DNA of 64,000 nt from the NCBI RefSeq assembly GCF_014323565.1, contig NZ_CP058669.1, positions 558,001-622,000 of the forward strand, read 5' to 3'. Positions 1 through 64,000 of this stretch are shown piece by piece; within the stretch, counting starts at the first letter, position 1, and the number at the start of each line of letters is the position of its first letter. The notes under the pieces were generated by a model that saw nothing but the letters and a program-made list of their open reading frames with translations, had not been told where the DNA came from and made no database searches. Position numbers and translations under genes: made by a program. This DNA is from Hyphobacterium sp. CCMP332. Lineage in GTDB: Bacteria > Pseudomonadota > Alphaproteobacteria > Caulobacterales > Maricaulaceae.

Positions 1-657
1 CCGCATGGTCTCGATCATGCGGGTCAGCTCCAGAATGGGCTGGACATTCGAGCTTTCGACATAGCCCTGACGGATCTGGAATTCGTTGGCGATATCGGCT
101 GGTGCCTCTTCGGACGCGGCATAACGTCCGGACCCGGTCTTCTCCAGCGCGCCCAGATTTTCAAAGCGGTAGACACCCAGGCGGGCAATCTCGGTATTGT
201 TCTGAACCAGCGCGCCGTCTTCTGAGATCATCACCGTGCCCAGCGCCGGATCGACCGCAATGGGCAGACCCAGATCATCCAGCACCAGCGCGCCATCGGA
301 CGCTGCCAGCTGGCCATTATTGTCGATACGAAAGCGGCCATCGCGGGTGTAGAGCGCATCGCCATTGGCGGTCTCGACCTGAAAGAAGCCGTCACCCTCC
401 AGGGCGACATCGAACGGGCGGCCGGTAAATTCCAGCGTTCCCATGCGAAAGTCGCGGCCGACGCCCCAGGCGTCGACATATTGAAGATCGTCCGGCCCGT
501 CCTGCGAGGTGGCCGTCGGTGCAGCTTCATTGCGAAGCAAAAGGCTTTCGACGTGAAATCCGGGCGTGTTGGCATTCGCGATATTGTTCGCGGTGATATC
601 CATTTCGCGGCGCAGCGTAAGCTGTCGCGAAAGCCCTATCATCAGAGCATTGTCCAT
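1..657 (-). CDS. flgF: Flagellar basal-body rod protein FlgF (3' end cut by window edge)
   Basis: Proximal rod protein of the flagellar basal body, acting in the periplasm. The reverse frame is open from an ATG at 655-657 to base 1. It begins MDNALMIGLSRQLTLRREMD followed by the rod/hook-family motif ITANNIANANTPGF (residues about 21-34). Further on are the Phe/Gly-rich segments typical of FlgF/FlgG (DVALEGDGFFQV, YTRDGRF). The readable end (SNVQPILELTRMIETM) matches the usual C-terminal helix, so only a few tens of residues are missing. I call FlgF rather than FlgG because of the short central region and the early MIGLSRQ start; FlgG would normally be the next gene, outside the window. A sigma-54-type site lies about 70 bases upstream. 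Confidence 0.88.
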   Translation of the reverse strand, partial: MDNALMIGLSRQLTLRREMDITANNIANANTPGFHVESLLLRNEAAPTATSQDGPDDLQYVDAWGVGRDFRMGTLEFTGRPFDVALEGDGFFQVETANGDALYTRDGRFRIDNNGQLAASDGALVLDDLGLPIAVDPALGTVMISEDGALVQNNTEIARLGVYRFENLGALEKTGSGRYAASEEAPADIANEFQIRQGYVESSNVQPILELTRMIETMR

Positions 658-724
658 GGCGCGTTCCGTCCGTTCTGGATCGATATGTTTCAGCACCGTC
701 TTCCGCAGTGCTTGCCAAACGCAT

Positions 725-740
725 TGCAGACGATGTGCCA
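725..740 (-). promoter_or_regulatory. Sigma-54-type -24/-12 promoter for flgF
   Basis: Reading the minus strand, TGGCAC (740-735), five bases, then CTGCA (729-725). This fits the RpoN consensus TGGCAC-N5-TTGCW with one mismatch, and the invariant GG and GC are exactly 10 bases apart. The start of transcription would fall near 714, leaving a leader of roughly 55 bases before the flgF ATG. Late flagellar rod/hook genes of Caulobacter relatives use RpoN promoters, which supports the assignment. Confidence 0.62.
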
Positions 741-743
741 TAG

Positions 744-908
744 TTAATATCGCTATATTTCAGTGATTTATGATCTGGGCGCGTCCGGCAACACGCGCGT
801 TCCCGGCAGATTGCTGCCCAGCAACCGGCAGGAATTGCCGGGTGAGGGGCAATTGCAAACGCCTCGTTAACCGGACCGGGCCTTAATCGTCTGGTGATTC
901 CAAGAATC
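744..908. promoter_or_regulatory. flgF-fliL intergenic control region: CtrA half sites and paired GANTC sites
   Basis: The 262-base gap between divergent flgF and fliL holds TTAA half sites at 744-747, 867-870 (TTAACC) and 883-886. The last two are 12 bases apart, not the 7 of a canonical CtrA box. The 867 half site has a degenerate partner (CAAA, 856-859) at the correct N7 spacing. Two CcrM-type GANTC sites lie at 896-900 (GATTC) and 904-908 (GAATC), arranged as an inverted repeat about 12-24 bases before the fliL start. A CtrA- or methylation-sensitive promoter for the fliL operon is inferred from these, not shown. Confidence 0.4.
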
Positions 909-919
909 GGAGCCGGACA

Positions 920-1507
920 ATGGCGGACGAAAACGAAGAGATCGAAGAAGGCGCCGACGGCGAGGAGGCTGAAGGCGGCAAGAAGAAGCCCGGGATAATG
1001 AAACTGGCGCTGTTTATCGGCTTGCCGGTTCTCATTCTTGTGCTCGGCGGTGCGGCCGCTTTCCTGCTGCTCTCGGGCGGTGGTGATGACGCGGATCAGC
1101 TTGCCGAGGCGGGCGAGCATGGCGAAGCCACGGATGATCACGGCGGTGGAGGTAGTCACGGAAGCGGTTCCGGAGCTGATCTTGCCGTGGCGACATTACC
1201 GGATCTGATTGTATCGATCACGGATGCAAACGGGCGCAACTCCCTTCTGACGCTCCAGCTCAGCTTCGAGACGCCGGATGAGCACCTGCTGGAAAGCCTG
1301 GTCGAGGAAGACGGAGAAACATTGACCGCCGACGGGCGCCGCCTTGTTGATCTGTATATGGGTTTTTTGCGGGAGTTGCGGCCTGACGATCTGTCCGGGA
1401 GCGCGGGTTACCAACGCATACGCATGGAATTGTTGAGGCGTGCCCAACTCGTGCTGGGTGAGGAGCGCGTTTCCGCCGTGCTCATTACAAACGTATTGAT
1501 CGTTTAG
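920..1507 (+). CDS. fliL: Flagellar basal body-associated protein FliL
   Basis: Inner-membrane protein that surrounds and supports the stator units of the flagellar motor. It is 195 residues, with a very acidic N-terminal tail (about residues 1-25), a single membrane segment about 27-50 (LALFIGLPVLILVLGGAAAF), a Gly/His/Asp-rich periplasmic linker and a C-terminal FliL domain ending in ERVSAVLITNVLIV. Such C-terminal hydrophobic strands are typical of the family. The ATG is preceded by a GGAGCCGG ribosome-binding sequence. First gene of a five-gene run with fliM, DUF6468, the MotE-like gene and the AMIN/TPR gene; fliL-fliM adjacency is common in alphaproteobacteria. Confidence 0.93.
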   Translation: MADENEEIEEGADGEEAEGGKKKPGIMKLALFIGLPVLILVLGGAAAFLLLSGGGDDADQLAEAGEHGEATDDHGGGGSHGSGSGADLAVATLPDLIVSITDANGRNSLLTLQLSFETPDEHLLESLVEEDGETLTADGRRLVDLYMGFLRELRPDDLSGSAGYQRIRMELLRRAQLVLGEERVSAVLITNVLIV

Positions 1508-1515
1508 GATTGTCC

Positions 1516-2628
1516 ATGGCTGATGCCGCAGAAAAAGAAGCGCCCGAAGCCGAAGACGCCGAGGCTGCCGCCGGAGATGATCTCTCCGAAGAATGGCAGT
1601 CCATGGTCGGTGAAGACGGCAATGAGGGCCATGCCGGCGGCGCGCCGGAGCGCATTCTCAATCAGGACGAAATCGATAGCCTGTTGGGCTTTTCGATGTC
1701 TGATGACGACGACGGCGACAAGTCCGGTATTCGAGCCATCATCAATTCTGCATTGGTTTCGTATGAACGCCTGCCAATGCTGGAAATTGTCTTCGACCGC
1801 CTGGTCCGGTTGATGACAACCAGCCTGCGCAATTTTACGTCGGACAATGTCGAGGTCAGCCTCGATAACATTTCATCCATGCGGTTCGGCGATTATCTCA
1901 ACTCCATTCCGCTACCGGCCATCCTGTCAGTGTTCCGCGCCAAGCAGCTGGATAATTACGGCCTGCTCACGGTCGATTCCAACCTGATCTATTCGATCGT
2001 TGACGTGCTGCTCGGCGGTCGTCGCGGCAATTCGGCCATGCGGATTGAGGGTCGGCCCTATACCACGATTGAGCGCACGCTGGTGCAGCGCATGATCGAA
2101 GTGGTTCTACAGGACGCCAAATCGGCGTTCGAACCGCTGACCGAAGTGGATTTCGCACTCGAGCGGATCGAGACCAATCCGCGCTTCGCCGCGATTGCGC
2201 GCCCGGCCAATGCGGCCATTCTGGTGAAACTGCGCGTCGACATGGAAGACCGGGGCGGGCGGATCGAGCTGCTTTTGCCATACGCCACCCTGGAGCCCAT
2301 CCGCAAAATGCTGCTTCAGCAATTCATGGGCGAGAAGTTTGGCCGCGACAATATCTGGGAAAGCCACCTCGCTACCGAGCTCTGGTCCACGCAGATGGAA
2401 GTTTCTGCCGTACTGGATGAAATACGCATGCCGTTGGGCAAGGTCATGGAGATGAAGGTGGGTGACACTTTCCTTCTGGACGCCTCGTCTGACAGCGCCA
2501 TTGAACTGAAATGCGGAAACGTTGCGCTCACCCGCGGACGCATGGGACGGCTCGGCTACAACGTCGCTGTCCGGCTTGATGGTCCTCTGACATCCCGCGC
2601 CAAAAAAGCATTGTTGAGAAAAGCATGA
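1516..2628 (+). CDS. fliM: Flagellar motor switch protein FliM
   Basis: Component of the cytoplasmic C-ring that binds phospho-CheY and sets the direction of rotation. The CheY-binding motif LNQDEIDSLLGF lies near residues 48-59, after an acidic Ala/Glu-rich extension of about 45 residues that is longer than in E. coli FliM. The CheC-like middle domain and C-terminal SpoA domain (DTFLLDASSDSAIELKCGN near residue 320) follow. The ATG at 1516 is chosen over an in-frame TTG at 1510 because AGGA at 1506-1509 is correctly spaced for it. The TGA overlaps the next ATG by 4 bases, suggesting translational coupling. Confidence 0.95.
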   Translation: MADAAEKEAPEAEDAEAAAGDDLSEEWQSMVGEDGNEGHAGGAPERILNQDEIDSLLGFSMSDDDDGDKSGIRAIINSALVSYERLPMLEIVFDRLVRLMTTSLRNFTSDNVEVSLDNISSMRFGDYLNSIPLPAILSVFRAKQLDNYGLLTVDSNLIYSIVDVLLGGRRGNSAMRIEGRPYTTIERTLVQRMIEVVLQDAKSAFEPLTEVDFALERIETNPRFAAIARPANAAILVKLRVDMEDRGGRIELLLPYATLEPIRKMLLQQFMGEKFGRDNIWESHLATELWSTQMEVSAVLDEIRMPLGKVMEMKVGDTFLLDASSDSAIELKCGNVALTRGRMGRLGYNVAVRLDGPLTSRAKKALLRKA

Positions 2629-3014
2629 CCCTTGCCACGCTCGTCTTTGAGGGCGCTGTTGCGCTCCTCGTTCTGATCGCCGCTGTAATGTTATGGCGCG
2701 TAGATGCCCGCCTTCGGGCCTTGCGCTCCGGACAGGACGGAATCCGGGCCTCCATCATCGCACTGGATGAAGCTTCTGAACGCGCCCGTGCGAGCCTGGC
2801 CGGCCTTCAGCGTGCGGCCCGTGAAAGCGGGGAAACGCTCGAACAGAATGTGCGCAAGGCGCAGGGCCTGTCTGACGAGCTCCGTCTTCTGGTGGAAGCC
2901 GGCGACCGCCAGGTCGACGGTATCGCGTCGCGCCCGCGCCGCAAGACGATTGCCGAGCATTTCCCCGAAGGCGGCCGCAAAACCATCTATTCTGACCTCA
3001 AGGATGTTCGCTAG
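2625..3014 (+). CDS. DUF6468-type flagellar operon protein
   Basis: A 129-residue protein with one N-terminal membrane segment (about 5-25, LVFEGAVALLVLIAAVMLW) followed by a long charged amphipathic helix (about 27-95), probably coiled coil, and a basic tail RPRRKT. Its start overlaps the fliM stop by 4 bases and the next gene follows after 2 bases, so it belongs to the flagellar operon. I recall such proteins beside fliM in alphaproteobacteria under the label DUF6468. The biochemical role is unknown; a helix anchored in the membrane and facing the cytoplasm could touch the switch complex, which is inference. Confidence 0.7.
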   Translation: MTLATLVFEGAVALLVLIAAVMLWRVDARLRALRSGQDGIRASIIALDEASERARASLAGLQRAARESGETLEQNVRKAQGLSDELRLLVEAGDRQVDGIASRPRRKTIAEHFPEGGRKTIYSDLKDVR

Positions 3015-3016
3015 CC

Positions 3017-3730
3017 ATGCGCCCGGTCCGTCTCCTCGCTACCGCTGCCGTCCTTGCTGGCGGATTATTCGTTCTGAAAGCGCTCGAAGTGGGCGTGGGT
3101 GCGGCGGACGCATTGGCGACGTGGAATCTGTCGGATGAGGCTGACAACGCAGCGCCAGAAGACGTTGTTGAAGACACCAATGAAGCCGTATCGCCTTTGC
3201 CCGAAAATTCGATAGGCGAGCAAACATGTGCGCCCGTGCAGCCGTCCGCCGATCAGTCGGCCCTGTTTGCCGCGCGCGTCGGGCTCAGCCCCTCACAGCG
3301 CGATTTGCTGACGTCGTTGAGCGATCGCCGCAATGAGCTGGACGGCCGCGCGCGTGAGCTCGACACGCGTGAGCAATTGCTGGAAGCCGCCGAGATCCGT
3401 ATCGACGAACGCATCACCGAATTGCGCACCTTGCGCGATGACATTGAAACACTGCTGGGATCATTGTCCGAAGCCGAAGAAGCAGAAATGATCCGGCTCG
3501 TGGCAATTTATAACCAGATGGAACCGGACGCTGCCGCTGAACGTATCGCGGCGCTGGATCCGCAAACCCAGGTGCAGATCATATCTCGCATGACGGCCCG
3601 GCAAGCTGGTCCAATAATGGCTGAAATGAATGTGCGGGATGCCGCCAGTCTCACGGCACTGATCGCATCGCGGCGCGACGTGCCAGATACCGCAGCTGAG
3701 TTGGAGGCGCGGATTGGCACTGAGGGCTAG
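3017..3730 (+). CDS. MotE-like flagellar protein with MgtE_N-type domain
   Basis: 237 residues. An N-terminal membrane anchor or signal (about 5-22), a low-complexity acidic periplasmic stretch, a coiled coil (about 105-150, RRNELDGRARELDTREQLLE) and a C-terminal helical MgtE intracellular-N-like domain (about 155-220, YNQMEPDAAAERIAALDP). This is the architecture of MotE, the periplasmic chaperone of the motility protein MotC in rhizobia, and of FlbB-like proteins. Motor or stator assembly is the likely role. One cysteine (CAPV, near residue 72) is present. Its 3' end overlaps the TTG start of the next gene by 17 bases. Confidence 0.75.
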   Translation: MRPVRLLATAAVLAGGLFVLKALEVGVGAADALATWNLSDEADNAAPEDVVEDTNEAVSPLPENSIGEQTCAPVQPSADQSALFAARVGLSPSQRDLLTSLSDRRNELDGRARELDTREQLLEAAEIRIDERITELRTLRDDIETLLGSLSEAEEAEMIRLVAIYNQMEPDAAAERIAALDPQTQVQIISRMTARQAGPIMAEMNVRDAASLTALIASRRDVPDTAAELEARIGTEG

Positions 3731-6700
3731 CCTCCTTTCCTGCCTGACCGGTATCGCGGTCTGCGCGTCGGCCTATGCGGCCGAACCGGTGACGTTCTCG
3801 GCAGAGCGCACCAATGGCGTTTCGCGTATTCTGCTGACCTACCCGGACGCGTTTGCCGATGAACGCCCGGATGCCGAGGCTGAAATCCTTGGCGGGCAGG
3901 TGCTGGTGGTTCGTTTGACCGATGCCATCGAGGGCAATGCCGGCGAAATTACCTCCCGCCTGGGAGATCTGGTGGCTTTGGCGCGTATCGACCCGGACGG
4001 GAATGCGCTGAGGCTTGCTCTGCGAAATGGAGCCGTCACGCCTCAGATTTCGTCGTCCTACAATCTCATCGCCATTGATCTTGTACCATCCGGAGCGTCG
4101 CCCTTGCCGCGCATTATTTCACCGCGCGAACAGGCCGAAATAGACGCCGCTGCCGCCGCTGCTGCTGCGCCGCCACCGCCCCCACCGCCGGCTTTGGATG
4201 TCGCGGTTTCATTCGGGCAGGCTGCTGAATATACCCGTATCGAGCTCGTCTGGCCCGAGGTCGTTGACTACGAACTTGTGCAGGACAGCAATATCGCAAC
4301 CGTGACGTTTTCCGCGCCTGCCGCAATGGATCTGGTCGATATCAGAGCGGCCGGGCCACGGCTTCTGCAAGACATTACCGGAGAGCGTCGAGACACGGAC
4401 TATCGGCTGGCCCTGACCCTGGACGAGGGCGCGAGTGCGCGCATCTGGGATGAGGGCGAACGGATTGTGATCGACCTGCTGGCAGACGGGGTCAGCAATC
4501 CGACAGACGTGCTGGCGGCCCTGACGGCGCTGGCCGACGCACAGAATGCGACCGAAACGACGCCGCCCGAAGAAGAGGTCGCGCCTGCGTCAACGACCTT
4601 GGCCGAAGCCGGGATGGAAGAAGCGGAGATCGAACCGGGTCAGCCTGTTCCAGTGCCGGAAGTCGACGAGGATCATCTCAATTACGTCCCGGCTGTCCAG
4701 TCCGACCCGGTCCCCGCCAGCGGTATTGTGCAGGCCGAGGTCAGCGAGGCTGATGGCGAACTGACAGCCATCTTCGAGTGGGCAGCCCCTGTCGGAGCGT
4801 CCGTTTTCCGGCGCGGTTCCGCCGTCTGGATCGTATTTGATGCACAGGCCGAGTTGAACCTTGAAGAAATGGCGCACGGTTCAAGGGGCCATGTGATTGG
4901 CTTTACAACTGTGCAGGGGCAGGGATTTACCGCCGCCCGGATCGTCGTGCCGGAATCGACTCAGGCCGCCGTCTTCAATGATGGCCCGGTCTGGCGGGTG
5001 GTCTTGGCCGAGCGGATCGCATCGCCGCCACGCCCGATATCGGTGGAACGCGATGCGCGGCGCGGCACATCCGCCCGCATACTCGTTCAACTGGATGGGC
5101 TGGGACAAACGCTGTGGGTCGACGACCCAACGGTCGGGGACTCACTGGCGGTCATCACCGCGAGCGGACAAATTCAGGGCGCGCCATCGCGTCGTGATTT
5201 CGTCGGCATGGCTCTTCTGCCATCCAGCCAGGGTGCCGCAATGGAAATTACCGCGGATGATGTCGTCATGACGCGCCAGGGCGATGTCGTTGTGTTTGCA
5301 CGCCCGGAAGGTCTGGCACTATCGCCGACTTCTGACAGCATTCTGGCGTCAGGCCGCCGCAGCCTCGATTCTCCTTCATTTATGGATTTTGAACGCTGGC
5401 AGCGTGGGGGCCGGTTCTGGCCGACCTATACAGAACTCTACGGACAGGCGGCTCGCGGCACGACGTCCGACCGCATTACGCTGGCGCGATACATGCTCGC
5501 AAATGGCCTCGCCGCGGAAACCCTGGGCGTTATTGACGTCGCAATTGATCGCGATCCTGCCATGCAGGGTAATGCCCACGCTTTGGCATTGGTGGGCGTC
5601 GCCAGCCTCATGATGGGCCGCGTGGAAGATGCGCGGCTGGCGTTCAATGCGCCTGAAATTCGCAATGATCCGGGCGCGACACCCTGGCAGGCCCTCATCG
5701 CAGCGGAACGCGAAGAGTGGGAAGAGGCCAGTCGCCGCTTTGCTGCTTCGCGTGAGGTCCTCTTTGATTATTCGCCGGAGTGGCGCGCCCGTTTCCGGAT
5801 CATGCATGCCGAGACAGCGCTGGAGCTGAACGATTTTGCAACGGCAACCGAATTGCTGCGTCAGTTGGATAGCGACAATCCGGGACCGGAAATGGCCGCC
5901 CGGTCGGCTTTGCTGGAAGCCCGGCTTGCGGCGGTTTCGGGCAATACGGCGATGGCGTTGGGTCGTCTCGACACGCTGTCGACATCGCGCTTTCCGGAAA
6001 TCCAGGCGCTCGCCCAACTCGAACTCTACAAGATACGCATTGAAAACGAGCTGATCTCTGCTGCAGAGGCCGTTGAAGGCCTGGAAATGCTTCGTCTGCG
6101 CTGGCGCGGGGACACCACCGAGCTGGAAACCATGAATCTTCTGGCTCAGCTGTATATACGCGAAGGCCAATACAGCGAAGGTCTGGAATTGATGCAGAAT
6201 GCGCGCGCGCAATTCCCGGAGACCCGCGCGGCTCGCCGCACAGGTCAGGAGATGAGCCGCATTTTCAATGACCTCTTCCTCGACGGCGCAGCTGACCGGA
6301 TGGATCCGATCGAAGCCGTCGCGCTATTCTATGAGCACTCCTACATGACGCCGATTGGCACCAACGGAGATCGCATGATCCGGCGTCTTGCCGATCGCCT
6401 CGTGGCATTTGATTTGCTGGAGCCGGCCGCTCAATTGCTGGCGCACCAGGTCAATGAGCGCTTGCGTGAACCGGCGGCACGGGCCCGCGTCGGAACCGAC
6501 CTTGCAGTCATCTACCTGATGGATCACCGCCCGGCCGAGGCATTGACCGTGATCCGCTCCACGCGCGTTGCAGGCCTGCCCTCGGAGCTCGTCGCAGAGC
6601 GCCGCATTCTGGAGGCCCGCTCGCTCTCCGAGCTGGGTCGTCATGAACATGCACTGGAGCTCATCGAGCGGGATACCAGCGAGGAAGCCCGGCGCTTGCG

Positions 6701-7067
6701 CGCCGACATCGCCTGGGCGCAGCGAAACTGGCCGGATGCGGGCCGCCGCATAGAGGCCGCGCTGGGCAACCGCTGGAGCAATCCGGACCCTCTGACGATT
6801 GACGAGCAGGCCGATGTGCTGCGCGCCGCCATCGCCTATAATCTGGCCGAAGACCGGGGCTCGATTGACCGCCTGACAACGCGCTATGGTGCGCAAATGG
6901 CGGTCACGGATCAGGCAGAGGCCTTTGATGTCCTGACCAGCGACACCGCTGTCAGCGGTGATGTCCGCATTGGCGATCTGGCCCGCCAGATTGCGGGCGT
7001 GGATACGCTGGATGCCTTTATGGGCCGCTTCCGCGATCGTTTTTCGGAAGATAATGATCCCGCCTAA
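3714..7067 (+). CDS. Large exported AMIN-like/TPR protein of the flagellar operon
   Basis: 1117 residues, not recognised as a named protein. A TTG start is used; the first 22 residues look like a signal peptide with cleavage after AYA. Two or three beta-rich modules resembling AMIN domains follow (about 23-125, 160-260 and 345-450), the first two separated by an Ala run and seven prolines near residues 144-160. From about 560 to the end it is helical with TPR-like spacing (LARYMLANGLAAETLGVID, EGLELMQNARAQFPE). AMIN modules in other proteins bind cell wall, and TPR proteins such as PflA scaffold motors in epsilonproteobacteria; a periplasmic motor scaffold is inference from domains and operon. 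Its TAA overlaps the convergent fliP stop. Confidence 0.75.
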   Translation: MALRASLLSCLTGIAVCASAYAAEPVTFSAERTNGVSRILLTYPDAFADERPDAEAEILGGQVLVVRLTDAIEGNAGEITSRLGDLVALARIDPDGNALRLALRNGAVTPQISSSYNLIAIDLVPSGASPLPRIISPREQAEIDAAAAAAAAPPPPPPPALDVAVSFGQAAEYTRIELVWPEVVDYELVQDSNIATVTFSAPAAMDLVDIRAAGPRLLQDITGERRDTDYRLALTLDEGASARIWDEGERIVIDLLADGVSNPTDVLAALTALADAQNATETTPPEEEVAPASTTLAEAGMEEAEIEPGQPVPVPEVDEDHLNYVPAVQSDPVPASGIVQAEVSEADGELTAIFEWAAPVGASVFRRGSAVWIVFDAQAELNLEEMAHGSRGHVIGFTTVQGQGFTAARIVVPESTQAAVFNDGPVWRVVLAERIASPPRPISVERDARRGTSARILVQLDGLGQTLWVDDPTVGDSLAVITASGQIQGAPSRRDFVGMALLPSSQGAAMEITADDVVMTRQGDVVVFARPEGLALSPTSDSILASGRRSLDSPSFMDFERWQRGGRFWPTYTELYGQAARGTTSDRITLARYMLANGLAAETLGVIDVAIDRDPAMQGNAHALALVGVASLMMGRVEDARLAFNAPEIRNDPGATPWQALIAAEREEWEEASRRFAASREVLFDYSPEWRARFRIMHAETALELNDFATATELLRQLDSDNPGPEMAARSALLEARLAAVSGNTAMALGRLDTLSTSRFPEIQALAQLELYKIRIENELISAAEAVEGLEMLRLRWRGDTTELETMNLLAQLYIREGQYSEGLELMQNARAQFPETRAARRTGQEMSRIFNDLFLDGAADRMDPIEAVALFYEHSYMTPIGTNGDRMIRRLADRLVAFDLLEPAAQLLAHQVNERLREPAARARVGTDLAVIYLMDHRPAEALTVIRSTRVAGLPSELVAERRILEARSLSELGRHEHALELIERDTSEEARRLRADIAWAQRNWPDAGRRIEAALGNRWSNPDPLTIDEQADVLRAAIAYNLAEDRGSIDRLTTRYGAQMAVTDQAEAFDVLTSDTAVSGDVRIGDLARQIAGVDTLDAFMGRFRDRFSEDNDPA

Positions 7068-7834
7068 CCAGGCGGTGTGACGGTCGCAAAACTCTGCACA
7101 AGACTTCCCGCGACGAGTCGCCAGCCATCCACAAGCACAAAGAAAATCAGCTTGAACGGCAGGGAAATCACAATGGGCGGCAGCATCATCATGCCCATCG
7201 ACATCAGGATGGACGCGACCACCAGATCAATGATCAGAAACGGGATGAAAAGCAGGAAGCCGATTTCAAAGGCCCGCCGCAATTCCGAAATCATGAAGGC
7301 CGGTGCCACGACGTGAAACGGCGTTTCCTCGGCGCTGGCGGGTGGATCGCCTTCCATGAAACCAATGAAGAGGCCCAGATCATCCTCGCGTGTGTGGGCG
7401 AGCATGAAGGTCTTCACCGGCGCGCTGGATTGATCAAACGCTTCGGTCAGCTCGATTTCACCGTCCAGCAGAGGACGAATGCCTTGCTCGTAGGATTCGC
7501 TGAATACCGGTGCCATGATGAAGCCGGTCAGGAAAATCGCCAGCGAGATCAGAACCGCATTCGGTGGGCTCTGCTGAAGGCCGACAGCCGTCCGCAAAAG
7601 TGACAGGACAACGACGATCCGCACAAAGGAGGTCGTCATGATGACGATGGACGGGGCCAGCGACAGGACTGTGAGCAGCGCCATCAATTGCAGGACGCGT
7701 TCGGTCAGCGTGCCTTCATCGCCGAGGTCCAGGGATATGCCCGGCCCGCCCGGCGCGGCGGCCCAGACGCTGCCGGTGATCAACAGAAAGCCACCGACCA
7801 AAGCGAGCAGTCCCGCCCAGCGCTTGAAACTCAT
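7064..7834 (-). CDS. fliP: Flagellar type III export protein FliP
   Basis: Core channel subunit of the flagellar export gate in the inner membrane (FliP5-FliQ4-FliR1). 256 residues. Signal sequence (1-25, cleavage near VWAAAP), then the typical membrane helix with SFVRIVVVLSLLR and the QSPPNAVLISLAIFLTGF segment, a periplasmic domain (about 115-185), and two C-terminal helices containing SILMSMGMMMLPPIVISLPF. The start overlaps the fliO stop by 4 bases, so the two are translationally coupled. Confidence 0.97.
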   Translation of the reverse strand: MSFKRWAGLLALVGGFLLITGSVWAAAPGGPGISLDLGDEGTLTERVLQLMALLTVLSLAPSIVIMTTSFVRIVVVLSLLRTAVGLQQSPPNAVLISLAIFLTGFIMAPVFSESYEQGIRPLLDGEIELTEAFDQSSAPVKTFMLAHTREDDLGLFIGFMEGDPPASAEETPFHVVAPAFMISELRRAFEIGFLLFIPFLIIDLVVASILMSMGMMMLPPIVISLPFKLIFFVLVDGWRLVAGSLVQSFATVTPPG

Positions 7835-8133
7835 GGCGTCGGCCTTTCATCATGGGGCAGGAGGGTTTCGCCGGATGCGCCCAGCAGGACCGCCTGCTCC
7901 TTGCCATCGATTTCGATGATGACAATGCGGCGGCGCGGATCGAGCACGAGCGATTCAATCACCTTCATGCGGCGCTCTCTTTTGACACCGGGAACCTGAC
8001 CGCGCGACAGGCCGACAATGAAACTGGCCAGCCAGCCTTGCCGTGCCCCCAGTGCGAGCAGGCCCAAAAGGCCCAGCACCACCGCCAGCGCAGCGATGTA
8101 TCGGGTGAAGTCAAGAACATCCACGGTGGGCAA
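7831..8133 (-). CDS. fliO: Flagellar biosynthesis protein FliO
   Basis: Small bitopic protein that assists assembly of the FliP ring. 100 residues: a membrane helix (about 12-35), a basic juxtamembrane segment (KRERRMK) and a small beta domain with the FliO-like RRIVIIEIDGKEQAVLLG, ending LLPHDE. The TTG at 8131-8133 is taken as the start because AGGAAGGAA precedes it; an in-frame GTG at 8124 is possible but too far from that sequence. It diverges from flgB across a 69-base gap that contains a CtrA box. Confidence 0.85.
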   Translation of the reverse strand: MPTVDVLDFTRYIAALAVVLGLLGLLALGARQGWLASFIVGLSRGQVPGVKRERRMKVIESLVLDPRRRIVIIEIDGKEQAVLLGASGETLLPHDERPTP

Positions 8134-8144
8134 TTCCTTCCTGT

Positions 8145-8159
8145 TTAACGCGGCGTTAA
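8145..8159. promoter_or_regulatory. CtrA box (TTAA-N7-TTAA) between fliOP and flgBC-fliE
   Basis: TTAA at 8145-8148, seven bases (CGCGGCG), TTAA at 8156-8159: a perfect match to the CtrA recognition sequence of Caulobacter-type bacteria. It lies 12 bases from the fliO start and 44 bases from the flgB ATG, so one bound regulator could act on both divergent flagellar operons. CtrA control of early flagellar operons is established in Caulobacter. Confidence 0.75.
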
Positions 8160-8202
8160 GCGACGCACTCCAGCTTCACACTCAACAGACCGGAGTAGTG
8201 AT

Positions 8203-8580
8203 ATGAGTCTGGATAACGCGCCAACACTGGCAATCTTGCGTGAGTCGATGGCTTTTCACAGTCAGCGGCATGATTTGCTGACGCAGAACATCGCGAACGC
8301 CAATACGCCCGGCTATACGCCGCAGGATTTGTCTGAAGCCGATTTCCATCGAACGCTGCAGCAACAGCTGCGCAATTCCGCCAGCATGTCTGCCGGAAGC
8401 CGCACCTATAGCGCGCAGGACCGCCCCGACAGCCAGACCACAGTGAACGGAAATTCCGTCATTCTGGAAGAGCAGATGGTGCGGGCTCAGGAAAACCGCA
8501 TGCAATATGAAACCGCGCTGACGCTTTATCAGAAAAGCCTTGGCCTGATGCGCATGGCAGCGCGTCCGGTCGGCGGTTAG
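8203..8580 (+). CDS. flgB: Flagellar basal-body rod protein FlgB
   Basis: Proximal rod subunit. 125 residues, with the rod-family N-terminal motif (LTQNIANANTPGYTPQD, about residues 27-43) and a C-terminal helix (EEQMVRAQENRMQYETALTLY, about 87-107). The middle is Ser/Gln-rich and short, as expected for FlgB. First gene of flgB-flgC-fliE, 11 bases before flgC, downstream of the CtrA box. The rod genes and FliE, the MS ring-rod adaptor, are normally co-transcribed. Confidence 0.95.
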   Translation: MSLDNAPTLAILRESMAFHSQRHDLLTQNIANANTPGYTPQDLSEADFHRTLQQQLRNSASMSAGSRTYSAQDRPDSQTTVNGNSVILEEQMVRAQENRMQYETALTLYQKSLGLMRMAARPVGG

Positions 8581-8591
8581 GAGATCGATAG

Positions 8592-9005
8592 ATGACTGAC
8601 GCAGCTGATGCATTATCTGTCGCCGCCGCCGGGCTTCGGGCCCAGTCTGCGCGGATGCGGATCATTGCCGAAAATATCGCCAATGCGAACTCGACGGCAG
8701 AGACGCCGGGTGGCGATCCGTATCGGCGGCAAATGCCGGTGTTCGAGGCCGAGCTGGATCGGGCGTCAGGGCTGGAAACCGTGCGCATGACCCGGGCCAC
8801 GCCGGACATGTCGGAATTTCGCCTGGAATACGAACCGGGCCACCCCGCTGCGAACGCGGAAGGGTATGTCCGGTATCCCAACGTGCAGACATTGGTCGAA
8901 CTGATGGATATGCGCGAGGCTCAACGCTCTTATGAAGCCAATCTCAACATGGTGGAATCCAGCAAGCGCATGATGGAGCGCGCGCTGGACCTTCTGCGCC
9001 GATAG
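8592..9005 (+). CDS. flgC: Flagellar basal-body rod protein FlgC
   Basis: Proximal rod subunit. 137 residues, with the N-terminal motif RMRIIAENIANANSTAETPGGDPYRR (split here as residues about 21-46), the FlgC-typical insertion after NIANA, and a C-terminal helix (LMDMREAQRSYEANLNMVES). GGAG precedes the ATG by 7 bases. Lies between flgB and fliE. Confidence 0.95.
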   Translation: MTDAADALSVAAAGLRAQSARMRIIAENIANANSTAETPGGDPYRRQMPVFEAELDRASGLETVRMTRATPDMSEFRLEYEPGHPAANAEGYVRYPNVQTLVELMDMREAQRSYEANLNMVESSKRMMERALDLLRR

Positions 9006-9016
9006 GAGCTTAGACA

Positions 9017-9331
9017 ATGGCAATGGATATCACAGCCGCTCTCAGCGCGTATCAGCAAGCTGCCGGCGCCGCAGGCAGCGCCGCTGCCGGCCCGGAAGCG
9101 GCCGAAGCCGGTGGCCTCAAATTCACCGAAATGGTGCAGGGCGCGCTGGAAGCGACAAATGCGTCACTGGTGCAGGCCGAGCAGTTGACCGCCAGCGCCG
9201 CGACGGGGCAGGCCGAGCTGGTCGATGTGGTCACGGCGGTTGCCGCTGCCGAAGTCCAGTTGGAAACGGTTATGGCGGTCCGCGATCAGGTGATCCGCGC
9301 GTACAACGACATTCTGAAAATGCCGATCTAG
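9017..9331 (+). CDS. fliE: Flagellar hook-basal body complex protein FliE
   Basis: Joins the MS ring to the rod and is the first substrate of the export gate. 104 residues, with an Ala/Gly-rich N-terminus and the FliE core LKFTEMVQGALEATN plus the conserved C-terminal helix that ends VQLETVMAVRDQVIRAYNDI then LKMPI. A second ATG two codons in (9023) is also possible. Last gene of its operon; a strong hairpin terminator begins 21 bases after the stop. Confidence 0.94.
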   Translation: MAMDITAALSAYQQAAGAAGSAAAGPEAAEAGGLKFTEMVQGALEATNASLVQAEQLTASAATGQAELVDVVTAVAAAEVQLETVMAVRDQVIRAYNDILKMPI

Positions 9332-9352
9332 ATATTCCTGTCTGATTACGAG

Positions 9353-9385
9353 AAAGGGCCCGCAGACAAAATCCGCGGGCCCTTT
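9353..9385. terminator. Bidirectional rho-independent terminator between fliE and the DUF885 operon
   Basis: An 11-bp perfect stem, AAAGGGCCCGC / GCGGGCCCTTT, around an 11-base loop, followed by T-rich sequence on the plus strand and preceded by A residues that serve the minus strand. It sits between two convergent transcription units. Confidence 0.85.
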
Positions 9386-9417
9386 TCCTTTGATCGATTA
9401 ACTGACCAGAAGAGGAA

Positions 9418-11319
9418 TTACTCCTCTGCCTGAACCGCCTCGACCCACGCATAGACGCGCTCTTCGAGAATATTGAGCGGAACGGCACCCTGGGTCAGCA
9501 CGACATCATGGAAGCCGCCCATGGTGAAATCGTCACCCAGCGCCGCCTGGGCTTCACCGCGCAATCGGAGAATTTCGTTCATCCCGATCTTGTAGGCCGT
9601 CGCCTGACCCGGGATCATGATGTAGCGGTCGATTGCACCGACGATATCACCCTGCGGATTGGGCGTGTTTTCAGCGAGATAATCAACAGCCTCCTGCCGG
9701 GTCCAACGGTAATGATGGATGCCGGGATCAACCACCAGCCGGCCGGCCCGCCAGAGCTCCATCGCCAGGCGTCCGAAGTTGGAATACGGATCGTCATAGA
9801 AGCCCATTTCCAGCGGCAGGTATTCGGTATAAAGCCCCCAGCCTTCCGTATAGGCGGTCACGCCGCCGAAGCGACGAAACGCGGGCACCCCTTGCAGCTC
9901 CTGCATGATGGCCAGCTGCATGTGGTGGCCCGGAATGCCTTCATGATAGGCGAGGGCTTCCATCTGATAGGTCGGCATTTCGGCCATATCCCGCAGATTG
10001 GCGTAATACCGGCCGGGACGCGAACCATCCTCCGACGGGCGATTGTAGAAGGCCTTGCCTGCGGATGCCTCTCGGAAGGGTTCGACGCGAACGACCTCCA
10101 TATCCGCCTGCGGGAAGGTGTTGAAAAAGGCCGGCAGCGCTTCGCGCATGTTGTCGATGATCGTGGTCGCATCAGCCAGATAGGCGGCGCGGCCTTCGTC
10201 TGTATTGGGATAATAGAACTGCTCGTCGGTGCGCATGAATTCGAAGAAGTCCTGTAGGGAGCCCTCGAAGCCGACTTCGGCCATGATGTCACGCATCTCG
10301 CCGTGAATGCGGTCCACCTCGGCAAGGCCCAGATTGTGGATCTCCTCCGGTGTCATGTCGGTCGTGGTGTAGCCGCGTAGCAGATAGGCGTAATATTCGC
10401 CGCCATCCGGCATGGTCCAGACACCGTCATCATCGCCGGCCTGAGCTTCCATTTCGCCAAACATGGCGATCATCCGCTCATAGGCGGGCTGGAGGACGCT
10501 CACCATTGCGGCTTCGGCGTCCGCGATCAAACGCTGATGCTCGTCCTCCGGCAGATCCAGATCGGCAACCTTGTTACGGAAATCCGCCATGATGGGAGAA
10601 TCCGTGCCGCTGTCATCAAACGGATGACCGCTGATGACGTTTTGCGCCGTCGCAATCATTGGCGGATAGGTCCAGCGGGCGGTCCGGATGCCCATATCAA
10701 AGGCGCGCCGGGCATTTGCCATCGATTGGTCGAGATAACCATCGACACTGTTCAGACGGGCGATATAGGCCTCGGCATCCGAGACATCGGCCACCCGGTG
10801 CTGGCCAATCAGGAAGGACGGCACAAAGCTGTGCGGACCGGCGCGGGGCGTAAAGATATAGCCATGGTCCTGCCAGCGGCGGCTTTCAATCGCACGCTCT
10901 GCATTGCGCTCGAACATGCGCCAGGAAATCTGCGCGCTTTCATCGAGCGCGTCATAATCGAACTCCGACCGCATACGGGCCAGATTGGCCTCGGTGATTG
11001 CGATGCCTTCCTCGGCAAATTCCGGCGAGACGTCACTCCACTGATCGTAGTCGGTTTTCCGTCCCAGAAAGGTTTGCGTGACCGGCGAACGGGCAACCCC
11101 CGCCTCATAGACCTCCTCAAACCAGGCATTCAGCCGCGCGGTTTCGGTTGTTTCGGCCGAGGTGTCGTTGCCGTTATCGCCATCATTATCGTTTGCCGCT
11201 GATGTGCTGGAAACGTCATTCGCAGGCGTGGACGGTTCCGGCGTCTCGCCGGACGGGCTGCACGCCGCGAGGAGAGCAGCCAGCGAAACGGACGTCAGAA
11301 AGGTCGGAAATTTTGTCAT
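9418..11319 (-). CDS. DUF885 lipoprotein, metallopeptidase-like (copy 3 of 3 in operon)
   Basis: 633 residues. Lipoprotein signal with lipobox LLAAC (Cys about 20), an Asp/Asn-rich linker with NDNDGDNGND, and a full-length DUF885 domain. The zinc-site-like motif AYHEGIPGHHMQ lies near residue 450, and the conserved C-terminal end DVVLTQGAVPLNILEERV is present. DUF885 proteins are thought to be metal-dependent peptidases from this HExxH-related motif; the substrate is unknown. Six bases separate its start from the stop of the preceding paralogue, so the three are co-transcribed. Confidence 0.85.
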   Translation of the reverse strand: MTKFPTFLTSVSLAALLAACSPSGETPEPSTPANDVSSTSAANDNDGDNGNDTSAETTETARLNAWFEEVYEAGVARSPVTQTFLGRKTDYDQWSDVSPEFAEEGIAITEANLARMRSEFDYDALDESAQISWRMFERNAERAIESRRWQDHGYIFTPRAGPHSFVPSFLIGQHRVADVSDAEAYIARLNSVDGYLDQSMANARRAFDMGIRTARWTYPPMIATAQNVISGHPFDDSGTDSPIMADFRNKVADLDLPEDEHQRLIADAEAAMVSVLQPAYERMIAMFGEMEAQAGDDDGVWTMPDGGEYYAYLLRGYTTTDMTPEEIHNLGLAEVDRIHGEMRDIMAEVGFEGSLQDFFEFMRTDEQFYYPNTDEGRAAYLADATTIIDNMREALPAFFNTFPQADMEVVRVEPFREASAGKAFYNRPSEDGSRPGRYYANLRDMAEMPTYQMEALAYHEGIPGHHMQLAIMQELQGVPAFRRFGGVTAYTEGWGLYTEYLPLEMGFYDDPYSNFGRLAMELWRAGRLVVDPGIHHYRWTRQEAVDYLAENTPNPQGDIVGAIDRYIMIPGQATAYKIGMNEILRLRGEAQAALGDDFTMGGFHDVVLTQGAVPLNILEERVYAWVEAVQAEE

Positions 11320-11325
11320 CGGAAT

Positions 11326-13230
11326 TTACTCCTGTTCGAGTTCTTCGCGGCGTTCCGCCACATAGTCGTTGACCAGCTCCGTCAGGACCGCCAGCGGAAT
11401 CGATCCGTTGGTCAGGACGACGTCATGGAATTCGCCATAATCAAACGCATCGCCGAGTTCGGCCTGAGCATAGTCACGCAGTTGACGGATCCGGATCTGG
11501 CCAATCTTGTAGGATGTGGCTTGTCCCGGCCAGACGATATAGCGCTCGACCTCGCGGGTCACCTCTTCTTCCGTGAAGGAGGTGTTCTCCAGAAGGAAAT
11601 CGATCGCGTCCTGCCGGCTCCATTGCAAGGCATGAATGCCGGTATCCACGACCAGACGCCCTGCGCGCCAGAGCTCGTAGGCAAGCTGCCCGAAACGCTG
11701 ATAGGGATCGGAAAACAATTCCATCTCATTGCCGAGGCTTTCCGCATAGAGCGCCCAGCCTTCGCCAAATGCAGAAAGATAGAGCAGGCGCTGGAACATC
11801 GGCGTGTTCTCGCGTTCAAGCGCCAGCGTCAGCTGAAAATGGTGGCCCGGAAGGCCTTCATGCATCGCCAGTGTCTCCATTTGATAGACAGCCAGATTCC
11901 GCATGTTGGATGTGTTGGCGTAGTAGATACCCGGACGCGCCCCGTCGGGCGAACCGGTATTGTAGAAAGCCGTGGGCGATCCGGCGGCCCGGAAGGGTTC
12001 GACTTCCCTGACCACCATTTCCCCGCTTGGTATGGTGTTGAAATAGTCCGGAACAGCCGCGCTGACCCGGTCGAAAAAGGTATTGACCTCATCGATGTAA
12101 CGCTGACGACCTTCATCCGTGTCGGGATAGTAGAATTGGGGGTCGCTCCTCATGAATTCGAAGAATTCCTGAAGCGTTCCCTCATAGCCGACCTCATCCA
12201 TCACGCCGCGCATCTCGTCGTGAATACGCGCGATCTCGGCCATGCCGGTATCGTGGATTTCCTGTGCGGACAGGTCCGGGATCGTGGTAAAACTGGCGAG
12301 CTGGGACTGGTAGTATTCCTCGCCGCGCGGCAGCTTCCAGGCACCATCACGATCATCGGTCATTTCGGCATGGCGTTCGAACATGGCGATCAGGTCACGA
12401 TAGGCCGGCCCGACCTCGTTGGTCATAACCACCGTCGCGCGTTCAATCAGGGCCTCTTTCTGATCATCGGGAATGTCGAGCGCATCAACTTTCGCGGTGA
12501 AGTCGGCCAATAGCGGCGACGGCGTACCGGAATCGTCAAAGGGCGCGCCCGTGATGATGTTCTGCGTATTGCCAATCAGGTAATCGAAAGCAAAACGCGG
12601 CGGGATGACACCATTTTCCGCGCGCTCATCAGCCTGCGCGATCAGGCTTTCCAGTGCCGGAGCAATACCTTCCAGCCGCGAGATATAGGCTTCGGCATGC
12701 CCGGCTGTCTCCACGCGATGCTGACTGATCAGAAGCGTTGGAAAACCGGTATGCGGGCCGAACATCTGGGTGAAAATGTAGTTCTGATCGCGGAAGGAAA
12801 ACTGCCGGATTCCGGTTTCTGCCAGATATTCGAAAACGAGGTAGGAGACCCGCGCATCATCATTCAATTCGGCTTCGTCAAAGTTCGAGCGGAGGTAGTC
12901 GAGACGCTCGATCCGCCGCTCATTGGCCGCAATGGCCGCTTCTTCCGTGACCGGGTCCCAGCGGCCATAGGCGTTAAGATCATCGATGCGCCCCAGCGCC
13001 GTCAGCGTTGTGGGCGAGTATTGAAGGTCCGCTTCAAACAGCGTGTCAAACCAGGCATAGAGACGCTCGGATTCCGTTTGCGCGTCGGCCGCCCCGTTCG
13101 AAGTTGACGAAACGGGTTCGACATTTTCCTGCGCGGGTGCCGATGCGGGCCTGGCCTCATCATTTGCCGGGCTACAGGCGGCGAGCAAGGCCAGGCTGGA
13201 GGCGCTGGCCAGTAAAATACGAAGTGTCAT
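11326..13230 (-). CDS. DUF885 lipoprotein, metallopeptidase-like (copy 2 of 3 in operon)
   Basis: 634 residues from the ATG at 13228-13230, chosen because MTLRILLASASSLALLAAC is a textbook lipoprotein signal; an upstream in-frame ATG (13296) would add 22 non-signal residues inside the previous gene. The domain carries AMHEGLPGHHFQ, the equivalent of AYHEGIPGHH in its neighbours, and ends VVLTNGSIPLAVLTELV. It aligns by eye over its whole length with both neighbours, so it is a tandem duplicate that has diverged considerably. Confidence 0.85.
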   Translation of the reverse strand: MTLRILLASASSLALLAACSPANDEARPASAPAQENVEPVSSTSNGAADAQTESERLYAWFDTLFEADLQYSPTTLTALGRIDDLNAYGRWDPVTEEAAIAANERRIERLDYLRSNFDEAELNDDARVSYLVFEYLAETGIRQFSFRDQNYIFTQMFGPHTGFPTLLISQHRVETAGHAEAYISRLEGIAPALESLIAQADERAENGVIPPRFAFDYLIGNTQNIITGAPFDDSGTPSPLLADFTAKVDALDIPDDQKEALIERATVVMTNEVGPAYRDLIAMFERHAEMTDDRDGAWKLPRGEEYYQSQLASFTTIPDLSAQEIHDTGMAEIARIHDEMRGVMDEVGYEGTLQEFFEFMRSDPQFYYPDTDEGRQRYIDEVNTFFDRVSAAVPDYFNTIPSGEMVVREVEPFRAAGSPTAFYNTGSPDGARPGIYYANTSNMRNLAVYQMETLAMHEGLPGHHFQLTLALERENTPMFQRLLYLSAFGEGWALYAESLGNEMELFSDPYQRFGQLAYELWRAGRLVVDTGIHALQWSRQDAIDFLLENTSFTEEEVTREVERYIVWPGQATSYKIGQIRIRQLRDYAQAELGDAFDYGEFHDVVLTNGSIPLAVLTELVNDYVAERREELEQE

Positions 13231-13252
13231 TTCAGGTCCTCCCCAGGACGTT

Positions 13253-15130
13253 TTATTCGGCGAGTGTCTCTTCGATATAGGCGTCGACCAGTTCACTGAG
13301 CAGGGTCAGCGGAACCGAGCCATTGCTCAACACCACATCATGGAATTCCCCGAAGTCGAAATCGTCACCCAGCGAATCCATGGCGCGTTGACGCAGTTCG
13401 AGAATGGTCAGCATGCCAACCTTGTAGGACATGGCCTGTCCCGGCCAGACGATGTAGCGGCGCACTTCGTTGCGAATATCGCCTTCCGTCATGGGCGTAT
13501 TGGCCAGCATGTAGTCCATGGCTTCCTGCTCGCTCCAGTCATAATAGTGGATGCCGGTATCCACGACCATGCGCGCGGCCCGGAAGACTTCATAACCGAG
13601 GCGGCCAAAATCCTGATAGGGGTCCGTGAAGAAGCCCATATCCTTGCCGAGATTTTCGGCATAGAGCGCCCAGCCTTCGCCATAGGCCGAATACCAGGTG
13701 ACGCGCTGGAACATCGGCACTTCGTCGAGTTCCTGACTGATGGCGATCTGCATATGGTGGCCCGGCAAGCCTTCGTGATAGGCCAGTGTTTCCATCTGGT
13801 AGACTGGCAATTCGCTCATCTGGGCCAGATTGACGTAGTAGGCGCCGGGCGCAGAACCGTCGAGGGGGCCGGGTTCGTAAAAGGCGCCGGTCGCCGTTTC
13901 AATACGATATTGTTCAACGGCGCGGACATCCATTTCGGCCTGCGGCAAACGTCCGAAAAATTCTGGCAGGCGTTCGCTCATTGTGTCGATCATGGCAGTT
14001 GCCTCGTCGAGATAGCGCTGCCGGCCCTCTTCGGTGTCCGCATAGTAGAACTGCGGGTCTTCCCGCAGATAGGCGAAGAAGTCCTGCAGCGAGCCTTCAA
14101 AACCCACCTGATCCATGATGTCACGCATTTCACCATGGATGCGTTCAACTTCGGCGAGGCCGGAATTGTGAACCATCTCGGCGGTCATATCGTCCCGGGT
14201 CGTATAGTTGGCGACCTGTGCTTCGTAGTATTCGGCACCGCGCGGCAGGCGGGAGACCCCGTCGATCTCGAGGCCTTCGGCAGCTTCCGCATGGCTTTCC
14301 ATGGTCGCGATCAAACGCTCATAGGCCGGCCCCACGGATTCCAGCAATGCCGTCCGGGCCGCCTCGCGCAGGGCATCGGCGTCGTCCTCGGAAATTTCGA
14401 TTCCGGCAAGCTTTTCGTTGAAATCGGCCCAGAGTGGTGAATCTTCGCCGCTCTCATCAAACGGTGCACCGGTAACAATTCCCCGCGCGGTATTGATGAT
14501 CGTTGGGTAAGCAAAATCCGGGGGCAGAACGCCGGCGCGAGCGCGCTCGTCAGCTTGCGCAACGAGGGCGTCCAGTTGCGGCCCCATGCCCTCCAGACGG
14601 CGGACATAGGCATCGGCCTGATCGGCATTCCGGACCCGGTGATAACCAATCATCATGGCCGGCATGTCACTGTGCGGGCCGAAGAATTGCGTGAAGATAT
14701 AATTGTGATCGCGGAACTCGCCCTGTTCCAGCCGGTTCTCCAGAACAAATTCCGCAAACCGGTAGGAGACCTGAGCCTGCGGCGTCAGGGCGTCAAAATC
14801 AAAATCGCTGCGCAGATTCTGCAGATCCGCAACGGTTCGGGCCTGTGCGGCTTCAAACGCTTCCAGTGACGGATCATCCCAACGCCCATAGGCATCATTG
14901 TCGTCAACAATGCCAAAATAGGTCTGTGTCTGGGGGCTGAGGGCCAGCTCTCTCTGGAATTGTTCTTCAAACGCCGCCATCAGGCGTTCGGTTTCGGATG
15001 GCGCCTCGGTCTCTGACTGGCTCGTTTCGGGTGCGGCCGTTGCAGCCGAGGAACCCGGTTCGGGCGCGCCACCGTCCGAACAGGCGGCGAGCAAGGCAAT
15101 AGCGCTTACACCAACAAGAAAGTGACGCAT
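13253..15130 (-). CDS. DUF885 lipoprotein, metallopeptidase-like (copy 1 of 3, promoter-proximal)
   Basis: 625 residues, starting MRHFLVGVSAIALLAAC (lipobox, Cys about 17) with a good GGGGAGA ribosome site. It carries AYHEGLPGHHMQIA and the C-terminal VVLSNGSVPLTLLSELV. First gene of the three-gene operon; the next begins 22 bases after its stop. Expected location is the periplasmic face of a membrane, as a lipid-anchored protein. The operon lies between fliE and fliQ but nothing in the sequence links it to motility. Confidence 0.85.
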   Translation of the reverse strand: MRHFLVGVSAIALLAACSDGGAPEPGSSAATAAPETSQSETEAPSETERLMAAFEEQFQRELALSPQTQTYFGIVDDNDAYGRWDDPSLEAFEAAQARTVADLQNLRSDFDFDALTPQAQVSYRFAEFVLENRLEQGEFRDHNYIFTQFFGPHSDMPAMMIGYHRVRNADQADAYVRRLEGMGPQLDALVAQADERARAGVLPPDFAYPTIINTARGIVTGAPFDESGEDSPLWADFNEKLAGIEISEDDADALREAARTALLESVGPAYERLIATMESHAEAAEGLEIDGVSRLPRGAEYYEAQVANYTTRDDMTAEMVHNSGLAEVERIHGEMRDIMDQVGFEGSLQDFFAYLREDPQFYYADTEEGRQRYLDEATAMIDTMSERLPEFFGRLPQAEMDVRAVEQYRIETATGAFYEPGPLDGSAPGAYYVNLAQMSELPVYQMETLAYHEGLPGHHMQIAISQELDEVPMFQRVTWYSAYGEGWALYAENLGKDMGFFTDPYQDFGRLGYEVFRAARMVVDTGIHYYDWSEQEAMDYMLANTPMTEGDIRNEVRRYIVWPGQAMSYKVGMLTILELRQRAMDSLGDDFDFGEFHDVVLSNGSVPLTLLSELVDAYIEETLAE

Positions 15131-15305
15131 GAAAATCTCCCCGAAATGGCCAAATGGCTAACTGCTGGCCTGTCTTAACGCAAAGGGCGGGAACGTAAAC
15201 CTGACCAATCTGTAATGTTGGTGGACGGACGGGTTCGCCGAACCCGCCGGCGGCACAATCCGGAGTATTCCGGAAGGTGAATTTTCGGCGCGGCGTTTAC
15301 CTTTG

Positions 15306-15320
15306 TTGACTCTTTCTTAA
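15306..15320. promoter_or_regulatory. CtrA-type box upstream of fliQ
   Basis: TTGA (15306-15309), seven bases (CTCTTTC), TTAA (15317-15320, followed by C): one mismatch to TTAA-N7-TTAA. It ends 60 bases before the fliQ start, a position like that of the CtrA site of the Caulobacter fliQ promoter. A lone TTAAC half site also occurs at 15175-15179. Confidence 0.6.
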
Positions 15321-15380
15321 CGCGAACAGCCGGAGCGTGCCCACCGTGATTTGCTGACAACGGTATGGCGGAGAAGCCGC

Positions 15381-15644
15381 GTGACGGGTTCAGAAGTTCT
15401 AGACATTGCCCGGGATTCGATCTGGTTGATGCTGGCGATGGCCGCACCGGTCATGCTGATTGGTCTGGCCGTCGGCGTGGTCATCGCTCTGTTTCAGGCG
15501 CTAACGCAAGTACAGGAAATGACACTGGTTTTCGTGCCGAAAATCATTGCCATCTTTGTTGCGCTACTCATTTTTCTGCCGATGATGGGCGCCTTGATGT
15601 CGGCTTTCATGGACGGGATTTTTGACCGGATTGTCGCGGCATGA
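15381..15644 (+). CDS. fliQ: Flagellar export protein FliQ
   Basis: Export-gate subunit with two membrane helices. The GTG at 15381 is taken as the start: it gives 87 residues beginning VTGSEVLDIARDS, the usual FliQ length, with GGAG 8 bases upstream. An upstream in-frame TTG (15351) would add ten atypical residues. Membrane helices lie about 15-38 (MLAMAAPVMLIGLAVGVVIA) and 50-75. The stop overlaps the fliR ATG. Confidence 0.93.
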   Translation: MTGSEVLDIARDSIWLMLAMAAPVMLIGLAVGVVIALFQALTQVQEMTLVFVPKIIAIFVALLIFLPMMGALMSAFMDGIFDRIVAA

Positions 15645-16393
15645 TTGGCGATCCGTCATTGCTGGTTTTTGCCGGCGCGCTGATTTTTGCCCGGCTCGGG
15701 GCGATTCTGATGCTGCTACCCGGATTCGGCGAAGGCAGTATCCCGCCCCGCATCCGGCTGGCGTTTGCTTTGCTTTTCGCGCTCGCGCTCGGTCCGATGC
15801 TGGCCGGCCAGATGCCAGCCGAACCGGAGCGGCCCCTGCAGATTGCCGGCCTCATCATCAACGAAGTTCTGATCGGGCTGATGATTGGCGCTGTGGCACG
15901 CCTGTTTCTGGCGTCGGCCGCCGTTGCAGGCCAGGTGATCGGTCAGCAGACCGGTCTCGCCATGGCTCAGGTATTTGATCCGTCACAGGGCCAGCAGGGG
16001 GCCCTGATGGCGACGTTCCTGAACCTGACGTTCATGCTGCTTCTGTTTGCCACAAACCTTCACCATCTGCTGCTTCAGGCCGCGCAGGGCAGTTACATGC
16101 TGTTTCCGGTCGGCGAACCGCCCATGATCGCGGATGCGGCGCAATGGGCGCTGAATGCGTTCATTGATGCCTTCACGATCGGCGTCCAGATCGCCTCGCC
16201 GCTGATCGTCTTTGGTCTGGTTTTCTATTTCGGGCTCGGGATTCTTTCCCGCCTGATGCCGCAGGCGCAGATTTTCTTCATTGCCATGCCGGTCAATATC
16301 ATGGCCGGACTTTTCATCACCGCGATTGCGCTGGGATCGATGGCCACACTCTGGCTGGGTCGGATGGAAAGCTTTGCCGTGGAGTTTCAATGA
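15641..16393 (+). CDS. fliR: Flagellar export protein FliR
   Basis: Single-copy subunit of the FliPQR export gate. 250 residues, with six or so hydrophobic helices, the conserved LPGFGEGSIPPRIRLAFA near residues 24-41 and the FVFGL-type C-terminal region with FFIAMPVNIMAGLF. Overlaps fliQ by 4 bases and is followed after 3 bases by flhB, the standard order. Confidence 0.95.
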   Translation: MIGDPSLLVFAGALIFARLGAILMLLPGFGEGSIPPRIRLAFALLFALALGPMLAGQMPAEPERPLQIAGLIINEVLIGLMIGAVARLFLASAAVAGQVIGQQTGLAMAQVFDPSQGQQGALMATFLNLTFMLLLFATNLHHLLLQAAQGSYMLFPVGEPPMIADAAQWALNAFIDAFTIGVQIASPLIVFGLVFYFGLGILSRLMPQAQIFFIAMPVNIMAGLFITAIALGSMATLWLGRMESFAVEFQ

Positions 16394-16396
16394 TCC

Positions 16397-17485
16397 ATGG
16401 CTGAAGGTCAGGACGAAAGCGAAAAAACCGAAGAACCGACACAGCGGCGGCTGGATGAGGCGCGCAAGAAGGGCGATGTTCCCAAATCCCAGGAAATCCC
16501 GGGCTGGTTTGTTCTGGCGTCCGGCCTCGTCGTCATCGGTTTGATGGCGCCCAGTGCGGCGCGCTCGCTATCATCCGATCTCAGCCTGTTTCTGTCGAAT
16601 GCCCATTCCATGAGCCTCGAGCCAGCGGCCTTGCGCGCTGAAAGCATGGCGTTGGGCTGGCGCGTGATTGCTGCGACAGGATTGGCGTTTGCGGTGATTG
16701 GCGCGGCCGGCCTGGCAGGCCACCTTCTCCAGACGGGACTGATGTTCACCACCGAGAAAATGCAGCCGAAATTATCCAAGCTGAATCCCCTCGAGGGCTT
16801 CAAGCGGATGTTCGGGGCCGAGGGCGTGGCAAATTTCCTCAAGGGCGTTGGCAAGATGGCGATTGTCTCCGCAGCCGTGTTTGTGGTCATCTGGCCAAAA
16901 CGGGGCGACCTCGCCACCATGCCGCAAGTCGATGTCTCGGCGCTGCTCAGCATCATTCGCGAGGATATTCTTCTGGTGCTGGTTGCAGCGCTTGTGGCCT
17001 ATGCCTTCATTGCCGCCGCAGATTTCATTTATCAGCGCCAGAGTTTCATGAAGCGCAATCGCATGTCGCGCCGGGACATCAAGGATGAACACAAACAATC
17101 CGAGGGCGACCCGATGGTGCGCGCCAAGCTCCGCCAGATCCGGCAGGAGCGTGCCCAGAGACGCATGATGGCGGCAGTCCCCGATGCTACCGTCGTCATC
17201 ATGAACCCGACCCACTATGCCGTGGCGCTCAAATACGAGCAGGGTGAAACCGCGGCGCCGATTTGTGTCGCCAAGGGCGTGGACCAGGTGGCGCTGAATA
17301 TCCGTGATCTTGCCGAAGAAAACGACGTGCCGATCGTCGAGGATCCGCCATTGGCTCGCGCGCTTTTCGCCAGTGTTGATATCGATGAAACCATTCCGGC
17401 CGAACACTTCCAGGCGGTTGCGAAAGTGATTGGCTACGTACTGACGCTCACCGGCAAGCGCGCACAAAAATCGCAACCGGGTTAG
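16397..17485 (+). CDS. flhB: Flagellar export switch protein FlhB
   Basis: Membrane protein that switches export specificity from rod/hook to filament substrates by self-cleavage. 362 residues: the usual N-terminus (ESEKTEEPTQRRLDEARKKG), four membrane helices between about 35 and 215, and the cytoplasmic domain with the autocleavage motif NPTH at residues 270-273, the same position as in Salmonella. The remainder (PPLARALFASVDIDETIP) is intact. Last gene of fliQRflhB; cckA begins 40 bases later. Confidence 0.97.
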   Translation: MAEGQDESEKTEEPTQRRLDEARKKGDVPKSQEIPGWFVLASGLVVIGLMAPSAARSLSSDLSLFLSNAHSMSLEPAALRAESMALGWRVIAATGLAFAVIGAAGLAGHLLQTGLMFTTEKMQPKLSKLNPLEGFKRMFGAEGVANFLKGVGKMAIVSAAVFVVIWPKRGDLATMPQVDVSALLSIIREDILLVLVAALVAYAFIAAADFIYQRQSFMKRNRMSRRDIKDEHKQSEGDPMVRAKLRQIRQERAQRRMMAAVPDATVVIMNPTHYAVALKYEQGETAAPICVAKGVDQVALNIRDLAEENDVPIVEDPPLARALFASVDIDETIPAEHFQAVAKVIGYVLTLTGKRAQKSQPG

Positions 17486-17525
17486 ACTTAGACAGGCGGA
17501 TATTGATTCGCATAAGGACAGAGCC

Positions 17526-20054
17526 ATGGCTGATCTCACAGAACCCGTTGAAACCATGAAATCTCCGTTTTTGTCGAAAGGATTGAAGCGCGGCCTGCAA
17601 TGGGTCATCGGCCTCGGATTGCTGAGCGTTTTTGCCGTCGCGCTGTTTGCGGCTTCGGCCATGGTCTGGAACGGCTTTATCCTGCTGTGCGGTGTCGCGA
17701 TTGCCGCGTTCGGCATGCTCTACGCGCTGGCCGCGGGGGAGGCAGCTGGACGGTCCATGAAGGAAAAGGCGGATAGCCAAGCTGAGCCGGGGCCGGCCGG
17801 TCTGGCACTGGAAACGCTGGAGACGCTGGAAGATCCGATGCTGGTCACAGACCGGCGCGGCGCGGTGCGCTGGGGCAATTCGGCGTATCGCGAATTGGCG
17901 GGGCGGTTTGCATCAACGGGACAGGCGGCAACCCTGCCCGCGCTCGAGCGCATATGGGCGGCCAGTGGTGATGGCGCTATCTATCGTCTGGCCCGCGCAG
18001 CACGCCAGGGCGAGGTCGCACGGGAACGCTTGCCGGAATTGCCGGGCGAGGACGGTGTTGCACGCAATTTCTGCCTGGAAGCGCGGCCATCGGGCAAAGA
18101 CCATATCAGCTGGCGCTTGATGCCGGTCTATGAAGAAACCAGCGCGGCCGGATCCGTGCCGACGGCGGACTGGACGCATAAATCCCCGGTGGGGCTTTTT
18201 GCATTGTCGGCCGAAGGCAGGCTCTTCGCGGCGAACGCGACCTTCCGTGACTGGTTGGGGCTGAACGCCGGCGACGCGCTGCCGGAATTGTCGGAAATTT
18301 TCGACGCCGGCATTGTTCGTGCGCTGGAAAAATCGCGGGGCGACGAAGATGTTTGCCGCTTTGAAACCCGTCTGAAGGGGCGCGATGGTATCGAGACTGA
18401 TGCCGTCATCGCCCTGTCCTGGGACAGCGAGAAAAAACCGACGGCGCGCGGTGTTATCTACGGTCTGACAGCCACCGGCACGCCGTCTGGCGTGGCGCAG
18501 GCCATTGCCGGTGCCACTGGCGGCAAGGCTGGCCGCACATTCGATGACATGTTTGCCGCCGCACCTTTCGGTGTGGCGCGCTTGTCCGGCTCGGACCCGG
18601 CAACAGCGGTGATCGAGGATATCAATCCTCAACTCGTCCAGATGACTGGCGGACTGGCCAAATCCGGCGCGACTTTCGCGGACCTGTTTGATTGGGAGGC
18701 CGGGCGCGCGCCCGAGGACGTTTTTGAAAAGGCCTCGAAAAAGGGAGAGCCGGCCGAGGCCGTGCTCAAGACAGATCCGCCGATGGATATCCATCTGGTC
18801 TTTTCGCCGGCGAAGGGCGGAAAGCGCGCCGCCTACATGATTGATGTCACCGCATGGAAGGAGCTGGAGCGTCAGCTGAGTCAGGGCAACAAGATGCAGG
18901 CCGTGGGACAGCTGGCCGGTGGCGTTGCGCATGATTTCAACAACCTTCTGCAAGCTATCCGCCTGAATGTGGATGAATTGCTGGGCCGTCACCCGGTCGG
19001 TGATCCGTCCTATGGCGAGTTGCAGGTGATCAACCAGACCGTTGCGAGGGCGGCGGGGCTGGTGAAGAAGCTCCTCGCCTTCTCCCGCAAGCAGACCTTC
19101 CGAATGGAAGCGCTGGATGTGTCGGATGTCCTGTCTGATTTCACCGTTCTGCTTCGGCAGATACTGGAAGAGACCGTCAAGCTCGACATTGTCCATGGCC
19201 GTGATGTGCCGGCGATCCGCGCCGACAAGGGGCAGCTGGAAACCGCGATCATGAATCTCGCGGCCAATGCGCGGGATGCCATGCGCGAAAACGGCGGCGG
19301 GACACTCACCATCCGAACGTCCGCCGTAACGCCGAAGATTGTATCCGATGCCGGTGCGCCGGATGTGGAAGACGGCGACTGGGTCCAGATCGAGGTCATC
19401 GACCAAGGCACCGGCATGGACGAGGCCACGCGTATGAAAATCTTCGAACCCTTCTTCACCACCAAGGCGGTGGGGCAGGGGACCGGCCTGGGCCTCGCAA
19501 CGGTCTACGGCATCGTCAAACAGTCGGGCGGCTTCCTGTTCGTCGACTCCGAAATCGGCAAGGGCTCGACTTTCCGTATTTTCCTGCCGGCCTATGTCGC
19601 CGGCGAGGACGAAGCGCCGGCGCCGGCTGAAAAGCCGAAGGGCGATCCCAAACCCGCCGACCTGGCGGGCCGCGGCCGGCTTCTGCTCGTAGAGGACGAA
19701 GACGCCGTGCGTTCCATTGCGGCGAAGACGCTGGCCAAGCGCGGCTATGAGGTCGTCGAGGCTTGCGACGGCGAAGAGGCATTTGAAATTCTGTCCGAAG
19801 ACGAAGAGGGTTTCGATCTGCTCGTCTCGGATGTGGTCATGCCGGGGCTCGACGGTCCGGGTCTGCTGGCCAAGGCCGCGGACCTTTTGAAGGATACCCG
19901 CGTGATTTTCATCTCCGGCTATGCCGAGGAGCAATTCTCCGACACGCTCTCGCGCGACAAGAACATTTCCTTCCTGCCCAAGCCGTTCACATTGACGCAA
20001 CTGGCGGAACGCGTGAAGGAAGTCCTGTCCGGCGAGGTTCGGGACGCGGCTTGA
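17526..20054 (+). CDS. cckA: Hybrid histidine kinase CckA
   Basis: Cell-cycle kinase/phosphatase that phosphorylates ChpT and through it CtrA and CpdR. 842 residues: two N-terminal membrane helices (about 20-72), PAS-like regions (about 85-350), a dimerisation domain with VAHDFNNLL and phospho-acceptor His469, an ATPase domain with [19 protein letters not shown] (about 640), and a C-terminal receiver domain with phospho-acceptor Asp769 ([13 protein letters not shown]). Assignment rests on this order plus the flhB-cckA neighbourhood, as in Caulobacter. A GATTC (GANTC) site lies at 17505-17509, 17 bases before the ATG. Nearby CtrA boxes close the loop from this kinase to the flagellar operons. 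Confidence 0.93.
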
Positions 20055-20078
20055 TTCACGAATTGCGGCCAAATAAAT

Positions 20079-20093
20079 GTTCCCCTTGCGTTC
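20079..20093 (+). promoter_or_regulatory. LexA (SOS) box of recA
   Basis: GTTC (20079-20082), seven bases, GTTC (20090-20093): an exact match to the direct-repeat LexA operator GTTC-N7-GTTC known from alphaproteobacteria. It lies 69 bases before the recA ATG, as expected for DNA-damage induction. Confidence 0.88.
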
Positions 20094-20162
20094 TGCGAAC
20101 AAAAGCGGTACATATCCCTTAATTGCTCCCCGCACGGGGACGTGAAATAAGGGGATAGCATT

Positions 20163-21242
20163 ATGGCTAAGGCAGCGATTCGACTGGTGAGCGACGTGAA
20201 GAGTGACGACAAGAAAAAGGCGCTGGAAGCCGCGCTGGGTCAGATTGACCGGGCCTTTGGCAAAGGCTCCGTCATGAAGCTGGGCGAACGCCCGGAGATG
20301 GATATCGAATCGGTGCCAACCGGCTCCCTCGGTCTGGACATCGCGCTGGGAATTGGCGGTCTGCCCAAGGGCCGGATCATCGAAATCTACGGACCGGAAT
20401 CCTCCGGCAAAACGACGCTCGCCCTGCATTGTGTTGCTGAAGCGCAAAAGCGCGGCGGTGTCGCCGCCTTCGTCGATGCCGAGCATGCGCTTGACCCGGT
20501 CTATGCCGGCAAGCTCGGTGTGGACGTCAGTGAGCTTCTGGTGTCGCAGCCGGACTGCGGTGAACAGGCGCTGGAAATTGCCGATACGCTGGTTCGTTCC
20601 GGCGCGGTGGATGTGCTGGTCATCGACTCTGTCGCCGCCCTGACCCCCCGGGCCGAGCTCGAGGGTGAAATGGGTGACAGCCTGCCCGGCCTTCAGGCCC
20701 GGCTCATGAGCCAGGCTCTGCGCAAACTGACGGGATCCATTTCGAAATCTCATTGCATGGTGATCTTTATCAACCAGATCCGGATGAAGATTGGCGTCAT
20801 GTTCGGTTCGCCCGAAACGACCACCGGCGGAAATGCGCTGAAATTCTATGCGTCTGTTCGCCTGGATATTCGCCGCATCGGCCAGATCAAGAATCGTGAC
20901 GAGGTCATCGGCAACCAGACCCGCGTGAAAGTTGTGAAAAACAAGGTCGCGCCACCCTTCCGCGAGGTCGAGTTCGATATTCTCTATGGCGAGGGCATTT
21001 CACAGATGGGCGAAGTGCTCGATCTGGGCGTGAAGGGCAATATCGTCGAGAAGTCCGGGTCCTGGTATTCCTACGAATCCGAGCGCATCGGTCAGGGCCG
21101 CGAGAACGCCCGGAATTTCCTCCGGGAAAATCCGGATATTGCGGCGTCGATCGAGGCAAAGGTCCGGGCCAATGCGGGCTTGATTGCGGGCGAAATGCTG
21201 GTCGGTCCTTCCGCTGAAGATGATATTGCGGATGCGGGCTAG
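20163..21242 (+). CDS. recA: Recombinase RecA
   Basis: DNA strand exchange protein and LexA co-protease. 359 residues, full length, with Walker A GPESSGKT at 77-84, the Walker B-type [12 protein letters not shown] near 153, the L2 loop region with [23 protein letters not shown] (shown here in part, about 219-240) and the C-terminal domain. An AAGGGGATAG ribosome site precedes the ATG. Single gene with its own SOS box; a hairpin follows before alaS. Confidence 0.98.
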
Positions 21243-21280
21243 ATAAGCGCGCCAACCCTCACTATCTTCATTTTCACAGT

Positions 21281-21311
21281 AACGGGTGCTTGGCGATGCC
21301 GGGCACCCGTT
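21281..21311 (+). terminator. Hairpin between recA and alaS, possible weak terminator
   Basis: AACGGGTGC (21281-21289) pairs with GCACCCGTT (21303-21311), with a smaller GGC/GCC stem within the loop. No T-run follows, so it may be a weak or rho-assisted terminator of recA or a leader structure of alaS, whose ATG is 39 bases downstream. Confidence 0.5.
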
Positions 21312-21350
21312 CGTATATGGGACCAGACAGCAAAATTTCGGGACGAAACA

Positions 21351-24005
21351 ATGACCAGCCTGCGCGATATCCGCCGCGACTTTCTCAATTACTTCAAGGA
21401 TTCAGGTCACGAAATCGTTTCCTCGAGCCCTCTGGTCCCGAAAGATGACCCGACTCTGCTCTTCACCAATGCCGGGATGGTCCAGTTCAAGAACGTCTTT
21501 ACCGGTCAGGAAAAGCGCAATCCGCCGCGCGCAACGACGACGCAGAAATGTGTCCGGGCAGGCGGCAAGCACAATGATCTCGACAATGTCGGTTACACAG
21601 CGCGCCACCATACCTTTTTTGAAATGCTGGGGAATTTCTCCTTCGGCGATTATTTCAAGGAAGAGGCCATCAGCTATGCTTGGCATCTGATCACCCGGGA
21701 ATTCGAACTGCCGGCCGACAAACTGCTTGTAACCGTTTACGCCGAGGACGAGGAAGCGGCGGGCCTCTGGAAGAAAGTTGCGGGACTGTCCGACGACAGG
21801 ATTATTCGCATCGGAACGTCCGATAATTTCTGGATGATGGGCGACACCGGTCCGTGTGGTCCCTGTTCCGAAATCTTCTATGATCACGGCCCGGACATCG
21901 CAGGAGGACCACCCGGTTCGCCTGAAGAAGACGGTGATCGTTTCATCGAGATCTGGAATCTCGTCTTCATGCAGTTCGAACAACAGGAAGGCGGTGCCCG
22001 CATCAGCCTTCCCAAGCCATCAATTGACACCGGTATGGGGCTGGAGCGGATCGCCGCCGTACTGCAAGGGGTTCATAACAATTACGATGTCGACCTGTTC
22101 AAGGCGCTGATTGCCAACTCGGAGGATGTCCTGTCTTCGAAAGCACAAGGCGCAGCGCTTGCCAGCCATCGCGTAATTGCCGACCATTTGCGCTCGACGT
22201 CTTTTTTGATGGCGGATGGGGTCACCCCGTCCAATGAGGGCCGGGGCTATGTACTGCGGCGCATCATGCGGCGCGCCATGCGCCATGCACACCTGCTCGG
22301 CGCGAGCGAACCGGTGATGCACCGGCTTGTGCCGGAACTCGTCAATCAGATGGGCGATGCTTTCCCGGAGCTGGGTCGGGCACAAGCATCGATCGAATCG
22401 ACGCTCCAAGCCGAGGAGGAGCGCTTCCAGCGCACACTGGGCCGGGGCCTGGCATTGCTGGATGAGGCCACGACCGGCATGAAAGAAGGCGATGCGCTGG
22501 CCGGAGAAACCGCTTTCAAGCTTTACGATACCTATGGTTTTCCGCTCGACTTGACGCAGGATGCCTTGCGCGCCCGTGGCATGTCGGTTGACGAGGATGG
22601 ATTCAATACCGCCATGGACAAGCAGCGCGAAATGGCCCGCGCGTCCGGATTCAGCTCGGGTGAGGCGGCCCCCGATACTGTCTGGTTTGGCGTTCGCGAT
22701 ATGGCGGGTTCCTCTCAATTCCTTGGCTATGATGGCGTTGAAGGTAACGGCAAGCTTCTTGGCATTGTGACGGGCGGTAATGTCGCCGACGCGCTCTCGG
22801 AAAGGCAAAGTGCCGAGCTGGTTTTTGACCGGACACCATATTATGGCGAATCCGGTGGCCAGATTGGTGATGCGGGTTTGATCACATTTGAGAATGGCGC
22901 CGAATTTGTCGTCCATGACGTGCAAAAGCGTGCGGGCGATGTATTCGCCCATGCCGGCCTGCTGAAATCCGGAGCTGTGAAGCTCGGCCAGACGGCCCGT
23001 CTTGTTGTGGATGAGGTCCGGCGCAACCGGACACGCTCCAATCACTCGGCCACCCACCTTCTGCACCGGGCCTTGCGCGATGTGCTCGGTAATCATGTCA
23101 GCCAGAAAGGGTCCTATGTCGGCCCGGACCGGCTGCGCTTTGATTTCTCCAATAACGGCGCGGTGACACCGGCAGAGATTGCGCGGATTGAAGCGGACGT
23201 GAACGCCGTTATCCGCCAGAATGTGGCAGTGTCGACGCAAGAGATGTCGCCTGATCAGGCCATTGAGGCCGGCGCGCTGGCGCTCTTCGGCGAGAAGTAC
23301 GGCGACTCGGTCCGCGTCCTGACCATGGGCTGTGATCTCTCCAGCCAGGACAAGCCATATTCGGTAGAATTGTGTGGCGGCACGCATGTTGCCCGTACCG
23401 GCGATATCGCTTTGTTCAAGATCGGGGGTGAAACGTCGGTTTCTGCGGGTGTTCGCCGGATCGAGGCCCTGACCGGTGAGGCGGCCAGACAACATCTGGA
23501 GCATCAGGCGTCGCTGGCCAGAATGTCGGCAGATACGCTCAAGGTTCCAACTCAGGACGTGCCGGCGCGTATTCAGTCTCTTCTGGAAGAACGCAAACAG
23601 CTGGAGCGGCAACTGGCCGACGCCAAAAAGCAGCTGGCCATGGGCGGCGGCGCAGGCGCGGTGCCCGCCGGGCCGGAGAAAGTCGGTGATATCAACTTCA
23701 CCGGCCGTGTCGTCGAAGGCGTCGGCGGCAAGGATTTGCGCGGTCTGATTGATGACGCCAAAAGCCAGATGGGCTCGGGCATCGCCGCCTTCATCGGCGT
23801 GAATGATGGCAAGGTCGCCCTCGCTGTGGGCGTCACAGACGATCTGAAAGGCCGCTTCAACGCAGTCGATCTGGTGCAGGTCGCAGCCGTCGCTGTTGGT
23901 GGCAAGGGCGGCGGTGGCCGCCCCGATTTTGCCCAGGCGGGCGGCCCGGACGCATCGAAGGCGCAGGCGGCCATTGATGCCTTGAAATTAGCCATAGCGG
24001 GATGA
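21351..24005 (+). CDS. alaS: Alanyl-tRNA synthetase
   Basis: Charges tRNA-Ala. 884 residues: class II catalytic core ([17 protein letters not shown] near 35-52, [13 protein letters not shown] near 229), an editing domain with the zinc ligands HSATH near residue 565 and CGGTH at 675-679, and a C-terminal oligomerisation/DHHA1 domain with [17 protein letters not shown] and the Gly-rich [16 protein letters not shown] motif. Intact. The following small membrane gene starts inside its stop codon (4-base overlap). recA-alaS adjacency is widespread in bacteria. Confidence 0.97.
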
Positions 24006-24340
24006 CCCGGCAGTCCACTCCCGGATTTAGCGAGATCGCCACCGATGCGATCCGCTTCTGGGAGCTCGGTCGAATCGCATTCAATGCCATATTGTTGGCT
24101 TTGACGGTGTTCATGCTGCGCGGCGAGGTTTTCACCCTTGTCTTGCCGCTTTTCGCCTACGCGCTGATCGCGAATGTCTTCTATTCCACCGCCTATATTC
24201 CGGACGTTTTCATTCAGCATTCGGATTTTCGGAGCCTGTGGCGCAAGCTTCGCTGGATTTTGTGGCTGGCTGGAACGGCTTTTGCGGTTTTTATCACTTT
24301 TCTGGTCCTGTTTGGCCTCGCCTTTAACGGCTGGAGCTGA
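24002..24340 (+). CDS. Small membrane protein of unknown function, coupled to alaS
   Basis: 112 residues with three likely membrane helices (about 27-45, 47-65 and 84-108). No domain recognised. Conserved-looking polar loop [18 protein letters not shown] between helices 2 and 3. The ATG overlaps the alaS TGA (ATGA), so its translation is probably coupled to that of alaS. Base composition is like its neighbours. Confidence 0.7.
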
Positions 24341-24376
24341 CAGACTTGAACCGGGACGGTAGCCGGGAAATCAACC

Positions 24377-26113
24377 GTGGAAAATGAAATCTGGCTGAAA
24401 GATGTGGCGGTATTTCTCGCAGCGGCGGGAATTGCGGCCCCCTTCTTCCGCGCCATGAAGCAAAGCGCCGTTCTGGCCTTTTTGCTCGCCGGGGTCTTGC
24501 TGGGGCCATTGGGCCTTGGCCGGCTGGTCGAGAGCATTCCCTGGCTCCATTTTGTTACCATTTCCAATCCGCACGCGGTCGAGCCGATGGCTGAGGCGGG
24601 TATTCTGTTCCTGCTCTTCATGCTGGGACTTGAATTGTCCTTCGGACGCCTGTGGGCGTTGCGGAAGGACGTCTTCGGCCTCGGCGCCTTTCAGGTCCTG
24701 TTGTCAGCCGCCCTGATCGGCGGTGCGGTCATGTTCTTTGGCGTGGAAGCGGGCCCGGCCTCCATCATTGGTCTGGCCCTTGCGCTCTCATCGACCGCAA
24801 TAGTGATGCAGATACTGATCGAGGAGCGCAAAGCCGCCACTCCGGCCGGACGGACAGCGTTTTCCGTTCTGCTATTCCAGGATATCATGGTCGCTCCGAT
24901 CCTTATTCTGGTCGGATTTCTCGGCATTGGCGGCGGCAGCGTTCTGCCGGCCATCGCGCAGGCGGTGATCGGTGGTGGTCTCGCCATTGCCTTCATCGCG
25001 CTGATGGGCCGGTTTGCCGTCCGCCCCGCTTTCCGGTTGGCGGCATCGGCAGGTGGGCGCGAAATGATGCTGGCGCTGACCTTCCTTGCAGTGCTGGTGG
25101 CCTCGGCGGCGACCGCCTATGCGGGCCTGTCCCTGGCACTCGGTGCCTTTCTGGCCGGTCTGTTGCTGGGCGAGACCGAATTCAAGACCCAGATAGAAAT
25201 TGACCTCGAACCCTTCAAAGGGCTCCTGATCGGCCTGTTCTTCATGACGGTCGGCATGGGAATCGATCCGCTTGAGCTGATCGCCAACTGGCCGGTTATT
25301 CTCGGCGGCGCTGCTGCCCTCATTCTTGGAAAGAGCCTCCTTGCCTATTCCGGAGCAAGACTGTTTGGAAAACCGCGTCATGTCGGCGTCCAGGCGGCGG
25401 CCCTGCTCGGGCCGTCCGGTGAATTTGCCTTTGTCATCGTGGGCGCGGCCGTCACGGCCAATGTAATCGGCGGGCAGCTGGCGGTTTTGATCACCGCGAT
25501 TGCCGGTCTCTCAATGCTGGTTTCCCCCCTCTTCGCCCGCGCCGGCAGCCGGCTCGCCGGTCGGCTTTTGCCGGGTGATCTCGGTGTCGGTCAGAATGCC
25601 CCCGAGGAATCTTCGGACGGCCATGTCATCATCGCCGGATATGGCCGGGTCGGGCGTATGCTGGGCGAGTTGTTGCTGGAGGAGAATGCCGAAATCATTG
25701 CCATCGATTCCGATCCGAAACGGATTGCACAGTGTCAGAAAGATGGTATCCGCATTTTCTATGGTGACGCGGGACGGGTAGAAACGCTGATGAAGGCCGG
25801 GCTCGAATCGGCTTCCCAAATCATCGTGACGGTCGATAATCCGGACAAGGCAGAGCGCGTGGTCAAGGCTGTGCGCAGCCGGCGGAAGGATGCGTCGATA
25901 ACGGCCCGCGCCACCGATCGCAAACACGCGGACAGGCTGATCATGGCCGGTGCCAGCTTTGTCGTCCATGAAGTCGCCGAAGCGGCTTTGCAGCTTGCAG
26001 TTCACGCACTTCAGGACTTTGGCATGTCGTCGGATACAGCACGGGCGCGGATTGCCCGCGCCCGTGAAGAGATATATGGCGATCCCGAATGGGAGCGGTC
26101 TGACGAAGCCTAG
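24377..26113 (+). CDS. Kef-type CPA2 monovalent cation:proton antiporter with RCK domain
   Basis: 578 residues, with a GTG start. An N-terminal CPA2 antiporter domain of about 12 membrane helices (1-390), including the [10 protein letters not shown] and [18 protein letters not shown] segments usual in KefB/KefC/YbaL, then a TrkA-N NAD-binding domain from about 414 ([14 protein letters not shown], with the acidic IAIDSD at its end). No TrkA-C domain after it. Function by family is potassium or sodium efflux in exchange for protons, gated by nucleotide; the ion is not decidable from sequence. Its TAG shares the palindrome CTAG with the convergent icd stop. Confidence 0.88.
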
Positions 26114-27327
26114 GCCTTCATGGCGGCTTCGAAACGTTCGCCGACTTTCTCAAGGAATCCCTCGGTCGACAGCCAGCCTTGCTGGTCGCCGACGAGCAGG
26201 GCGAGGTCCTTGGTCATATAGCCCGCTTCCACGGTCTTGATGACGGTTTCCTCAAGCTTCAGGGCAAAGTCCATGACGGCCTGATTGCCATCCATACGGC
26301 CGCGATGCTCCAGCCCGCGCGTCCAGGCGAAGATCGAGGCGATGGAGTTGGTAGAGGTCTTCTCGCCTTTTTGATGCTGACGATAGTGACGGGTGACCGT
26401 ACCGTGAGCCGCTTCGGCCTCCACAGTCTTGCCGTCCGGGCTCATCAGGACCGATGTCATCAGGCCGAGCGAGCCGAAGCCTTGAGCAACCGTGTCGGAC
26501 TGAACGTCGCCGTCATAGTTTTTGCAGGCCCACACAAATCCACCGGACCACTTCATGGCCGCGGCGACCATGTCATCGATCAGGCGGTGCTCGTAGGAGA
26601 TGCCCTTGGCTTCAAAGGCGGATTTGAACTCAGCCTGGAAGACTTCCTCGAACAGATCCTTGAAGCGGCCATCATAGGCTTTCAGGATGGTGTTTTTTGT
26701 CGACAGATAGACCGGCCAGCCGCGCTGCAGGCCGTAATTCAGGCTGGCGCGGGCAAAGTCACGGATGGAGTCGTCCAGATTATACATACCCATCGCGACA
26801 CCGGCGGACGGAAAATCAAACACCGTATATTCCTGAACCTCGCCGCCATCTTCCGGTTCGAACTTCATGGTCAGCTTGCCGGGGCCCGGAACCAGGAAAT
26901 CTGTGGCGCGATACTGGTCACCGAATGCATGCCGGCCGACGACCATGGGCTGGGTCCAGCCCGGCACAAGGCGTGGCACATTCGAAATCACGATGGGCTC
27001 GCGGAAGACAACGCCGCCGAGAATGTTGCGGATCGTTCCATTGGGCGAGCGCCACATTTTCTTGAGACCGAATTCCTCGACCCGCTGTTCATCCGGCGTG
27101 ATCGTGGCGCATTTGACGCCGACGCCATAATGCTTGATCGCTTCAGCGGCATCGACGGTGATCTGGTCGTCGGTCTCATCGCGCTTCTGGATCGACAGGT
27201 CATAATATTGCAGGTCGATGTCGAGATAAGGCAGGATGAGTTTGTCCTTGATCATCTGCCAGATGATGCGGGTCATTTCATCGCCATCGAGCTCGACGAC
27301 CGGGGTATCGACTTTGATCTTTGCCAT
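26110..27327 (-). CDS. icd: NADP-dependent isocitrate dehydrogenase
   Basis: Oxidative decarboxylation of isocitrate to 2-oxoglutarate in the TCA cycle, cytoplasmic. 405 residues from the ATG at 27325-27327. The sequence is of the eukaryote-like homodimeric type common in alphaproteobacteria: [18 protein letters not shown] near residue 14, [16 protein letters not shown] near 100, [16 protein letters not shown] near 125, and [18 protein letters not shown] near 275. The gene is convergent with the antiporter (stops overlap by CTAG) and divergent from trmJ. Confidence 0.96.
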
Positions 27328-27432
27328 GTCGGTCTTTATCCAATGCTGCTGAAGGTCTGAAGAATCCGGAGGCATCCGGTTAAGTTGGCCGCTAGTTATC
27401 ACTGTGAAACGAATATCGGAAGAGCCTGACTG

Positions 27433-28173
27433 ATGCTGCATGCACCCGCCTTCATCCTTCACCAGCCCCAGATGGGCGAGAATATCGGAGCCGCGGCTCG
27501 GGTTATGGCCAATTTTGGCTTGCGTGATCTGCGCCTGATCGACCCGCGCGATGGCTGGCCCAATCCGAAAGCAGAGAATGTTGCCGTTGGCTCGCCCGTT
27601 CTGGCATCTGTGCAGGTTGAATACACGACAGCGCCCGCCATGGCTGGTTTGACGCGGCTTTACGCGACGACCGCCCGCCCGCGCGGGATGGAAAAGCGCG
27701 TCCTGACGCCGCGTCAGGCGATGGCGGAAATCCGGGCAGCGCATGAGGCCGGCGAGCGGGCCGGGGTTATATTCGGGGGCGAGAAAGCCGGTTTGCCCAA
27801 TGAGGTCGTTGCCGATGCAGACGCCATCATCACCCTCCCGGTGGATCGGGAATTCTGGTCACTGAATCTGGCACAGACCGTAGCCTGCTGTGCCTATGAA
27901 TGGCGCGCCGGCGACGAAGTTTCGAACGACTTCGAACCCATCCGCGAACCAGCGTCGAAAGAGGATATGGATCGCCTCTTTGTGCATTTCGAAACCGAGC
28001 TTGACCGCGCTGGTTTCTTTCATCCACCGGAAAAGACGCCGCTGATGATCAACAATCTGCGGTCGGCTCTGGTACGTGGACGCTTCACCGAACAGGAAGC
28101 CCGCACTTTCCGTGGCGCGATCAAGGCGCTGGCCCTCGGCCGCGGCAAGGCCCGGATCGTCCGGGAGGATTAG
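27433..28173 (+). CDS. trmJ: TrmJ-family tRNA 2'-O-methyltransferase
   Basis: Methylates the ribose at position 32 of tRNAs. 246 residues: SPOUT motif 1 near the N-terminus ([18 protein letters not shown]), motif 2 [13 protein letters not shown]-like ([15 protein letters not shown] near 112), motif 3 [24 protein letters not shown]. The C-terminal helix ([19 protein letters not shown]) resembles TrmJ rather than TrmL. The ATG is preceded by GGAAGAG. Divergent from icd; convergent with the DUF2269 gene with 6 bases between stops. Confidence 0.88.
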
Positions 28174-28179
28174 AATCCC

Positions 28180-28650
28180 TCAGAACGCCGGTCGTGCGAT
28201 CATCAGCCAGAGTATGCTCAATACGGCCAGGAACGCAGGAATGCCGCACAGAAACCAGATCGAGAATAAACGGTCATAGGCGGCGGGCAGGGGGCTATTT
28301 GTTTCAGCAGCCGTGCGCGCCATGTCGCGCAAACGGATCTGGATCCAGACCACCGGCAGCCAGAAGACGCCGGTTAGGATGTAGAGCCCGATTGAGAGCA
28401 ATATCCATCCTTCTGCGAGCGACCAGCCGACCGAATGGGCCAGCATAACCCCGGTGACCGGCTGCAAGACGACGGCCGTCGCGGTAAAGAGCGTGTCGGC
28501 GATCACGACCACAGATGCGGTGTGAGCAATCAGAGCGGCATTTCGCGTGCGATGCGCCATCAGCATGAAGAAGGCGATACCTGCGCCGGTGCCCAGAAGC
28601 ACCGTCGCACCGCCAACATGCAGCCATCGCAGAACAAGTTCGGCCGTCAT
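28180..28650 (-). CDS. DUF2269-family integral membrane protein
   Basis: 156 residues from the ATG at 28648-28650, which overlaps the stop of the upstream SDR gene by 4 bases; this fixes the start. Four membrane helices. The opening LRWLHVGGATVLLGTGAGIA and the central VTGVMLAHSVGWSLAEGWI fit the DUF2269 family, whose function is unknown. Co-transcribed with the SDR-DoxX gene, whose C-terminus is also a four-helix membrane domain, so the two may form one membrane complex; that is inference. Confidence 0.8.
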   Translation of the reverse strand: MTAELVLRWLHVGGATVLLGTGAGIAFFMLMAHRTRNAALIAHTASVVVIADTLFTATAVVLQPVTGVMLAHSVGWSLAEGWILLSIGLYILTGVFWLPVVWIQIRLRDMARTAAETNSPLPAAYDRLFSIWFLCGIPAFLAVLSILWLMIARPAF

Positions 28651-29942
28651 CTTTCCTCCAGCAAGGGCAAAACCATCAGATGCATCAGAATGAGCGCCGC
28701 TGATTTCACAAACGGCCCCAGCGGGTCGGCCCACAATTCCGGCGTCAGCCAGCTACCCATCACAAGATATGCCAGTGTCAGTGCGATGCCCGCTTTGACC
28801 GCCAGAGCGGTTGTCATTCGCCAGACCAGTCCGGCACCGATGGCGATGTCAGCCGCAATGCCGGCCGCCACGAGCCAGCCTGCATGGTCTGCAGCGATAC
28901 TGTCTCTCAATACCTGCTCAGCCGCTGAAAACCGGAATACGGCAACAAGTCCGCTGATCAGCCAGAAAGCGGCAAGGCCGGAAACAACAATCGGGAATAG
29001 GAGGCTGAACCGGGCATGCCATCGATCCGCCAGCGTCGCAGGCTCCATTTCGAGGGATTGCTTCAGCGAATGTGCGGACCGCCCCAGAACGGCCTTTGTT
29101 TGCGATGCGTCGCCCGCGATACCATCGTCCAGAACCTTCACTGCGTTTGATCGAAGCGGCGAGCGCCAGCCCAGCCATCCCGCAAGATCGGCAAGATGCA
29201 CCGCGATCGCCGTCATCCATCGTGGCAGGTTGAGGGTCACTTTGTGCGGCGTCCAACCCAGCCAGTGGCGGATGCCCGCAACGATATCGGCCAGCGCGTG
29301 ATCATTGTCTTCAACAAGATCGGCATCGACGCCGGTCAGTTGCTCTGATCCGGCTGCAAGGGAAACGGCCTCGGCAATGTCATCCACTGAAATCGTCTGA
29401 ATGCGGCGGTCGCCAAAGGCCATCAGCCCGATGCCGGGAAGGGCGGCCAGCATCCGCAACAGAGCGGTGCCGCCATAAGCGGCATGTGCGATGACCAGTC
29501 CGGGCCGGTATATCGTCCAGTCGAGGTTGGACGCCTTCAGGCGCGCATCAGCCTCGCCCTTGGTCTGCATGAAGTCGGTGCCTGCATCAGCCGCCGCCAT
29601 GGTGGCGGAAATCTGTATGAAGCGTTTGACGCCCGCTTTTTCACAGGCCTCGATCAGGGCCTTGATTGCGGTCGACTGGACCGCCGACACATTGTCCCGA
29701 GGGCCCGATTGCAACGCGCCGGAGGCGTTCACCACCGCATCAATCCCGGTGATAACAGGCTGCCAATCGGCCGCCCCTGCCAGTCTGGCGACATCCGCGC
29801 CAATCCATTGCGCATCGGGAACAAGGCGCTGACCCGTGCCGGGATTGCGGCCGAGCCCGGTCACATCATGGCCGTCAGCGATCAGGCGGCGCGTAATGAC
29901 CGACCCGATCAGTCCATAACCGCCCAGCACAAGAATGCGCAT
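28647..29942 (-). CDS. SDR epimerase fused to DoxX-like membrane domain
   Basis: 431 residues from the ATG at 29940-29942, preceded by GGGGGAAAAG; an in-frame ATG four codons earlier (29954) is possible. Residues 1-300 form an NAD(P)-binding extended SDR fold of the NmrA/epimerase type, with the Rossmann motif GGYGLIG near 7-13. Residues about 305-430 are four hydrophobic helices like DoxX (GIAADIAIGAGLVWRMTTAL and LAYLVMGSWLTPELWADPLG). SDR-DoxX fusions are known as uncharacterised proteins; a membrane-bound redox enzyme is likely, substrate unknown. The DUF2269 gene follows in the same operon. Confidence 0.85.
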   Translation of the reverse strand: MRILVLGGYGLIGSVITRRLIADGHDVTGLGRNPGTGQRLVPDAQWIGADVARLAGAADWQPVITGIDAVVNASGALQSGPRDNVSAVQSTAIKALIEACEKAGVKRFIQISATMAAADAGTDFMQTKGEADARLKASNLDWTIYRPGLVIAHAAYGGTALLRMLAALPGIGLMAFGDRRIQTISVDDIAEAVSLAAGSEQLTGVDADLVEDNDHALADIVAGIRHWLGWTPHKVTLNLPRWMTAIAVHLADLAGWLGWRSPLRSNAVKVLDDGIAGDASQTKAVLGRSAHSLKQSLEMEPATLADRWHARFSLLFPIVVSGLAAFWLISGLVAVFRFSAAEQVLRDSIAADHAGWLVAAGIAADIAIGAGLVWRMTTALAVKAGIALTLAYLVMGSWLTPELWADPLGPFVKSAALILMHLMVLPLLEER

Positions 29943-30014
29943 CTTTTCCCCCATTCACCACCTACTCTGAGCGGTGGCGCCTGTCAGGGCAAGAGCCCGC
30001 ATTGCCTCACGGCG

Positions 30015-30042
30015 TTGACATCCCCCTTCAACCCGGTAAAAG
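30015..30042 (+). promoter_or_regulatory. Probable sigma-70 promoter of rpsD
   Basis: A perfect -35 TTGACA (30015-30020), 16 bases, then TAAAAG (30037-30042) as a weak -10. It leaves a leader of about 100 bases before the rpsD ATG. Support is the exact -35 and the strong expression expected of the gene. Confidence 0.45.
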
Positions 30043-30151
30043 CCGCGCTTCGCCCCTTCTACGGGCGTGATTACGGGTGGTGCGGTGCCGCCGTTGAGAT
30101 CGCAGTCTTCAGGTTCGAAGGCTGCCGGGCCGCGTCGAAAAAGAGAAGAGC

Positions 30152-30769
30152 ATGTCGAAGCGTCATACGCAGAAGTATAAAATTGACCGCCGCATGGGTG
30201 AAAACCTCTGGGGCCGTCCCAAATCCCCACTGAATTCCCGTCCCTATGGTCCTGGCCAGCACGGTCAGCGCCGCAAGGGCAAGCTGTCCGATTTCGGCCT
30301 GCAGCTGCGCGCAAAGCAGAAGCTGAAAGGCTATTACGGCAACATCACCGAAAAGCAGTTCCGCCGCATTTACGCCGAGGCCCAGCGCCTTCGCGGTAAC
30401 ACGGCCGAGCAGCTGATCGGTCTTCTGGAAAGCCGTCTGGATGCGATCGTCTATCGCGCCAAATTCGTGCCGACCGTGTTTGCGGCCCGTCAGTTCGTGA
30501 ATCACGGCCACGTCAAGGTGAACGGCAAGAAGGTCAACATTCCGTCCTACCGTGTGAAGCCGGGCGATGTCGTGGAAGTTCGCGAAAAGTCGCGCTCCAT
30601 GGCCCTCGTGCTGGAAGCACTGGAAAGCCCGGAACGCGATATTCCCGACTATATCGAAGTTGACGGCAAGGGCATGAAAGCCACCTATGTGCGCACACCG
30701 GAATTTGCTGATGTGCCGTATCCCGCACAAATGGAACCGAACCTCGTGGTCGAGTTCTACTCCTCGTAA
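30152..30769 (+). CDS. rpsD: 30S ribosomal protein S4
   Basis: Primary 16S rRNA binding protein of the small subunit. 205 residues, beginning [20 protein letters not shown], with the conserved [19 protein letters not shown] region and the S4 RNA-binding domain (about 94-155, [20 protein letters not shown] and [14 protein letters not shown]). It ends [10 protein letters not shown] as usual. Single-gene unit with its own terminator, separate from the main ribosomal operons as is usual in alphaproteobacteria. Confidence 0.98.
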
Positions 30770-30792
30770 TTGTTGAGGAAATGCAGTTTGAG

Positions 30793-30828
30793 GGCCGCTT
30801 TGGTGTTGCACCAGAGCGGCCTTTCTTT
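30793..30828 (+). terminator. Rho-independent terminator of rpsD
   Basis: GGCCGCTTTGGTG pairs with CACCAGAGCGGCC (one G-T wobble) around a TTG loop at 30793-30821, followed by TTTCTTT. It begins 24 bases after the rpsD stop. Confidence 0.9.
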
Positions 30829-30844
30829 ATGGTGGAACGCTCTG

Positions 30845-30860
30845 CTGAATTTAAATTCAG
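30845..30860. repeat. 16-base perfect palindrome in AT-rich gap
   Basis: CTGAATTTAAATTCAG, a perfect 16-base palindrome with TTTAAA at its centre, in the 295-base gap between rpsD and the lipoprotein gene. The gap is visibly AT-richer than the surroundings and has no convincing gene. The palindrome could be an operator for a dimeric regulator; no regulator gene is adjacent. Confidence 0.5.
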
Positions 30861-31064
30861 ACAAGTTGAATCAAGTAATTGCTCCAATCCATTGGAAAAG
30901 AGTCATATTCTCGCTCCGCCTCAAGTTTTGAATCTTTTTTCGCCCGTAACGCGAGTCAGGGCCATGTAAATTCCCGCCAGGCATGAGTTTGCATCGGCCT
31001 GCGCTTTGCATGGAGAGGCAAACACGCTTATCAATTTGATTCAGGAAATCCCCGGAGTCGCCTA

Positions 31065-31451
31065 ATGACACCTCGTTTATTCGCAATCGCGCTTTTGCCT
31101 CTTTCTCTGGCCGCTTGTTCGACAGTTCAGAACCTGCCCCTTATGCCCGGCGGAGATCGGGAAGAGACTGTCGTGGCGTCCAACGAAAACATTGCCATTC
31201 ATGGCTGGCGGATTGTCGGCGATGACATTCTGGTGGTGCGGGTGCCGTCGAATGGCTGTACCCAGAAAGCCGATCTGACGGTCGATGTGCGCAGCCGCCG
31301 CGGCGAAACGCAGGTTACGCTCGGACGCTCACGCGACGATTATTGCCGCGCCCTGGTGCCGGAGGGGGTCGAGATTCCGTTCGGTTTTGAAGAACTCGGC
31401 GTCCGTCCCGGTGCGAATGTAACGGTCATGAATCCGATTCTGGAAGGGTAG
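31065..31451 (+). CDS. Small lipoprotein of unknown function
   Basis: 128 residues. Lipoprotein signal with lipobox SLAAC (Cys18). The mature part is short and beta-rich with two further cysteines, in NGCTQKAD (near 65) and RDDYCRAL (near 93), which could form a disulfide. Family not recognised. The 3' end overlaps the end of the convergent membrane-protein gene by 26 bases, which is unusual in this window and means that one of the two C-termini may be mis-annotated. Confidence 0.7.
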   Translation: MTPRLFAIALLPLSLAACSTVQNLPLMPGGDREETVVASNENIAIHGWRIVGDDILVVRVPSNGCTQKADLTVDVRSRRGETQVTLGRSRDDYCRALVPEGVEIPFGFEELGVRPGANVTVMNPILEG

Positions 31452-31917
31452 TTCGCTTAATGTGAATCATGGAAGTTGCTGCAAGAGCTGCATATCCCAT
31501 CGACAAATAAGTAGCTTGAAACATCCAGTCGGGACGCATCCAATGAGGATATTCAGAGCGGTTTCCGCCTGAATTCACTGCGTCGCTGAAGATATACAAT
31601 AGACTCGTGAGAAAACCGGCTATTGAAACCAGGCAACCCAAAAGCGCCAGTGGAAGCACAAACCGCAACAAAATCCGCACGATTGAAGAAACAATCAAAG
31701 GGTTTTTGCTTGCCGTACTCAGTACCCACAAAAGAAAATAGGCCATTGAGAAAATTAGCGGCCACGACATCATTGCTTTAAAAAATGCGACCAAGACGTC
31801 TAGCGGGATGTAGGGCCCAAGCCATAACCATACCGGCACCAAATGATGTGCGACCCCGCTAAGCACGACCGGGATTGCAAGAATGGTAAATTGAGTTATC
31901 CCAAGCGCATATCGCAT
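31426..31917 (-). CDS. Hypothetical four-helix membrane protein, AT-rich gene
   Basis: 163 residues, with four strongly hydrophobic segments (about 8-28, 35-68, 80-112 and 135-150). No family recognised. The gene is clearly AT-richer than its neighbours, uses codons such as TTA and ATA freely, and has no clear ribosome-binding site, so it may be recently acquired. Hydrophobic pattern and length argue for a real gene. It overlaps the convergent lipoprotein gene by 26 bases at the 3' ends. Confidence 0.55.
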   Translation of the reverse strand: MRYALGITQFTILAIPVVLSGVAHHLVPVWLWLGPYIPLDVLVAFFKAMMSWPLIFSMAYFLLWVLSTASKNPLIVSSIVRILLRFVLPLALLGCLVSIAGFLTSLLYIFSDAVNSGGNRSEYPHWMRPDWMFQATYLSMGYAALAATSMIHIKRTTLPESDS

Positions 31918-31994
31918 AGATGCAGAGTGACTGATTTATGCGTCAGCACTCAACGTTTATTTGATTCACATGCAGTGATGGGTGTTGGGTGAGC

Positions 31995-32327
31995 TCAAGC
32001 GTCAGCCGCCAGAACGCCCTTGTCTTGCAGGAAGGGGCGAAGCTCGCCTTCTTCGAACATTTCCTTGATGATGTCGCAGCCGCCGACAAATTCGCCCTTC
32101 ACATAAAGCTGGGGAATGGTCGGCCAGTCGGAATAGGCCTTGATGCCTTCCCGGATGTCCTGATCTTCCAGCACATTCACGGAGGCATATTCCACGCCGA
32201 GATGCCCCAGAACACCTGCCACAACAGACGAGAAACCGCATTGCGGGAAAATCGGCGTGCCCTTCATGAACAGGACAACATCATTCTTCTCGACCATGTC
32301 CTTGATTTCGGCTTGTACGTCGCTCAT
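31995..32327 (-). CDS. grxD: Monothiol glutaredoxin Grx4/GrxD
   Basis: Carries and delivers [2Fe-2S] clusters, usually as a complex with a BolA protein, in the cytoplasm. 110 residues with the monothiol active site CGFS (residues 30-33) in KGTPIFPQCGFS, the conserved WPTIPQLYVKGEFVGGCDI and a C-terminal helix. Downstream of an aldo/keto reductase gene and a BolA gene on the same strand; bolA-grxD linkage is common in alphaproteobacteria. Confidence 0.95.
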   Translation of the reverse strand: MSDVQAEIKDMVEKNDVVLFMKGTPIFPQCGFSSVVAGVLGHLGVEYASVNVLEDQDIREGIKAYSDWPTIPQLYVKGEFVGGCDIIKEMFEEGELRPFLQDKGVLAADA

Positions 32328-32356
32328 TCCGGCACTCCTTGAGGTTTGGCTAGGAG

Positions 32357-33199
32357 CTAGGCACGGCGGGCCCCTGCGTCAAGACGTGCGAGTTGCGCCA
32401 GCTGCTTGAGATGCGCGGATTTCGAGGTCTGAACCAGCAGGCAATCGGTCTGGTGGCTGTCCAGTGCCCATTGAAAAGCCTCAAGAATGGATAGCTGGCC
32501 TTTGGGCGGTGACGGGTCTCCGGTCCAGCGGTCTGCCAGTCGCTTCAGCTGGCGTTTGAAATACCAGCGGTCTGTCTTGTCGAGCGATAGCTTCAGCGCG
32601 GGCTTTGCGCCATTCTTGGCCTCGATTGAAAAAATGCGCTTACCCGCATCTTGCGCTGCCAGAAGGCGGTCGGTCTGCGGGGCGGGCATGCCGGCATAAT
32701 TGGGCGCCATGATGATATCGAAGGCCGGATGCCGTATCGGGATATCCAGTTCATCATCACGGCCGGATGCGCCGATATACCGGACAAGCCCGTCCGATTT
32801 CAGCTGTGACAGGCTCTCATGGAGGTTGTCATTGAGCTCTCCGGATGCAGCGCCCTGCAGGAGCAGTGCGTCGACATGGCCGACGCGCAACCGTTTCAGA
32901 CTGCCTTCGAGCGACGCGCGGATGCCGGCCGGCGTAAAATCGCGCCGGTCCGTCTCGTCGACGATCCCGGCCTTGGTCACGATGAAGACCCGATCCCGGT
33001 CGGTCCCGGTCAAGGCCTCGCCAAGGCGGCTTTCGGCTTCGCCATCGCCGTATTTCGGTGCGGTATCGAAAACCGTTATACCCAGATCAATAGCTTCAAG
33101 GATCAGGCGGATGGTTTGCGGACGGTCCACAGCATTACATTTGTGGGGGCCGGACACGCCAAACCCCAGCCGTGAAATCTCCGACAGATCCAGTGTCAC
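32357..33199 (-). CDS. Aldo/keto reductase
   Basis: NADPH-dependent oxidoreductase of the AKR superfamily. 280 residues. The catalytic Asp and Tyr are visible in ITVFDTAPKYGDGEAE (near 40-55), with the substrate-strand motif LRVGHVDALLLQG near 108-120. C-terminal half is somewhat divergent, without the usual long NADPH-binding loop signature, so the substrate cannot be predicted. The start overlaps the bolA stop by 4 bases and grxD follows after 29 bases, which places this reductase within an iron-sulfur trafficking pair. Confidence 0.85.
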   Translation of the reverse strand: MTLDLSEISRLGFGVSGPHKCNAVDRPQTIRLILEAIDLGITVFDTAPKYGDGEAESRLGEALTGTDRDRVFIVTKAGIVDETDRRDFTPAGIRASLEGSLKRLRVGHVDALLLQGAASGELNDNLHESLSQLKSDGLVRYIGASGRDDELDIPIRHPAFDIIMAPNYAGMPAPQTDRLLAAQDAGKRIFSIEAKNGAKPALKLSLDKTDRWYFKRQLKRLADRWTGDPSPPKGQLSILEAFQWALDSHQTDCLLVQTSKSAHLKQLAQLARLDAGARRA

Positions 33200-33426
33200 G
33201 GGGCTTTGGTTTTCAGCTTCAAGGCATGCAGTTCGCCGCCCATGCGCCCGCCAAGGGCTGCATACACCATCTGGTGTTGCCTGATTCGGGGCAGTCCGCG
33301 AAACGCCTCCGCGGTGACGATAGCTTCATAATGGTCGCCATCCCCGGCCAGATCATTGATCTCGACCCTGGCACCCTCAATTCCGTCCTCGATCAGGCGG
33401 ACAATATCTTCGGCATTCATTGGCAT
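33196..33426 (-). CDS. BolA-family protein
   Basis: 76 residues: a BolA fold of the short YrbA/IbaG-like type, with the conserved FRGLPRIRQHQMVYAALG region; the histidine in RQHQ is the usual cluster ligand with Grx4. It starts MPMNAEDIVRLIE; either Met1 or Met3 could initiate. BolA proteins partner with monothiol glutaredoxins to handle [2Fe-2S] clusters. Coupled to the aldo/keto reductase by a 4-base overlap, with grxD as third gene. Confidence 0.9.
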   Translation of the reverse strand: MPMNAEDIVRLIEDGIEGARVEINDLAGDGDHYEAIVTAEAFRGLPRIRQHQMVYAALGGRMGGELHALKLKTKAP

Positions 33427-33508
33427 GACAGAATCGTATGTGGCGGCTTCCGATCCGTTTGTATAGACCGTTCTTCAATATCTGCCATGTCAGTGGAGTA
33501 CAGGAAAC

Positions 33509-34519
33509 ATGCGTCATCTCGTTTTTGGTCTTGCCGCAGCGCTCGCTGCAACCCTTCCGGCCGCCGCGCAGGACATCAATGCCGAACAGGCGCTGGATGA
33601 TCTGCGTGCCCTGACGACGGATGAAATGGATGGCCGCCGTACCGGCACGCAAGGCGCTGCTGATGCCCGCGCCTATATCAGTGAACGGTTTTTCCTGTCG
33701 GGCCTGATGGCGTTTGGCGAAACATGGGAACAGGCCTTCACCTATTCGCCGCGCCGCTCGGCTGAAGAGATGCAGGGCATCAATCTTGTCGGCTATCATG
33801 CCGGCTCAGGCGGGGCAGATGACGGCCCGGTGATCGTCGTGACGGCCCACTATGATCATCTGGGAAATTGCAGCGGCCAGATCTGCAATGGTGCGGATGA
33901 CAACGCGTCGGGCGTAGCGGCGCTGATCGCCGTGGCCGAAGCGCTGCGCGACAACCCGCCGGAACACACCATCATCTTTGCGGCCCTCGACGCCGAGGAA
34001 AACGGGCTGAATGGCGCGCGGGCCCTGGTGGCGGATTTGCCGGTGGACCAGAGTCGCGTCGTGCTCAATATCAATCTGGATATGCTGGCCATCAATGCCG
34101 AGAATGAATTGCCGGCGGCCGGCGCGTTTCACTTTCCCTTCCTGCGCGATCATATCGACGCGGTTGAGGTGACAGAACCGACAAATCTCGTTCAGGGCTA
34201 TGATTCACCCGAATGGGGGCCCGGCGGTGACTGGACCTACTCATCTGACCATGCGGCGTTTCATGATGCCGGCATTCCCTGGATCTACTATGGCGTGGAT
34301 TTTCACGAGCATTACCACGAGCCGACGGACGAGTTCGAAGTGGTCCAGCAGGACTTCTTCCTCTCCAATGCCCAGACCGTTCTGAACGCCGTCGTCTATT
34401 TTGACGAAAATCTCGCCACGATTGCTGGCGAATTGGCGGCACATCGTGCCGCCGCGCCAGACGTGGAGGAAGCCCGCACCGACGAGAATGGCCGCTTCAT
34501 CAAGCCGGGCATGGAATAG
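33509..34519 (+). CDS. Exported M28-family zinc peptidase
   Basis: 336 residues. Signal peptide with cleavage near PAAAQD (about 21). The zinc ligands of the M28 family are visible in order: TAHYDHLG (His, near 112), GADDNASGV (Asp), DAEENG (Glu-Glu), NINLDML (Asp) and HYHEPTDEFE (His, near 270). Expected to be a periplasmic or secreted aminopeptidase. It is on the opposite strand between bolA and purL, which in many relatives are neighbours, and ends 3 bases before the purL stop. Confidence 0.9.
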   Translation: MRHLVFGLAAALAATLPAAAQDINAEQALDDLRALTTDEMDGRRTGTQGAADARAYISERFFLSGLMAFGETWEQAFTYSPRRSAEEMQGINLVGYHAGSGGADDGPVIVVTAHYDHLGNCSGQICNGADDNASGVAALIAVAEALRDNPPEHTIIFAALDAEENGLNGARALVADLPVDQSRVVLNINLDMLAINAENELPAAGAFHFPFLRDHIDAVEVTEPTNLVQGYDSPEWGPGGDWTYSSDHAAFHDAGIPWIYYGVDFHEHYHEPTDEFEVVQQDFFLSNAQTVLNAVVYFDENLATIAGELAAHRAAAPDVEEARTDENGRFIKPGME

Positions 34520-34522
34520 GCC

Positions 34523-36730
34523 CTACGCCTCACCCATCAGGGTCGGCATGAAGCTCTCATTGACGGCTTTGAGGTCCGCAATCGAGACCTCGATCGTGCC
34601 ATTGATGGTCAGCGCGTCTCCGCCCGCGATGCCGATGACGTGCAGCGGCACACCGGCGGCCCTGGCGGCCTTGCGCATGTCTTTTGCCGCAGCTTCATCG
34701 ACCGCCAGCAGATAGCGCGCCTGGTCTTCACCGAAGAGCCAGCCATGCAGAGGCAGGTCGCTGTCATGAACAAGGTTCAGTCCGGTTCCCGATGCCATCG
34801 CCATTTCCGACGCGGCAGCCGCCAGACCGCCATCTGACAGGTCGTGGCAGGCCTTGATATGACCAGCCCGGATTTGCGTGCGAACGAAATCGCCATTGCG
34901 TTTTTCAGCGTCGAGATCGACCGGGGGAGGGCTGCCGTCTTCGCGGTTCTCGATGACGCGCAAATAGATAGATGCGCCGAGATGTCCTTCAGTGTCGCCG
35001 ACAACCATCAGGATGTCGCCGGTTTTAACGCAGCCATATCCCATGCGCTTTGAGATGTTCGGGATCAGGCCGACGCCGCCCACAGCCGGGGTCGGCGGAA
35101 TCGCGAAGCCATTGGTCTCGTTGTAGAGCGACACATTTCCCGACGCGACCGGGAAGTTGAGGACACGGCAGGCTTCCGACATGCCTTCCACGCATTCAGC
35201 GAACTGCCCCATGATGTGTTCTTTTTCGGGGTTGCCGAAATTCATGCAGTCGGTAATCGCAATCGGGTCGGCGCCGACAGCCGTCAGATTGCGCCAGGCC
35301 TCGGCAACGGCCTGCTTGCCGCCCTCGATCGGGTGGTTCTCGCAATAGCGCGGCGTACAATCGGTGGTGATGGCGATCGCCTTGTTGGTGCCATGGACGC
35401 GCACGATTGCGGCATCCGCCGGGTCCTCGGAGGAGGCTGCCGTGTCCGCCATGACGTGGCGGTCATATTGCTTCCAGATCCAGGCCTTCGAGGACAGGTC
35501 GGGCGAGACCATCATCGTCAGAATGGCTTCGGCATAATCCTTCGGCTGGGACAGCTCGTCCGCAAAAATAGCCGGTTCCGGCTGGGCGCGCTGCCATGGG
35601 CGCTCGTAAAGGGGCGCATCCTCGGCCAGCGGATCGAGCGGGATGTCGCAGACGGTTTCGCCCTTATGGGTCAGCACCATGCGGCCGGTATCGGTCGTGC
35701 GGCCGATCGTGGCGACGTCCAGTTCCCACTTGTTGAAAATGGCCTCGGCGATGTGTTCCTTGCCCGGCTTCAGGATGAAGAGCATCCGTTCCTGACTTTC
35801 AGACAGCATCATCTCGTAGGCGGTCATGTTGTCTTCGCGCTGGGGCACCTTGTCGAGGTCCATCAGCAAGCCAACCTGACCCTTACCTGCCATTTCAACA
35901 GACGACGAGGTGAGGCCGGCAGCGCCCATATCCTGAACCGCGGCAATGGCGTCGGTCTCCATCAGCTCCAGACAGGCTTCGATCAGTTTCTTCTCGACAA
36001 ACGGATCGCCGACCTGAACGGTCGGGCGCTTCTCATCGCTCTCATCGTCAAATTCGGCCGATGCCATGGTCGCGCCATGAATGCCGTCGCGGCCGGTCTT
36101 GGAGCCGACATAGACGATGGGTTGGCCCGGCTCGGCGCCGCGCGCATAGAAAATCTTGTCCGCATCAGCGAGGCCCACCGCCATCGCATTGACGAGGATA
36201 TTGCCGTTATAGCCGGAGTGAAAATTGGTCTCGCCGCCCACAGTGGGCACGCCCACGCAATTACCATAGCCGCCAATGCCGGCCACGACGCCGGAAACCA
36301 GCTGCCGCGTCTTGGCATGATCCGGCGCGCCGAAGCGCAGCGCATTCATCAGCGCAATCGGGCGCGCACCCATGGTGAAGACATCACGTAAAATGCCGCC
36401 CACACCCGTCGCTGCGCCCTGATAGGGCTCGATATAGGACGGGTGGTTGTGGCTCTCCATCTTGAAGATACAAGCCTGACCATCGCCAATGTCGACAACA
36501 CCGGCATTCTCGCCCGGGCCCTGGATGACCTTCTCGCCCGTCACTGGGAATTTCTTCAGGTGAACGCGGGAAGATTTGTAGGAGCAATGCTCGGACCACA
36601 TGACCGAGAAAATACCCAGCTCGACGATGTTCGGGGCGCGGCCCAGAATTTCGACGGCTTTCTCATACTCATCCGCGGGCAGGTGCGAAGCCGCAATTTC
36701 CGGAGTAATGCCGTCAGCATATTGGGTCAT
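34523..36730 (-). CDS. purL: Phosphoribosylformylglycinamidine synthase subunit PurL
   Basis: ATP-dependent conversion of FGAR to FGAM in purine synthesis. 735 residues from the ATG at 36728-36730 ([20 protein letters not shown]), the small PurL that needs PurS and PurQ as partners. Motifs: [14 protein letters not shown] near 42, [10 protein letters not shown] near 71, [19 protein letters not shown] near 91 (ATP site), and the C-terminal [19 protein letters not shown]. purQ ends 1 base before the start, in the same direction. Confidence 0.97.
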
Positions 36731-36731
36731 A

Positions 36732-37394
36732 TCACGCACTCCCCAAGAGGCTTTCAAAGACAGCGAGGCCGTCCGTTCCGCCATGATCGGCGTCGATGGC
36801 GCGCTCGGGGTGGGGCATCATGCCCATCACATTGCCGCGCTCATTGGTAATGCCGGCGATATCGCGCGCAGACCCGTTGGGGTTTCGCGCATAGCGGAAG
36901 ACGACCTGTCCTTCGCTCTCCAGCCGGTCCAGCGTCTCGTTGTCAGCAAAGTAATTGCCGTCATGGTGCGCGATCGGGATCACCACATCGCGGTTGGTCG
37001 CATAGCCGCCGGTGAAGCGCGTATTTGCATTCTCCACCCGCAAGGGTGATTTCTCGCAAACAAAGTGCAGGCTGGCATTGCGCATCAGCGCGCCGGGAAG
37101 AAGCCCGGTCTCGATCAGTATCTGGAAGCCGTTACAGACACCCAGCACGGGCTTGCCAGCCTCGGCGTGGGCTTTCACGGCCGGAATGATGTGCGAGACC
37201 CCCGCCATCGCCCCGCAGCGCAGATAGTCACCATAGGAAAAGCCGCCGGGCAGCATCACGAATTCCGTGCCATCGGGCAGGGCGGTTTCCTGATGCCAGA
37301 CCATGGCCGGCGCGGCTCCCGTCACCTTCTCGATCGCCATGGCGGCATCGCGATCACAATTGGACCCGGGAAAGACAATAACAGCGGATTTCAT
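36732..37394 (-). CDS. purQ: Phosphoribosylformylglycinamidine synthase glutaminase subunit PurQ
   Basis: Supplies ammonia from glutamine to PurL. 220 residues from the ATG at 37392-37394. It begins [16 protein letters not shown], has the class I amidotransferase nucleophile elbow VLGVCNGFQ (Cys near 87) and the His/Glu pair in [10 protein letters not shown] near 193. Its partner PurS lies upstream but is separated from purQ by the parDE pair. Confidence 0.97.
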
Positions 37395-37457
37395 GGCGCA
37401 GCCTTTAGCAATGCGGCCCGACAAAAGCGAGCCCCGGGAATCAGCAGAGATGCGGGA

Positions 37458-37745
37458 TCATAGATGAAGCTGGGGAAGCTGTGATCCATGCAGCACACGC
37501 AGGATCAGAAGACGGTCCTCGACCTTTTGATAATAGATAACGTGGGAACGAAAACTGATGCGGCGAACGAAGCCGATTTTTAATTCCGTACCAACTGCCG
37601 GAAAGTCCAGCAACCGCGCAATGGCACTCTGCAGGCCCGCCCGATAGGCGTCAGTTGCTGCGAAACCAAAATTCATATCGCTATAGAAAGCGATGTCTTT
37701 GAGGTCTCCGGCGACCAGCGGCGTAATCTCAAGGACGAGCGCCAT
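37458..37745 (-). CDS. parE: ParE/RelE-family toxin
   Basis: 95 residues from the ATG at 37743-37745 (MALVLEITPLVAGDLKDIAF). Contains the ParE pattern of an N-terminal helix pair, then FPAVGTELKIGFVRRISFRSHVIYYQ and a final strand LLILRVLHGSQ. ParE toxins poison DNA gyrase; RelE relatives cleave mRNA; the sequence is closer to ParE. Its start lies inside the antitoxin gene (17-base overlap), the usual antitoxin-first arrangement. Positioned between purS and purQ. Confidence 0.85.
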   Translation of the reverse strand: MALVLEITPLVAGDLKDIAFYSDMNFGFAATDAYRAGLQSAIARLLDFPAVGTELKIGFVRRISFRSHVIYYQKVEDRLLILRVLHGSQLPQLHL

Positions 37746-37983
37746 TCGCAATCGCTTCTGCCCGGGCCTCATCAAAAATCTGATCGATGGTCTTGTCGCT
37801 CACACCGCTGTCGATGCCCTCCTGGATCAGGCGCTCCAGCTCACTTTGCTGGGCCGCACGTTCCTGTTCGCGGCGGATCAGGTCGCGGACATAATCGCTG
37901 ACATTGGCAAAGCGGCCATTGCCTGCCTGTTGTTCGACAAAGGCCTTCAGGCCGTCGGGAAGAGAGATGTTCATGGTCGCCAT
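37729..37983 (-). CDS. parD: ParD-family antitoxin
   Basis: 84 residues from the ATG at 37981-37983, preceded by GGAG at 7 bases. The N-terminal ribbon-helix-helix DNA-binding domain MATMNISLPDGLKAFVEQQ and YVRDLIRREQER is typical of ParD/CopG; the C-terminal helical tail (SELERLIQEGIDSG) would wrap the toxin. An upstream in-frame ATG (38037) is rejected because it lies across the palindrome that probably serves as operator. Confidence 0.87.
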   Translation of the reverse strand: MATMNISLPDGLKAFVEQQAGNGRFANVSDYVRDLIRREQERAAQQSELERLIQEGIDSGVSDKTIDQIFDEARAEAIANGARP

Positions 37984-38018
37984 AATGTGCTCCTTTGAAG
38001 AGTGTATATCATGGCAGA

Positions 38019-38039
38019 GATTGGCAATCCTTGCCAATC
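38019..38039. promoter_or_regulatory. Inverted repeat upstream of parD, probable autoregulatory operator
   Basis: GATTGGCAA, three bases, TTGCCAATC: perfect 9-bp arms at 38019-38027 and 38031-38039, 36 bases upstream of the parD start and 18 bases after the end of purS. ParD proteins bind palindromes of this kind to repress their own operon. No T-run follows on the minus strand, so it is less likely to be a terminator of purS. Confidence 0.6.
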
Positions 38040-38057
38040 ACGAATTGGGGGCGCGTA

Positions 38058-38297
38058 TCAGGCCATCTCGATCGAGAAATTCTCGATAACTGGATTGGCC
38101 AGCAATTTCTTGCACATATCCTCGACACGGGTCTTCGCAGCCTCGGCATCGTCACCGGTAAGGTCCAGCTCGATCAGCTTGCCCTGACGCGCATTTTCAA
38201 CTTCGTCAAAGCCGAGATTCTTGAGGGCCCCGGCAACAGCGGCCCCTTGAGGGTCCAGAACGCCGGGCTTCAGATAAACGTGGATGCGCGCTTTCAC
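38058..38297 (-). CDS. purS: Phosphoribosylformylglycinamidine synthase subunit PurS
   Basis: Small structural subunit that joins PurL and PurQ. 79 residues, starting [20 protein letters not shown], with the typical [16 protein letters not shown] strand and the end [12 protein letters not shown]. Overlaps the purC stop by 4 bases. The next pur gene, purQ, lies 664 bases away across parDE, although PurS and PurQ are normally encoded next to each other. Confidence 0.95.
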
Positions 38298-39055
38298 TTC
38301 ATGACCTCTTCGATATTCGTGACGGTGCCCGATTCCCGGATCACGCCGAGGCGGCGGGCAACTTCAGTGTAGGCTTCGGTGACATTTCCCAGATCGCGGC
38401 GGAACCGGTCCTTGTCCATTTTCTCGTTGGTTTCGATATCCCACAGGCGGCAGCTGTCCGGGCTGATTTCATCGGCCAGCACAATCCGCATCATATCGCC
38501 TTCGAACAGACGGCCAAATTCGATCTTGAAATCGATCAGCTGAATGCCGACGGCGGCGAACATGCCGGTCAGAAAATCATTGATCCGCACAGTCAGCGCG
38601 ATCATGTCGTCCAGATCCTGCGGGCTGGCCCAGTTGAAGGCGGTGATGTGATCTTCTGTCACCAGCGGGTCGCCCAGCTCGTCCTTCTTGTAGCAATATT
38701 CGATGATCGAACGCGGCAGTTGGGTGCCTTCCTCGATCCCGAGACGCGTACAGATGGACCCGGCCGCGACATTACGGACAATCACTTCCAGCGGAATGAT
38801 CTCGACCTGACGCACCAATTGTTCGCGCATGTTCAGGCGGCGGATGAAGTGGGTGGGAATGCCCGCCCGCATCAACCCGATCATGATAAACTCGCTGATC
38901 CGGTTGTTCAGAACGCCCTTGCCTTCCAGCGTGGCCTTTTTCTGATTGTTGAAAGCGGTCGCATCATCCTTGAAATACTGGACAAGTGTGCCTGGCTCCG
39001 GCCCTTCGTAAAGGATCTTCGCCTTGCCTTCATAGATCATCTTGCGGCGTGCCAT
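38294..39055 (-). CDS. purC: SAICAR synthetase PurC
   Basis: Converts CAIR and aspartate to SAICAR in purine synthesis. 253 residues, with [20 protein letters not shown] at the N-terminus (ATP-binding loop), [13 protein letters not shown] near 95, and the C-terminal [34 protein letters not shown] region (about 168-201). First gene of the minus-strand run purC-purS-(parDE)-purQ-purL, divergent from the zeta-subunit gene across 202 bases. Confidence 0.97.
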
Positions 39056-39152
39056 CGCCTTGCTCCTCGCGCGGGACCAGAGGTCCGAAAAAGCAAACGG
39101 CCCCGAATCGATCCGCAGGGCCGCCTTAGACCTTCCTCTTTACTCTGCGCAG

Positions 39153-39169
39153 CGCATTGCTGCAATGCG
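39153..39169. promoter_or_regulatory. 17-base palindrome in the purC / zeta-subunit divergent region
   Basis: CGCATTGC-T-GCAATGCG, perfect 8-bp arms around one base, midway between the divergent starts (98 bases from the purC ATG, 89 from the other). Its CGC...GCG ends recall LacI/PurR-type operators, but no match to a known alphaproteobacterial purine operator is claimed. Confidence 0.45.
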
Positions 39170-39257
39170 GTGATGTGCGCCGTCTCGCATGATTGATTTA
39201 CGCGCCGGGCCAAGCTAACGGAGAGTCAGCACAACATGCATTTCGGAGGAGACGCGC

Positions 39258-39581
39258 ATGAGCGGGATGGACGATCGCGAAAAAGGTCTGGAGGGCGCTT
39301 ACGCTCACAGTCAGGAACTGGAATTCAAGGCGACGGTCCGCCGCAACAAGCTGTTGGGTCTCTGGGTTGCCGAGCAAATGGGCAAGACCGGTGAAGACGC
39401 CCAGAATTATGCCAAGGAAGTGGTGAAGGCGGACTTCGAGGAAGCCGGCCACGAGGACGTCTACCGCAAGGTCAAGGGTGATCTGGATGCGGCTGACGTG
39501 GACGTTTCCGAGCACGTCATCCGCACCAGAATGGACCAGCTGCTGGCGGAAGCCCGCGAACAGGTCATGAAAGAAGGCTAG
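39258..39581 (+). CDS. ATP synthase zeta-subunit family protein (DUF1476)
   Basis: 107 residues. The DUF1476 pattern is clear: DDREKGLEGAYAHSQELEFK at the N-terminus, LLGLWVAEQMG, and AKEVVKADFEEAG. In Paracoccus this protein is the zeta subunit that inhibits ATP hydrolysis by F1FO-ATPase through its N-terminus. GGAGGAG stands before the ATG. In many alphaproteobacteria this gene is next to purC, as here. Its stop overlaps the convergent DUF2892 gene by 4 bases. Confidence 0.9.
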   Translation: MSGMDDREKGLEGAYAHSQELEFKATVRRNKLLGLWVAEQMGKTGEDAQNYAKEVVKADFEEAGHEDVYRKVKGDLDAADVDVSEHVIRTRMDQLLAEAREQVMKEG

Positions 39582-39781
39582 GCGCCCACCTCGGTCTCTT
39601 TCAGCCCCATGGCCTTGAACACCATGGCGGCCGGACAAAATCCGGTGAAACTGGACTGGATTAAATTCAGTCCCACAAAGGTCGTGAGCGCCAGCCAGTA
39701 GGGGCTGAAGGCCCAGGCCAGTGCAAGCGACACTAATACCATCACGCCTGCAAACAGGGTTACAGCTCTGCCAATTGTCAT
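39578..39781 (-). CDS. DUF2892 (YgaP transmembrane-domain-like) protein
   Basis: 67 residues from the ATG at 39779-39781. Two membrane helices with the DUF2892 hallmarks: an N-terminal MTIGRAVTLFAGVMVL and the later FVGLNLIQSSFTGFCPAAMVF, the pattern fused to a rhodanese in E. coli YgaP. Here the rhodanese is a separate gene at the other end of the same four-gene operon. The cysteine in GFCPA is conserved in the family. One base separates it from the RND gene. Confidence 0.85.
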   Translation of the reverse strand: MTIGRAVTLFAGVMVLVSLALAWAFSPYWLALTTFVGLNLIQSSFTGFCPAAMVFKAMGLKETEVGA

Positions 39782-39782
39782 G

Positions 39783-42700
39783 TCAGTCTCCGTGGTTTGT
39801 GGTGGCCTCACTGGCCGCCGTTTCGGGGGAATAGGGCGCGTCGGCATCCTTGAAAATCACATAGATCGCCGGGATCACCAGCACGGTCAGTAGCGTCGAG
39901 GAGGCAAGGCCGAACAGAAGCGAAATCGCCAGCCCCTGGAAGATCGGATCTGTCAGGATCACGGAGGCCCCGATCATCGCCGCGAGCGCGGTCAGCAGGA
40001 TCGGCTTGAAGCGGATCGCGCCTGCCCGCAGCAGCGTGTCCCGCAAGGGTTCACCGGCTTCCGCGCCGTGGCGGATGAAATCCACCAGCAGAATCGAATT
40101 ACGGACGATAATCCCGGCCAGCGCGATAAATCCGATCATCGAGGTGGCGGTAAAGGCGGCCCCGAATATCCAGTGTCCGACCATGATGCCGATAAAGGTC
40201 AGCGGGATCGGAATGAGGATGATCAGCGGCACGCGGAAGGATCCGAACTGGGCCACGACCAGCACGTAGATACCCAGCAGCGCAACCATGAAGGCGGCGC
40301 CCATGTCGCGGAAGGTGACATAGGTGATTTCCCATTCGCCGTCCCAGAGCAGGGTGACATCGGCATCGCTCGCGGGTTGTCCGTAGAGGCTGATGGCCGG
40401 TTGCGGGACGGCATCGGTCCATTCGCGGCCATCCAGCGCATCAGCGACCGCCGCCATACCGTAAATGGGGGCTTCAAAATCACCCGCCAGCTCGCCCATT
40501 ACCATTTCCAGATAGCGGCCATCGCGGCGGAAAATCGGGTAGGACCCCACTTCCTCCGTGACCGTGACAACGTCACCCAGCTCGGCTATGGCGCGGGAGC
40601 CGGGCAGGGTATTGGCCGGTACCGGCGTCGACGCCAGCCGTTCATTCCAGACCCGTCCGCTATCGGGCAGCTGAACGGTAATCTCTACCGGATTGCGGCC
40701 TTCGCCACGATGGGAATAGCCCACCGGCATGCCATCAAACAGCGCGCGGATCGTGTCATAGACGTCCGATTGCTGAACCTGGAAGAATTCCAGACTTTCC
40801 TGATCAATCGCGATGCGAAGGCGCGGGCGCGGCGTACCGAAACTGTCATCGATATCGACAATATAGGGCACTTCGTTGAAGGCCGAGCGCACTTCCGTCG
40901 CGACTGCGCGGCGGGTATCCGCATCCGGCCCGTAAATTTCTGCCAGCAGTGTGGCAAGCACGGGCGGGCCCGGCGGGATTTCGGCGACCCGGATCACCGT
41001 GCCTTCCGGCACGTCGAGATCCGCCAGCAATTCCCGCGCTTCCAGCGCAATCTCGTGTGAGGACCGGTCGCGATGGTGTTTGGCCTCCAGATTGACCTGC
41101 AGATCGCCGAGTTCCGGCCGTTCGCGCAGGTAGTAATGGCGCACCAGCCCGTTGAAATTGAAGGGGGCGGCCGTCCCGGAATAGAGCTGGATCGACGTCG
41201 CCTCCGGCAGGGCGGCAAGCCGGTCTGCCGCTTCCATCAACACACGCTCGGTCCGCTCCAGCGTCGCGCCCTCCGGCAGATCGACGATGACCTGGAATTC
41301 CGATTTGTTGTCGAACGGCAGAAGCTTCACCGTCACGGCCCGGGTCACGAACAATGTCATGGACAGGGCGGTCAGGACGCCAACGATAATCAGAAGCGTC
41401 CAGGCGCTCGCGCGTGACTTGATGACCGGCGCGGCAACACGGCGGTAAATCCGCCCCAGAACGCCCTCACTGTTATGCGCATCATGGTCACCGCTGTGCT
41501 TGCGGCGGCCGGCAATCACTTTCATCAGCCACGGCGTCAGGATGACGGCCACGAAGAAGGAGAAAATCATCGCGGCTGACGCATTGATCGGGATCGGCGC
41601 CATGTAGGGGCCCATCAGGCCCGACACGAAGAGCATGGGCAGGAGCGCGGCAACAACGGTCAGGGTGGCGACAATGGTGGGGTTGCCAACTTCGGCGACG
41701 GCCTCGATGGCCGACTGGACCCGGCTTTTGCCTTGATCCATGGCCCAATGGCGCGCGATGTTTTCAATGACGACAATCGCGTCATCGACCAGAATGCCGA
41801 TGGAGAAAATCAGGGCGAAGAGCGAAACGCGATTGATCGTGAAACCCATCAGATTGGACGCGAACAACGTCAAAAGGATCGTGGTCGGAATCACGACGAG
41901 CACGACCAGACCTTCGCGCCAGCCGATAACGAAGGTCACCAGCAAGACGATGGAAATGGTCGCCAGAGCGAGGTGGAAGAGGAGCTCGTTGGCCTTTTCG
42001 TTGGCCGTCTCGCCATAATTGCGCGTGACCGTGACGTCCAGACCTTCCGGGATGAGATTCCCGCGCAGCAATTCCAGCCGTTCCAGAATGTGTTCGGACA
42101 CGACCACCGCGTTTGCGCCTTCGCGCTTGGCAATGGCGAGGGTGACGGCCGGCGCGCGGGTCCAGCCACTCTCATGGTCGTCACGCGTCAGATTCCAGGC
42201 ACGGGCATCGGCGGGTTCGGCCCCGATGACGACGTCGGCAACATCCCGCACATAGACCGGGCGGCCATCGCGGGTTGTCAAAAGCAGGAGGCCGATATCC
42301 GGCCCGCCCTGCAGGGTTTGCCCTGCAGCGATGGTGCGCGTCTGGTCCATGGCGCTGACATCGCCTGCCGGGAAGGAGCGGTTTGCTTCCGCCAGCCGTC
42401 CGGCCAGTTGTTGCAGGGTCACACCGTAGAGCGATAGCCGTTCGGGATCGGGCTCGATGCGGATCTGGTCCGCGCGCCCGCCGACGATATAGGTCTGACC
42501 CACATCTTCGACATTCATCAGCGCCGAGCGCAATTCCTCGGCAATATTGTAGATCGCATTGTCATCCCATCGCGCGGCGGCGTCCGGGGAGGGCGACAGT
42601 GTCAGCGAGACAATGGCGACATCGCTGATCCCGCGGCCCGCAATCAGGGGCTCGGGAATGCCAAGCGGCATTCGAGCGTAATTGGCGCGAATTTCTTCAT

Positions 42701-43040
42701 GCACGCGCAGGATGGCGTCATCGAAGTCGGTGCCGACCTCAAATCGCGCCGTGACCATAACCTGATCATCTTCGGTCTGGGAATAGACGTGCTCGACAGA
42801 CCGGATAGATCCGATGATCGCTTCAAGGGGTTCTGTGATCAGCTCCACGGCATCCGGCGCGCGCAGTCCGTCGGCCTGCACCATCACATCGACCATCGGC
42901 ACGGAAATCTGCGGTTCTTCCTCGCGCGGAATCGTCAGCAGGGCGATCAGCCCGACCGCGAGCGATGCCAGCAGTATCAGCGGCGACAGTGGCGAGTTGA
43001 TAAAGGCTCGCGTCAGATTTCCGGAAATACCCAGCTTCAT
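39783..43040 (-). CDS. RND-family efflux permease
   Basis: Proton-driven inner-membrane pump that works with an adaptor and an outer-membrane channel. 1085 residues. N-terminal helix, two large periplasmic loops and twelve membrane helices in the AcrB/MexF plan. The proton-relay helix 4 has SIGILVDDAIVVIENIARHW with the Asp-Asp pair intact. The IPREEEPQISVPMVDVMV opening is like a subgroup of uncharacterised RND pumps near HAE1. Its start overlaps the adaptor stop by 4 bases. No outer-membrane factor gene is in the operon. Substrate unknown; the context points to sulfur compounds. Confidence 0.93.
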   Translation of the reverse strand: MKLGISGNLTRAFINSPLSPLILLASLAVGLIALLTIPREEEPQISVPMVDVMVQADGLRAPDAVELITEPLEAIIGSIRSVEHVYSQTEDDQVMVTARFEVGTDFDDAILRVHEEIRANYARMPLGIPEPLIAGRGISDVAIVSLTLSPSPDAAARWDDNAIYNIAEELRSALMNVEDVGQTYIVGGRADQIRIEPDPERLSLYGVTLQQLAGRLAEANRSFPAGDVSAMDQTRTIAAGQTLQGGPDIGLLLLTTRDGRPVYVRDVADVVIGAEPADARAWNLTRDDHESGWTRAPAVTLAIAKREGANAVVVSEHILERLELLRGNLIPEGLDVTVTRNYGETANEKANELLFHLALATISIVLLVTFVIGWREGLVVLVVIPTTILLTLFASNLMGFTINRVSLFALIFSIGILVDDAIVVIENIARHWAMDQGKSRVQSAIEAVAEVGNPTIVATLTVVAALLPMLFVSGLMGPYMAPIPINASAAMIFSFFVAVILTPWLMKVIAGRRKHSGDHDAHNSEGVLGRIYRRVAAPVIKSRASAWTLLIIVGVLTALSMTLFVTRAVTVKLLPFDNKSEFQVIVDLPEGATLERTERVLMEAADRLAALPEATSIQLYSGTAAPFNFNGLVRHYYLRERPELGDLQVNLEAKHHRDRSSHEIALEARELLADLDVPEGTVIRVAEIPPGPPVLATLLAEIYGPDADTRRAVATEVRSAFNEVPYIVDIDDSFGTPRPRLRIAIDQESLEFFQVQQSDVYDTIRALFDGMPVGYSHRGEGRNPVEITVQLPDSGRVWNERLASTPVPANTLPGSRAIAELGDVVTVTEEVGSYPIFRRDGRYLEMVMGELAGDFEAPIYGMAAVADALDGREWTDAVPQPAISLYGQPASDADVTLLWDGEWEITYVTFRDMGAAFMVALLGIYVLVVAQFGSFRVPLIILIPIPLTFIGIMVGHWIFGAAFTATSMIGFIALAGIIVRNSILLVDFIRHGAEAGEPLRDTLLRAGAIRFKPILLTALAAMIGASVILTDPIFQGLAISLLFGLASSTLLTVLVIPAIYVIFKDADAPYSPETAASEATTNHGD

Positions 43041-43993
43041 GGCTGCACCAGAACGTCGCCCGCTAACAGACCGGAGAGAATTTCAATATCGGAGCCGCGG
43101 ACTTCCCCGCGCTGGATCACAACATCATGTGCGGCATCTCCGTCGCCCTGAACGCGCACATAATCAACGCCATAGCGGGTATCGATATATATATCGGGGA
43201 TGAATATCGTCTCGCGGCTATCAACCGCCACAAGCACCCGAACCCGCTCGCCGACGAAGAAGTCTCCCAGTCCGTCAACCAGTGCATCGGCCATGACGCG
43301 GCCCTCCTGAATGCGCGGATAGACCTGGCGAATAAAGCCGTTTGGCGCGACATCGCCGGTCAGGTCGGAGCCATCGACGCGAATGCTGTCACCTTCAGAG
43401 ATGGAACGTGCATGGCGTTCCGGCAGCATCAGGCGCAACACGTAAAGGTCGGACGCCACCGAGGCTATCATCTCGCCCGGCAGGACGACTGAGCCGGCCG
43501 TCACGGGTACATCCAGCACCCGCCCGGCCGTTGGCGCGAGGACATTGCCTTCGCGCGATTGCTGCACAATGACGGCACGTTCCTGCCGCGCGGACGCCAG
43601 CTGGTTTTCCAGCACATCAACCGCTGTCTGCGCTTCATCCAGCCGGGCTTGCGCAAAAATTCCGCGGTCAAACAGATCCTGTGCCCGGGCGAGGTCCGAC
43701 CGGGCCTGATCCAGCTGGGCGCTTAACGCGGCGGCTGTTGAGTTCACGGCGCCGATCTGCGGCCCGAGACGGTCGTCAACCACGATGGCGATAATATCAC
43801 CGGCCTCGACCGCATCGCCCTCATCAACGCGCAATTCACCGATCACGCCGCCAATACGGGCACGGGCGCTGACCACGTCGACGCTTTCAACGGTGGCGAA
43901 CACGGCCTTTTCGTCAGTCACGAGACTGGACTGGACCGTATGCGTTTCCGCTGATGTGGCCTGGAGAATGGCAAGGAGGAGAGATGCGAACAT
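43037..43993 (-). CDS. RND periplasmic adaptor (membrane fusion protein)
   Basis: 318 residues. Exported; the first 15 residues look like a signal peptide (LLLAILQATSAET). The lipoyl-like half motifs GVIGELRVDEGDAVEAGDII (about 48-67) and VLAPTAGRVLDVPVTAGSVV (about 154-173) flank an alpha-helical hairpin (about 80-145); a beta-barrel domain and a membrane-proximal domain follow. It lacks a lipobox. Sits between the rhodanese and the RND permease, 5 bases after the rhodanese stop. Confidence 0.92.
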   Translation of the reverse strand: MFASLLLAILQATSAETHTVQSSLVTDEKAVFATVESVDVVSARARIGGVIGELRVDEGDAVEAGDIIAIVVDDRLGPQIGAVNSTAAALSAQLDQARSDLARAQDLFDRGIFAQARLDEAQTAVDVLENQLASARQERAVIVQQSREGNVLAPTAGRVLDVPVTAGSVVLPGEMIASVASDLYVLRLMLPERHARSISEGDSIRVDGSDLTGDVAPNGFIRQVYPRIQEGRVMADALVDGLGDFFVGERVRVLVAVDSRETIFIPDIYIDTRYGVDYVRVQGDGDAAHDVVIQRGEVRGSDIEILSGLLAGDVLVQP

Positions 43994-43998
43994 GAGCC

Positions 43999-44355
43999 TC
44001 AGCCTTTCTGCGGATCGACCAGACGGCCGGTTGCGGGATCAACGGCAACGGTCGGCAGACCGGCGGACTTCCAGCCCATGATGCCGGACGCCATGTGTTT
44101 GGTGATGGGCACACCGGCTTGCGCACACCGGGCCAGCGCATCGCCGGAACGTTTGGCCGATCCACAATGCAGTATGACGTCGCGCGTGGCGTCAATCGGC
44201 AGCGCCTTGGGATCAAAAGTCGAGAGCGGATGGAGCAGGGCACCGTGAATACGCTCGGCGGCAAACTCCGCTGGCTCGCGCACATCAATCAGAATCGCTT
44301 CGCCTTTTTCCAGAGCTTCGGCCGCGGCTTTCGGGCTGATTTCCTGTGCAGACAT
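43999..44355 (-). CDS. Rhodanese-like sulfurtransferase
   Basis: 118 residues from the ATG at 44353-44355. Single rhodanese domain with the CDC25-like LIDVREPAEFAAERIHGA (about 23-40) and the active-site loop HCGSAKRSG with catalytic Cys64. No membrane helix, so it is the soluble half of a YgaP-like protein. Its promoter region is shared with the divergent BigR-type regulator gene. A role in handling persulfide made during sulfide oxidation is the likely reading of the context. Confidence 0.9.
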   Translation of the reverse strand: MSAQEISPKAAAEALEKGEAILIDVREPAEFAAERIHGALLHPLSTFDPKALPIDATRDVILHCGSAKRSGDALARCAQAGVPITKHMASGIMGWKSAGLPTVAVDPATGRLVDPQKG

Positions 44356-44383
44356 GGGTATCTCCGTTACCAGAACTATATAA

Positions 44384-44420
44384 TTGACATCTAAATAAGC
44401 AATTGCTACATTAGTGTCAA
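44384..44420. promoter_or_regulatory. Divergent promoter with inverted TTGACA boxes, probable BigR/SqrR operator
   Basis: TTGACA on the plus strand (44384-44389), 17 bases, then TACATT (44407-44412): a good promoter for the regulator and sqr. TTGACA also reads on the minus strand (44420-44415), toward the rhodanese operon. Together TTGACATCTAA and TTAGTGTCAA form an imperfect inverted repeat that would suit a dimeric ArsR-family repressor blocking both directions. AT-rich as such operators usually are. Confidence 0.6.
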
Positions 44421-44436
44421 CTAATAAAGGTGAGAA

Positions 44437-44772
44437 ATGAGTTCCATTGCTGATCCATCCATTCGCGAGCTTCAGGAACAGGCGGGCGATGCAGCTGCTT
44501 TCCTGAAGCTGATCGCGAACGAAAAACGCTTGCTGATTCTGTGCCGCCTGGCCTTGGGCGAGGCGACGGTCGCCGAGCTGACCACGATTGCGAACCTGTC
44601 CCAGTCGGCCATGTCCCAGCATCTCGCCAAGATGCGGCAGGACGGGCTGGTTCGGGGCCGCAAGGACGGCTTGCAGGTCTTTTATTCCATCGCCGATCAG
44701 CGCTGCATCGGCCTTTTGCACCATCTGAAGTCTGAATTCTGTACTGCGGTCGATGAGGTCGCGGGCAATTAA
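44437..44772 (+). CDS. bigR: ArsR-family sulfide/persulfide-responsive repressor (BigR/SqrR type)
   Basis: 111 residues. Winged-helix ArsR domain with the recognition helix region NLSQSAMSQHLAKMRQDGLV (about 53-72). Three cysteines: Cys36 in LLILCRLALGE, Cys90 and Cys102 in SEFCTAV. The spacing Cys36-Cys102 (66 residues) equals that of Cys41-Cys107 in SqrR of Rhodobacter, the pair that forms a polysulfide bridge and releases DNA. Predicted repressor of both the divergent rhodanese-RND operon and of sqr, 35 bases downstream. Confidence 0.88.
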   Translation: MSSIADPSIRELQEQAGDAAAFLKLIANEKRLLILCRLALGEATVAELTTIANLSQSAMSQHLAKMRQDGLVRGRKDGLQVFYSIADQRCIGLLHHLKSEFCTAVDEVAGN

Positions 44773-44807
44773 AGAGCCGGGACATTCCGGCCTCACGGGA
44801 GGAAATC

Positions 44808-46091
44808 ATGACACATGTAGCTATTCTCGGCGCCGGTCTGGGCGGCGTGCCCATGGCACTGGAGGCGCGCAAGGAGCTGCGCAAGGAAGACAAGGTCACC
44901 GTCATCAGCGATTCCGCGACCTTTCATTTCACGCCGTCCAATCCCTGGGTGGCTGTCGATTGGCGCAAGCCGGACGCCATCAAGGTCGATCTGGCGCCGA
45001 TGTTTGCGAAGAAGAAGATCGATTTCGTCCATTCGGCCGCCAAAAAGGTCCGGCCGGAACAGAACAATATCCTTCTGGCGAATGGCGAGACGGTTGACTA
45101 CGACTATCTGGTCATAGCCACGGGACCGGAGCTGGCCTTCGACGAGATCAAGGGGCTGGGACCGCATGGAGGGCATACGCAGTCGATCTGCCATGTCGAC
45201 CATGCCGCCGACTCCAAGCTGGTCTGGGACGATTTCGTCAAGGATCCGGGACCCATTGTCGTTGGCGCGGTCCAGGGCGCATCCTGCTTCGGCCCGGCCT
45301 ATGAATTCGCCATGATCATGGAAACCGACCTGCGCAAGCGCAAAATCCGCGACAAGGTGCCCATGACCTTCGTGACATCAGAACCCTATATCGGTCACCT
45401 CGGTCTGGACGGGGTGGGCGATACCAAGGGCCTGCTCGAAAGCGAGATGCGCAACCGGCACATCAAGTGGATCACGTCCGCGCGCGTCAAAAAGGTCGAG
45501 CCCGGCAAGATGATCGTCGAAGAAGTTGCCGAAGACGGATCTGTGAAGGAGACACATGAGCTGCCCTTCAAATACTCGATGATGCTGCCGGCCTTCCGGG
45601 GTATCGAGGCGGTTCGGGATATCGAGGGTCTGGTCAATCCGCGTGGCTTTGTCATCGCCGATCACACCCAGCAGAATCCCACATTCAAAAATGTTTTCTC
45701 CGTCGGGGTCTGCGTGGCTATCGCGCCGGTCGAAACCTATGCCGTGCCGGTGGGTGTGCCCAAGACCGGCTTCATGATCGAATCCATGGTGCATGCGGCC
45801 GCGAAAAACATCCGCGCTCTGATCGACGGCAAGGAGCCGCGCAACGAGGCGACCTGGAATGCCGTTTGTATCGCCGATTTCGGCGATGGCGGCGTGACCT
45901 TTGTCGCCATGCCGCAAATCCCGCCCCGCAATGTGAACTGGTCGGCTGATGGCGGCTGGGTCCATTTGGCGAAAGTCGCCTTCGAGAAATACTTCCTTGG
46001 TAAAATCAGGCGCGGCGTCGGCGAGCCATTCTATGAAAAGGCCGTCTTCGACATGCTGGGTGTGCACAAGGTCAAGCCGAAGGCGGACTAG
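44808..46091 (+). CDS. sqr: Sulfide:quinone oxidoreductase
   Basis: Membrane-associated flavoprotein that oxidises sulfide and passes electrons to quinone. 427 residues. N-terminal FAD motif VAILGAGLGGVPMALE, and cysteines at 128 (QSICHVDH), 160 (GASCFGP), 302 and 354 (NAVCIADFGDGG). The 128/160/354 trio corresponds to the catalytic Cys128/160/356 of the Acidithiobacillus enzyme. Quinone-side helices near the C-terminus (VHLAKVAFEKYFLGK) are present. Co-transcribed with the BigR/SqrR-type regulator. Confidence 0.94.
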   Translation: MTHVAILGAGLGGVPMALEARKELRKEDKVTVISDSATFHFTPSNPWVAVDWRKPDAIKVDLAPMFAKKKIDFVHSAAKKVRPEQNNILLANGETVDYDYLVIATGPELAFDEIKGLGPHGGHTQSICHVDHAADSKLVWDDFVKDPGPIVVGAVQGASCFGPAYEFAMIMETDLRKRKIRDKVPMTFVTSEPYIGHLGLDGVGDTKGLLESEMRNRHIKWITSARVKKVEPGKMIVEEVAEDGSVKETHELPFKYSMMLPAFRGIEAVRDIEGLVNPRGFVIADHTQQNPTFKNVFSVGVCVAIAPVETYAVPVGVPKTGFMIESMVHAAAKNIRALIDGKEPRNEATWNAVCIADFGDGGVTFVAMPQIPPRNVNWSADGGWVHLAKVAFEKYFLGKIRRGVGEPFYEKAVFDMLGVHKVKPKAD

Positions 46092-46113
46092 TCGGTCATA
46101 ATTCGCCGGCCCC

Positions 46114-46674
46114 TCACGCGTCATCCTCCGGTTTGACAAGCCCGGGCAGGCCATCAATAGACTCGGCGTTCGAGGCATATCGCCGAGCGCGCCAGTCCTC
46201 GTCGCTGCGATGGGCGTTGGTCCGGACCAGTTGATCGCGTTCATCGGCAAAGTCGTAGAACGGCACGCCCCAGCCACAGGAATCCTGGATGCGGGTTATG
46301 TCTGCCGTGATGATGGCGCGCGCCTTCGGAAAGTCCGGAAACTGCGCCAGCGCGTCCGCAAAGCCGGGATCGTCAAAACAGATCGCTTCACCCTTGCCGT
46401 AGAGCCGCAGAATGTTGGCTTTTCCCTCAAAGGCACAGAACATGAAGGTGATGCGGCTATTCTGGCGCAGATGCGCGACGGTCTCTATGCCCGACCCGCC
46501 CAGATCGAGATAGGCGACTCTGTTCGGGCCCAGAATGCGGAAGCTGTCATACCCCTTGGGCGAGACATTCACATGGCCATCGTTGCCCGATGGCGCGGTG
46601 GCGACGAAGAACATTTTCTGGGCTTTGATGAAGTCGGCGATCCGGGCGTCAATATGATCGTAGAGCTTCGCCAA
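46114..46674 (-). CDS. Pyridoxamine 5'-phosphate oxidase-fold flavoprotein
   Basis: 186 residues of the split-barrel FMN-binding fold, with FFVATAPSGNDGHVNVSPKGYD (about 22-43) and VAYLDLGGSGIETVAHLRQN (about 53-72), typical of a group of uncharacterised PNPOx-like proteins. Substrate unknown; F420 or FMN binding possible. Convergent with sqr (22 bases) and 17 bases downstream of purB on the same strand, so possibly co-transcribed with purB. Confidence 0.83.
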   Translation of the reverse strand: MAKLYDHIDARIADFIKAQKMFFVATAPSGNDGHVNVSPKGYDSFRILGPNRVAYLDLGGSGIETVAHLRQNSRITFMFCAFEGKANILRLYGKGEAICFDDPGFADALAQFPDFPKARAIITADITRIQDSCGWGVPFYDFADERDQLVRTNAHRSDEDWRARRYASNAESIDGLPGLVKPEDDA

Positions 46675-46691
46675 ATCACTTCTCCTCCTCG

Positions 46692-47993
46692 TCAGTCAGT
46701 AAACACCCGCGCAAAAATCGTATCCACATGTTTGAGGTGGTAGCCCTCGTCAAAGCAGGACTCGATCTGCGCGTCTGAGAGGAAGGCTTTGACATCGGCA
46801 TCGGCCTTGAGGTGATCCATCAGCCGCCCGCCTTCATCCCAGGTTTTCATGCCATTGCGCTGGACCAGACGATAGCCGTCCTCGCGCGAGGCACCGGCCT
46901 GCGTCAGGGCCAGCAGGATGCGCTGGGAATTATGGATGCCGCCATAGGCTTCCAGATTCTCCCGGCAGCGATCCTCATTGACGATCAGCTTTTCGATCAT
47001 GCCGGCGGTGCGGTGCAGGGCAAAATCCAGGTGCACGGTCGAGTCCGGCCCGATGCCGCGTTCGACCGAGGAGTGGGAGATATCGCGCTCATGCCAGAGG
47101 GCGATATTTTCCATCGCCGGCACGACGGCCATGCGGACGAGGCGGGCCTGTCCTGTCAGATTCTCGGTCAGGATCGGATTGCGTTTGTGCGGCATGGCCG
47201 AGGAACCCTTCTGGCCCTTGGAGAAAAATTCCTGTGCTTCACGCACTTCGGAACGCTGCAGATGGCGCACCTCGATGGCGATATTTTCAATCGCCGAGGC
47301 GATCAGGCCCAGAACGGCGAAATAGTTTGCATGCCGGTCGCGCGGAATGACCTGTGTGGAAATCGGCTCGATGGAAAGCCCCATCTTCTCCGCGACATGG
47401 GCTTCGACCGCCGGATCGACATTGGCGAAGGTGCCGATGGCCCCGGAAATGGCGCAGGTGGCAATCTCCTCGCGCGCGGAAACCAGACGCGCCCGGTTGC
47501 GGGCAAACTCGGCGTAGAAGCGCGCAAATTTCAGGCCCATCGTCGTCGGCTCGGCATGGATGCCGTGGCTGCGGCCGATACAGGCGGTGTATTTGTGCTC
47601 TTCTGCGCGGGTTTTCAGCGCCGCCATGACGCGATCCACACCGGCGATCAGAATGTCGGCGGCATCGCGCATCTGCACGGCCAGGCAGGTGTCCAGCACA
47701 TCCGAAGAGGTCAGCCCCTGATGCACATAGCGGGCATCCTCGCCGACCAGCTCGGCCAGATGGGTCAGGAAGGCGATGACGTCATGTTTGACCTCGGCCT
47801 CGATGGCGTCGATCCGGTCAACGTCAAACGTCTTGTCCTTTGCCTTCCAGACGGCCTTAGCGGCCGCCTCGGGCACAACGCCCAGCTCGGCCAGCTTGTC
47901 GGTCGCGTGCGCCTCGATCTCGAACCAGATGCGATACTTGTTTTCCGGTGACCAGATGGCCGCCATTTCGGGACGGGTATAACGAGGGATCAT
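46692..47993 (-). CDS. purB: Adenylosuccinate lyase
   Basis: Two steps of purine synthesis: SAICAR to AICAR, and adenylosuccinate to AMP. 433 residues, with the fumarase-superfamily signature GSSAMPHKRNPI (about 262-273), LTSSDVLDTCLAVQMRDAA near 93 and RSHGIHAEPTTMG near 140 (catalytic His). It starts MIPRYTRPEMAAIW. In relatives purB often lies near purC and the zeta-subunit gene; here the sulfide block separates them. Confidence 0.96.
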   Translation of the reverse strand: MIPRYTRPEMAAIWSPENKYRIWFEIEAHATDKLAELGVVPEAAAKAVWKAKDKTFDVDRIDAIEAEVKHDVIAFLTHLAELVGEDARYVHQGLTSSDVLDTCLAVQMRDAADILIAGVDRVMAALKTRAEEHKYTACIGRSHGIHAEPTTMGLKFARFYAEFARNRARLVSAREEIATCAISGAIGTFANVDPAVEAHVAEKMGLSIEPISTQVIPRDRHANYFAVLGLIASAIENIAIEVRHLQRSEVREAQEFFSKGQKGSSAMPHKRNPILTENLTGQARLVRMAVVPAMENIALWHERDISHSSVERGIGPDSTVHLDFALHRTAGMIEKLIVNEDRCRENLEAYGGIHNSQRILLALTQAGASREDGYRLVQRNGMKTWDEGGRLMDHLKADADVKAFLSDAQIESCFDEGYHLKHVDTIFARVFTD

Positions 47994-48069
47994 GCGCGCG
48001 CCGCTCCATGCAATGTGATGGCGGCGTGATGCGCCGGAGGGGCGGGAAGGTCAAGGGGAGGGTAGTTTT

Positions 48070-48186
48070 CCTCCCCTGTTTACGGGGGAGGTGTTTCGAA
48101 CGCAGTGAGAAACGGAGGGGGCAAGATGACACCCGCCATTCGCCCCCCTCGTCGCTACGCGACACTCCCCCCGCAAGCGGGGGGAG
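48070..48186. repeat. Intergenic palindromic repeat unit (REP-like)
   Basis: CCTCCCC/GGGGAGG hairpin (48070-48091), then GAGGGGGC-type spacer and GTCGC/GCGAC, and a perfect 10-bp stem CTCCCCCCGC-AA-GCGGGGGGAG (48165-48186). The outer ends are complementary C-rich and G-rich tracts. Such composite palindromes are dispersed in alphaproteobacterial genomes. The last hairpin lies 5 bases after the end of the PEP mutase/ICL-family gene and may also end its transcript, though no T-run follows on that strand. Confidence 0.6.
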
Positions 48187-48191
48187 AAAAA

Positions 48192-48956
48192 CTAGTTCTG
48201 ATAAACCTCGCTCGCACTCGCCGTCAGCGCCTGCATCGCCTGACGATAGGGGCCGGGACCATGGCTGATCCGGGCCACGCCCAGCTTCGCCATCTCGGAG
48301 ATCGAGGGCGCACCGTCCTTCATATAGGCATTCACCGGCAGTTTCGTGTGCGAGCAGATTCGCGCAATCAGGTCCGGATCGGTCAGGCCGGGAATGAAGA
48401 ATCCGCTCGCCCCGGCCTCGGCATAGACATCGCAGCGATCGGTGGCCTCTTTCATGTGGCGGGCATGATCAGCCGGATCGGATTTCAGGAACACATCGGT
48501 GCGCGCATTGATGAACAGCGGAATGCTCGCCTCGTCGGCCACGGCGCGGATCGCCGCAATGCGGTGCGCCTGGTCCTCGATAGCGTGCAGGCCCTCACCG
48601 CCGACCACCTGGTCTTCAAAATTGAGGCCGACCGCCCCGGTGGCAATCAGCCGGGCGACATTGTCGGCCAGGAATTCCGGCTCGCGCGCATAACCGCCTT
48701 CAAAATCAATGGACACGGGCAGGCCGACCGCGGAGCCAATCTGCTTGGCCGTGCGCATCACCCGGTCCAGCGGCAGTTTCTCGCCATCCGCATAGCCTTG
48801 TGCAGACGCGACCGACCAGCTGCCCGTCGCGATGGCTTTCGCACCGGCTTCGGCGACCGCCTTCGCGCTGCCCGCATCCCAGATATTGTAGAGCACCAGC
48901 GGCTCGCCCTTTTTATGCAGGGCATGGAAAGTGCGGGCTTTTTCAGCTTGGGTCAT
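48192..48956 (-). CDS. Isocitrate lyase/PEP mutase-family protein
   Basis: 254 residues from the ATG at 48954-48956, which overlaps the thrC stop by 4 bases. TIM barrel of the PEP mutase/isocitrate lyase superfamily, with ALHKKGEPLVLYNIWDAGSA near 12, VSIDFEGGYA near 82 in place of the usual metal-binding DxDxG, GLNFEDQ near 109, and FINARTDVF near 145. It lacks the isocitrate lyase KKCGH motif, so it is not an isocitrate lyase. Related proteins act as oxaloacetate decarboxylases or carboxyvinyl-phosphonate mutases; substrate unknown. Confidence 0.82.
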   Translation of the reverse strand: MTQAEKARTFHALHKKGEPLVLYNIWDAGSAKAVAEAGAKAIATGSWSVASAQGYADGEKLPLDRVMRTAKQIGSAVGLPVSIDFEGGYAREPEFLADNVARLIATGAVGLNFEDQVVGGEGLHAIEDQAHRIAAIRAVADEASIPLFINARTDVFLKSDPADHARHMKEATDRCDVYAEAGASGFFIPGLTDPDLIARICSHTKLPVNAYMKDGAPSISEMAKLGVARISHGPGPYRQAMQALTASASEVYQN

Positions 48957-50173
48957 AAGGATGTCCAATCGATCTCGCTATGGCGGTCGAGCCGCCGGGA
49001 TGTGTCCGGCATCGGGAATTTCAGGCCCGACCCGCAATTATAGAGCACGACGTCTGCATCACGTTCAATCAGCCCGTCGGCAATGGCGATTTCCATGGCC
49101 GCATAGGTGGCCGACCCTTCCGGTCCCATCAGCAGGCCGTCGTCCGCCCCGATCCGGTACCAGCATTTCTGGATATGCTCATCGGTCACGGCCAGCGCCG
49201 CGCCGCCGCTCTCCCGCACGGCGCGCAGGATCAGGAAGTCGGCCACTGCTTTCGGCACCCGCATCCCGGCGGCCATCGTATCGGCGTCCAGCCATTCCTC
49301 GGCATGGTCCTTGCCGTCATTGAAGGCTTTGACGATGGGCGCACAGCCGGTGGATTGCACCGCAAACATTTTCGGACGCTCGGGTCCGATCCAGCCGAGC
49401 TGCTCCATCTCCTCGAACGCCTTCCACATGCCGATCAGGCCGGTGCCGCCGCCCGTGGGATAGAAGATGGCTTCGGGCAAGCGCCAACCCATCTGTGCGG
49501 CGAGTTCCAGACCCATCGTCTTCTTGCCCTCGGCGCGATAGGGCTCTTTCAAGGTGGAGAGGTCAAACCAGCCCATCGCCTCCTTGCCGGCCCCGACCAG
49601 CGCGCCGCAATGATGGATCAGCCCGTTGACACGGAAGACCTTGCCGCCCTGCAGGCAGGTCTCCTGGATATTCACTTCCGGCGCATCCTCAGGACAGAAG
49701 ACGAAAGCCTCCATCCCGCCGCGCCGCGCATAGGCCGACATTGCCGCCCCCGCATTGCCCGCCGTCGGCATGGCCAGGCGTTTCAGGCCGAATGATTTCG
49801 CCATCGACACACCCAGCGCCAGCCCTCGGGCCTTGAAGCTGGCGGTCGGCAGGCGGCTCTCATCCTTGACGATGACGCGGCCTGTTGCCCCGGCAGCCCT
49901 GGCGGAAACGGGAATCTCGATCAGCGGTGTATCGACTTCGCCGAGGCGCAGGACATCGCTGTCATTCACAACCGGCAGAAGCTCGCGCCATTTCCAGAAT
50001 CCGCCCGTCCGCGACCAGATTTCATCACGGTCGATCCCGGTTTTCGCTTTCGCCAGATCATAGCGCGCCAGCAAGGGTTTTCCGGCGGCGGACAGATTAT
50101 GCGGGCGGTCCTTCTCATAGCGTTCGCCGGTGGCCGAACATTCGAGATGGGTGAAATGGTTTTTATAGCTCAT
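48953..50173 (-). CDS. thrC: Threonine synthase
   Basis: PLP-dependent conversion of O-phosphohomoserine to threonine. 406 residues. The PLP lysine is in LPTASFKARGLALG (about 110-122), and the phosphate-binding loop is PTGGGTGLIGMWKA near 240. The N-terminal FTHLECSATGERYEKDRPH is a zinc-knuckle-like remnant typical of this threonine synthase subgroup. Cysteate synthase or another fold-II enzyme cannot be wholly excluded. Translationally coupled to the PEP mutase/ICL-family gene. Confidence 0.88.
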   Translation of the reverse strand: MSYKNHFTHLECSATGERYEKDRPHNLSAAGKPLLARYDLAKAKTGIDRDEIWSRTGGFWKWRELLPVVNDSDVLRLGEVDTPLIEIPVSARAAGATGRVIVKDESRLPTASFKARGLALGVSMAKSFGLKRLAMPTAGNAGAAMSAYARRGGMEAFVFCPEDAPEVNIQETCLQGGKVFRVNGLIHHCGALVGAGKEAMGWFDLSTLKEPYRAEGKKTMGLELAAQMGWRLPEAIFYPTGGGTGLIGMWKAFEEMEQLGWIGPERPKMFAVQSTGCAPIVKAFNDGKDHAEEWLDADTMAAGMRVPKAVADFLILRAVRESGGAALAVTDEHIQKCWYRIGADDGLLMGPEGSATYAAMEIAIADGLIERDADVVLYNCGSGLKFPMPDTSRRLDRHSEIDWTSL

Positions 50174-50249
50174 GGGGAATTGTTAGGCGGCGCCGGGGAG
50201 GGCGGCAAGCGGCCGATGATGAATGGCCCGTCGTTTTCCACCGCGTCTT

Positions 50250-50390
50250 CCTCCGGCTTGACCGGAGGGTCTCAATTTGGATGGATGCCCGGATCACCCA
50301 CTTTCGCGAGTGCAGGCAAGTCCGGGCACCCCGGTAGAGTTGATCAGCCATCCTTCGAGGCTCGCATTCGCTCGCACCTCAGGATGAGGT
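50250..50390. repeat. Cluster of three palindromic repeats between thrC and radC
   Basis: The 286-base gap has no gene. It holds three hairpins: CCTCCGG/CCGGAGG (50250-50268); TGCCCGGA ... TCCGGGCA (50286-50328) enclosing a CACT/AGTG stem; and CATCCT-GAGG ... CCTC-AGGATG (50349-50386). The last two resemble repeats spread widely in alphaproteobacterial intergenic DNA. Confidence 0.65.
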
Positions 50391-50459
50391 GAATGGATGG
50401 CAATACGGTTGTCTACCTCATGGTGAGTTGCCCGCCACAGGTGGGCCTCGAACCACGCA

Positions 50460-51149
50460 TTAGAGCAATCCCAGAGACTTGAAGCTCGCCGTGGTCTGCC
50501 GGCCAATGATCAGATGATCGTGGACCACGATGTTGAAGGGCTTGGAGGCGTCGACAATGGTTTTGGTGATCTCCACATCCGCGGCCGAAGGCGTCACGTC
50601 TCCGGATGGATGATTGTGCACCAGAATGATGGCGCTGGCCTCCACGGCGAGGGCGCGTTTCACCACTTCACGCGGATAGACCGGGGCCTGATCGACCGTG
50701 CCTTTGGAAATGACTTCATCCGCCATCAGCCGGTTTTTCTTGTCCAGAAACAGCACCCGGAATTGCTCCACGGGCTCATGCTGCATGGCGGTGCGGCAAT
50801 AGGTGATCAGCGATGACCAGGAAGATATGACGGGCTTGTCCAGCGCGCCTTCCAGCGCCATTCGCGCGGAGGCTGCGTGCAGGAGCTTCAGATCAATGGC
50901 AGTTGCTTCACCTACGCCCTTAACCTCACAGAGCTTTTCAATTGAAGCTGCGGTAACGCCTCCGAGGTCGCCAAACTTGGCGATCAGGTCCTTTGCAAGC
51001 GGCTTAATATCTTTCTGCGGAATGGAGCGAAACAGAAAGAGTTCGAGGAGTTCATAGTCGGCGAGCGCATCGCCGCCCGCTCTGGCAAAGCGGGCTCTGA
51101 GGCGGTCACGATGTCCCGCGTGGTGGGGTGTCGCCGCCTTATCCGCCAT
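50460..51149 (-). CDS. radC: RadC-family JAB-domain protein
   Basis: 229 residues. N-terminal helix-hairpin-helix-like region (SIEKLCEVKGVGEATAIDL, near 73-92) and a C-terminal JAB/MPN metal-binding domain with LVHNHPSGDVTPSAAD near 175. Historically called a DNA repair protein, but a direct repair function is doubtful in the family. 3 bases after the methionine aminopeptidase gene, same operon. Confidence 0.93.
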   Translation of the reverse strand: MADKAATPHHAGHRDRLRARFARAGGDALADYELLELFLFRSIPQKDIKPLAKDLIAKFGDLGGVTAASIEKLCEVKGVGEATAIDLKLLHAASARMALEGALDKPVISSWSSLITYCRTAMQHEPVEQFRVLFLDKKNRLMADEVISKGTVDQAPVYPREVVKRALAVEASAIILVHNHPSGDVTPSAADVEITKTIVDASKPFNIVVHDHLIIGRQTTASFKSLGLL

Positions 51150-51152
51150 GCA

Positions 51153-51989
51153 TCAGGATGGATAGGGCGGGCAATCCAGCCCGGCAGGTGAGGCGGTGAA
51201 GATTTCCACGCCGTCCTCGGTGACGCCGACCGAGTGTTCAAACTGCGCCGACAGGGACCGGTCCCGCGTTACCGCGGTCCAGCCATCGGACAGGACCTTG
51301 GCGTCCGGACGACCCAGATTCAGCATGGGCTCGATGGTAAAGAACATGCCCGGCTTCAGCTCGACGCCTTCGCCGCGGCGGCCATAGTGCAGCACGTTCG
51401 GGCTGTCGTGAAACAGGCGCCCTATGCCGTGGCCGCAGAAGTCCTGCACAACAGAACAGCGATTGGCTTCGGCAATCTCCTGGATCGCGGCCCCGACATC
51501 GCCCAGCGTGGCACCGGGTTTGACCTCGGCAATGCCCGCTATCATCGCTTCATAGGTCACTTCAATCAGGCGCTCTGCCTTGCGGCGCGGTTCGCCGACG
51601 ATGAACATGCGCGATGTGTCACCATGCCAGCCATCCAGCAGAATGGTGACATCGATATTGACGATATCGCCGTCCTTCAGGGGTTTGGGGCCCGGAATGC
51701 CGTGACAGATGACGTGATTGATCGAGGTGCAGGAGGATTTCGTATAGCCGCGATAGCCCAGCGTGGCCGGCACGCCGCCCTGCGCAAACATGAAATTGCG
51801 CACCGCATCGTCGATTTCTTCGGTTGAGACGCCGGGCTGCACCATGGGGATGATATGATCCAGCGTGGCCGCCGCTGCGTGTCCCGCCTTGCGCATGCCC
51901 GCAAAGCCGTCCGCGCCATGCAGCTTGATACGGCCGTCACGCGAAGACTCATTCGCGCTATCGCTTTGAACGTCGTATGCCAGATTCAT
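51153..51989 (-). CDS. map: Methionine aminopeptidase, type I
   Basis: Removes initiator methionine from new proteins. 278 residues from the ATG at 51987-51989, chosen because AGGACAGG precedes it; an upstream in-frame ATG (52019) has no ribosome site and lies at the terminator of the preceding gene. Metal ligands: NIDVTILLDGWHGDTSR (two Asp), CGHGIGRLFHDSP (His), FTIEPMLN (Glu) and QFEHSVGVTEDG (Glu). The N-terminus has a Ser/Asp-rich extension of about 25 residues. Confidence 0.96.
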   Translation of the reverse strand: MNLAYDVQSDSANESSRDGRIKLHGADGFAGMRKAGHAAAATLDHIIPMVQPGVSTEEIDDAVRNFMFAQGGVPATLGYRGYTKSSCTSINHVICHGIPGPKPLKDGDIVNIDVTILLDGWHGDTSRMFIVGEPRRKAERLIEVTYEAMIAGIAEVKPGATLGDVGAAIQEIAEANRCSVVQDFCGHGIGRLFHDSPNVLHYGRRGEGVELKPGMFFTIEPMLNLGRPDAKVLSDGWTAVTRDRSLSAQFEHSVGVTEDGVEIFTASPAGLDCPPYPS

Positions 51990-52021
51990 GACCTGTCCTG
52001 TGCCCTGTTCCGCTTCCATAT

Positions 52022-52053
52022 AAACAAAACGCGCGGCGTTTGAAACGCCGCGC
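52022..52053 (-). terminator. Rho-independent terminator of the M28 peptidase gene
   Basis: On the minus strand, a 10-bp stem (GCGCGGCGTT / AACGCCGCGC, 52053-52031) with a three-base loop, followed by TTTTGTTT. It begins 31 bases after the stop of the M28 peptidase and separates that gene from map. Confidence 0.88.
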
Positions 52054-52083
52054 GCCTGTCATTCGGCATTCAGGAAATAATAC

Positions 52084-53760
52084 CTAGCGATCAGCACCGT
52101 AGAAATCACCGAAGAAATCACCTTCATTCCAGGTGGGTGCGGTATCGTTATTGGCGATCTCGCGCGCAATCAGGAAGTTGATATTGGCGAATTTTGCGCC
52201 CTGTTCATACAGGATCACCATTTCCTCGTCGCTATCGGGCTCGTCCGACTGGCGGTGATAATGAGTGTTCAGGAAGCCCATGAAGCCTTCCCCTTCATCC
52301 CAGCGCGGATCGGGTGAGGAAAAGCCGGTCATCAGGAAGACGGACGGTATGCCGCGGCGCACGAAATTGTAGTGGTCTGACCGGATGAACAGATTCTGCT
52401 CGGGCAGGGGGTCCGGGCTGACCTCGATCCCCATCCGGGCTGCGGCACGCTGCGTGATCGGGCCTAGTGAGGACCGTTCGGCACCGAATGCCACTACATC
52501 GGAGAATTCATAGACGATGACCGGCATGTCCAGATTGACATTGGCTACCATCGCATCGGCCGGAACGGTCGGGTGAAAGGCGAAATATTCCGATCCCAGC
52601 AGGCCCTGTTCTTCCGCGGCCAGCGCGACGAAGAGCAGCGACCGGCGCGGTGCTTCCGATTGCATGAAAGTGCGCGCCGTCTCCAGCATGATGGCGGAGC
52701 CGGACGCATTATCGACGGCGCCGTTGCAGATACGGTCTTCTTCATTGTTGGAACGGCAGCCCGTGGTGGAAACACCCTCCGCATCCGTCACGCCAATATG
52801 ATCCAGATGGGCCGTAAGGACGACGATTTCGTCGGCCAGTTCGGGATCCGATCCGGGGATCATGCCGACAACATTATTGTCAACGAAGAGGTCGCGCGTG
52901 GTTTCCTGCGTCATGGTGACGGTGATATTCAGCGGCATGGACGCCGGTTCGCCCGCCTGCAGGCGGTCGGCCACGTCTTCAAACGTCGTGCCGGAATTGG
53001 CGAACAGCGCCTGCGCGCCTTCCAGAGCCACGCCCGCGCCGACCTGCAGGTCGCTATAGGCCGGTTCTGCCCCGACCGGGGCGAGGGCAATTGACGAACC
53101 GCTGACCGCGCGCTCTGCAAATCGTGCATATTGTTCGGCGGCCGTCCCGGAAAGCTGGATATAGCCAATGGCGCCGTGACGCGCGGCGGTTTCGCGTTTG
53201 GTGGAGGTGCGCTGCTGGTGAGAGCGCTCATCGGACGGCATGATGTCCGGTGCGCCGCCGAAATAGGCGACGATACGGCCTTCAACATCAACGCCTTCAT
53301 AATCATCATAGCCATGATGCGGAAGGGACAGGCCATAGCCCACGAAAACCACTTCGGCCGTGATCGAGGCTTCATCCAGAACCGGGTGGCCGGCGATGAT
53401 CAGATCAAATCCGTTTTGCAGGGCAACCGCGTCGTCGCCCTCGCCAATGACCAGCGTGCCGCCCGACGCAACCGGCGTCATGACCTGCATCGGGACTTCG
53501 GCAAAATAACCGCCATTGTCGCCAGCCGGCTCCAGCCCGATCAGGCGGTATTGTGAGGCGACATAGTTCGCGGCAATGTCATAGCCATCAGACCCCGCTG
53601 CGCGGCCGGCCAGCGCGTCGTGTGCGAGGAAGCGGATATGGGCTTCGATATTTTCCGATGGAATATCGGGAACAAAATCCTCATCAGCCGACTGGGCGCA
53701 GGCCGTAGCGGGAATAAGGGCGAACAGGCTGGCGGCAGCCAGACGGGCAAAAGTATTCAC
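52084..53760 (-). CDS. Exported M28-family peptidase with PA-type insert
   Basis: 558 residues, GTG start. Signal peptide with cleavage near CAQSAD (about 23). The M28 ligands are visible: TAHLDHIG (His, near 316), NGAVDNASGSA (Asp), AAEEQGLLGS (Glu-Glu), NLDMP (Asp) and NTHYHRQSDEPD (His, near 515). A protease-associated domain occupies about 125-270. Expected to be a periplasmic aminopeptidase. A second M28 gene lies at 33509. AT-rich leader with a TGATT/AATCA palindrome upstream. Confidence 0.9.
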   Translation of the reverse strand: MNTFARLAAASLFALIPATACAQSADEDFVPDIPSENIEAHIRFLAHDALAGRAAGSDGYDIAANYVASQYRLIGLEPAGDNGGYFAEVPMQVMTPVASGGTLVIGEGDDAVALQNGFDLIIAGHPVLDEASITAEVVFVGYGLSLPHHGYDDYEGVDVEGRIVAYFGGAPDIMPSDERSHQQRTSTKRETAARHGAIGYIQLSGTAAEQYARFAERAVSGSSIALAPVGAEPAYSDLQVGAGVALEGAQALFANSGTTFEDVADRLQAGEPASMPLNITVTMTQETTRDLFVDNNVVGMIPGSDPELADEIVVLTAHLDHIGVTDAEGVSTTGCRSNNEEDRICNGAVDNASGSAIMLETARTFMQSEAPRRSLLFVALAAEEQGLLGSEYFAFHPTVPADAMVANVNLDMPVIVYEFSDVVAFGAERSSLGPITQRAAARMGIEVSPDPLPEQNLFIRSDHYNFVRRGIPSVFLMTGFSSPDPRWDEGEGFMGFLNTHYHRQSDEPDSDEEMVILYEQGAKFANINFLIAREIANNDTAPTWNEGDFFGDFYGADR

Positions 53761-53836
53761 GGGGCAGACCTCTTGGACTCGATTTCGTGATTAAAAAATC
53801 AATTTCGACGGCACTATAGTCCGGGGAGGCCGGGCA

Positions 53837-54340
53837 TCAATCGCGCTTGCCTAAACTTTCCGTCATCAGAGCGTCCGCAATATCCGGTGAAACCCGGTAA
53901 TGTTTCACAAGTGCCGGAGACATGCGCGTCGGCCGTCCCGTTCCCAGCTTGAAGCAGACAAGGTCCATCCGGGCGCGGAAAATCGTCTGGCCGCTATCGG
54001 CGCGGCGGAATTGATAGCGGCGTTCCGCGCGCAGGCGCCCATCGGATTTGGTGATCCAGACGGCGCAGTCGAGATCGTCGCCCGCATGGCAATGACCCAG
54101 ATAATCGCATTCGGACCGGACAATCGCCATGCCGTGTTCATAGCGCACGAATTCGGAACGCGGATGCTCCGGAACGTCAAAGTCCCAGTGCGCCCAGGCG
54201 GTCTCGTCGCCCCACGTCAGATAGCGCGCATTATTGACGTGGCCGAACTCGTCCTCGTCAGCTGCTGTTGCGGTAATACGGTGAATGAAGGGCGAGGGCA
54301 GGTCCCAGCCGTCAAATGTCTTGGCCTTGATCATGACCAT
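53837..54340 (-). CDS. Acyl-CoA thioesterase, 4HBT hotdog fold
   Basis: 167 residues. 4-hydroxybenzoyl-CoA thioesterase-like domain with DEDEFGHVNNARYLTWGD (about 29-46), which includes the catalytic Asp position and the conserved HVNN. An N-terminal part WDLPSPFIHRITAT fits the family. Hydrolyses an acyl-CoA; substrate undetermined. The ATG at 54340 or 54334 (Met3). Divergent from the CinA-like gene across 37 bases. Confidence 0.87.
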   Translation of the reverse strand: MVMIKAKTFDGWDLPSPFIHRITATAADEDEFGHVNNARYLTWGDETAWAHWDFDVPEHPRSEFVRYEHGMAIVRSECDYLGHCHAGDDLDCAVWITKSDGRLRAERRYQFRRADSGQTIFRARMDLVCFKLGTGRPTRMSPALVKHYRVSPDIADALMTESLGKRD

Positions 54341-54377
54341 TGCCTATATCCGTCGCGGCGAGCGGATGAAAGGGTAG

Positions 54378-55169
54378 ATGATGAGCGATACAAAACAGGT
54401 CAGGGCAGCGGTCCTGCTGATTGGCGATGAACTTCTGTCCGGTCGGACGCGTGACATCAATCTCTCTGAAATCGCGAAATTCCTCAGCCCCCTGGGTGTG
54501 TCGGTTGCCGAATGCCGGATCGTGCCGGACGAGCCGGACGAAATGGTCGCGGCCATCAATCACCTGCGCGCGAAATATGACTATGTCTTCACAACCGGCG
54601 GCATCGGCCCCACGCATGATGACATCACGGCAGACGCGATCGGGGCCGCCTTCGGTCAGACCGTCGATGTCCGCGCCGACGCCTTCGCCATCATCGAGGA
54701 ATGGTATGAGAAGTCGAAAACGCCGCTGACCGAGAGCCGCAAACGCATGGCGCGCGTGCCGGCGGACGCTGTCCTGATCAGGAACCCGGTCACCGGCGCG
54801 CCCGGTTTCCAGACCGGCAATGTCTTCACGCTCGCCGGGGTGCCCAAGATCGCCCGCGCCATGCTGGAGGATGTCGCCCATCGTATCGAAGGCGGGGCCG
54901 TCACCCATTCACGCACTGTCGCAACCGGCGGATTGCGTGAAGGCGATCTGGCGGATGGACTGCGGGTTCTGGCCGATGACTATCCAGACGTTTCCATCGG
55001 ATCCTATCCCTACTTCTTCGAAGGACCGGATGGAGAGATCCGGCGTGGCACCAACCTGGTCGCCCGCGCAACGGATCAGGACAGGCTGGACGAGGTCGTC
55101 GAGAAGCTCGCAGACCTCTCCCGCTCTGTCGGCGGCAAGCCCGTGATCGACCCACCGGACGCGAAATAA
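54378..55169 (+). CDS. CinA N-terminal-like molybdopterin-binding domain protein
   Basis: 263 residues. MoCF-biosynthesis/molybdopterin-binding fold (AAVLLIGDELLSGRTRDIN near 10-28, and FTTGGIGPTHDDITADAIG near 73-91) as in the N-terminal half of CinA and in stand-alone 'competence/damage-inducible' homologues. The C-terminal amidase domain of CinA is absent. Related enzymes are NMN deamidases or ADP-ribose pyrophosphatases, but for this short type the function is open. AAAGGG precedes tandem ATGs. Strong terminator immediately after. Confidence 0.88.
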   Translation: MMSDTKQVRAAVLLIGDELLSGRTRDINLSEIAKFLSPLGVSVAECRIVPDEPDEMVAAINHLRAKYDYVFTTGGIGPTHDDITADAIGAAFGQTVDVRADAFAIIEEWYEKSKTPLTESRKRMARVPADAVLIRNPVTGAPGFQTGNVFTLAGVPKIARAMLEDVAHRIEGGAVTHSRTVATGGLREGDLADGLRVLADDYPDVSIGSYPYFFEGPDGEIRRGTNLVARATDQDRLDEVVEKLADLSRSVGGKPVIDPPDAK

Positions 55170-55201
55170 AAAGGCGCAGGGCGGCGAGGCCCTGCGCCTT
55201 T
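55170..55201. terminator. Bidirectional terminator
   Basis: AAAGGCGCAGGGC pairs with GCCCTGCGCCTTT (13 bp) around a six-base loop, with A-rich sequence before and T after. It starts at the stop codon of the CinA-like gene and lies 18 bases from the end of the convergent exported-protein gene. Confidence 0.9.
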
Positions 55202-55219
55202 GGACCCAGTCAAGCTGAC

Positions 55220-55564
55220 TTAGGCTTGGACGGCGATTTCGAACATCTGACCGTCGAGGTCACACACGTCGATTTCGACTTCTTCGACAACGCTGCCATC
55301 GGCCAGCGTGAAACGGAAATCGTGGAAGCAATGGTCCGTGTCGGCGACGACCAGCGTCGCGATTTCACCACCGGTGCTCAGCGCGCCATCAGCGATCAGA
55401 TTGTCGCTCCAGCCATCTGTTGCGGATGGAGCGGTATGGATCTCGACCACGTCCTGGCCGGTCGCATTGATGAAGGTGATTGTGCTGGAAAGGCTTTCCG
55501 CGATGACCGGGAAAGACAGGGCTGCAGCCATCAGGGCAGATGCAGAAAACAGGGCGAATTTCAT
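55220..55564 (-). CDS. Small exported protein of unknown function with two cysteines
   Basis: 114 residues. Signal peptide with cleavage after VIAES (about 22). The mature part has an NATGQDVVEIHTAPSATDGW segment, a Gly-rich turn, DTDHCFHDFRF and IDVCDLDGQ; the two cysteines (near residues 78 and 101) probably form a disulfide in a beta-sandwich. I recall similar small periplasmic proteins of unknown function. Monocistronic, with the shared terminator downstream. Confidence 0.75.
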   Translation of the reverse strand: MKFALFSASALMAAALSFPVIAESLSSTITFINATGQDVVEIHTAPSATDGWSDNLIADGALSTGGEIATLVVADTDHCFHDFRFTLADGSVVEEVEIDVCDLDGQMFEIAVQA

Positions 55565-55733
55565 GTAACGGCCGTCCTTTCAGAACCACCGGACCGCCCG
55601 GCGGCATACTTTCGACCGGCCTGCATCATCTGCCCGAATCGCCCTACCAGCAAGGGAAATCGGCGGCCACACTGGCGTCCGGATTGCGGCGGATTGGCGG
55701 CAATCCCGTCTGCCCCTTAATTGCCCCATTCCC

Positions 55734-55778
55734 GCCCGACGATGGTTCCCTTGCGAGGGAATGTTGAGTCCATCGGGC
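55734..55778 (+). promoter_or_regulatory. Nested hairpin in the leader of the VWA gene
   Basis: An outer stem GCCCGA (55734-55739) / TCGGGC (55773-55778) encloses an inner palindrome TTCCCT-TGCG-AGGGAA (55746-55761). It ends 19 bases before the VWA protein ATG and just before its AAAGGGAAA ribosome site, so it may influence translation or be an operator. CCCTTAATTGC lies at 55715-55725. Confidence 0.45.
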
Positions 55779-55797
55779 AGGGGACAAAGGGAAAACC

Positions 55798-57660
55798 ATG
55801 ACGAAAAAGCTTTTACTCACGACAGTGGCCGGGGCCTTCGCCTTCGCCGCCATGCAGGCCGCGCCGGTCTCGGCCGTCACCGCTCAGGATGACGACGCCC
55901 GGCCCGTCGATATTTTCGCGCAATGCCCCACACTGGTCGCCAATCGCGGCTATGGAAGCAACGAGCGCGGACGCGGCGGCTACCGCCCGCAGCCGACCTA
56001 TGGTTCTGTGCCGCCTCCACCACCTCCGCCTCCAGCGCCGCCACCGCCTCCGCCAGCGATGGTCATGCAGGAAGCCGAGGCAGATCAGGTGGTTGTGACG
56101 GGTAGCCGGATCGCGCGCGATGGTGCCGCTGCGAGCGCGCCAGCGACGTATGGCATGGTCGGGCCCCAGACCCGGCCCCAGCCGTTACCCGGTGATATCG
56201 ACCGTGAACGCTACAGCGATGTCGAACGCAATGATGTGGTGCTCGTTTCCGAAGAGCCGGTCTCAACCTTCTCTGTCGATGTCGATACGGCCAGCTATGC
56301 CGTTGTGCGCGACTATCTCACCGACGGAAACATGCCCCCGCGCGATGCCGTGCGGATCGAGGAAATGGTCAATTATTTCGACTATTCCTACGATTTGCCG
56401 GAGGATCGGGACGCGCCGTTCGCGGCCAATGTCACCGTCCTGCCAAATCCCTGGAATGAGAATACACAGCTGATGCATATCGGTGTTCAGGGCTATGACA
56501 TTCCCCGCGAGGAACGCCCGCGTGCTAATCTGGTGCTGCTGGTGGATGTGTCCGGCTCGATGGGTTCGCCAGACAAGCTGCCACTGGCTATCCAGGGTAT
56601 GCAGATGCTGGTCGAGAATCTCGATGATGACGATACGGTCTCCATCGTGGTCTATGCCGGGGCGGCGGGGGCGATCCTCGAGCCCACGCGTGGATCCGAC
56701 CGGCATTGCATAAATGCGGCGCTGGGCATGCTGGAAGCTGGAGGCTCGACAGCTGGCGGTGAAGGCCTGCGCCTTGCCTATGATTTTGCCCGCGAACATT
56801 TCGACGAAGACGCTGTCAATCGCGTCATGCTTTTGACCGATGGCGACTTCAATGTCGGCATTACCTCGGACGAGCGGCTGGAAGATTTCGTCACCCGCGA
56901 ACGTGAAAGCGGCGTCTATCTGTCGGTCATGGGTTTCGGACGCGGCAATTATAACGATCAGCTGATGCAGACCTTGGCCCAGAATGGCAACGGCATTGCC
57001 GCCTACATTGATACCGAGCGAGAGGCTCGCCGCTTCTTTGTGGAAGAAGCCTCATCCGCGCTCTTTCCCATCGCCAATGATGTGAAGCTGCAGATCGAGT
57101 TCAATCCGGCGCTGGTCGCGGAATACCGCCTGATCGGATATGAAACGCGGATGCTCAATCGCGAGGACTTCAACAATGATGAAGTCGATGCGGGCGAGAT
57201 CGGTTCGGGCCACTCGGTCACCGCGATTTACGAGATCACCGCGCCGGATAGTCCAGCCCTTCTGAACGAGCCGCTGCGCTATGCCGAAGGCGTCGAATCC
57301 GAGACCGAATTCTCCAACGAATACGGCTTCTTCCGCGTCCGCTATAAAATGCCGGGCGAGGATGAGAGCCGTTTGATCGAATTCCCGATCACGACCGCCA
57401 ACGAGGCGGATGGCGTGGATGAGATCAGCGATGATGTCGGCTTTTCGATCGCGGTCGCCGGCTTTGCCCAGCTTCTGCGCGGCGACGAATACATCGCCGA
57501 CGAGGCGTTCGATTATGCCCGCGTGGCGCGGCTGGCCGATCGCTTTCTGGGAGAGGATGAATTCGGTTATCGCGCGGAATTTGTCAGCCTGGCAGAGGCG
57601 GCTGACCGGGCCGATAGCCAGGCGCCCCTGAAACCGGGCGCGCAGGGCCCGGCTCGCTAA
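55798..57660 (+). CDS. Exported VWA-domain protein (YfbK-like) with TonB-plug-like motif
   Basis: 620 residues. Signal peptide to about 26; polyproline stretch at 72-86; then DQVVVTGSRIARDG at 96-109, a segment typical of the start of TonB-dependent receptor plug domains. From about 145 the YfbK/DUF3520 plan: vWF-N-type region (STFSVDVDTASYAVVR), a VWA domain with the metal site Asp250-x-Ser252-x-Ser254 in LLVDVSGSMGS and LLTDGDFNVG near 345, and the C-terminal YfbK domain. Function unknown; probably periplasmic metal-dependent protein binding. Single gene, own terminator. Confidence 0.87.
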   Translation: MTKKLLLTTVAGAFAFAAMQAAPVSAVTAQDDDARPVDIFAQCPTLVANRGYGSNERGRGGYRPQPTYGSVPPPPPPPPAPPPPPPAMVMQEAEADQVVVTGSRIARDGAAASAPATYGMVGPQTRPQPLPGDIDRERYSDVERNDVVLVSEEPVSTFSVDVDTASYAVVRDYLTDGNMPPRDAVRIEEMVNYFDYSYDLPEDRDAPFAANVTVLPNPWNENTQLMHIGVQGYDIPREERPRANLVLLVDVSGSMGSPDKLPLAIQGMQMLVENLDDDDTVSIVVYAGAAGAILEPTRGSDRHCINAALGMLEAGGSTAGGEGLRLAYDFAREHFDEDAVNRVMLLTDGDFNVGITSDERLEDFVTRERESGVYLSVMGFGRGNYNDQLMQTLAQNGNGIAAYIDTEREARRFFVEEASSALFPIANDVKLQIEFNPALVAEYRLIGYETRMLNREDFNNDEVDAGEIGSGHSVTAIYEITAPDSPALLNEPLRYAEGVESETEFSNEYGFFRVRYKMPGEDESRLIEFPITTANEADGVDEISDDVGFSIAVAGFAQLLRGDEYIADEAFDYARVARLADRFLGEDEFGYRAEFVSLAEAADRADSQAPLKPGAQGPAR

Positions 57661-57683
57661 ATCCACATACGCATGGGCTGAGA

Positions 57684-57716
57684 AAGCGGCCGCGATGTAT
57701 GTCGCGGCCGCTTTTC
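57684..57716 (+). terminator. Rho-independent terminator of the VWA gene
   Basis: A 12-bp stem AAGCGGCCGCGA / TCGCGGCCGCTT around a six-base loop (57684-57713), then TTTCT, 23 bases after the stop. Confidence 0.9.
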
Positions 57717-57749
57717 TATTGGGTTGAAGGCGTTAAGAAAGACGTCTGT

Positions 57750-57836
57750 GCGGACGTGGCGGAACTGGTATACGCAACAGACTTAAAATCTGTCGCCCGT
57801 AAGGGATTGAGGGTTCAACTCCCTCCGTCCGCACCA
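57750..57836 (+). tRNA. tRNA-Leu(TAA)
   Basis: Acceptor stem GCGGACG (57750-57756) pairs with CGTCCGC (57826-57832); discriminator A at 57833 and CCA encoded at 57834-57836. Anticodon stem ACAGA/TCTGT with loop CTTAAAA, anticodon TAA, reading UUA. The long variable arm (CGCCCGTAAGGG) and T arm GAGGG-TTCAACT-CCCTC are those of a class II tRNA. Confidence 0.97.
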
Positions 57837-57989
57837 GCCTTCGCTCGCTTGCGCGAGCTTCGGCTGGGCAAGTCAGCACATCGAATTCGAGCGAAGGCTG
57901 TCCCGCCGTAGCCTTGGCGGAGGCGGACGACCACATGTGAGCCTCCAAAACCTGATTGGCGCTCTCCTCGAGAGCTTCGGCTGGGCAAG
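57837..57989. repeat. Direct and inverted repeats immediately after tRNA-Leu
   Basis: An 11-base inverted repeat GCCTTCGCTCG (57837-57847) / CGAGCGAAGGC (57888-57898) begins at the base after CCA. An 18-base direct repeat, GAGCTTCGGCTGGGCAAG, occurs at 57855-57872 and 57972-57989. A CCGCCGTAGCCTTGGCGGAGG palindromic piece lies between. No gene here. Looks like REP-type dispersed elements that have settled behind the tRNA. Confidence 0.6.
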
Positions 57990-58011
57990 CCAGTGCCCGA
58001 TTTTGCGGCAG

Positions 58012-58048
58012 GCCCGCCCCGAAACGAAAGCTCCGGGGCGGGCGTTTT
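58012..58048 (+). terminator. Rho-independent terminator after tRNA-Leu
   Basis: A 10-bp stem GCCCGCCCCG / CGGGGCGGGC (58012-58043) with a 12-base loop, followed by GTTTTCT. It points in the tRNA direction and lies just before the end of the convergent TonB-receptor gene. Confidence 0.8.
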
Positions 58049-60139
58049 CTAGCGCTGAAAATGCAGCCGCAGCCAGAGCGAACGTCCTTCACCCGGCAAG
58101 CGGGTGCCGGCTGCCACATCGGATCCGGCATTACGATTATAACCGGCCAGGTGGCGTTCATAGCGATGATCGAGGAGATTGCTCACGCCTGCCAGAAGCG
58201 TTGCACCTTCGCGGATCTGCCAATCGCCTGACACGCCGAAAATGACATAGCCTTCAGTGCTGGCTTCGCTATTTGTGACAGAGACGTCGTCCTGTTCGGC
58301 GACGGCGAGCGTTTCCAGACCAGCAGACCAGTTCACCGCCTCCCGTGTAAGCGCCATGCGCAGGCTGGTCGGGGCAATACGATAGAGATTGTCGTCAATA
58401 TCGCGGCGTTCCCCGCGGACATAGCTGAACACACCCTCCAACCGCCAGTTCTGATCAATGGCGTAACCGAAGTCGAAATCCAGCCCGTAAAGGCGGGCGT
58501 CGACATTGGCAAAGCGCAGGGGCGTGGGATCGCCATTCATGTTCGAAACCATCTCGACCGGGGTGTCGATCACACCTGGTGTCGCGTCAAACGGGACGCC
58601 CTGGATGTAGTCATCGACGTGCCGCACGAAGGCGGTCGGTCGAAAATAGGCCCCATCCCGGCTCCAGTCGAAACCCGCTTCAACAATGTAGGCAATTTCC
58701 GGGTTCAGATTGAGATCGCCGACATAGGTGTTGCCGTCTGCCAGCCCGCCAGAGGCCGGGGTCGGCAGCCAGGCGAACCGCTCCACATAGCCGGCAACGC
58801 GCGTTTTTCGCGCCAGCGTTATTCGCCAGGTCACGTTTCCTTCCTGGCGCCAGAACCTTGCGGCAAGATCCAGCGTCTGATCGTCAATATCGCGGTCAGA
58901 TGCGTTGAAGGCATTGGCCAGCATTCCAGGCATGGCCGGGACCATCGGGCCGGTCCGGGCGAGTCCGGCATTGGCATTGTGGAGATCGGTTCTGAGGCCC
59001 AGTTCGGCATCCCATCCCGACACCTCGCCACGCCATTCTACAAATGCGCCGGTGCGCTGCATCTCGACGGCGGGAAAGCTGTCGAGAAAAAAGCCCGCTG
59101 CATTGGGATTGGTGATCCGGGTCGCATGATCATCGTCCTGATGGTCAATACCAAAGCGCCATTCAGCAGCGGCTTGCGGCCAGACAGCGTCCAGAGACAG
59201 CGTGCGGCTTTCGCTGTTGGCGTAGGTTTCGCGCTGCTGCATGGCAGGCGGCGCGGGCCGGAGATCGAAATTGTTCATGGCGTGATCGACGGCCGTATAT
59301 CCAGCCTCGAGGCGCAGCGTCATGTCACCCGCCGGAAAAGCATAAAAGCTCCGTGCGAAATCGGTATTGAAATAACGGATATCCATCGCGAAGGGAGGGT
59401 TGCCTGTGGCGCCGGTTTCCTGCCGCCGCAGATCAAGGCCGAATTCGTGTCCGTTGGACTGCCAGCCCAACCCGGCACCATAGACGGTGCGCTGGTGCTC
59501 GCTACCGCCAATTGTACCGCCGGGATAATCCACATCATTGCCCTCCTCATTCGAGAACAGAATGTGCATCCGCCATGTGTCGCTGGATGTGCCGATAATG
59601 CCGCCAGCAGAATGGGATGCGTCCGCCGAGCGGCCGCCAGCGGTCAGATCATAGCGCAGCCGGAAAGCCTCATCGGCAGAGGCAAAATCAACCCGTTTCA
59701 GGACGGCATTGACCCCGCCGGCGAGCCCGGGACCATCCGAGACCGGTGAAATACCGCGGTCGACTTCGATCGCAGCCAGCAAAGGGGCAGGCGCATAGTG
59801 AAGCGGCGGGTCCATCAGGTTGGGACCGCCAGAGGCAAAATTCTGCCCGTCGATGCGAATATTCAGCCGAGATCCGAAGAGGCCGCGATACTGGACCTGG
59901 CCGGACAGGGCACCGTTTCCAATAAGGGCCGCTCCGGGCAAACGGGCCGCGAGCGCGGCCGCGTCCGGACCGGTATCCGGCTCCATATTGGGCTCGATTG
60001 CGTCCACCTCCGTCGGCGTCCGGATGCCGGTGACGGTTATGACATCCTGCAAGGCTGTGTCGTGGTTCTGGGCAAAGGCAGGTGTGAGAAAAGCAGACAG
60101 GGCCAGCGCGCTGACGCTGGCAAGGTGAATTGAAGACAT
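58049..60139 (-). CDS. TonB-dependent outer-membrane receptor, probable copper type
   Basis: 696 residues from the ATG at 60137-60139 (GGAG 7 bases upstream). Signal peptide to FAQ (about 24), a TonB box-like DVITVTGIRTPT, plug domain (about 40-150, GNGALSGQVQYRGLFGSRLN), and a beta barrel ending LWLRLHFQR. The barrel has GNPPFAMDIRYFNTDF and VDHAMNNFDLR, features I associate with OprC/NosA-type copper receptors, and the DUF2946 gene next to it also fits copper. Substrate is still inference. Confidence 0.88.
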   Translation of the reverse strand: MSSIHLASVSALALSAFLTPAFAQNHDTALQDVITVTGIRTPTEVDAIEPNMEPDTGPDAAALAARLPGAALIGNGALSGQVQYRGLFGSRLNIRIDGQNFASGGPNLMDPPLHYAPAPLLAAIEVDRGISPVSDGPGLAGGVNAVLKRVDFASADEAFRLRYDLTAGGRSADASHSAGGIIGTSSDTWRMHILFSNEEGNDVDYPGGTIGGSEHQRTVYGAGLGWQSNGHEFGLDLRRQETGATGNPPFAMDIRYFNTDFARSFYAFPAGDMTLRLEAGYTAVDHAMNNFDLRPAPPAMQQRETYANSESRTLSLDAVWPQAAAEWRFGIDHQDDDHATRITNPNAAGFFLDSFPAVEMQRTGAFVEWRGEVSGWDAELGLRTDLHNANAGLARTGPMVPAMPGMLANAFNASDRDIDDQTLDLAARFWRQEGNVTWRITLARKTRVAGYVERFAWLPTPASGGLADGNTYVGDLNLNPEIAYIVEAGFDWSRDGAYFRPTAFVRHVDDYIQGVPFDATPGVIDTPVEMVSNMNGDPTPLRFANVDARLYGLDFDFGYAIDQNWRLEGVFSYVRGERRDIDDNLYRIAPTSLRMALTREAVNWSAGLETLAVAEQDDVSVTNSEASTEGYVIFGVSGDWQIREGATLLAGVSNLLDHRYERHLAGYNRNAGSDVAAGTRLPGEGRSLWLRLHFQR

Positions 60140-60211
60140 GGATAGCTCCGCAATAGCGCGCACGGCCTCATCGGGCCGGCGTGCCGAAATCAGATTTTGG
60201 TCGGGAAAGGC

Positions 60212-60610
60212 TTAGATAGAGGCGCGTAAACCGGCCGGCGGAGCTCTCGCTTGCGGATTCAGACGCGCTGTCGTGACAATCGTATCGGTTCTGGCCGGGT
60301 ATTGCGGCGCGTGAAAAGTGGAGGGGGCGGCAAGTGACCCGAGCGGTGTCGCATACAGCGCCGCCATTTGCGTCACGCTGAAGGGGCAATCCTGAGCCGC
60401 TACCGGGTCGGGGCGGTCATCAGCCGTCAGATCAATTTCGATGACGTGCCGTTCGATGGCGGAACACACCACGACCGATATGCGTCCGTCCTCGCCAAAC
60501 ACCGGCATATAGCCAGCGGGCAGGGCGGCGCGCGTCCCCATTGCCATGAAGGCAAGGGACATGAATAGCGCCGCCAGAGGTGCCCGAGAAGAAGACATGC
60601 GTCTCAACAT
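60212..60610 (-). CDS. DUF2946-family protein
   Basis: 132 residues from an ATG at 60608-60610 (GGAAA before it); Met5 at 60598 or an upstream ATG at 60628 are alternatives. N-terminal hydrophobic segment, then ALPAGYMPVFGEDGRISVVVCS and the later AAQDCPFS, the hallmark Gly-Tyr-Met-Pro and Cys residues of DUF2946. Such genes often stand beside copper-linked TonB receptors. It precedes the receptor by 72 bases in the same direction. Its role is unknown; the Met/Cys residues could bind copper. Confidence 0.75.
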   Translation of the reverse strand: MLRRMSSSRAPLAALFMSLAFMAMGTRAALPAGYMPVFGEDGRISVVVCSAIERHVIEIDLTADDRPDPVAAQDCPFSVTQMAALYATPLGSLAAPSTFHAPQYPARTDTIVTTARLNPQARAPPAGLRASI

Positions 60611-60703
60611 GATTTCCGGGTAGGTCATTTGGGATGTCGGGACAATGCGACACTTGGGCAGCTTTGCAGTTGGCAGGCGCGCCATTCTGGCTAGGTTTCT
60701 TCC

Positions 60704-61312
60704 ATGCCCCACCGCGCCATTCATGCCCGTTTTATCGACACCGCCCGCGAGCTCGGCCCGGAGCTCACCGCCGCAATCGAGCGTGCGGGTCCGATCGAAT
60801 TGTCATCCCGAGCTGACCTGCCCTTTGCCGACTATCTCTGCCGCGCCATCACCGGCCAGCAATTATCGGTGAAGGCAGCCAAGACCATCTGGGGCCGGGT
60901 GGAAGACAGCGCCGCCGGCAAACCGCTCGCCGAGCATTTCTGTGAGGCGAATACCGATCTGCTCCGCTCCTGCGGCCTGTCTGGGGCCAAGACAAAAACC
61001 GTCTGCGCGATTGCCGACCTCGCCCGGCGCGGCGAGCTGAAAGACGATCACCTGCGCGAAATGAGCGCCGCGGATCGCACCACCCACATCACCGCCATCT
61101 GGGGCGTGGGACAGTGGACGGCAGACATGATGAACATGTTCTACTTCGGTGAGCCCGATATCTGGCCGGAAGGCGATGTCGCCGCGCGCAAAGCCCTCGA
61201 ACGCCTGACCAGCCCGCGCCGCAAGACCCTCCGCACGGCGGCGCGCTTTGCGCCGCACCGGTCATATCTCGCGCTCTATATGTGGCGTCATGCCGATGCC
61301 CCGCCGGTCTAG
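60704..61312 (+). CDS. DNA-3-methyladenine glycosylase, AlkA-like HhH-GPD
   Basis: Base-excision repair enzyme that removes alkylated purines. 202 residues: ADYLCRAITGQQLSVKAA-type helix (FADYLCRAITGQQLSVKAAK near 41-60), the helix-hairpin-helix IWGVGQWTADMMNMFYFG (about 131-148) and the catalytic Asp in PEGDVAARKAL near 157. It lacks the N-terminal AlkA domain, like the MAG/AlkA short types. No LexA box seen upstream. Divergent from the DUF2946 gene. Confidence 0.92.
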   Translation: MPHRAIHARFIDTARELGPELTAAIERAGPIELSSRADLPFADYLCRAITGQQLSVKAAKTIWGRVEDSAAGKPLAEHFCEANTDLLRSCGLSGAKTKTVCAIADLARRGELKDDHLREMSAADRTTHITAIWGVGQWTADMMNMFYFGEPDIWPEGDVAARKALERLTSPRRKTLRTAARFAPHRSYLALYMWRHADAPPV

Positions 61313-61355
61313 ATTTCCGTCACAATCCTGACGCGATGTGTGGTAGGCTGAGAAT

Positions 61356-61850
61356 ATGAAGACCTCTGCCGCAATCCTCGCTTTGGTCATGGGCGCTGCG
61401 CCGTCCTGGGCGTGCTCACCGATGTACGGCACAACGGAAGGCGAAATTTTCCACTGGAGCGTCATTTTTGATGGCACTGTGGCAATAGTCGCTGATCAAA
61501 TTCCGAGAGACAGGAGCTTGCTCGACTGGGGTAGAACCGACAGCTCCGGATCTATTTATTTCACCGATGACGCCTCGGAAGCTTACGGCTGCCGCGTCAG
61601 CTATTTCGTCAATGAACGATTTCGCGGCATCGCCCGGCCAATAGTGGACGTCGTTTACGTATTCGATGGCTCGGCGGTCAATTGTATGGAGTTCAGGCAG
61701 GTTGGTGATCACGATCTGGTATTGGCCATGGTCGACAATGAAGGGCAAATCTATCAACCAGAAACGGGAAATTGCTATCTGCCGATATTCGGAGCCGACG
61801 AACTCCGCGCCACCGCGCGCCGCCTGCGAACAGAAATGCTGATCTGGTGA
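61356..61850 (+). CDS. Exported protein of unknown function, RSLLDW family (copy 1)
   Basis: 164 residues. Signal peptide with cleavage after SWA (about 19); the next residue is Cys but no lipobox is present. The mature part has VIFDGTVAIVADQIPRDRSLLDWG, then GCRVSYFVNERFRG and AVNCMEF. The same order of motifs occurs in the next gene: an acidic start, R-x-R-S-L-L-D-W, G-C-R and a later Cys about 36 residues on. Not assigned to any family I know. The TGA overlaps the next GTG, so the pair is an operon. Confidence 0.7.
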   Translation: MKTSAAILALVMGAAPSWACSPMYGTTEGEIFHWSVIFDGTVAIVADQIPRDRSLLDWGRTDSSGSIYFTDDASEAYGCRVSYFVNERFRGIARPIVDVVYVFDGSAVNCMEFRQVGDHDLVLAMVDNEGQIYQPETGNCYLPIFGADELRATARRLRTEMLIW

Positions 61851-62419
61851 GACGTCTGGCGGCGAAATATCTCATGCTGATGTTGGTTTCCAGCATTGCC
61901 ACGCCCGGCGCTCTCGCAACATCTGGCGAAGAATCCGTCGAGTGGATTCTCCAGCACGATGCCATCGTCGAAGGCATGATTGTGGACCGAACCTATATCG
62001 AGCCACGGCGCAGCCTGCTCGATTGGGCGATTGTCAATGATCAGCCAAACGGGGCACGGCATCGCGCTGAGGAGCCCTTCAGGGGGTGCCGGCTTGGCGT
62101 TCGCGTCACCGATGTCCTGATGGGCGAGACGCCGGACATCATCGAAATTGATCTGTGGTGGGTTCCTCAAAACAAATGCTTGAGTGGCAGCGGATATTCG
62201 GGCGAAGGGCTGGATATTGGCTCGAACCACTTGTTTCTGATCTATCAGATCGATCTTAATCGGTGGGTTCCGGATTCATTGATGGTGCCCTACGACGATC
62301 CGAGGATGAACGAATGGGTTCGCGAGGTGTTGCGACAGGTAAGCGGCGACCGCACCCGAAGACTCTTTCCCCAACCGTCTCTGGGAGAATCGGAGGGCCA
62401 GCCACCGTCCATTCGGTAG
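61847..62419 (+). CDS. Exported protein of unknown function, RSLLDW family (copy 2)
   Basis: 190 residues from a GTG at 61847 that overlaps the previous stop (GTGA); the longer upstream frame is rejected because it lies within copy 1. Signal peptide LAAKYLMLMLVSSIATPGALA (about 4-24). It shares with copy 1 VEGMIVDRTYIEPRRSLLDWA, GCRLGVRVTDVLMG and a later NKCLSG, with a longer C-terminus (EWVREVLRQVSGDRTRRLF). Function unknown. Confidence 0.7.
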   Translation: MRRLAAKYLMLMLVSSIATPGALATSGEESVEWILQHDAIVEGMIVDRTYIEPRRSLLDWAIVNDQPNGARHRAEEPFRGCRLGVRVTDVLMGETPDIIEIDLWWVPQNKCLSGSGYSGEGLDIGSNHLFLIYQIDLNRWVPDSLMVPYDDPRMNEWVREVLRQVSGDRTRRLFPQPSLGESEGQPPSIR

Positions 62420-62580
62420 CATTTTTCGCCGGGCGATACGCCAGCACGACCTCCTTCTGCGGACTACAAGCAAGTTGACGCCCGCGCGAACTAGACCGGG
62501 TCGATCTTCCACCCTAGTTTCCAGTCCAGATAAACACTGTTTACCCCGGCCATGATCCGGGGAGGGGATCGGGAGCCTTC

Positions 62581-63552
62581 ATGTCCAACGCATCTGATAT
62601 CGCGCCAAACCTGCGCGTGCCGGTGATCGGCGCGCCACTTTTCATCATTTCCAACCCGAAACTGGTCATTGCCCAGTGCAAGGCGGGCATTGTCGGCTCC
62701 TTCCCGGCGCTGAATGCGCGCCCGCAAAGCCAGCTGGATGAATGGCTGGACGAGATCACCTCCGAACTGGACAGCTATAACAGGGCCAATCCCGACAATC
62801 CGGCTGCGCCTTATGCGGTGAACCAGATCGTCCACCGCTCCAATGACCGCCTCGAAGCGGATCTGGAAACCTGCGCCAAATACAAGGTGCCGCTGGTGAT
62901 TACCTCGCTGGGTGCGCGTGTCGAGCTGAACGAGGCCGTGCACAGCTGGGGCGGCAAGACGATGCACGACATTATCAACGTGACCTTCGCGAAGAAGGCT
63001 CTGGAGAAAGGCGCTGACGGCCTCATCGCCGTGTGCGCAGGCGCGGGCGGGCATGCCGGCGTGAAATCGCCCTTCGCGCTGATCCAGGAAATCCGCGAAT
63101 TCTTCGACGGCCCGCTGGCGCTGTCCGGCTCCATTGCGAACGGGGCCGCCGTTCTGGCTGCAGAAGCCATGGGCGCGGACTTTGGCTATATCGGCTCGGC
63201 CTTTATCGCGACAGAGGAGGCCCGCGCCTCCGAGGATTACAAACGCGCGATTGTCGACGGCGAATCCGATGACATCGTCTATTCCAGTCTGTTTACGGGC
63301 GTGCACGGCAATTATCTCAAGGGCTCCATCCGCAGTGCCGGGCTCGACCCGGACAATCTGCCGGAAAGCGATCCGTCCGCCATGAATTTCGGCTCCGATT
63401 CGGCCAAGGCCTGGAAAGATATCTGGGGGTCAGGGCAGGGCATTGGCGCGGTCAAGGAAATCGCCCCCGCCAGCGTCTATATCGACCGCCTGGCCGCGGA
63501 ATACGAAGCCGCAAAACGGCGCATTTGCGGGCAGTTGCGCTGGTCATTATGA
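62581..63552 (+). CDS. Nitronate monooxygenase-family flavoprotein
   Basis: 323 residues, an FMN-binding TIM barrel. N-terminus LRVPVIGAPLFIISNPKLV, GIVGSFPALNARP near 37, DGLIAVCAGAGGHAGVKSPF near 146 (with the catalytic-type His in GGHAG) and LSGSIANGAAVLAAEAMGADFGYIG near 182. Oxidises alkyl nitronates. GGGAG stands before the ATG; a CCCCGG/CCGGGG hairpin lies at 62543-62561 in the 161-base gap upstream, which has no gene. Confidence 0.92.
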   Translation: MSNASDIAPNLRVPVIGAPLFIISNPKLVIAQCKAGIVGSFPALNARPQSQLDEWLDEITSELDSYNRANPDNPAAPYAVNQIVHRSNDRLEADLETCAKYKVPLVITSLGARVELNEAVHSWGGKTMHDIINVTFAKKALEKGADGLIAVCAGAGGHAGVKSPFALIQEIREFFDGPLALSGSIANGAAVLAAEAMGADFGYIGSAFIATEEARASEDYKRAIVDGESDDIVYSSLFTGVHGNYLKGSIRSAGLDPDNLPESDPSAMNFGSDSAKAWKDIWGSGQGIGAVKEIAPASVYIDRLAAEYEAAKRRICGQLRWSL

Positions 63553-63611
63553 TCTGACCTGTATGTCGAGACCGGACCCCCTCGGGCTTCGGTGAGCAAT
63601 GGAGGACGGTT

Positions 63612-63866
63612 ATGCCCAATCCAAGCATCAAGAATGAGGACGTCTATCAGGCCCTGAGAAAAGACGGGGCGAGCAAGGAGAAGGCCGCGCGTATTGCCAA
63701 CGCGGAGGCCAATGACCACCAGCATCCAGGCAAGAAGGGCGGAAAGGCCGCACGCTATGAGGACTGGTCAAGGGATGAGTTATACGAACGCGCCCGGGAA
63801 ATCGGTATCGACGGTCGCTCGGAAATGAACAAGGAAGAGTTGATCGCGGCCCTGCGCAATCACTGA
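63612..63866 (+). CDS. Small Rho-N/SAP-like protein (DUF7218 type)
   Basis: 84 residues. N-terminal part PNPSIKNEDVYQALRKDGASKEKAARIANAE (split over residues 2-32) is a short helical motif of unknown role; the C-terminal part YEDWSRDELYERAREIGIDG and MNKEELIAALRNH is a Rho termination factor N-terminal-like (SAP-like) fold, often found in small nucleic-acid-associated stress proteins. GGAGGA precedes the ATG. The last 134 bases of the window after it show nothing I recognise. Confidence 0.8.
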   Translation: MPNPSIKNEDVYQALRKDGASKEKAARIANAEANDHQHPGKKGGKAARYEDWSRDELYERAREIGIDGRSEMNKEELIAALRNH

Positions 63867-64000
63867 CGGCACAGGCTGCAGCTAGATGCTCGGCAGCGAG
63901 CCGGACTTCAATTACGGCAGACCGAGATACTTTGTAATCGACTGCGCAATGCACTGTTCGGTTAGCCTAGAGCCATCGCTCAAGGCTTATTTTTACGAAA

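Follow-up and report, generated by a model that had tools for sequence, protein, structure and literature searches.

Why should an efflux pump of the multidrug type be encoded among genes for sulfide oxidation? The question is raised by a locus of Hyphobacterium sp. CCMP332 within the window (the whole stretch of 64,000 nucleotides that was analysed), in which an RND permease and its periplasmic adaptor (MFP) lie between genes for a rhodanese and a YgaP-like membrane protein, opposite a regulator and a sulfide:quinone oxidoreductase (SQR). Of the ways in which bacteria dispose of the sulfane sulfur made by SQR, oxidation and sulfite export are understood, and direct export is not. Since the pump subfamily is conserved and its partners recur, the question can be tested in a laboratory strain. 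Our reading, to which we give a probability of about 0.55, is that the cassette is a detoxification module induced by sulfane sulfur, in which the pump would remove a product of sulfide oxidation.

Gene content and layout of the cassette

All six genes predicted for this place were found by open reading frames, domain profiles and PDB matches (Table 1), and the identities first proposed for the regulator, SQR, rhodanese and YgaP-like protein agree with the profile and PDB matches. The minus-strand row is tight: 5 bases separate the rhodanese and MFP genes, the MFP and RND genes overlap by 4 bases, and a single base lies between the RND and transmembrane (TM) genes, so that the gaps of 1-5 bases and 4-base overlaps of the original prediction are borne out by the coordinates from 39578 to 44355.

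Table 1. Features of the cassette and the matches that identify them (positions in the window).
Feature	Position	Strand	Evidence and properties
YgaP-like transmembrane protein	39578-39781	-	PF11127 (YgaP-like_TM), 41.3 bits against a cut-off of 25.3; 67 aa; single cysteine, C49
RND permease, HAE1/AcrB-like	39783-43040	-	PF00873, 487.8 bits; 1085 aa; without cysteine
RND periplasmic adaptor (MFP)	43037-43993	-	TIGR01730, 109.4 bits against a cut-off of 94.9; 318 aa; without cysteine
Single-domain rhodanese	43999-44355	-	PF00581, 47.5 bits; 118 aa; active-site loop CGSAKR
Divergent promoter/operator region	44356-44436	none	promoter-like elements and dyad of CTAA...TTAG boxes
ArsR-family regulator, SqrR/BigR/YgaV/HlyU kind	44437-44772	+	111 aa; cysteines 36, 90 and 102
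Type I-like SQR	44808-46091	+	best PDB match sulfide-quinone reductase 3sz0, 491 bits over residues 2-424; 427 aa; cysteines 128, 160 and 354

The SQR combines full-length similarity to a solved type I enzyme with three cysteines, C128, C160 and C354, kept in 59, 60 and 60 of 64 SQR rows (window included), and is thus a predicted type I SQR, in which we take these three cysteines to be catalytic. The best PDB match of the rhodanese is the rhodanese of E. coli YgaP (2moi), and its CX4R loop is kept in 46 of 47 rows. The cysteine of the TM protein is equally constant (105 of 106 rows; the window is included in both counts) and presumably corresponds to C159 of E. coli YgaP. In that protein C159 is reported to be close to an SCN- site (PMC4730233, seen as an excerpt). 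The cassette therefore has a YgaP-type rhodanese and a membrane domain with its cysteine, but as two separate genes and not as a rhodanese fused to the PF11127 domain. The locus had been described as a split YgaP. Both domains were never encoded on one reading frame among the 106 TM and 53 rhodanese matches in the reading frames of 179 loci; the two genes are normally separate in these loci, so that "unfused YgaP parts" is the safer wording.

The divergent promoter and its putative sensor

The 81-base gap separates the minus-strand row headed by the rhodanese gene from the plus-strand pair of ArsR and SQR genes. It contains TTGACA-N17-TACATT on the plus strand (44384-44412), which overlaps TTGACA-N17-TATTTA on the minus strand, face to face across a CTAA...TTAG dyad. 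In 11 of 11 relatives compared, a loose pattern recovers these promoter-like elements together with the dyad. With up to 2 mismatches, the promoter pattern had one match in the genome of the window, at the cassette itself and with 0 mismatches; a reversed control pattern had 2 forward and 3 reverse matches in the same genome. A wider regulon was also considered and dropped, the pattern giving no second target in this genome.

The best PDB matches of the regulator are HlyU, the ArsR entry 6o8k, which we take to be SqrR, and YgaV. Its C36 and C102 align with cysteines of 6o8k. The sensing cysteines of SqrR are C41 and C107, according to the available part of PMC9995734. An ArsR fold with two sensing cysteines, as aligned to 6o8k, would place the protein among persulfide-sensing ArsR regulators of the SqrR/BigR type. 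Because it scores 68 bits with the NCBIfam BigR equivalog NF040642, under the cut-off of 155, it is called SqrR/BigR-like and not BigR. A cysteine pair at a spacing of 60-68 was found in 70 of 84 ArsR neighbours of related pumps, versus 0 of 2 control ArsRs; it was absent from 11 of the 15 ArsRs at 63 distant named loci (among the best 80 matches). Judged by these residues, the regulator is likely a sulfur-sensing switch.

The pump and its possible cargoes

The AlphaFold2 model of the RND permease has a pLDDT of 89.4, and among the matches listed the folds of CmeB, AcrD, AcrB and AdeJ come closest, with an identity of about 20%. The permease has the aspartate pair D419-D420, which we take to be a mark of HAE1 multidrug pumps. 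Together with a full ACR_tran domain and the AcrB-like fold of the model, this pair makes the permease HAE1-type. For Azospira, export of metals or metal-sulfide complexes arising under sulfide stress has been proposed (PMC5358917, in the part available). For the pump described here this is quite improbable: the heavy-metal (CusA/CzcA) model TIGR00914 gives 245.6 bits, far below its cut-off of 701.45, versus 406.6 bits for the multidrug-type model NF033617, which is also under its cut-off; multidrug pumps account for all 50 fold matches listed out of 329 with E <= 0.001 (5t0o being CmeB); and no metal gene appeared among ten neighbour-cluster representatives scanned. The same fold and the D419-D420 pair favour another explanation, in which the pump is a general exporter of amphiphiles or drugs, induced by sulfide stress as collateral protection (e.g., against damaged quinones or thiol adducts), with a natural cargo other than sulfur. 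Sulfane sulfur is indeed reported to act on MarR-type regulators (excerpts of PMC8614764 and PMC11211675). The distribution of the pump, given below, bears on this explanation.

In a FastTree tree, 163 rows of the subfamily stand apart from 20 controls with full local support, although the run drew a warning that long branches meet. The tree is therefore taken as no more than support for a distinct RND subfamily, to which the pump is assigned. No gene for an outer-membrane factor (OMF) adjoins the cassette, so the in-operon channel of a tripartite RND system is missing; proteins of the OEP family are encoded elsewhere in the genome, and 13 of the mapped loci have a member of an OEP family within about 6 kb.

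Pumps free of cysteine make up 72 of 94 members of the alphaproteobacterial clade and 43 of 69 distant members, versus 7 of 34 control RNDs (rows outside 950-1200 aa dropped). Cysteine loss was nevertheless rejected as an indicator of function. Of the four other RNDs encoded in the genome of the window, three (L189, L190 and L192) are also cysteine-free, the members are non-independent, and in the alphaproteobacterial clade linked and unlinked pumps did not differ (55 of 75 and 17 of 19 without cysteine; p 0.13). Among the distant members, it is the linked pumps that have fewer cysteines (p 0.013). The missing cysteines are a trend of the clade, not proof of cargo.

Linkage and co-occurrence across genomes

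The 179 mapped loci comprise a first set of 99 and 80 named loci, the latter being the best 80 matches to an alignment that was itself taken from the first set (79 after removal of L203, a duplicate of L169). The named loci are the fairer test, since the first 99 supplied the sequences for the neighbour HMMs. Twenty control RND loci, hand-picked and mostly top rows, came from 11 of 12 alphaproteobacterial genomes. Within 5 kb of the pump, the first set has ArsR in 56, a YgaP-like TM gene in 61, rhodanese in 32 and SQR in 45 loci; the 79 named loci have 28, 45, 15 and 19; the controls have 2, 0, 0 and 0. The arrangement thus exceeds chance as judged against control RND loci. Co-occurrence of this RND subtype with sqr and bigR had been set as a test, and in Alphaproteobacteria the subfamily does travel with the regulator, SQR, rhodanese and YgaP-like parts. 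Of the 63 distant named loci (among the best 80 matches), 34 have a TM gene nearby, 15 an ArsR gene, 8 an SQR gene and 6 a rhodanese gene. The whole set was therefore discarded as a universal partner, since outside Alphaproteobacteria only the TM gene is clearly enriched (34 of 63 versus 0 of 20). Beyond that class the pump is partnered chiefly by the YgaP-like gene, and its links to regulator and SQR are weaker.

Pump and SQR also go together by genome. Among 119 genomes of the same family, 28 have both, 1 and 3 have one alone and 87 have neither, and the two co-occur even unlinked, about 0.4 Mb apart in two of these genomes (G095 and G102). A general exporter should not track SQR in this way, with only 4 discordant genomes, nor have a YgaP-like gene close by in so many of the named loci (45 of 79), and we consider that explanation unlikely. 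Across 385 genomes of the class, 11 have pump and SQR, 19 the pump only, 3 SQR only and 352 neither. SQR as an obligatory partner was set aside, since 19 of 30 pump-bearing genomes of the class are without this SQR type.

There are 61 gene orders among the 179 loci: partners recur and order varies. Only MFP and RND genes are seen in 45 loci and only RND in 9, some being cut by contig ends. On a Shinella plasmid, the pump is accompanied by a TetR regulator, and the vicinity is free of sulfur genes. The 45 loci without the four neighbours, and this plasmid, would suit a pump that merely rides along beside two working units, ArsR-SQR and rhodanese-TM. Such a passenger is hardly credible, given the overlap and 1- and 5-base gaps within one gene row, the recurrence of partners across so many orders, and the co-occurrence of pump and SQR without linkage.

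In Paracoccus denitrificans PD1222, the pump (PDEN_RS23380), with MFP (RS23385) and DUF2892 (RS23390) genes, adjoins a BigR-type sulfide operon with PDO-like, YeeE/YedE, sulfur transferase and ArsR (RS23405) genes. SCN- export has been proposed for E. coli YgaP (PMC4730233, excerpt), and a cassette of this kind might detoxify cyanide, the rhodanese making thiocyanate and the YgaP-like protein and pump expelling it. This is very unlikely, as the presence of SQR and of a persulfide-type sensor speaks for sulfide, and so do the PDO-like and YeeE/YedE genes beside the pump in PD1222. A small anion is, furthermore, an unusual cargo for RND pumps. That related bacteria keep the cassette together suggests a little-studied clearance of sulfur by export.

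A possible mechanism

We start from gene content, packing, conservation of cysteines and active sites, the promoter dyad, linkage and genome-wide co-occurrence as observed here. By analogy with characterised members of the regulator family, the two-cysteine ArsR repressor would sit on the dyad in the resting cell and block both opposed promoters. Once persulfides build up during sulfide oxidation, C36 and C102 would be joined by a sulfur bridge, the repressor would come off and both operons would be switched on. SQR would convert sulfide into persulfide, polysulfide or S0 and pass electrons to the quinone pool. Beyond this point we infer both the sulfur relay and the substrate of the pump: the rhodanese may carry sulfane sulfur as an enzyme persulfide, the YgaP-like protein, via its conserved cysteine, probably takes it to or across the inner membrane, and the MFP-RND pump, with a TolC-type channel encoded elsewhere, might expel a hydrophobic or organic sulfur product. 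In the original prediction the cargo would be a product of sulfide oxidation such as a persulfide or another sulfane-sulfur compound.

A bolder form of this proposal is possible but doubtful. The widespread and mostly cysteine-free RND subfamily would be a dedicated exporter of sulfane sulfur, switched on by the sulfide sensor, with the small YgaP-like protein, the partner it keeps most regularly from Alphaproteobacteria through to Bacteroidota, as a persulfide-passing subunit of the pump, and the cysteines would have been lost because the cargo attacks thiols. If so, the SQR product gains a third outlet, export across both membranes, beside oxidation by persulfide dioxygenase and storage. Export is not the only outlet in this genome, as a Blh/ETHE1-like dioxygenase (51% identity to the query; C1:1084412-1085248) is encoded away from the cassette; export as the sole outlet was accordingly rejected. 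If the export reading holds, a physiological role is found for an RND branch annotated simply as "efflux transporter".

Several observations were counted against the cassette reading: loci with only MFP and RND genes, the weak distant links of ArsR, SQR and rhodanese, class genomes without SQR, the Shinella plasmid, the lack of an adjoining OMF gene, an Azospira deletion without a defect in H2S oxidation, and the Acinetobacter BigR operon, which has YeeE/YedE transporters and whose description, in the part available, does not contain the word RND (PMC7315123).

Comparison with known systems

The E. coli YgaV-YgaP operon resembles the cassette in having an ArsR sensor, a rhodanese and a YgaP-like TM domain, but there rhodanese and TM domain are one protein. 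We know of no pump or SQR in that operon. Among the papers listed in the literature search, none gives DUF2892/PF11127 a role with an RND pump, and a single one came up for DUF2892 together with sulfide. The BigR operon of Xylella and Agrobacterium likewise has a dual-cysteine ArsR repressor, sulfide detoxification genes, a sulfur transferase and a membrane transporter; its Blh oxidises the product to sulfite and its transporter is TauE-related (PMC5823870, excerpt), whereas the cassette is without a dioxygenase and its exporter is an RND pump. In Rhodobacter capsulatus, an SqrR-type sensor controls sqr and a rhodanese-domain protein, but RND occurs 0 times in the accessible portion of that account (PMC9995734). 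Nor was the word found in the part of PMC10509353 at hand or in the text of the review PMC9774590.

The original prediction had regarded a dedicated RND pump in a sulfide response as a new system, which goes too far. An H2S-induced RND-SQR operon was described in 2017 (PMC5358917). In the accessible part of that paper, Dsui_3440-3443 of Azospira suillum encode an RND permease, SQR and MFP in one operon that is highly expressed with H2S, and a DUF2892 gene, Dsui_0042, is about 10-fold up with H2S. The operon was flagged by Bar-seq, and its deletion leaves the rate of H2S oxidation unchanged, which, with the high expression, fits handling of the product rather than oxidation of sulfide. It differs from the cassette in gene make-up, no regulator or rhodanese being named, and is likened to it by the described genes, not by clade placement. 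A 2025 paper names RND pumps beside regulators of the sHdrR/SoxR/SqrR type and states, with reference to its Figure S2 and Table S1, that these regulators seem to have sqr, rhd and RND efflux genes among their targets, the RND genes likely serving transport of sulfur compounds (PMC12423496); the section seen leaves pump subfamily, cassette, promoter and YgaP-like partner undefined. The link between pump and sulfide is thus partly in print already (PMC12423496; PMC5358917, as far as these texts were available).

A Divergent Cassette with Conserved Parts

In Hyphobacterium sp. CCMP332, whose genome is a single contig of 2.69 Mb with the window at 558001-622000, the putative sulfide cassette consists of two divergent gene rows separated by 81 bases. 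The six-gene arrangement and the tight packing of the minus-strand row, both part of the original prediction, were borne out by the coordinates: rhodanese and the adaptor (MFP) are 5 bases apart, MFP and the RND permease overlap by 4 bases, and a single base lies between RND and the YgaP-like membrane protein (TM).

Genes of the cassette (window positions)
Gene	Position	Strand
Rhodanese	43999-44355	minus
MFP	43037-43993	minus
RND	39783-43040	minus
YgaP-like TM	39578-39781	minus
ArsR	44437-44772	plus
SQR	44808-46091	plus

The working parts of the encoded proteins are intact. C36 and C102 of ArsR align to two cysteines of 6o8k, which we take to be SqrR. The sulfide:quinone oxidoreductase (SQR) has C128, C160 and C354, which match cysteine positions of the solved enzyme in the alignment and are kept in 59, 60 and 60 of 64 rows, respectively. 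The rhodanese loop is CGSAKR, with CX4R conserved in 46/47 rows, and 105/106 rows retain the TM cysteine. D419-D420 of RND are invariant in both alignments, and its predicted fold is AcrB-like (pLDDT 89.4), with CmeB, AcrD, AcrB and AdeJ as top fold matches.

The gap between the two rows contains a plus-strand element, TTGACA-N17-TACATT (10/12 matches), and a minus-strand element, TTGACA-N17-TATTTA, the latter being absent from the output of a stricter promoter scan. These promoter-like elements overlap and face each other over inverted repeats. By a loose pattern, the opposed elements are kept in 11 of the 11 relatives examined, where the boxes are mostly near CTAATTTAG and CTA..TTAG, 6 bases apart. 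The promoter pattern has a single match in the genome, at the cassette, and a single repressor could close both predicted promoters.

The cassette is flanked by purC and ATPase zeta (PF07345) on one side and by a PNPOx-like gene and purB on the other (window 39258-39581 and 46114-47993; PNPOx-like and purB named by eye). Two genomes of the same genus lack both pump and SQR, and their flanks lie near each other: the PNPOx-like gene comes about 1.3 kb after purC and ATPase zeta in L345, and about 0.7 kb separates zeta and purB in L347; neither locus has an RND or SQR match between the flanking genes. The cassette is a unit of gain and loss. Between purQ and purC, two small overlapping ORFs on the minus strand (window 37458-38037) resemble, on visual inspection, a ParE-type toxin and a ParD/CopG-type antitoxin.

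The Pump Subfamily and Its Neighbors

By sequence, the pump forms a distinct RND subfamily. In the class sample it was found at E <= 1e-180 in 30 of 385 genomes, and matches over >1000 residues have at least 60% identity, except in one genome at 46%. Among the matches listed for the phylum sample, identity drops from 58% to 47%, a gap into which one named locus (L205, 52%) falls. A tree, for which the program warned of long branches, parts the subfamily from control RNDs. In a distant branch (L175, L177, L123, L211), the pumps contain 3-5 cysteines, with all four neighbors missing from the vicinity. One genus of the family (L053, L054) also has the pump without sulfur neighbors; there, two recurring candidate ORFs lie upstream on the same strand (L053:5107-5739, L054:4679-5344), neither with a Pfam or NCBIfam match, and the opposite strand likewise carries recurring ORFs.

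The six families were mapped around 99 loci, including the window, and around 80 named loci, of which 79 were counted because L203 duplicates a first-set locus; loci cut by contig ends were scored as misses. TM, ArsR, SQR and rhodanese lie within 5 kb of the pump at 61, 56, 45 and 32 of the 99 loci and at 45, 28, 19 and 15 of the 79, respectively. At control RND loci the counts are 0/20, 2/20, 0/20 and 0/20 (one-sided Fisher p for the 79 against controls, kinship ignored: 7e-7, 0.02, 0.008 and 0.03). Among named loci outside the alphaproteobacterial clade, TM is still found at 34/63, whereas ArsR is at 15/63, SQR at 8/63 and rhodanese at 6/63, and 11 of these 15 ArsRs lack the cysteine pair. 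Thus, the complete sulfide set characterizes the alphaproteobacterial clade and some loci in the gammaproteobacterial range (e.g., L176, L178, L186), whereas TM is the far-reaching partner, also in Bacteroidota and Acidobacteria. The comparison of gene order across genomes that the original prediction called for shows recurring partners in changing order, with 61 gene orders in the 179 loci mapped. TM comes directly after RND in 41/106, precedes MFP in 20/106 and adjoins SQR in 41/106.

Over all sets, 70 of 84 neighbor ArsRs have two cysteines 60-68 apart, with the SqrR spacing of 66 in 52 and a spacing of 62 in 10. In several same-order relatives, and in Henriciella and Asticcacaulis (L113, L116, L153, L156-L158, L162, L166, L200, L213), the ArsR gene lies downstream of the pump and its second cysteine comes about one helical turn earlier (62-63 vs. 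66).

The pump also occurs in 52 plasmid records (E <= 1e-150), and six neighborhoods were inspected from the 30 listed. In Paracoccus denitrificans PD1222, the pump region reads MBL hydrolase, DUF2892, YeeE/YedE, DUF6691, TIGR01244 sulfur transferase, ArsR, cytochromes, DUF2892, MFP, RND, DUF5368 and an SQR-like flavoprotein. The hydrolase scores 570.6 bits with the Blh model, below the cut-off of 625; the flavoprotein is not closely related to the SQR of the window (22% identity); ArsR has C36 and C102, and RND has zero cysteines. This sulfur cluster contains two DUF2892 genes (L353:2616-2819, 5800-6000), one grouped with the BigR-type genes and the other with the pump. Azospirillum TSH58 and A. 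brasilense have DUF2892, MFP, RND, rhodanese and ArsR, an Agrobacterium plasmid combines DUF2892, MFP and RND with a flavoprotein, and a Rhizobium plasmid has ArsR, CMD, DUF2892, MFP and RND. In Shinella the plasmid pump is accompanied by TetR, with no sulfur gene within the stretch inspected.

Co-occurrence of Pump and SQR

Among 119 family genomes (pump E <= 1e-150, SQR E <= 1e-90), 28 have both genes, one the pump only (G108), three SQR only (G023, G035, G096) and 87 neither (Fisher 9e-23, kinship ignored). In G095 and G102 the two genes are about 0.4 Mb apart, so that the co-occurrence is more than linkage. Within four genera (g1, g4, g5, g11), each of the genomes listed by name in both searches has either both genes or neither. 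In the class sample, 11 genomes have both, 19 only the pump, 3 only SQR and 352 neither (p 3e-11): SQR of the window's type is seldom without the pump, and the pump is often without such SQR.

A Possible Route and Known Systems

The gene content, packing, residue and promoter conservation, linkage and co-occurrence observed here can be set beside what is known of the families, in which SQR produces persulfide or polysulfide, the ArsR switch responds to persulfide by opening, and rhodanese carries sulfane sulfur. If the cassette proteins behave likewise, these three steps would be followed by transfer of sulfur from the YgaP-like protein to the pump, which may expel a sulfane-sulfur product via a TolC-type channel encoded elsewhere. 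OEP-family genes are present elsewhere in the genome.

The original prediction suggested that a dedicated RND pump in a sulfide response would be a new system. This novelty is not supported, since the association is partly in print in two papers. According to PMC12423496, RND pump genes seem to be among the targets of dual-cysteine ArsR regulators, with sulfur transport as the likely role. A defined pump subfamily, a YgaP-like partner, a shared operator or a cargo test was not found in the literature search. PMC5358917 describes an Azospira operon of RND, SQR, MFP and an unknown gene that showed high expression with H2S and was also indicated by Bar-seq; a DUF2892 gene was about 10-fold up, and its deletion slightly delayed onset. 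Deletion of the RND-SQR-MFP operon left the H2S oxidation rate unchanged, which agrees with product handling by the pump and also fits a pump without a sulfur role; the Azospira authors suggested metal sulfide export.
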